DNA from: a virus
DNA length: 20,767 nt
Strand: one strand, 5' to 3'
IMG/VR virus record: IMGVR_UViG_3300025109_000084
Span: 1 to 20,767 of that record
A program made the translations under genes and the position numbers. Under the pieces are notes generated by a model that did no database searches, was not told where the DNA came from, and saw only the letters and a list, made by a program, of their open reading frames with translations. Shown in pieces: positions 1 through 20,767 of the stretch (its first letter is position 1; every line of letters starts with the position of its first letter).

Positions 1-204
1 GAACTTGAAGCCGTTTTGGGAGAAGAGATGTCACCCGCAGAGCTTGAAGCCGCGAAGCATGAAGAGTGCAGAGGCGCGATAGACTATGAAAAATGCATGG
101 GCCATCCAGCCGGCCCCCCACGCTCCAGTCACAGAGGTGGCGCCCCACAAGGCGGCGACCACCCTTCCCGCAGCGACCCTCGCTTCGACTGGTACGAGGA
201 ATAA
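1..204 (+). CDS. Partial small protein with N-terminal helix module (3' end of gene)
   Basis: The reading frame is open from the first base, so the gene begins upstream of the window; the 67 visible residues end at TAA 202-204. The visible N-terminus, ELEAVLGEE, nearly copies residues 15-23 of the next gene (ELEAVLDEG), and the DNA matches almost base for base. The missing start is therefore probably the same lysine-rich helix. The L-G-E in this stretch fits the L-x-E site of T4-type prohead proteases. The remainder is Gly/Pro/His/Arg-rich and probably disordered, ending in an aromatic-acidic tail (FDWYEE). It lies in the same frame as the next gene, only three bases away, as expected for a tandem duplication. 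An internal TTG (16) or ATG (28) start is possible but would discard the shared module. Function unknown; an internal head protein is an inference. Confidence 0.55.
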   Translation, partial: ELEAVLGEEMSPAELEAAKHEECRGAIDYEKCMGHPAGPPRSSHRGGAPQGGDHPSRSDPRFDWYEE

Positions 205-207
205 ATA

Positions 208-564
208 ATGAAGATTACAAAATCCCAACTTAAAGAGATTATTAAGGAAGAGCTTGAAGCCGTTCTTGATGAAGGGCTTTGGTCCGATGTCAAAGCTGGT
301 CTGGGAATAGGCGATGAATTGGAAAAACGACTCGCAGCTAACCCGAACTATGGTAGTTCAAAGGCAGAGATAAGGCGTCAAAAGGAGCCGGCCCTGGTCC
401 GAAATCTCCATGCCCAGTGGAGTAACGCTAAGAACGTCGACGGCGAAAAGCGAGCAATTGAAGCACTCCAGGACTTAGAATTGACAAATCCTGACTCGAT
501 AGAGCGCCGCGACCAATTGGTGAGAGATCTGCCAACTCTAGGCAAGCAGCGACACGCGGAATGA
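208..564 (+). CDS. Small helix-module protein, possible prohead-targeted protein
   Basis: A 118-residue charged protein of unknown function. The ATG at 208 is preceded by GAGGA at 196-200 with 7-base spacing. It begins MKITKSQLKEIIKEELEAVL, a predicted amphipathic helix, directly followed by D-E-G-L-W. The L20-D21-E22 triplet matches the L/I-x-E specificity of T4 prohead proteases, and the protease gene starts 13 bases downstream. The same design recurs in the genes on either side (1-204 and 1176-1586). The remainder is Lys/Arg/Glu-rich and probably helical, without cysteines or membrane segments. By analogy with T4 internal proteins, whose short N-terminal capsid-targeting sequences are removed by gp21, I infer a protein packed into the prohead. 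No homology to a named family is recognised. Confidence 0.6.
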   Translation: MKITKSQLKEIIKEELEAVLDEGLWSDVKAGLGIGDELEKRLAANPNYGSSKAEIRRQKEPALVRNLHAQWSNAKNVDGEKRAIEALQDLELTNPDSIERRDQLVRDLPTLGKQRHAE

Positions 565-577
565 AGGGGAAATAGTA

Positions 578-1183
578 ATGCCTAAACAACTTTTACGAGA
601 ATATTATGCACTGTGCGAAGGCGGCGTCTGCCAGGATCTTCTCAACGAAGAAGAGAAAAGACAAGTCGCCGCGGGCGAATGCATGTACTTAACTGGAAAA
701 CTGCAGGAAGGCGGCGTTGTTAATGGAAATCAGCGGATGTATCCTCCTCAAGTTATCATGAGAGAAGTTAAAAACTATCAGAAGCTTGTTCAGGAAAATC
801 GCGCTTTAGGTGAATTAGATCATCCAGAAAATAATGTGATCTCGCTGGAGAAAGTTTCGCACCGCGTAACTGCCATCTGGATGGAAGGTAATGTTGCGAT
901 GGGGAAAGTCCAAGTTCTTAACACACCTGCCGGCAAAATTCTACAAGAATTGGTTAATGGCGGATGCAAGATGGGAATTTCTTCTCGCGGGATGGGTTCT
1001 GTTCGCGAAGACAAAGGCACTACAATCGTGGAAGATGACTTTCAGTTAATTTGTTTTGACTTTGTTTCTGAGCCATCAACTCCTGGTGCATTTATGATGC
1101 AAGAATCAAAAGACTTTAAGAACAAAGTATTTACCAAGGCAGATCGTATCAATAGATTAATTAATGAGGTTATAGATGAATAA
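578..1183 (+). CDS. 21: Prohead maturation protease, T4 gp21-like
   Basis: A 201-residue serine protease of the T4 prohead type, whose fold is shared with herpesvirus assemblins. In such phages it sits inside the prohead and cleaves scaffold, capsid and internal proteins after L/I-x-E, allowing expansion and DNA packaging. Family landmarks appear in order: GELDHP with His82, GISSRGMGSV with the candidate nucleophile Ser135 or Ser136, and FDFVSEPSTPGAFM with Asp161. Assigning the triad to these residues is inference from the family pattern. The length is close to T4 gp21 (about 210 residues). The ATG at 578 follows AAGGGGA with 7-base spacing. Early L-R-E (6-8) and L-N-E (22-24) triplets could be self-cleavage sites. 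The stop overlaps the next start by 8 bases, suggesting coupled translation. In T4 the scaffold gene follows directly; here about 7 kb intervenes. Confidence 0.9.
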   Translation: MPKQLLREYYALCEGGVCQDLLNEEEKRQVAAGECMYLTGKLQEGGVVNGNQRMYPPQVIMREVKNYQKLVQENRALGELDHPENNVISLEKVSHRVTAIWMEGNVAMGKVQVLNTPAGKILQELVNGGCKMGISSRGMGSVREDKGTTIVEDDFQLICFDFVSEPSTPGAFMMQESKDFKNKVFTKADRINRLINEVIDE

Positions 1184-1586
1184 GGCAGATTTAAAAAAGA
1201 TTATTAAGCCAGTTGTGAAAGAGTGCATTCATGAGGTTCTCTTGGAAGAGGGCCTTTTGTCTAATGTAGTAGCCGAAGTTGCAAAAGGCATGCAAGGAAA
1301 TCTTATGGTTGAGGCCCCACGCCCGGCGCCAGTAGAGCGAACACACCGCGATACTTCTAACAACACAAGAAAGAAGATCAACGAGCATCGCGCAAAGTTG
1401 ATGAGTTCAATTGACAAAGATGCTTATAATGGGGTTAATTTGTTTGAGGGCACAGAGCCGCTGACAAGCCGCGAGGCCTCGACACCTAAAGCCGGAACTA
1501 TCGATTTAGGAAACCCAGAGGACTCGGGCGTCGATATTTCGTCTTTAATGGGCCCATCAACCCAAATTTGGAAGGCGATGAAGTAG
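1176..1586 (+). CDS. Helix-module protein overlapping the protease gene, possible internal head protein
   Basis: A 136-residue protein of unknown function. Its ATG at 1176 lies inside the last codons of the protease gene (8-base overlap), so translation is probably coupled; no separate strong ribosome site is evident. The N-terminus MNKADLKKIIKPVVKECIHE continues VLLEEGLLSNV, the same pattern as the gene at 208: a short Lys-rich amphipathic helix, then L-x-E (L23-E24-E25) followed by Gly-Leu. The middle is polar and rich in Pro/Arg/Thr, probably disordered. The C-terminus contains a GVDISSLMGPSTQIWKAMK-type tail that might be a binding peptide. No enzyme motif or membrane segment is visible. 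Overlap with the protease plus the shared module suggests co-assembly in the prohead; this is inferred, not shown. Confidence 0.65.
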   Translation: MNKADLKKIIKPVVKECIHEVLLEEGLLSNVVAEVAKGMQGNLMVEAPRPAPVERTHRDTSNNTRKKINEHRAKLMSSIDKDAYNGVNLFEGTEPLTSREASTPKAGTIDLGNPEDSGVDISSLMGPSTQIWKAMK

Positions 1587-1592
1587 GAAAAG

Positions 1593-1838
1593 ATGGCCAA
1601 TAAAATAAATGTAATTGTTAGAGCAAGAGAATGTAAAAATAATAATGAACGCTTGATACGTAAATTTTGCAAGAAAGTTAAAAAAGAACGCATCATTGAA
1701 CAAGTTAGAGATCGAAAAAGATACAAAAAACCTTCTGTTGTAAAAAAGGAAAAGCGTATACGGGCTCAACGGACGCGTCAACGAGAAGCGTTAAAAAAAC
1801 AAAGAGCAATAGAAAGGCGCAATAGAAACAGAAAGTGA
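1593..1838 (+). CDS. rpsU-like: Ribosomal protein bS21-like protein, phage-encoded
   Basis: An 81-residue, very basic protein. From memory it lines up with bacterial bS21 along most of its length: the beta-strand start INVIVRARE, then KFCKKVKKERIIEQVRDRKR resembling [20 protein letters not shown], then YKKP matching the family YEKPT element, then a long Lys/Arg helix. bS21 is a small-subunit protein near the 16S 3' end that promotes initiation at SD sites, and it is among the ribosomal proteins most often carried by phages. The phage copy may enter host ribosomes and bias initiation to phage mRNAs; that role is inference. The ATG at 1593 is 6 bases after the previous stop, with only a weak upstream AGGAAA. 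Its location in a late structural operon is unusual. The alternative is a generic basic nucleic-acid-binding or packaged protein. Confidence 0.72.
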   Translation: MANKINVIVRARECKNNNERLIRKFCKKVKKERIIEQVRDRKRYKKPSVVKKEKRIRAQRTRQREALKKQRAIERRNRNRK

Positions 1839-1846
1839 CTATTTAT
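1838..1846 (+). promoter_or_regulatory. Intergenic box ACTATTTAT, candidate late promoter
   Basis: ACTATTTAT overlaps the stop codon of the bS21-like gene and lies 33 bases before the ATG at 1880. The same 8-mer ACTATTTA recurs before five other genes or gene groups in this window. Spacing and surrounding bases (ACTATTTAT-x-TTGAAT) resemble the copy at 8186. Promoter function is inferred from recurrence and position only. Confidence 0.5.
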
Positions 1847-1879
1847 ATTGAATGTACACTTTAAATAGGAGATTTGAAC

Positions 1880-2305
1880 ATGGGTGAGTACAGTTGGAGA
1901 ATAGAGCCAGGACTAAATAACGTTGGCTCCTATCAAGTAAGTGGTAAACCATATGCGACAGGAAGCATCGATGCCAAGCATGGCCTTCGTCCAGGCGGTT
2001 TTGAAATTGTATTTCCCTATGTGGCCAGATGGTTTAAGGTTATGAATTACGATACCTCAAATTCTTGCAAAGTTGCTTTTTCTGTAAGCGGAATGACTGG
2101 TTCTAGTAATTATTTTACCGTTCCAATAGCAGATGCTGACGCGAACGGCGCCGGCGACAGTGGTGTGTTAGAACTAAAAGTATCTTCTATTTGGGTGTCG
2201 GGATCAACAAACGTTGATGTTGTTGCGGGTCTAACATGGATTCCGGCCGTGCGCACAGCCACTGCAGATGGTACTAATTGGTCAGGCTCTAGCGGGGTCG
2301 GTTAA
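1880..2305 (+). CDS. Putative virion structural protein, beta-rich
   Basis: A 141-residue protein. I choose the ATG at 1880 because AGGAG (1867-1871) sits 8 bases upstream; an in-frame TTG two codons earlier would bring the start too close to that site. It begins MGEYSWRIEPG and contains YATGSIDA, FEIVFPYVARWFKVMNYDT and SGSTNVDVVAGLTWIP. Alternating hydrophobic strands and Gly/Ser turns suggest a beta-sandwich. I have a general recollection of similar short proteins next to fibre genes in marine phages but cannot name a family. Position at the head of the appendage cassette, behind a candidate late promoter, supports a virion role such as decoration or fibre attachment. It has one cysteine and no signal peptide. 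Gene identity is solid; function is uncertain. Confidence 0.75.
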   Translation: MGEYSWRIEPGLNNVGSYQVSGKPYATGSIDAKHGLRPGGFEIVFPYVARWFKVMNYDTSNSCKVAFSVSGMTGSSNYFTVPIADADANGAGDSGVLELKVSSIWVSGSTNVDVVAGLTWIPAVRTATADGTNWSGSSGVG

Positions 2306-2306
2306 C

Positions 2307-4118
2307 ATGGCGCAGTTTGCCTGGGCATATATTGATTGCGAGTCCGCGAAGGGATCTGGTTCGTTTGGGCCCCCCAATTCGCTGCAGTTTGTAACAGAAT
2401 CCAGTAACGGGGCTACAACTGGTTCCGCTTATTTGACTTATCACACAGCATCGATGTATGGTCATCCACCGTCAACTTTGTTCTTGTCAGGCAATCTTAT
2501 TGTCACTGGAGCAATTAGTGCTAGCACTTTCCATTGGCAGGATATTACGCATATAGATGCCACTGGTTCGACCTTTTTTGGTGATGATCAAACAGATTCA
2601 CACGTCCGCAGTGGAAGTATGTATCTGCATAAAAATAGCAATTGGCCACCAGTATACAGATTTGATGTTGTTAATGCTAGGGCGACTATGTTGTCTGATA
2701 TTTCTTCCTCACTAAAAGGAATGTTTAAGGGCGCCGTCATCACAGAGGGATATCTTCATGTGTCCGGAACTTCTATTTTAGGAAATGAATCCGCTGACAA
2801 TATTGTAGCGAACGCTAAACTAACTGCTTCGCAGGGCGGCTATTTCGCCGATAGAGTCGGCATCGGAACAAATTCCCCCGGCAATCCTTTAGATGTGCAG
2901 ATGAACGAGTCTGGTTATCTAGCACGCTTCTACGCGCTAGCCGGTAACCAAAACGCTGGAATATTAATTCGCAACGGCGACCGAGGATACGGGTTTAATG
3001 TTCGCCACGATCTATCTGAAACATTCGTTATTAATGAAGTTATAGGCGAAACAGATATCATGGCATTTGACGTGAATGGCAAAGTCGGCATTGGAACGAA
3101 TAGCCCAACACACAAACTCACGGTCGTTGGTGGCGTTTCTGGCTCCGGCGTACTACAAGCAGTTGGAAATGCAACTGTTGTCGGTACTTTAAATGTTTCT
3201 GGTGCGGCAACAATGGCTCACCATGTTGTACCCAAAGTTAATGATTCAAAAAATCTAGGCTCTAGCGATAAGAAGTGGTCAAACATTTATTGTACGACTC
3301 TATATGCCACCACTATTGCTGGTGGCTCACCGCTGCATCTATCCGCTTCTAGCATTACTTTAACAGGGAGTGTCACATTTTCGGGCAGCGGTACCGTGCT
3401 TTCTTCTACAGGTTCTTATTATTCTGGCTCCGGAGGTTCAACAGAGATTTCTGGTGGCCATATCATTATTACCGGCTCAAGCCCTGCCATAACCATTGCG
3501 GCTGGTGATCTTATCGTATCAGGAAGTTCTTATTTAGGAGATGCCGCGGCAGATGATACAGTGATAACTAGTCGATTAACAGCTTCTCAAGGTATGTTTG
3601 TAAATGCAGACAGTCTTCCGATTCAAATAGGCGCTAGCGCTGATTTACAATTCGTTCATAATGGCACAAATAGTATAATTGCTAACAAAACCGGCCATCT
3701 TCTTATTGACAGTCAAGCAATCGGAAAGCATATTCGACTTGATCTGGGAGCTGACGATGCCACCACCGCTATTCATGTGAGAAATAACAGTGGTGCGACC
3801 AAGCTTTCAATTAATGCGGCTGGCGCCGTATCTGGATCGAGCACCCTTCATGCGGTGGGGGCAACCACGTTCGGAAGTACGCTATCTACAACTGGCTCAA
3901 TTACTGCCGGTAGCCATATTTTGCCATTCGCCGATAATTCTTATAATCTAGGTTCGGGCGCCCGGCGCTGGGCTAACTTGTATACCGGCGACTTGCATCT
4001 CAAAAATGATCGCGGAGATTGGACAATTGTTGAGGAAGAAGATTTTTTGTGTGTAATTAATAATAAGACAGGTAAGAAATTTAAAATGAACCTGATCCCC
4101 TTGGAGGATGATGAATAA
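2307..4118 (+). CDS. Tail-fibre-like repetitive protein
   Basis: A 603-residue fibre-type protein. The ATG at 2307 lies one base after the previous stop and the upstream GGGG is a modest ribosome site; the frame is open 13 codons further, but those overlap the previous gene. Gly/Ser/Thr/Ala-rich repeats fill it. Two VGIGTNSP elements (about residues 184 and 260), typical of trimeric phage fibres, are present. Two NLG-(S)-x-x-(K/R)(K/R)W-(S/A)N-(I/L)Y elements follow, from about 308 and 539. Residues about 539-603 form a distinct C-terminal module with NDRGDWTIVEEEDF and NNKTGKKFK that reappears in the 96-residue protein at 11405. A repeat VSGSS-x-L-x-x-VGA-x-TFGSTL is shared with the next gene. 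No S74 chaperone or enzyme domain is seen. Likely a long fibre or fibre-base protein; receptor binding is inferred. Confidence 0.75.
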   Translation: MAQFAWAYIDCESAKGSGSFGPPNSLQFVTESSNGATTGSAYLTYHTASMYGHPPSTLFLSGNLIVTGAISASTFHWQDITHIDATGSTFFGDDQTDSHVRSGSMYLHKNSNWPPVYRFDVVNARATMLSDISSSLKGMFKGAVITEGYLHVSGTSILGNESADNIVANAKLTASQGGYFADRVGIGTNSPGNPLDVQMNESGYLARFYALAGNQNAGILIRNGDRGYGFNVRHDLSETFVINEVIGETDIMAFDVNGKVGIGTNSPTHKLTVVGGVSGSGVLQAVGNATVVGTLNVSGAATMAHHVVPKVNDSKNLGSSDKKWSNIYCTTLYATTIAGGSPLHLSASSITLTGSVTFSGSGTVLSSTGSYYSGSGGSTEISGGHIIITGSSPAITIAAGDLIVSGSSYLGDAAADDTVITSRLTASQGMFVNADSLPIQIGASADLQFVHNGTNSIIANKTGHLLIDSQAIGKHIRLDLGADDATTAIHVRNNSGATKLSINAAGAVSGSSTLHAVGATTFGSTLSTTGSITAGSHILPFADNSYNLGSGARRWANLYTGDLHLKNDRGDWTIVEEEDFLCVINNKTGKKFKMNLIPLEDDE

Positions 4119-5412
4119 TGCCAATTTATACTAGTACTCTTTCTGGTTCTGGAACCGTACACACGGTGGGAGCAACCACTTTCGGCTCTACGTTAAACGT
4201 CACAGGTGCGATTAGCGGATCGTCTACAATTTCCGGCCTTGCAGTAACCGCCACATCCCTTAATTTACAGAATGGGGGCATTACGAACGCCGGCGCCATT
4301 ACCGGTATTACAAATTTCTCTAGTTCCGGCGGTTTAACAGTCACAAATCCTGCCGATTTTGGTTCTACAGTTTCTACTACTGGTTCGATTTCCGGCTCAA
4401 GTACGCTACAGATTGTTGGCGCCGCAACTTTTGGAACTACTATTGCCACTACAGGTTCTATTTCTGGCTCAAGCACCCTTTCGTGTGTTGGGGCGATCAC
4501 GACCGCTGGTGGTCTTAACCTACAAACTTCCGGTATAACAAATGCTGGCGCAATTGCTGGCGCAACAACTGTTGCGGCATCAACGAGCGTAAAGACCCCT
4601 CTCATTGAATATACTGACGGTGATGATGCAATAACCATTGCTGATGGCGGTGGCGTTACGTTCTCAAGTACAGTTAAACTTGTTGACGACAAAACTCTCA
4701 CCTTTGGATCTAATGATGATTGGACCATTGAATATGATGAAGATGGTGACAATGACCTTGTAATGACCGGCACTACATTTGAAATGGCAACTGATACTGC
4801 GACATTTACATCGGCAAACGCAACAGATCCGCTGGTTATTATCAAGAATACAACTAACGATACTGGTTGCGCTCGTTTAAGATTTGTTAAAGATAAGGGC
4901 GCCGCCGGTGACGCTAACGATGATGTAGGAATAATTCAGTTCTATGGCGATGACGCAAACCAAGATCAAGTTTTGTTTGGACGGATTAGAACTCGTGTTG
5001 CCGTACACACCGATGGCCAAGAAGGCGGTAAGATGCAATTCGCAGTCGCCTCACATGACGGAGAATTGGTTGCCGGCTTAACCATCGGCGATGGAGACGC
5101 CGAGGATGAAGTCGATGTCATAATCGGCTCCGGAGCAGATTCCCTCACCACAATCGCCGGCGACTTAGGCATACCAAATGGTGGATTTGCTTTAGGATCA
5201 GATGCAGATGGAGATGTATATTATCGCAATTCCGGCAATTTACAGAGGCTGGCAAAAGGCGACGATGATCAAGTACTGACGCTAGCTAGTGGTATTCCAT
5301 CCTGGGCTGCCGCCTCCGCGGGAAGTACTTTTACGAACCTATCTGGCTCCGGTATTTTACAGACAGTTGGCGCCACCATTCTTGGGAGTACGCTAAACGT
5401 CTCTGGCAATGT
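3134..5412 (+). repeat. Dispersed fibre repeat shared by two adjacent genes
   Basis: A unit of about 23-25 codons reading roughly SGS-(S/G)-x-L-x-x-VGA-(T/A)-TFG-(S/T)-T-(L/I)-x-x-(T/S)G recurs near 3134, 3829, 4139, 4389 and 5340, with a shortened relative near 4458. Copies occur in both the 603- and 881-residue proteins, and DNA similarity is visible (for example the core GTTGGCGC(C)(A/G)C). They probably encode strands of a trimeric shaft. Because copies flank the boundary of the two genes, homologous recombination could fuse or swap fibre segments. Confidence 0.6.
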
Positions 5413-6763
5413 TCTGGTGGCAGGAGAAACACATTTATCAAATTCAGCCGGAACCGAGGTTTTAAGAATTGCGAAGGCAGATGGTGATACTAGAGAAATC
5501 GTTTTTGAGAACGAGGGCACAGATAAAGTTAGTATGTATATGAACTCGGCAGAACATTTCTTCCTTAGACAACACGACGCAGCCAAAGATATAATGTTGC
5601 GTATGGATACCACGAATGTTTTACAGCTTGATGGTGATGCGTCTACGGCTAAGCTTGCGTGGCCCCTTGAGCTTGGTGTTGATGACACCGGCGTTGATTT
5701 TCGAATTTATAGTGCCACCACTAACGAGGGCGTTCTATACGATGCGTCAGAAGATGAGCTAGCACTTTTGCTTACAACAAAACTTAAGTTTCACGATGTT
5801 GGTGGCGGTGAAGAAATCTTTGCCTCTGCAGATGGGTACCTTGAGGTTAATGCCGGCACAACTTTAGATATAACGGCTCCAACGGTTGATATTAATGCGT
5901 CAACAGCTGTTACAATTGATGGTCCAGCAGTAACGATTGCCGATAGTGCTGATGGCAAACCAGTGTTGACCGTAAAGACAACTCATACGACAAAAACATC
6001 TTCAGGTGAACTGCAATTTCTTAAAGATGCTGCCGATACAGAAGATGGCGAGGTGCTGGGTCAAATTACTTTCTATGGTGAAGACGAAGGCGACAATAAT
6101 ACGATGTTCGCCAAGATTGTGGCTGAGATATCTGAATCTGATGAGACCGATGAAGCCGGCAAATTGTCGTTCTATGTTGCTGAAAGCGATGGCACCGACA
6201 CAGCCATGACTGCCGGCTTGGTGCTCGAAGGAGAGCACGCAACAGATGGTGAAGTCGATGCCACAATCGGCGCCGGCGCCACCTCTGTAACTACTGTTGC
6301 TGGTAGTCTATCTGTTACTACTAACTCTTTTTTCGCTGGATATACCCACTATGATTCTACACCCGCTGACGCTATTACTTCCGGAGTTACAGCCACATTC
6401 ACAGCAGGAGAAGATTTAGAAATTGGCGAATGCGCCTACTTTAAGTCCGATGGTAAGATGTGGAAAGCTAGCGCATCCGGCGCCGCGCCCCTGGCAAATT
6501 GTGTTGCCATGGCCGCGGCAGATATTTCTGCTGATGCCACCGGAGTGTTCTTATTGAAAGGATTTTTGCGTGAGGACACTAATTTTCCAACTTGGACCGT
6601 TGGAGGCAGACTTTTCACTCCCGAAGCCGAAACGTCTGGAAAAAACGTTCCCGAACAGACTGCCCCCGATACAGATGGAGACTTTGTTCAAGTTATTGGA
6701 TGGGCAGTCGACGGAAACACTGTTTATTTCGATCCCGATAGTACGATAATTGAGGTTGCGTAA
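4118..6763 (+). CDS. Large fibre or appendage protein with duplicated domain
   Basis: An 881-residue virion-type protein. Its ATG overlaps the previous stop by one base (TAATG), with GGAGG 10 bases upstream, indicating translational coupling. The first 160 residues are shaft repeats (SISGSSTL, TTGSISG, GITNAGAI). A segment of about 115 residues (237-351: DPLVIIKN ... LRFVKDKGAA ... IIQFYGDD ... LTTIAGDL) is repeated at about 614-733 (KPVLTVKT ... LQFLKDAAD ... QITFYGED ... VTTVAGSL), an internal duplication. The middle and the duplicates are rich in Asp/Glu, suggesting metal-binding or solvent-exposed surfaces. The C-terminal 120 residues form a separate domain with FLLKGFLREDTNFPTWTVGG and FVQVIGWAVDGNTVYFDPD, a tip-like module I recall from other phage structural proteins. 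Probably a fibre or large decoration protein; no enzymatic motif is seen. Confidence 0.72.
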   Translation: MPIYTSTLSGSGTVHTVGATTFGSTLNVTGAISGSSTISGLAVTATSLNLQNGGITNAGAITGITNFSSSGGLTVTNPADFGSTVSTTGSISGSSTLQIVGAATFGTTIATTGSISGSSTLSCVGAITTAGGLNLQTSGITNAGAIAGATTVAASTSVKTPLIEYTDGDDAITIADGGGVTFSSTVKLVDDKTLTFGSNDDWTIEYDEDGDNDLVMTGTTFEMATDTATFTSANATDPLVIIKNTTNDTGCARLRFVKDKGAAGDANDDVGIIQFYGDDANQDQVLFGRIRTRVAVHTDGQEGGKMQFAVASHDGELVAGLTIGDGDAEDEVDVIIGSGADSLTTIAGDLGIPNGGFALGSDADGDVYYRNSGNLQRLAKGDDDQVLTLASGIPSWAAASAGSTFTNLSGSGILQTVGATILGSTLNVSGNVLVAGETHLSNSAGTEVLRIAKADGDTREIVFENEGTDKVSMYMNSAEHFFLRQHDAAKDIMLRMDTTNVLQLDGDASTAKLAWPLELGVDDTGVDFRIYSATTNEGVLYDASEDELALLLTTKLKFHDVGGGEEIFASADGYLEVNAGTTLDITAPTVDINASTAVTIDGPAVTIADSADGKPVLTVKTTHTTKTSSGELQFLKDAADTEDGEVLGQITFYGEDEGDNNTMFAKIVAEISESDETDEAGKLSFYVAESDGTDTAMTAGLVLEGEHATDGEVDATIGAGATSVTTVAGSLSVTTNSFFAGYTHYDSTPADAITSGVTATFTAGEDLEIGECAYFKSDGKMWKASASGAAPLANCVAMAAADISADATGVFLLKGFLREDTNFPTWTVGGRLFTPEAETSGKNVPEQTAPDTDGDFVQVIGWAVDGNTVYFDPDSTIIEVA

Positions 6764-7842
6764 TGGCGTTTGAGGGAGTTAATGGTGTTGTCGCCGCCAG
6801 CATTGAGGCAATTAATGGTGTTGCGAAAGGAGACATTGAGGGAATTAATGGCTCAGCACCGCCCGCAGGCGCATCTCATACGGATTTGTGGGTGCTTGTC
6901 GGGAAGTCTGGCAAAGTAGGTACTAGCGCTGATGGAAGCAGTTGGACAGTTTATGATATGGGGGGTACTGATAACTGGGCAATTGTCTATAATAAAGATT
7001 CAAGCGGTAATGATCTGTGGGGCATGACGCAGGCTTCCAACACCGCCGAGTTTGCATACAGCGCCGATCCAACAGATTCAGACGGATGGACGGATGTGAA
7101 CCTTGCGGGATCTTTTACAGCCCGCGGACTGGCAATAGACAAAGAGAGCGGCAAATGGTACTTCGCCACCAAAAGCACGAACTCCAATAAGATAATGTTT
7201 ACCGGCAGTCAAGATGCCGATAGTTTTGGCTCTTTTGATTATAGCAGTGTTTCTTCTAATTATGGCTTCAACTACGGAGTTGCTAGTAATGGATCGGGCA
7301 GCATAATGATAGGGGTTCGCGATGATTTGATTGCCACTTCGTCTGCTGGATTGGTCGGCTCCGCAAACTTTCTTGGCGCCGGAAAGACCATTAATAAAGG
7401 AGTCGCCCAAGGAGGTGGCAAGTGGTTTGTGACAGCAGGTGGCGGCCAAGCAGCAATGAGTGCCGATGGTGGCCAAAATTGGGATCTTACTCTTGGAGCA
7501 GATATCGGCGGGGAGAGCTTCTCAACGTCTCTCAATGCAATTGCGTATGATGGGGGCGCCAACGGTACCGGCACGTGGGTCTGCGTCGGAAACTCTGCAT
7601 TTATGGCCCGAAGCACAAATAATGGTGTTGATTGGACCGTGATTGACCACTCCGCCACCCACACCAGAAAGCTTCAACACGTCGCAACAAATGGCAGCGG
7701 AACGTGGGTTGCAGTTGGAGACGATGGGCGCATCGGAACAAGCACCGATCATGGCGCCGCATGGTCATGGAGCGATGAGTCCATCGCCCAGGATTTGAAG
7801 CATGTTGCAATTAACTGGCAACTTCCTTTGGTTGGAGGATGA
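6763..7842 (+). CDS. Asp-box (BNR-like) beta-propeller protein of the appendage cassette
   Basis: A 359-residue protein starting in a one-base TAATG overlap with the preceding gene. The N-terminus carries three copies of (I/F)E(G/A)(I/V)NG(V/S) within 30 residues (about 3-8, 14-19, 25-30), probably a docking or linker segment. From residue 40 onward there are repeated LWVLVGKSGKVGTS-type strands with Asp-box signatures S-x-D-x-G-x-x-W: SADGSSW near 55-61 (one residue short), then SADGGQNW, STNNGVDW and STDHGAAW. Asp boxes mark the outer turns of beta-propeller blades in sialidases and YCF48-like proteins. No catalytic sialidase residues can be assigned, so carbohydrate binding on the host surface is more plausible than hydrolysis. 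Coupling to the fibre genes suggests a tip or adhesin subunit; this is inferred. Confidence 0.68.
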   Translation: MAFEGVNGVVAASIEAINGVAKGDIEGINGSAPPAGASHTDLWVLVGKSGKVGTSADGSSWTVYDMGGTDNWAIVYNKDSSGNDLWGMTQASNTAEFAYSADPTDSDGWTDVNLAGSFTARGLAIDKESGKWYFATKSTNSNKIMFTGSQDADSFGSFDYSSVSSNYGFNYGVASNGSGSIMIGVRDDLIATSSAGLVGSANFLGAGKTINKGVAQGGGKWFVTAGGGQAAMSADGGQNWDLTLGADIGGESFSTSLNAIAYDGGANGTGTWVCVGNSAFMARSTNNGVDWTVIDHSATHTRKLQHVATNGSGTWVAVGDDGRIGTSTDHGAAWSWSDESIAQDLKHVAINWQLPLVGG

Positions 7843-7851
7843 TGTAAGAGA

Positions 7852-8133
7852 ATGAGAATCATTCAAACAAATATCAAATATGTGACACTTGACGATCTAA
7901 GGCCCTTAAAAGATTATGATAGCCCAGTAGAAGGCACTATAGAAACCAATGGTTACGTAGTCGTTTCGATAATTAACAGTGAGTATGATCGGCTACTATT
8001 AGCAACAGGCTCAATAGAGCATTACACACCATCAGAAAATGAAAAAATCTTACATATTGTTCAGTATGCTGATCTTATTAATATTATCAGAGGCGAGCAC
8101 ATAAAGGTAATAAATGTTGAAGAAGTAGAATAA
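7852..8133 (+). CDS. Hypothetical 93-residue protein
   Basis: The ATG at 7852 follows the previous stop by 9 bases. GGAGG in the end of the preceding gene is somewhat far (about 14 bases), so initiation may depend on coupling or on the nearer purine run TAAGAGA. The protein starts MRIIQTNIKYVTLDDLRPLK and ends EHIKVINVEEVE. It is acidic, with alternating hydrophobic and polar residues suggesting a mixed alpha-beta fold, and has no cysteine, membrane segment or signal peptide. The DNA is more AT-rich than the fibre genes before it. I do not recognise a family. It is the last gene before a 93-base gap containing a candidate promoter, so it may be the tail end of the fibre transcription unit. 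Confidence 0.65.
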   Translation: MRIIQTNIKYVTLDDLRPLKDYDSPVEGTIETNGYVVVSIINSEYDRLLLATGSIEHYTPSENEKILHIVQYADLINIIRGEHIKVINVEEVE

Positions 8134-8163
8134 ACTTTACTTCTGCTTTAAGCTCTTAATATA

Positions 8164-8180
8164 TCTGCTTTTTCGGCAGA
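8164..8180 (+). other. Weak hairpin before the scaffold gene
   Basis: TCTGC pairs with GCAGA around a 7-base T-rich loop, just upstream of the candidate promoter at 8186. No T tract follows on the 3' side, so I do not call it a terminator. It might protect the 3' end of the fibre mRNA, or be chance. Confidence 0.25.
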
Positions 8181-8185
8181 GAAAC

Positions 8186-8194
8186 ACTATTTAT
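8186..8194 (+). promoter_or_regulatory. Intergenic box ACTATTTAT, candidate late promoter of the scaffold-capsid unit
   Basis: ACTATTTAT lies 32 bases before the scaffold ATG. It continues TTTGAATTAGT and is followed by TTTAGGAG, the ribosome site. It matches the copy at 1838 over the 9-mer and the nearby TTGAAT. Function is inferred from recurrence. Confidence 0.5.
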
Positions 8195-8226
8195 TTTGAA
8201 TTAGTATTTTTTTAGGAGTTCCATAC

Positions 8227-9462
8227 ATGTCAAATTTACTAAAGGAGGCTATTGTTGATGCAAAAGCTCTTCGCGAAGCTGCACTCAAAAGCGCAGAAAC
8301 AACAATTGTTGAAAAGTATTCTGACGAAGTTCGCAAAACTTTAGAGAACATCTTAGAACAAGATGAATTAGGCCTCGCCGGCGATCTTGGCGCCGATCTT
8401 GGTGGCGATCTTGGCGCCGATCTTGGTGGCGATCTTGGTGGCGATCTTGGTGGCGATCTTGGAATGGAAGATCCCGGAGCCTTTGGGCCCGAAGCTGAAC
8501 TGGCTGAGACCGAAGAAGTATTAGAGGATGTCCCGCTTGCAGCCGCTGATGATCTCAGCGATGAAGAGGGAGAAGGCCTGCGACACGCCAATCTTCCCGC
8601 AACCGGCGAACCTGTGGATATTGAAGTAGACATTAATTTAGCCGCATTGCAGGAAGCAATTAGCGAACTCCAAACACAAATGGATGAATCACAAGAACTG
8701 GAGATCACCGAAGAAGAAATGGTCGAGATCCTTTCTGAGGCTCCCGCTTCTGCTGCTGCAGCCTCGCAAGAAGCCGGCGAAATGGGTGATCCTTCGACTG
8801 AGGATGATCCCTCCGAAGGCGAAGCTTCTGAGGAAGCTGCCGATGTAGAGGCCACAGAAGAATTAACTAACGAAGACCTCGACCTCGATGAAATCACCGC
8901 AGCCGTGCAGGAAGTCCTTGATGTTGATATGGGCGCCTCGCTTTCAGGCTGGGCCGGCCGATCATCCTACGATGTAAAACATCAGATGGAAATGGAAATG
9001 GCCCATCGCCGCAGTACAGATTTACAAACAGATTTAGAAACTTTGAAGAAAGCTCAAGAAGAAGTTGTTTTTGAAAACAAGCAGCTTAAAAATGAGCTTT
9101 CACAATATAAACAAGCAACAAATGAGCTTAAAGAAGGTTTGCAAGATGTTAACCTTTCTAATGCTCGCTTGTTATACACGAACCGTGTATTGAGAAATAT
9201 CTCCTTAAATGAGCGACAAAAGGAAACGATTGTCGAAGCTATTTCACGTGCTGGTTCAGTTACAGAAGCAAGAACAATCTTTGATACGCTTCAAAGCACA
9301 GCGCAGGCTCGACCTAAAAAGAGCCCACAATCGCTGAGCGAGGCATTAGGAAACCGTTCCTCCGCAACTGTAATCCGCGCTTCTCGTCCCCGACATGAGA
9401 GAAGTACCTCCGAGGCTGATCCTTTCCAGGATCGCATGAAGAGATTAGCGGGAATTAAATAG
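8227..9462 (+). CDS. 22: Prohead core scaffold protein, T4 gp22-like
   Basis: A 411-residue, strongly acidic protein directly upstream of the capsid gene, the T4 gp22 position. TAGGAG lies 9 bases before the ATG. In order it has a helical N-terminus (1-48), a run of seven D-L-G-(G/A/M) repeats (52-79), an Asp/Glu/Ala-rich low-complexity middle (to about 235), a coiled-coil-like stretch (about 250-310: LQTDLETLKKAQEEVVFENK), and a conserved-looking block NLSNARLLYTNRVLRNISLN followed by ERQKETIVEAISRAGSVTEA. That block resembles the helical region shared by T4-like scaffold proteins as I recall them. The C-terminus is basic (FQDRMKRLAGIK), suitable for contacting the capsid shell. T4 gp22 is shorter (about 270 residues); the excess is the acidic repeat-bearing part. 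The scaffold would be degraded by the gp21-like protease during maturation. Confidence 0.78.
   Translation: MSNLLKEAIVDAKALREAALKSAETTIVEKYSDEVRKTLENILEQDELGLAGDLGADLGGDLGADLGGDLGGDLGGDLGMEDPGAFGPEAELAETEEVLEDVPLAAADDLSDEEGEGLRHANLPATGEPVDIEVDINLAALQEAISELQTQMDESQELEITEEEMVEILSEAPASAAAASQEAGEMGDPSTEDDPSEGEASEEAADVEATEELTNEDLDLDEITAAVQEVLDVDMGASLSGWAGRSSYDVKHQMEMEMAHRRSTDLQTDLETLKKAQEEVVFENKQLKNELSQYKQATNELKEGLQDVNLSNARLLYTNRVLRNISLNERQKETIVEAISRAGSVTEARTIFDTLQSTAQARPKKSPQSLSEALGNRSSATVIRASRPRHERSTSEADPFQDRMKRLAGIK
8380..8463 (+). repeat. 12-bp tandem repeat in the scaffold gene
   Basis: Seven 12-base units of the type GG(C)GATCTTGG(C/T) occupy 84 bases, arranged as two 24-base GGC/GCC pairs followed by three single units. 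They encode (G/A)DLG repeats. The length is a multiple of three, so unit gain or loss keeps the frame. This is consistent with slippage-prone expansion of an acidic linker. Confidence 0.85.
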
Positions 9463-9480
9463 CATAAAATCATTATATAA

Positions 9481-9490
9481 AAGGAGGTGA
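9481..9490 (+). promoter_or_regulatory. Full-length Shine-Dalgarno of the capsid gene
   Basis: AAGGAGGTGA is a ten-base perfect complement to the canonical 16S rRNA 3' end and sits 7 bases before the capsid ATG. It is the strongest ribosome site in the window, as expected for the most abundant virion protein. It also shows that the host uses SD-dependent initiation. Confidence 0.85.
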
Positions 9491-9497
9491 TTAAATT

Positions 9498-11276
9498 ATG
9501 TCTGGTATTGTTGAAAGGTTAACGGAAGGTATCGTTAATCGTGATATGCGCACCGAAAGTCACGCACTTCTAGCGAAGTGGGAGCGCACAGGACTCTTAG
9601 AGGGTCTTGGAAGTGATCGTGAGAAGGGCACCATGTCCCGTCTCTTAGAAAATCAAGCTAAGGAGCTACTTCGTGAGAATAGCACAATGGCTGGTGGTGA
9701 TGTTGAAGGCTTCGCGGCCGTCGCATTCCCCATTGTTCGTCGTGTTTTCGCTGGCTTAATCGCTAACGATCTCGTGAGCGTGCAGCCCATGAGCCTCCCC
9801 TCGGGACTCATTTTCTTCCTTGACTTCACCATTTCTACCGATGGAGCTGGTCTCCCTCGTCTTGGTTATGGTGATCCGCAGGGTGATGAAGAGTCACTGT
9901 ATGGTGGCGGACGAGTGGCCAGCCAGATCACTGGCGGTGTGCTTCTCAGTGGAGTTAATGCCGAAGAAGGGCCTTATAACCTTAACAACGGTTATTCGTC
10001 TCCAACAGCTTCTGCTGCTTTGACGTTTACATTTGTTAGCTCAAGTACTTACAGTTCTAGCGCTGGTGATCTGCCCAGTCTTTGTCGCTTTGACGCCGAT
10101 CTGGAGTCGCAGTCTGGTATTGCTAGTGTTGCTGTTTATACAGCTGATACAAGTGGTCTTACTTTGTTCAACGCGGAAGACCTTGTTGCGCTCGTAATTA
10201 GTGGTTCCAATGGTAATGCCGGTATGGGCCGCGGCGAAGCGATCACCGGCTCTGTGGCCGATGGTGGAGCTGTTCAGCTTCGTCGTCTTACGCGCCTGAG
10301 TGGTTCTAGCCAGGATGTTGTATATATTGTAGTTGCGTCTTATGACGGTACGTTGTCTGCAGCTCAGTGCTCAAGCAGCATTGCTACCATTCAGAGTGGA
10401 ACAAACGTTTACTACCCACAGAAGGATGACCTTATTGCTGGTGGCGCTCTTGGTTCTGTTATTGGTGATACACCCTGGGGACTTGAGAATAACCAGAATA
10501 TCCCTGAGATCGATATCAAAGTCGATTCCGTGGCTATTACGGCGATGACCAAGAAGCTTAAGGCTAAGTGGACCCCTGAGTTAGGACAAGATCTTAACGC
10601 ATACCACAACCTTGATGCTGAGGTTGAGCTTACTAGTATTCTCTCTGAGCAGATTGCTCTTGAGATCGATCGTGAAATTCTTGAGGATCTCATGATGCAG
10701 GCAACTGCTGGTACTTACTACTGGTCTCGTTCTCCCGGTCTGTTCGTTAATCGTACATCCGGCGCCGAGATTGGCGCTAGCTCTGCTGCTCCTGATTTCA
10801 CAGGTACAGTGAGCGAGTGGTATGAGACTCTTGCTGAAACTATCAATGATGTTTCCGCACAGGTCCATCGTAAGACTCTTCGTGGTGGAGCTAACTTCGT
10901 TGTCTGCGGACCCGAGGTTGCTAACATCCTTGAGTTCACTGCTGGATTCCGTGCTAGTGTCACAGCTGATGACGAAACCGGTTCTATCGGCGCCGTTAAA
11001 GTTGGGTCTCTGAGTAAGAAGTTCGATGTTATTGTGGATCCTTATTTCCCCCGTAATGTTGTTCTTGTTGGTCGACGTGGTTCCTCTTTCCTTGAAAGTG
11101 GATATGTGTATGCACCTTATGTGCCGCTGCAGACCACGCCTACTATCTTTGGACCAGAGGACTTCGTGCCCCGTAAGGGAGTCATGACTCGTTATGGTAA
11201 GAAGATGGTTCGTCCTGATATGTACGGATTAGTTATCGTTCGCGGTCTAATCGGTGAGGCTGGCGCTACTAGCTAA
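9498..11276 (+). CDS. 23: Major capsid protein, T4 gp23-like (HK97 fold)
   Basis: A 592-residue capsid subunit. The start at 9498 follows a perfect SD. The N-terminal 60 residues are charged and helical and end in L58-R59-E60, then NSTMAGGDVEGF. By position and motif this should be the maturation cleavage site, as T4 gp23 is cut after Glu65. The mature part begins FAAVAFPIVRRVFAGLIAND then LVSVQPMSLPSG, matching the gp23 pattern of a (V/M)RR-x-x-P/F-x-L-I helix and VQPM-x-x-P(S/T)G. The C-terminal part has YVYAPYVPLQ and GVMTRYGKKMVRPDMYG, resembling the gp23 YCPYVPL and F-K-TRYG region. The Ser/Gly-rich region about 150-320 is probably the insertion domain; at 592 residues it is about 70 longer than T4 gp23. 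A strong terminator follows. Codon use appears richer in CGT/GGT than neighbours, as for a highly expressed gene. Confidence 0.92.
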   Translation: MSGIVERLTEGIVNRDMRTESHALLAKWERTGLLEGLGSDREKGTMSRLLENQAKELLRENSTMAGGDVEGFAAVAFPIVRRVFAGLIANDLVSVQPMSLPSGLIFFLDFTISTDGAGLPRLGYGDPQGDEESLYGGGRVASQITGGVLLSGVNAEEGPYNLNNGYSSPTASAALTFTFVSSSTYSSSAGDLPSLCRFDADLESQSGIASVAVYTADTSGLTLFNAEDLVALVISGSNGNAGMGRGEAITGSVADGGAVQLRRLTRLSGSSQDVVYIVVASYDGTLSAAQCSSSIATIQSGTNVYYPQKDDLIAGGALGSVIGDTPWGLENNQNIPEIDIKVDSVAITAMTKKLKAKWTPELGQDLNAYHNLDAEVELTSILSEQIALEIDREILEDLMMQATAGTYYWSRSPGLFVNRTSGAEIGASSAAPDFTGTVSEWYETLAETINDVSAQVHRKTLRGGANFVVCGPEVANILEFTAGFRASVTADDETGSIGAVKVGSLSKKFDVIVDPYFPRNVVLVGRRGSSFLESGYVYAPYVPLQTTPTIFGPEDFVPRKGVMTRYGKKMVRPDMYGLVIVRGLIGEAGATS

Positions 11277-11298
11277 ACACTAGTCGCAATATAAATGT

Positions 11299-11330
11299 AA
11301 AGCCTCCGTCTTTGACGGGGGCTTTCGTTT
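11299..11330 (+). terminator. Rho-independent terminator after the capsid gene
   Basis: AAAGCCTCCGTC pairs with GACGGGGGCTTT (one G-T wobble) around a 3-base loop, followed by CGTTT. It is 22 bases past the capsid stop. It is almost identical to the terminator at 11965, including flanks. Confidence 0.85.
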
Positions 11331-11337
11331 ATTTACA

Positions 11338-11346
11338 ACTATTTAA
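11338..11346 (+). promoter_or_regulatory. Intergenic box ACTATTTAA, candidate late promoter
   Basis: ACTATTTAA lies just after the capsid terminator, 58 bases before the ATG at 11405. This is where a new transcript for the two small genes would have to start. It shares ACTATTTA with five other intergenic sites. Confidence 0.45.
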
Positions 11347-11404
11347 TTATATAAGAAGAGAAGAAAGAAGAATCTTAGAGCCTATATTATACGGAGGAAC
11401 AATT

Positions 11405-11695
11405 ATGAGATTATCAGTAGGTAGAATTCGCAACTTGATAGAACAAATCACTCAGGAAACACTTATAAAGTATAACTTGGTACCAGCCGTAAATGGGGGC
11501 GCCGAACTGGGCACTAGCGCCAAAAGATATGCTAACATTTATTGCCAAGACTTAAATCTTGCTAATGAGCGCGGTGATTACACTGTGATTGAGGAAGAAG
11601 ATTATCTTGGCTTAAGAAATAACAAAACGAACAAACTTTACAAGTTTGTTCTTGAAGAAGTTGAAGCTGAGTCCGACAGCGCGGAGGGTAAATAA
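11405..11695 (+). CDS. Small fibre-module protein with N-terminal helix
   Basis: A 96-residue protein. The start at 11405 is fixed by GGAGG at 11393-11397; the upstream extension of the frame runs through the terminator and is not real. Residues 1-23 (MRLSVGRIRNLIEQITQETL) form a helix reminiscent of the helix modules at 208 and 1176. Residues 25-85 then copy the C-terminal module of the 603-residue fibre protein: a V-P/A element, LG-x-x-x-KR-Y-ANIY, N-E-RGDYTVIEEEDYLGL and RNNKTNKLYKF. The two modules match at roughly half or more of aligned positions by eye. It may therefore be an independent trimeric cap, an attachment adaptor, or a head fibre held by its N-terminal helix. The acidic tail EVEAESDSAEGK is probably disordered. 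It is separated from the capsid gene by a terminator and contiguous with the next gene. Confidence 0.75.
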   Translation: MRLSVGRIRNLIEQITQETLIKYNLVPAVNGGAELGTSAKRYANIYCQDLNLANERGDYTVIEEEDYLGLRNNKTNKLYKFVLEEVEAESDSAEGK

Positions 11696-11953
11696 ATGCC
11701 TATGTGGATAAGTGGTTCATCGGCCTGTTCAGGGTCTATAATGGGAATTTTGTCAGGCTCTATTCCGGTCGGTCAGACGGGCTCTTATGATAATGCATTA
11801 TCTGGGGGCATCTGTACGGGCTCTCTTTTGGTTCATACTTATTCTGGCAGCGCATGTCAGCGATTATACATTCGTCTTTCCGGTTCGGGGGGCGATGAGT
11901 GGGTCTTCATCACAGGATCAACTGGTTGCGCAGAGTGGATCCCGGGACCATAA
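11696..11953 (+). CDS. Small Gly/Ser-rich protein with four cysteines
   Basis: An 85-residue protein whose ATG directly abuts the previous stop; GGAGG 9 bases upstream is the ribosome site. It is dominated by SGS and TGS turns separated by short hydrophobic stretches, with one cysteine in each of the contexts SACSG, GICTG, SACQR and TGCAE, and ends EWIPGP. The repeated spacing suggests a compact beta structure in which strands begin with hydrophobics and turn at Gly/Ser. I recognise no family. Tight coupling to the fibre-module protein and enclosure by the same terminator pair suggest that both act in one appendage or head-decoration complex. An expressed gene is well supported by SD and coupling; its role is not. 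Confidence 0.65.
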   Translation: MPMWISGSSACSGSIMGILSGSIPVGQTGSYDNALSGGICTGSLLVHTYSGSACQRLYIRLSGSGGDEWVFITGSTGCAEWIPGP

Positions 11954-11964
11954 TTTAATTTTGT

Positions 11965-11997
11965 AAAGCCTCCGTCTTTTGACGGGGGCTTTCGTTT
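11965..11997 (+). terminator. Rho-independent terminator, near-identical copy
   Basis: AAAGCCTCCGTC and GACGGGGGCTTT form the same 12-bp stem as at 11299, here with a 4-base T loop, followed by CGTTTG. Together the two copies bracket the two genes at 11405-11953. Confidence 0.85.
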
Positions 11998-12017
11998 GTC
12001 CAAAACTACTTACATGT

Positions 12018-12033
12018 GAGCCCTTCGGGGCTC
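12018..12033 (+). other. Stable C(UUCG)G hairpin in an intergenic leader
   Basis: GAGCCC and GGGCTC form a perfect 6-bp stem closed by TTCG, the exceptionally stable C(UUCG)G tetraloop known from T4 mRNAs. GTATTATTTT follows, so weak termination or 3'-end protection is possible. It lies between the second terminator and the gene at 12074. Confidence 0.6.
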
Positions 12034-12073
12034 GTATTATTTTATGATATGATTACAAATGGAGGATTATAAA

Positions 12074-12574
12074 ATGGGAACAAAAAGAGTAGGCTTGGCA
12101 CGAACCCAAGCATTAATTGAGAATTTAAAGAGAGATCTTAATCTAAATGGTTCGTCCGTAGCTGGAATGGATCAGAAAGTAGTTAACGTTACTGGCGCCG
12201 GCGGCTCAACTACACTAGTTGCGGCCGATTCAGGAAAAGTATATCTTGTAAACGCTGCCGATGGCACACACACATTTACATTACCAGCCCTTACGGCCGG
12301 TTTTAATATGGAAATTATTGTTACTGTATTATCAGACAACGATATCGTGGTAACAGCCCCTGGAGACAATATGATTACTTCTTGTAGACAATTTACAGCC
12401 AGTGGCGCCGCCGAGACCCATATCACGTCTACGTACACTACAGTGACGCTTAATGCGGATACTGTTAATGCGGTTGTAGGCACGAGAATAAGAATTTATT
12501 GCGATGGTACAAATTATGTATTTATTGGCGATTGTTCTGCTCAGAGCAATACCGCATTTTGGGTCGGCTCTTAA
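12074..12574 (+). CDS. Putative virion protein, N-terminal helix plus beta domain
   Basis: A 166-residue protein. I choose the ATG at 12074 because GGAGG (12061-12065) lies 8 bases before it; the in-frame ATG at 12059 overlaps that site. It opens MGTKRVGLARTQALIENLKR, a basic amphipathic helix (containing L-I-E, a possible prohead-protease triplet), then a Gly/Ser linker. A beta-rich domain follows: TTLVAADSGKVYLVNAADGT, FTLPALTAG, IIVTVLSDNDIVV and TRIRIYCDGTNYVFIGD. I recall this helix-plus-beta design from uncharacterised phage structural proteins, but no named family can be assigned. The position between capsid and neck genes suggests a head decoration or head-fibre protein. Its upstream region holds the UUCG hairpin and a weak relative of the late box (ACTACTTAC at 12005). 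Confidence 0.7.
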   Translation: MGTKRVGLARTQALIENLKRDLNLNGSSVAGMDQKVVNVTGAGGSTTLVAADSGKVYLVNAADGTHTFTLPALTAGFNMEIIVTVLSDNDIVVTAPGDNMITSCRQFTASGAAETHITSTYTTVTLNADTVNAVVGTRIRIYCDGTNYVFIGDCSAQSNTAFWVGS

Positions 12575-12609
12575 TAATAGATATTAAATAAAATATATTT
12601 ATATACTTT

Positions 12610-12641
12610 CCCCCCTTTCCTTTTGGATTGGGGGGTTTTTT
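12610..12641 (+). terminator. Rho-independent terminator with C6/G6 stem
   Basis: CCCCCC (12610-12615) pairs with GGGGGG (12630-12635), helped by an inner CC/GG pair, and six T follow. It ends the transcript of the 166-residue protein 35 bases after its stop. A second C run, CCCCCAAT at 12670-12677, could instead pair with ATTGGGGG near 12627-12634. Confidence 0.8.
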
Positions 12642-12730
12642 AAAAACACCGATCTGCCAATTTTTTTCGCCCCCAATTTTTTGAGATTTTCGCTTTTTAG
12701 ACTAGTTACTACATAAAACAGGAGTTTTTT

Positions 12731-13063
12731 ATGGGTAAGAAAAGAAGGCTGAATGCAGCCAAAGCAAAGTTTAACGCCAAACATGGCGCGCATCCTAGGA
12801 TGAAGTTTTTAGCCCAAACGACGCAAGCGCCCGAAGCCGAAACTGTTGAAGAAACAGCAACACTTGAAAAACCTCCAGAAGTTGAAACGGTATCAGTAAG
12901 TTCAGTAAGTTTAACACCAAAGAAAACTGTTACCGCTACTAAGCCCACCGCGACTAAGACTATTGTTGCAAAAGCTAAGAAAAGCGCAACAACTCGCAAA
13001 AAAAGCACAACTTCAACGAGAAAAAGAACGGCAAAAAAGAAAGCAAATAACACATCTGCATAA
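12731..13063 (+). CDS. Lys/Ala-rich protein with histone-H1-like tail
   Basis: A 110-residue protein preceded by AGGAG 6 bases before the ATG. The N-terminus MGKKRRLNAAKAKFNAKHGA is basic and helical. A central acidic Glu/Val/Thr-rich linker (about 33-60) follows. From about residue 62 the chain is a disordered run of Lys/Ala/Thr/Ser (KKTVTATKPTATKTIVAKAK, then KKSATTRKKSTTSTRKRTAK), resembling the C-terminal tails of histone H1 and bacterial H1-like proteins. It probably binds nucleic acid. In a head-assembly cluster it may help compact DNA in the capsid or be an internal protein, though low composition complexity means homology cannot be claimed. The leader contains a terminator and a possible alternative hairpin; ACTACATAA at 12707 is a degenerate version of the late box. 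The downstream 83 bases show no clear terminator. Confidence 0.7.
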   Translation: MGKKRRLNAAKAKFNAKHGAHPRMKFLAQTTQAPEAETVEETATLEKPPEVETVSVSSVSLTPKKTVTATKPTATKTIVAKAKKSATTRKKSTTSTRKRTAKKKANNTSA

Positions 13064-13121
13064 ATAAAGTTTTTTCTTTGTAAACGAGACGCAGCTTGCT
13101 AGGGGTTTTGTTTTGTGATTT

Positions 13122-13130
13122 ACTATTTAT
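13122..13130 (+). promoter_or_regulatory. Intergenic box ACTATTTAT, candidate late promoter of the neck genes
   Basis: ACTATTTAT occurs 16 bases before the ATG at 13147 and runs into ACTAGGAGGA, the ribosome site. If it is a -10-like element, the transcript leader would be very short. It is the same 9-mer as at 1838 and 8186. Confidence 0.48.
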
Positions 13131-13146
13131 ACTAGGAGGATTTTAA

Positions 13147-14427
13147 ATGCCGACTGATTTAAATCCAATATCACAAACCAGCGCCGTTATATTACCAGTG
13201 ACCGGCACCGCCACCGATGTTTCGGGAGCTGTTCCTTTTGGAATTTACACCGCATCGGTTGATTTTTTAAGTGGTGCCGTTGATCAAGTTGCTTATGTGT
13301 ATAAGAAGCTTGGGGGCGATGTCCTCGATATTGAAATAACAGCAGATAATGTATATGCTGCGTATGAAGAAGCCGTTTTGGAATATTCATATTATATTAA
13401 TATGCATCAAGGAAAGAACGTTCTTTCCTCAGTTCTGGGTTCACAAACCGGAACATTTAATCATAACGGTGAGTTATTAACGGGCCCTGCAAGTTCTAGT
13501 TTATATTATCCTCGCGGCGGAGGATTCGGATTATCTTATGCGCGCCGTGTAGGTGATACTGCAGCGACCGCCGGCGGCTTTGGGGGTACTGTGCCTCAAT
13601 ATTCGGCCTCATTTGCTCCAGTTAAAGATCAACAAGATTACGATATACAAACAATTATTTCTGATGCTTCTGACTCCGGAGTTAATGAACGCGGCGATGC
13701 AGTACCTTATGCTGGTTTAATTGAGAACAAGAGGGTCTTAATAGATAAAGTTTTTTATCGCTCTCCACGGGCTATGTGGCGCTTCTATGGCTATTATGGG
13801 GGTGTGGGTGTTGTTGGTAATTATTCCACGTATGGACAGTTTGCTGACGATTCTACATTCGAGATTATTCCCACATGGCAAAACAAAATGCAAGCCATTA
13901 TGTATGAAGACTCAATTTACACCAGGACCTCTCATTATTCATATGAGTTGGTAGACGGAAAATTAAGACTTTTCCCCACACCGAGTTACTGGGGCCTTGA
14001 CGATCTTGACGATACTATATGGGTAAAATTTCATGTTCAAGTGGATGCCTTTGCGACGGGCTCATATGATAATGGGGTTGAAGGCATCAATAATATTAAT
14101 ACTATTCCGTTTGATAATATACCATACGCGAATATTAATTCAATGGGTAAGCAGTGGATTCGTAAATTTGCGTTAGCATTATGCAAAGAGATGTTGGGAC
14201 AAGTGCGAGGCAAGTTTACTACGGTACCCATTCCAGGAGAAAGCGTTACGCTTAATCATTCAGAACTGCTATCTCAAGCAAAAGATGAACAACAACAATT
14301 GAGAGATAAGTTAATGGAGATGCTTGATACTGTTGAATACGTTGATTTGGCGAAACAGGATCAGGAGCTTGGCGAAGCAGCTACAAATATTCTTAAAGTA
14401 ACCCCGTTACCAATTTTTATAGGGTAG
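13147..14427 (+). CDS. 13: Neck protein, T4 gp13-like
   Basis: A 426-residue protein starting 7 bases after AGGAGGA. An early region, GGDVLDIEITADNVYAAYEE then AVLEYSYYIN, is helical and resembles the N-terminal part of head-tail connector proteins. The C-terminal region, WIRKFALALCKEMLGQVRGK then FTTVPIPGESVTLN, followed by a long charged helix (LSQAKDEQQQLRDKLMEMLD), fits my memory of gp13-type neck proteins in T4-like phages. In T4, gp13 with gp14 closes the packaged head and forms the tail-docking site. At 426 residues it is longer than T4 gp13 (about 309), mainly through a Gly/Tyr-rich insert (about 95-150). The next two genes match the order 13-14-15, supporting the call. Alternative: another head-completion protein of similar fold. 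Confidence 0.62.
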   Translation: MPTDLNPISQTSAVILPVTGTATDVSGAVPFGIYTASVDFLSGAVDQVAYVYKKLGGDVLDIEITADNVYAAYEEAVLEYSYYINMHQGKNVLSSVLGSQTGTFNHNGELLTGPASSSLYYPRGGGFGLSYARRVGDTAATAGGFGGTVPQYSASFAPVKDQQDYDIQTIISDASDSGVNERGDAVPYAGLIENKRVLIDKVFYRSPRAMWRFYGYYGGVGVVGNYSTYGQFADDSTFEIIPTWQNKMQAIMYEDSIYTRTSHYSYELVDGKLRLFPTPSYWGLDDLDDTIWVKFHVQVDAFATGSYDNGVEGINNINTIPFDNIPYANINSMGKQWIRKFALALCKEMLGQVRGKFTTVPIPGESVTLNHSELLSQAKDEQQQLRDKLMEMLDTVEYVDLAKQDQELGEAATNILKVTPLPIFIG

Positions 14428-14434
14428 ATAAGTT

Positions 14435-14923
14435 ATGGCAGATGAATGGAAAAGACCAGCACAACCGCCCCCTCCGCTCTTTCTTGGTAAAAAAGAGCGT
14501 GATCTTGTAAAGCAAGTTAATGATGAGCTTATTGAAAAGGTCATCGGCCAACAAATACTATATTATCCAATTGATATGAGCACTACAGACTTTCACCCGC
14601 TGTATGGGGAGGCTGTCGAAAAAACTTATTTGCCTCCCGTTCGTGTATATGCTTTAATAGAATTTACTGAGTTTACTACTGACTATTTAGAAAGCGCAGG
14701 CATTGATAAAATATGGGAGATCAATATTCATTTTCACAAAAGAAGGCTTGAAGAAGATCAAAACTTGTATGTTCGTGAAGGGGATTTTGTGTTGTATAGC
14801 GAGTATTATTATGAAATTGTAAAGCTGAGCGAGCCTAAGTTGTTGTTTGGTCAAGCCGATCGACAGTTTGAAATTGCAGCAAGATGCCGTAGAGCTAGAA
14901 AGGGGCTGTTCGATGCTACCTGA
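14435..14923 (+). CDS. Neck or head-completion protein, gp14-position
   Basis: A 162-residue protein whose ATG is 7 bases after the previous stop; only GATAAG precedes, so coupling is likely. After a proline-rich start (RPAQPPPPLFL) come QQILYYPIDMSTTDFHPLYG, PPVRVYALIEF, INIHFHKRRLEEDQNLYVRE and GDFVLYSEYYYEIVKLSEPK, then LFGQ and a basic end RCRRARKGLF. The strands and the H-x-H/KRR segment suggest a compact beta fold as in head-closure or tail-terminator proteins. I recall similar sequences between gp13- and gp15-like genes in environmental T4-like phages. It is much shorter than T4 gp14 (about 256 residues), so equivalence rests on gene order. The 3' end overlaps the next gene by 11 bases. 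Confidence 0.5.
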   Translation: MADEWKRPAQPPPPLFLGKKERDLVKQVNDELIEKVIGQQILYYPIDMSTTDFHPLYGEAVEKTYLPPVRVYALIEFTEFTTDYLESAGIDKIWEINIHFHKRRLEEDQNLYVREGDFVLYSEYYYEIVKLSEPKLLFGQADRQFEIAARCRRARKGLFDAT

Positions 14924-15785
14924 TAATTTTGATTTTGCAATGCTGCCGTCAGGAAGCGCCAACTATAAACTAAAAGAGATAGGAATGCTATCTTCTACCA
15001 TCGAAGATCTAGATTTCGCTTTATATGATTGGGTAAAAGATCTACAGCTTTCCACGAACACCAACGAGGGCTTTAACAAAGCTATTGTAATTTGGCAGAT
15101 CCCTGAAAGATCTTTTCAAGTTAAAAAGGATAAGGATCTCCGCGACGATGCCGGCGCACTTAAACTTCCCTTGGTAAGTGTAGAGAGAACGGGAATTGTT
15201 AAAGATCCCAGCAGGAAAGGCGCCTTCCAAGCTCAGCTATACTCAATCGATAAAAATGGTCGCACCGGCAGAATGGTGATCGCCCAAAAAATTGTCCCAG
15301 AAAAAACTCAGAATTTTGCGATCGCATCAGGCCTTCGCAGCAATATCGGAGTTAAGAAACAGAAGTATTATCCGAGAGTAAATAAGAAAGTTGTTGTTAA
15401 ATCTTTATCGATACCCATTCCCATTTATATTAATGTGGATTATAAGATTGTTATTAAGACTGAATACCAGCAACAGATGAATGATCTGATGACTCCGTTC
15501 ATAACCAGAACCGGACAAATTAACGGATTTCTTTTAAGAAGAAATGGACACCTCTACGAAGGCTTTATTGATCAAGGTTTTACTCATAGTAATAATGTCA
15601 ATAATCTTCAGGAAGACATGCGCATGTTTACAAGCGAGATCACCATTAAAGTGCTAGGCCACTTAATTGGCGAAGGTGAAAGCGACGATAGGCCCATTGT
15701 AAGGGTAGATGAGAACGTAGTGGAGTATCAATTTCCACAAGAATCTGCCGTTCCAGCTGGAAACACTAATTTTTTTGAAGATTAG
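14913..15785 (+). CDS. 15: Tail sheath stabiliser/terminator, T4 gp15-like
   Basis: A 290-residue protein. I place the start at ATG 14913, after AAAGGGG in the preceding gene; an in-frame start at 14847 would overlap that gene by 77 bases. Characteristic stretches are RSFQVKKDKDLRDDAGALKL, PLVSVERTGIVKDPSRKGAF, PRVNKKVV, LSIPIPIYINVDYKIVIKTE, YQQQMNDLMTPF and IKVLGHLIGEG. They fit my memory of gp15-type tail-completion proteins in marine T4-like phages. T4 gp15 (about 272 residues) caps the tail tube and sheath and binds the neck. Length and position right before the sheath gene agree, except that terminase genes 16 and 17, which lie between 15 and 18 in T4, are absent here. The stop codon overlaps the base of a 10-bp hairpin. 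Confidence 0.62.
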   Translation: MLPDNFDFAMLPSGSANYKLKEIGMLSSTIEDLDFALYDWVKDLQLSTNTNEGFNKAIVIWQIPERSFQVKKDKDLRDDAGALKLPLVSVERTGIVKDPSRKGAFQAQLYSIDKNGRTGRMVIAQKIVPEKTQNFAIASGLRSNIGVKKQKYYPRVNKKVVVKSLSIPIPIYINVDYKIVIKTEYQQQMNDLMTPFITRTGQINGFLLRRNGHLYEGFIDQGFTHSNNVNNLQEDMRMFTSEITIKVLGHLIGEGESDDRPIVRVDENVVEYQFPQESAVPAGNTNFFED

Positions 15786-15823
15786 TTCCTGAACATTAAA
15801 TGCATTTTTTCATTTCAGGAACT
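15784..15823 (+). other. Hairpin with perfect 10-bp stem after the gp15-like gene
   Basis: AGTTCCTGAA (15784-15793) and TTCAGGAACT (15814-15823) are exact inverted repeats around a 20-base AT-rich loop that itself contains AAATGCATTT. It starts inside the stop codon. Only TACTTTTAG follows, so it is a weak terminator or an mRNA 3'-end stabiliser. Confidence 0.6.
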
Positions 15824-15843
15824 TACTTTTAGGGAATAAAAAT

Positions 15844-15852
15844 ACTATTTAA
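15844..15852 (+). promoter_or_regulatory. Intergenic box ACTATTTAA, candidate late promoter of the sheath gene
   Basis: ACTATTTAA lies 21 bases after the hairpin and 50 bases before the sheath ATG. The leader then contains AGAC...GTCTTTTTT, a possible weak attenuator, and the ribosome site AGAGGAAC. Same 8-mer as the other intergenic boxes. Confidence 0.45.
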
Positions 15853-15902
15853 TTTATGATTGAGACATCGATTAGGTCTTTTTTCAAAAGAGGAACAACA
15901 TA

Positions 15903-18845
15903 ATGTCAGTAAAGAGCTTCAAATTTGTATCTCCTGGAGTATTTATCCACGAGATTGATAACTCCTTTATACCAAAATCAGCAGATGCTATTGGTCCGGT
16001 GGTTATCGGACGCGCATCTCGCGGTCTGGCGATGCAGCCAGTTAAAGTTGAGTCATATTCACACTTCGTAGAATTATATGGGGATACAGTGCCAGGAAAC
16101 GGCGGTGGCGATGTATATCGCGATGGAAATTATTCATCTCCTATGTACGGAACATACGCCGCAAAGGCGTTCCTGAGATCAAATGTCGCACCATTAACCT
16201 ATATTAGGCTTCTTGGTACGCAGCATACAGATGCTACTTCCGGGACCGATGGCGAAGCCGGCTGGAAGACAACGAGAGATCCAAATATTGATGTCGCCAG
16301 TAATGGCGGCGCTTATGGCATGTGGATTATTCCTTCGGGCACTGCAGCAACTTTAGATGCTGGCTCTTTGGCCGCAATTTGGTATGTTGATTCGGGCTCA
16401 GCTGTGATGCTGAGTGGCACTGTGCGCGGCGCAACAGCATCCGCCGGCGAATCTAGAATGCAAGCAGTCGGTGTTCCAATTGGTTCTGATACAAACGGAG
16501 TATATACCGTTTCTATCTCCGGCTCAGACGGCGCCCTAGAAAAGATTGCATTTAACTTTGATGACGATTCCGAATATTTTATTCGAAAGAGATTTAATAC
16601 GAACCCTCAGCTTGGTAATGTTCTTGCATCGGCCTTTTTCCCGACTGCTTCTGCCAAAAGATATTGGCTTGGCGAAAGCTTCGCGCAGACAGTTCGTGAT
16701 GGTGTTGATGGAACCCTTACGGGTGGCGGCACCGACTTAACGAGCGCCGAAGCACAGGCAATTATCTTGCCCATCGCTTCTGGATCGTCTGCTGCCGGCC
16801 CACAGGACATGTCAGGTAAAGGTTTTGGAGAAGCCCGCGCCGGTTGGTTTGTTGGCCAGGATCTTGGCGCTGCCGCATCTTATTCGCCGCAATCGGCTCA
16901 GAAGCTCTTCCGTTTAGTTGGCCGCGGCCACGGCGCATGGCTTTCTAAGAATGTGAAAGTTTCCATTGAAAAGATTCGGGCTTCAACAGCTCCCGGAATC
17001 ACTGATTATGGTACATTCTCTATAGTTATGAGAATGCTGAAAGATACAGATACCAATGTCCAGGTTCTCGAAAGGTTCGATAATCTCACCTTAGATCCTA
17101 GTTCTCCGAATTTTGTCGCAAGACGCCTCGGAGACGTCTATCATCAGTGGTCTGACACCACTCGCCGTCTTACACAATATGGCGAGTATCCAAATCAGTC
17201 CAAGTATGTTTATGTTGATATGAATGAAGATGTAGAGATGGGCGCAACAGACGCCACCCTTCTTCCATTCGGCTATTATGGACCGCCTAAGTTTACAGAT
17301 GTAACTAGTTGGAATGGAAGTGCTATGTCTGCATCAACTCTAGGTCCTTCGGCTATTGTCAACAAGTATATATACACGAATGCGGCTGTGTTTTCGGTAA
17401 CTACTAGTGGCTCAGCTCAATATAATTATTTTACTGTACAAACCGGTGCTAGCGGAATCGGTGCCTTCACCGCAACTCTTAAGTTCCCGTTTACAAGGCT
17501 TAGGCTCTCTGCATCTGATGGCGGTCTTGTCGATCAGACTGACGCATATTTCGGTATGCGCTCTACCAGAACGCAGACAAGCACTCGCGCAGATGCCAGC
17601 GCTGGGGCCCCAAATAGATTATGGTTAACCGAGATGCACAACGCAGATCCAACCACCGGGACAGCTCCTGCTGGTGTAGATGGCTTCGCTTATGTCTTCT
17701 CATTAGATGATATTGTCAAGTCTGATTCTGTAGATGGTTATTTCTTCCGCTCCGGATCGAGAGCTGGCGAAACGAGTTATGACGCAACCGGGGGCAGAAC
17801 TTATAAGGATCTGCTTGATGTTGACATCAATCGTTTCACCGCGCCATTCTGGGGCGGCTTTGACGGCGTAAATATCTATAAGCCCGATCCATTCTATAAT
17901 ACTGGAATTGGCTCAACAAACGCCGCTAGTTATACATATAGTACAATTCGGCGCGCAATTGATACGGTATCTGACGCAGAGCAGATTGATATGAATATGC
18001 TATCAATGCCTGGATTAACGAAAGACGCACTAACCGCGCACATGATTAATGTTTGTGAAGAGCGCGCAGATTCATTGGCGCTTATTGATTTGGCTAATGT
18101 ATATGTTCCTGCACACGAAGAGAGATTGTCTAAGTCGGCGCGCGTTGCCACAACTCCGACAGCGGCCGGAACCGCGCTTCGCGATAGAAGAATCGATTCA
18201 AGTTATGGTTGTACGTTCTATCCATGGGTTCAGACTCGGGATGAAGCTTCGGGCCAGTTAGTTTGGATCCCGCCCACAGTCGCTATGCTTGGTGTCTTTG
18301 GTTCTTCTCAGCGTAAGTCAGATGTTTGGTTTGCCCCCGCAGGTTTCAATCGCGGCGGCTTATCCGATGGTGCTGCTGGAATTCCAATCACCAATATTAC
18401 CGAGAGATTAACCTCTAAAAATAGAGATGTTCTTTATGAGAATAGAATTAATCCAATCGCATCATTCCCATCCAGTGGAATTGTTGTGTTCGGCCAGAAG
18501 ACTCTTCAGGAACGCCGCAGCGCCCTCGATAGAATCAACGTCCGCAGATTGGTTATCTACATGAAGAAGCAGATCTCAATTCTTTCTACTCAAGTTCTCT
18601 TTGAGCAGAATGTCCAGGCAACCTGGAACCGATTTAAGGGCCTCATCGAGCCATTCTTGGCAAATGTTAAGGTTCAATTCGGTATTACTGATTATCGCTT
18701 AATCTTAGACGAGAGTACAACTACTCCTGATCTTATCGATCAGAATATTATGTACGCTAAGATTATGATTAAGCCCGCGAGAGCAATCGAGTTTATCGCA
18801 ATTGATTTCGTAATCGCATCTACGGGTGCATCTTTTGATGATTAA
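15903..18845 (+). CDS. 18: Contractile tail sheath protein, T4 gp18-like
   Basis: A 980-residue sheath subunit; the sheath surrounds the tail tube and contracts to drive it through the host envelope. AGAGGAAC precedes the ATG. The N-terminus KFVSPGVFIHEIDNS, followed by GPVVIGRASRG and SYSHFVELYG, is the classic sheath start. The C-terminal domain (about 847-980) has FPSSGIVVFGQKTLQ, INVRRLVIYMKKQI, VLFEQNVQATWNRF and FIAIDFVIAST, the most conserved part of sheath proteins, which forms the inner ring and interlocking strands. An intermediate landmark is FTAPFWGGFDGVN near 643-655. T4 gp18 has about 659 residues, so roughly 300 extra residues lie in the middle, mostly Gly/Ser/Ala-rich outer-surface material. 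Followed by a small hairpin and another late-type box before the tube gene. Confidence 0.94.
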   Translation: MSVKSFKFVSPGVFIHEIDNSFIPKSADAIGPVVIGRASRGLAMQPVKVESYSHFVELYGDTVPGNGGGDVYRDGNYSSPMYGTYAAKAFLRSNVAPLTYIRLLGTQHTDATSGTDGEAGWKTTRDPNIDVASNGGAYGMWIIPSGTAATLDAGSLAAIWYVDSGSAVMLSGTVRGATASAGESRMQAVGVPIGSDTNGVYTVSISGSDGALEKIAFNFDDDSEYFIRKRFNTNPQLGNVLASAFFPTASAKRYWLGESFAQTVRDGVDGTLTGGGTDLTSAEAQAIILPIASGSSAAGPQDMSGKGFGEARAGWFVGQDLGAAASYSPQSAQKLFRLVGRGHGAWLSKNVKVSIEKIRASTAPGITDYGTFSIVMRMLKDTDTNVQVLERFDNLTLDPSSPNFVARRLGDVYHQWSDTTRRLTQYGEYPNQSKYVYVDMNEDVEMGATDATLLPFGYYGPPKFTDVTSWNGSAMSASTLGPSAIVNKYIYTNAAVFSVTTSGSAQYNYFTVQTGASGIGAFTATLKFPFTRLRLSASDGGLVDQTDAYFGMRSTRTQTSTRADASAGAPNRLWLTEMHNADPTTGTAPAGVDGFAYVFSLDDIVKSDSVDGYFFRSGSRAGETSYDATGGRTYKDLLDVDINRFTAPFWGGFDGVNIYKPDPFYNTGIGSTNAASYTYSTIRRAIDTVSDAEQIDMNMLSMPGLTKDALTAHMINVCEERADSLALIDLANVYVPAHEERLSKSARVATTPTAAGTALRDRRIDSSYGCTFYPWVQTRDEASGQLVWIPPTVAMLGVFGSSQRKSDVWFAPAGFNRGGLSDGAAGIPITNITERLTSKNRDVLYENRINPIASFPSSGIVVFGQKTLQERRSALDRINVRRLVIYMKKQISILSTQVLFEQNVQATWNRFKGLIEPFLANVKVQFGITDYRLILDESTTTPDLIDQNIMYAKIMIKPARAIEFIAIDFVIASTGASFDD

Positions 18846-18854
18846 AAAATCATC
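18837..18854 (+). other. Small hairpin over the sheath stop codon
   Basis: GATGATT and AATCATC pair over 7 bases around AAAA, spanning the stop at 18843-18845. No T tract follows, so read-through into the tube gene is likely. It may set relative sheath and tube mRNA levels, or be chance. Confidence 0.35.
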
Positions 18855-18858
18855 GTTT

Positions 18859-18867
18859 ACTATTTAA
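18859..18867 (+). promoter_or_regulatory. Intergenic box ACTATTTAA, candidate late promoter of the tube gene
   Basis: ACTATTTAA is 22 bases before the tube ATG, followed by AATATATAGGGAG with the ribosome site. Tube protein is needed in amounts similar to sheath, so a separate start would make sense. Inference from motif recurrence. Confidence 0.45.
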
Positions 18868-18889
18868 AATATATAGGGAGTAACAAAAT

Positions 18890-19495
18890 ATGCCATTCTG
18901 GTCAGAAGCACACGAGTCAACTACAAAAGACCCGAAAAGAAAATTTAGGTTTCAAGTAAGTTTTAGTAACATTGTCGATCCTAACGGCAACGGCCCCATT
19001 CTTTGGTACGCCAAGACAGTAAGTAAGCCATCTTTTCAGATCGCAACCACAGAGCACAAGTATTTAAATCATACATTTTATTATCCTGGTTCTGTTACGT
19101 GGCAGGATGTTACATTGGCGCTCGTCGATCCTGTTGTTCCCGATGTTTCAATTACTTTGGCTCGCCTTCTTGAGCAGTCAGGATATCGAATCCCCGGCAA
19201 TGCGGTTGATGAGGCATCTTTAGGCACTCTTTCGAAGGGTAACGCAGTCGGTGCTCTCGGTCAAGTAGCAATTGTGCAGCTTGACGGCGATGGTGTGCCC
19301 ATTGAAACATGGACGCTTTGGAATGGATTTATTACAGAAGTTAAGTTTGGAGATCTAGAGTACGGCTCTGACGATCTGCTTCAGCTTGATGTTACTCTTA
19401 AGTATGATTGGGCACGAATTGAGACCACTGCAGGTCAGTCGGCGCTTAATGGCGATTCCTCACAAGCAGCATTTAACATTGCTAGCGGAACGTAG
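18890..19495 (+). CDS. 19: Tail tube protein, T4 gp19-like
   Basis: A 201-residue tube subunit; stacked hexamers form the channel for DNA inside the sheath. AGGGAG precedes the ATG by 9 bases. Family features are the start PFWSEAHESTTKDPKRKFRF (tube proteins begin with a short arm, then RKFRFQV), WYAKTVSKPSF, HTFYYPGSVTWQDVTLALVD, and the C-terminal beta segment IETWTLWNGFITEVKFGDLE with LLQLDVTLKYDWA. These match the T4 gp19 tail-tube family pattern: a K-P-x-(F/Y) strand, the FYYPG-x-V-(T/E)W turn and the late K-YDWA. T4 gp19 has 163 residues; the extra is mainly a Gly/Asn-rich loop around 100-125 and the C-terminal tail after residue 180. The position immediately after the sheath is conserved in contractile tails. 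Confidence 0.93.
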   Translation: MPFWSEAHESTTKDPKRKFRFQVSFSNIVDPNGNGPILWYAKTVSKPSFQIATTEHKYLNHTFYYPGSVTWQDVTLALVDPVVPDVSITLARLLEQSGYRIPGNAVDEASLGTLSKGNAVGALGQVAIVQLDGDGVPIETWTLWNGFITEVKFGDLEYGSDDLLQLDVTLKYDWARIETTAGQSALNGDSSQAAFNIASGT

Positions 19496-19525
19496 TATAA
19501 TATAAAGATAACATAGAGGTGTATA

Positions 19526-20389
19526 TTGTCAAGAAATAGTGATCGCATGGGCCAACATACGGTTCAGGCCGCGGATCCTTCCCCGCAAATGACACAACAA
19601 ACAGAGGCTAGCCCCGGCGGTTTTTCTTTTGTTGTGCCTACAGAGTTTGTAGAACTGCCATCACAGGGTAGGTTCTATAATGAAAATCATCCTTTGCATA
19701 ATGTAGAAACAATCGAGATTAAGCAGATGACAGCCAAAGAAGAAGACTTATTAACATCGAGAGCCCTTCTTAAAAAAGGTGTTGCTTTAGATAGGGTGAT
19801 TAAAAGTATCATTGTAGATAAAAGAATTAATCCTGATTCGTTATTGGTTGGCGATCGAAATGCAATAATGGTTGCAGCCAGAATTTCCGGATATGGAAAT
19901 GATTATTCAACAAATATTAATTGCCCCAGCTGCACATCCACACAAGAATATTCATTTGATCTACATGATTCAAATATTACACATGGTACAGCCAGCGAAG
20001 AACTTAGCGTTAAAGATCTTGGCGGCGGCATGTTTAGCACAATTCTGCCGCGCACTAAGTTCGAAGTTACTTTCAGGCTCTTATGTGGAAATGATGAGAA
20101 AAAGCTTTTAGATCAGATTTCAAACGCAAGAAAGCGCAACAAAGAAGAAAACACAGTTACAAGCCAAATCAGACTTATCACTCATGCAATAAACGGAGAC
20201 ACTACTCCTGATGCTATTAACTTTTTTGTAGAAAATGTTCCGTCACTTGATGCTCAGCATTTGAGGGCGGCTTTTACGATGGTAACACCCGATATTGATT
20301 TAACTCAATATTTTTCGTGTAACGAATGCGGTTATGAAACCGATTTGGAGGTTCCGCTTACATCGGACTTTTTTTGGCCTAAGCGCTGA
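19526..20389 (+). CDS. 26: Baseplate hub/assembly protein, T4 gp26-like, with zinc-ribbon cysteines
   Basis: A 287-residue protein. It probably starts at TTG 19526, since AGAGGT (19514-19519) is 6 bases upstream; the first in-frame ATG (19547) has no ribosome site. After a disordered Gln/Pro-rich N-terminus come FSFVVPTEFVELPSQGRFY, EIKQMTAKEEDLLTSRALLK, KGVALDRVIKSIIVDKRINP, DSLLVGDRNAIMVAARISGY, and a C-terminal ending TSDFFWPKR. This is the pattern I associate with the T4 gp26 / phage baseplate assembly family. Two cysteine pairs, C133-P-S-C136 and C265-N-E-C268, probably bind one zinc across the fold, a ribbon inserted into the domain. The family acts in building the central baseplate hub. 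The next ORF begins 4 bases after the stop. T4 gp26 is smaller (about 208 residues). Confidence 0.8.
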   Translation: MSRNSDRMGQHTVQAADPSPQMTQQTEASPGGFSFVVPTEFVELPSQGRFYNENHPLHNVETIEIKQMTAKEEDLLTSRALLKKGVALDRVIKSIIVDKRINPDSLLVGDRNAIMVAARISGYGNDYSTNINCPSCTSTQEYSFDLHDSNITHGTASEELSVKDLGGGMFSTILPRTKFEVTFRLLCGNDEKKLLDQISNARKRNKEENTVTSQIRLITHAINGDTTPDAINFFVENVPSLDAQHLRAAFTMVTPDIDLTQYFSCNECGYETDLEVPLTSDFFWPKR

Positions 20390-20393
20390 ATAT

Positions 20394-20624
20394 ATGCAAC
20401 AGGTATATGAGCAGTTTTTCTTTCTGAAATATGCGGGAGGCTGGTCATTTAGCGAAGCATATAATCTTCCCGTTGGCCTCCGCGAATGGTTTGTTAAGAG
20501 ACTCGTGAAGCAGCTCCAGGACGAGAAAAAAGCAGTAGAAGAGGCCTCAAAAGGAAAGGGCAAATCGCAGGAATTGACTGCGTTTAATCAACCGCGCCGA
20601 GCTAAAGGCCCCCGACAAACATAA
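20394..20624 (+). CDS. Small protein paired with the gp26-like gene, possibly gp51-like
   Basis: A 76-residue protein, ATG at 20394, 4 bases after the previous stop; a longer in-frame start at 20334 would overlap the preceding gene by 56 bases and has no better ribosome site. It starts MQQVYEQFFFLKYAGGWSFS followed by EAYNLPVGLREWFVKRLVKQ, a helical segment rich in aromatic residues, then a Lys/Glu-rich disordered tail ending PRRAKGPRQT. I recall such short proteins directly after gp26-like genes in T4-like phages. In T4 gene 51, encoding a baseplate hub assembly factor of about 249 residues, follows gene 26, so this may be a minimal functional counterpart or a chaperone overlapping the tape-measure role. 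A clear terminator follows. Confidence 0.7.
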   Translation: MQQVYEQFFFLKYAGGWSFSEAYNLPVGLREWFVKRLVKQLQDEKKAVEEASKGKGKSQELTAFNQPRRAKGPRQT

Positions 20625-20649
20625 AGCAAGGCTAGCCCTTGCTTTTTTT
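20623..20649 (+). terminator. Rho-independent terminator after the baseplate pair
   Basis: AAAGCAAGG (20623-20631) pairs with CCTTGCTTT (20637-20645) and the arm merges into seven T. The stem starts in the stop codon of the 76-residue gene. It closes the tube-to-baseplate transcript. Confidence 0.88.
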
Positions 20650-20660
20650 GTTTAAAACTA

Positions 20661-20669
20661 ATTATTTAT
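20661..20669 (+). promoter_or_regulatory. Variant late box ATTATTTAT before the last gene
   Basis: ATTATTTAT differs from ACTATTTAT at one position. It lies directly after a terminator and 17 bases before the ATG at 20687, with TTTGAGGAT as ribosome site. A promoter is needed here for the downstream gene, which supports the box. Confidence 0.4.
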
Positions 20670-20686
20670 AGTTTGAGGATTTATTG

Positions 20687-20767
20687 ATGGCTGATACCCC
20701 AAAGTATTCTGAAAAAGATCTTGAGCGCGCCAAAAAAGCGCTTGAGATACAAAAAGAAATAAATAAA
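20687..20767 (+). CDS. Partial gene start, possibly a tail or tape-measure protein
   Basis: An ATG preceded by GAGGA (8-base spacing) opens a frame of 27 codons that runs off the window: MADTPKYSEKDLERAKKALE then IQKEINK. The visible part is a charged helix typical of coiled-coil starts. After a gp26/gp51-like pair, contractile phages often carry a tape-measure or baseplate hub gene; that is a guess from position only. Confidence 0.5.
   Translation, partial: MADTPKYSEKDLERAKKALEIQKEINK

Follow-up and report, generated by a model that had tools for sequence, protein, structure and literature searches.

Most proteins of marine T4-like phages are without known function or location, and a tag readable in the sequence would single out those which are packaged and probably injected. 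The locus discussed here raises this possibility. Do the genes around its prohead protease have a common N-terminal module ending in L-x-E, as an earlier note made from the sequence alone had claimed, and is this module a capsid-targeting sequence (CTS)? In T4, the protease gp21 cleaves after L/I-x-E, while in the internal protein IPIII, beginning MKTYQEFIAE, residues 4 and 7 target and residues 8 and 10 process (PMC9026906); with aspartate placed at the IPIII site, processing is blocked while targeting persists (PMC9026906). The criteria applied to a CTS were a short N-terminal segment (10-20 aa) on unrelated bodies, an ending in L/I-x-E, an S77 protease with its catalytic triad in the same phage, and the targeting residues (an aromatic residue in position 4 and F in position 7, followed by I/L-x-E). 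Further marks of a CTS are that it alone packages a foreign protein and that the virion protein has lost it; on these, tag swapping bears only indirectly.

The locus and its genes

The window, by which we mean the whole stretch of DNA analysed, is a 20.8 kb piece of an uncultured T4-like phage. Its relevant features are as follows.

1..204, + strand: 3' part of a cut gene with a putative module remnant; frame open to the window start
208..564, + strand: 118-aa protein with a class A tag, body function unknown (tag HMM 46.8 bits; E=6.7e-14 in the window)
208..273, + strand: class A tag, residues 1-22, ending L20-D-E22 (basis: site statistics of the class A population)
578..1183, + strand: S77 prohead protease of the T4 gp21 type (PF03420, 3.8e-28; phrog_207, 4.6e-53)
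1176..1586, + strand: 136-aa protein of a conserved family 3' of the protease, with a divergent class A N-terminus (74-member family; profile-profile match)
1176..1247, + strand: module of the 1176 gene, residues 1-24, with invariant [LI]22-x-E24 (family alignment)
1593..1838, + strand: phage-encoded bS21 ribosomal protein, directly 3' of the 1176 gene (PF01165, 5.9e-8)
8227..9462, + strand: candidate prohead scaffold, immediately 5' of the capsid gene (14 L/I-x-E sites along its length)
9498..11276, + strand: Gp23-type major capsid protein, MCP (PF07068, 2.2e-72)
3' of the capsid gene: putative tail genes, read from ORFs without a family test

The protease satisfies the criterion set for it, as both the S77 profile and the H/S/D triad are present, the latter aligned with and conserved relative to T4 (H85/S140/D168). 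In the MCP, L58 and E60 are invariant across 13 sequences, the next residue being S, A, N or Q, at a position close to LTE65 of T4 gp23; a propeptide cut after L58-R-E60 is predicted, with cleavage inferred from the sequence. Neither the 208 protein nor the candidate scaffold found a match in Pfam or PHROG. The translation of the cut gene begins at the EL of "..IIKEEL", the window edge leaving only ELEAVLGE/E (here and below, a slash marks the end of a module), with L-G-E at nucleotides 16-24. This remnant is compatible with the tag module and we take the gene to be tag-bearing, although truncation by the window edge precludes an independent test.

Several observations on gene order may be recorded here. 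In the cultured relative Mel-JY01, an annotated S21 gene also sits just 3' of the protease. A hydrophobic conserved protein of about 100-120 aa (MELLTFILCAYGLTQILVYGK) is often found immediately 5' of the protease (L003, L009, L065 and others). In many relatives (L003, L008, L013, L065, L075 and others), protease and 1176 homologue are separated by the gene of a variable protein of ~230-900 aa that begins MSDWSSF..DKxxxDAWRxFLxE; it is absent from the window. The C-terminus of the protease itself (FTKADRINRLLNEVL) was considered as a tag copy and rejected, its profile score of 7.5 being at decoy level.

One tag on many bodies

The core of the class A tag is MKITKxQLKQIIxEE. The N-terminus of the 208 gene, MKITKSQLKEIIKEELEAVLDE/G, scored 46.8 bits against the tag HMM, while the highest score among 1003 N-termini of random viral contigs was 5.5. 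Our sample comprised 80 protease relatives, 79 loci from a blind tag scan across 2.9 million viral contigs, and pieces of four large records. In these protease-positive and tag-scanned marine T4-like contigs we noted 443 Met-starting class A matches, 394 of them unique, distributed over 326 distinct body clusters; the core motif occurred 226 times at N-termini of the tag phages and not once in random contigs. Conservation is highest at L8 (98%), I11 (93%), I12 (95%), E14 (98%) and E15 (95%), and drops beyond residue 16. Being restricted to residues 1-16, the core meets the criterion of a short N-terminal segment on unrelated bodies, and the claim of one tag on different bodies thus held on a much larger scale than that on which it was made.

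The tag varies at third codon positions and hardly at all at second ones, and the DNA upstream is unconserved except for the ribosome-binding and start region; selection therefore acts on the protein sequence of the tag. Fusion proteins retain two or three tag modules, and in the near-identical phage L002 the 208 body comes after ..KEELETVLDE/GLWGDV within a longer fusion protein. None of the cultured phages checked contained a strong class A match, and the tag peptides were unmatched in the 5.39 million open-licence papers searched.

In the 1176 gene the tag has diverged. Its score of 8.5 bits with the tag HMM exceeds all 1003 nulls, and its 74-member family matched the tag in profile-profile comparison with a score of 19.0, decoys reaching at most 9.1. 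Within this family L6, P12, E20, E24 and G26 are invariant, the site reading [LI]22-x-E24, then E, S or D at 25, then G26. As E24 is invariant and residue 25 is not, a cut may fall after E24 and not immediately before GLLSNV, where the mature N-terminus had been placed; its exact position remains uncertain, and cleavage itself is inferred. For the 208 protein, GLWSDV is the predicted new N-terminus upon tag loss, again by inference. The earlier note had proposed five members in all. Membership held for the 208 gene and, in divergent form, for the 1176 gene, while the cut gene at 1-204 is merely consistent with it. The remaining two are not members: the 11405 gene scored 0.4 bits, with 42 of 1003 nulls higher, and the 12074 gene -3.3 bits, with 410 of 1003 higher. 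As a separate matter, the last ~45 residues of the protein encoded at 2268-4118 (NDRGDWTIVEEEDFLCVINNKTGKKFKM, window 4000-4118, + strand) reappear in the small 11405 gene (NERGDYTVIEEEDYLGLRNNKTNKLYKF, 11590-11695, + strand).

Selection for L/I-x-E behind the core

Over all class A members, [LI]-x-E was observed 235 times behind the core, relative to 122 in shuffles. To control for independence, the sample was reduced to a single representative of each family with related bodies (n=245 families). At residues 17-30 of these, 151 occurrences stood against 84.4 expected (z 9.5; 0 of 2000 column permutations), while the same test on the same families was null or negative for [LI]xD, [LI]xQ, [LI]xK, [VMF]xE, AxE and for spacings 1, 3 and 4. 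Among 1222 residue-pair tests at residues 17-30, L-x-E ranked first (z 10.5); at residues 40-53 of the same proteins it was null. G and N are over-represented immediately after the site's E. L/I-x-E is thus selected in a residue- and spacing-specific manner, and the L-x-E ending which the earlier note had described is real, exceeding chance by a wide margin in the 245 independent families. N-terminal enrichment of L/I-x-E in these phages generally is not specific on its own, as [LI]xK is raised too.

The position of the site floats between residues 17 and 25, and selection is therefore on the tripeptide and not on the helix register. The site starts at residues 16-24 in about 60% of class A members, in comparison to 5% in an equal-size downstream window, so that the criterion of an L/I-x-E ending is met at the population level and individually by about 60%. 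The other 40% or so lack an [LI]xE with its start in this range; it is possible that these use the invariant I12-x-E14 inside the core, or that they stay uncut.

A second tag and its exchange with the first

A second N-terminal class, class B (FENWRKFLNE), was present in some 60 proteins, with few exceptions among their first 30 residues. With class A-like genes removed, the pattern [WYF]xx[FYH][LI]xE was enriched 13.5-fold at N-termini in these phages, as against 0.6-fold in random contigs. Its spacing, aromatic-x-x-F-[LI]-x-E, is that of T4 IPIII. Class B thereby meets the criterion of the CTS targeting residues, which class A, whose core has no aromatic/F pair, does not.

Homologous bodies occur with different N-termini, as in L064 (MKVTKSQLKQIIKEELATISE/G) and L127 (MNKLFENWRKHLNE/G), or L215 (MKITKSKLREIIREEIQLITE/ATRW) and L116 (MIKLKSLIRESKLITE/ATRW); further swapped pairs are L202/L097, L202/L165 and L198/L038. 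The recurrent alternative N-terminus on bodies homologous to those of class A is FENWRKFLNE. As class B matches a proven T4 signal and class A replaces it on the same cargo, this exchange is the strongest indirect evidence on the function of class A, though packaging, and removal in the virion, remain inferred.

Association with the prohead protease

Among tag-first records of at least 33 kb, 18 of 26 contained S77; of the 25 random contigs, 2 did (Fisher p=8e-6). The eight without it also lacked the MCP and portal, or were truncated inside one (G024, G039). This co-occurrence partly reflects lineage, i.e. shared T4-like ancestry. In nine records (G001, G003, G005, G019-G021, G025, G028, G030) the majority of tag genes sit upstream of portal and protease, at distances of up to about 20 kb. 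Exceptions include G016 and G017, in which many tag genes are far from the protease in distant clusters, as well as a class B cluster in G001 about 90-110 kb away from it. G016 has 22 class A matches; this 242 kb record also features two adjacent Gp23 capsid genes at 139350-142938.

Comparison with known systems

Like the CTS of T4 IPIII and IPII, class A is, by inference, a short N-terminal propeptide that terminates in L/I-x-E, precedes divergent bodies and belongs to a phage encoding an S77 protease. It differs in being another, 15-residue helix without the aromatic and F residues, in its greater length (20-25 aa), and in numbering up to 22 matches per genome where T4 has a few cargos. We infer that class A works like the T4 CTS, and regard it as a new sequence variant which should not be filed as an IPIII-type family member. 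The scale on which it occurs is unusual.

The inner-head propeptides of phiKZ and SPN3US are likewise N-terminal, occur on ejected proteins and are removed by a relative of gp21 that cleaves behind x-x-E (PMC5694885), and two SPN3US paralogues have an identical 15-residue N-terminus (PMC5694885). Unlike class A, however, they mostly exceed 100 residues, end in A-x-E or S-x-E, and include no widely common short tag. In P1, the 30 N-terminal residues of DarB suffice to package a reporter (PMC9024508), yet the Dar proteins have no common consensus and no link to L/I-x-E. The cultured Flavobacterium phage Immuto (host Flavobacterium sp. LMO8) has the same head-region gene order, with head-region N-termini such as ..HFIAE/A (QQO92117), ..FLTE/N (QQO92111), ..KFLKE/S (QQO92119) and MKKSQLRQIIKEAL; in QQO92112 the predicted site is FLVE or ILKE. 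Its class A match is weak, and no virion data were found.

Proposed function and alternatives

We consider it very likely (roughly 0.85) that the tags are exchangeable capsid-targeting propeptides cut by the prohead protease. This reading is supported because the module occurs on unrelated bodies, L/I-x-E is selected, S77 is intact, tag genes cluster upstream of portal and protease, the MCP has its own L-x-E, and class B is exchanged with class A. All testable computational predictions were positive. Modularity, site selection, protease co-occurrence, gene clustering and tag swapping are shown; docking, enclosure, cleavage, packaging, cargo release and ejection are inferred, in the absence of virion proteomics or cleavage data. 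The amphipathic helix, whether class A or class B, would attach the new protein to the core of the prohead while the head is being built, and the S77 protease would then cleave behind the L/I-x-E that ends the module, releasing the cargo within the maturing head. The cargo would presumably leave with the DNA at ejection. Through the exchange of tags among cargos, and of cargos among tags, each phage would carry a set of packaged proteins. Points against this reading are the sites missing in about 40% of class A proteins, the distant tag genes of G016, G017 and G001, the continuous helix predicted (with low confidence) for the 1176 protein, and the lack of specificity in the general N-terminal enrichment of L/I-x-E.

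Some of these points feed the alternatives. The helix may be an unremoved docking or oligomerisation tag of virion or head proteins, with L-x-E merely part of its surface. The AF2 model of the 1176 protein, in which the site lies within a continuous helix at residues 3-39 (low confidence, pLDDT 63), and the frequent want of a downstream site speak for this. We nevertheless think it unlikely: L-x-E floats over residues 17-25, is coupled at spacing 2 only, and accepts only L/I and E, and a floating, tightly coupled L/I-x-E is more readily explained by a protease site than by one fixed side of a helix. Still less probable is that the tag addresses another place, such as a membrane, replication compartment or tail, the link to the protease being shared T4-like ancestry. 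Some tag genes are indeed distant from head genes, and the S77 co-occurrence is partly one of lineage, but the selected L/I-x-E equals the gp21 consensus (PMC9026906), and the class with which class A is exchanged corresponds to the T4 CTS.

Two further explanations can be all but dismissed. Were the repeat a DNA or translation-start element copied before genes, one could point to codon differences that are lower within contigs (36%) than between them (46%), and to the common ribosome-binding site and start context; the variable third and near-invariant second codon positions, the unconserved bases farther upstream and the survival of tags inside fused proteins argue otherwise. Chance likeness of generic Lys/Glu-rich helices gains some plausibility from the low-complexity composition of the module, which BLAST filters probably mask, yet it is refuted by a score so far above the null maximum, and by 226 core motifs against none.

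To return to capsid targeting, a bolder reading, for which we consider the odds balanced, jointly asserts that T4-like phages of the sea possess a system for loading effectors, with two or more interchangeable address tags; that recombination moves these among many cargos, sometimes several per polyprotein; that up to about 20 proteins per phage are head-loaded for injection, in a set predictable from sequence; and that the load includes kinase-like, NUDIX, acetyltransferase and cell-wall enzymes. A tag legible in the sequence would furnish candidates for host takeover or counter-defence in the hundreds, as well as new packaging signals with which to load proteins into phage heads.

Putative cargo

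Most of the 120 class A proteins scanned for known domains had no match. Single proteins matched L,D-transpeptidase YkuD, peptidoglycan binding, GNAT acetyltransferase and DUF6321. The 20 class B proteins scanned gave matches to NUDIX, PGDYG, guanylate kinase, GNAT and kinase-like families, as well as a weak one to nucleotidyltransferase. These domains are compatible with delivery to the host, which is possible but not thereby proven. In several tagged proteins, the stretch after the site's E is Gly/Ala/Lys-rich and amphipathic (GILDRLKARASGVGTKIAG is an example); such stretches, found upstream of the protease in L025, L030, L043, L052 and L073, resemble membrane-active peptides.
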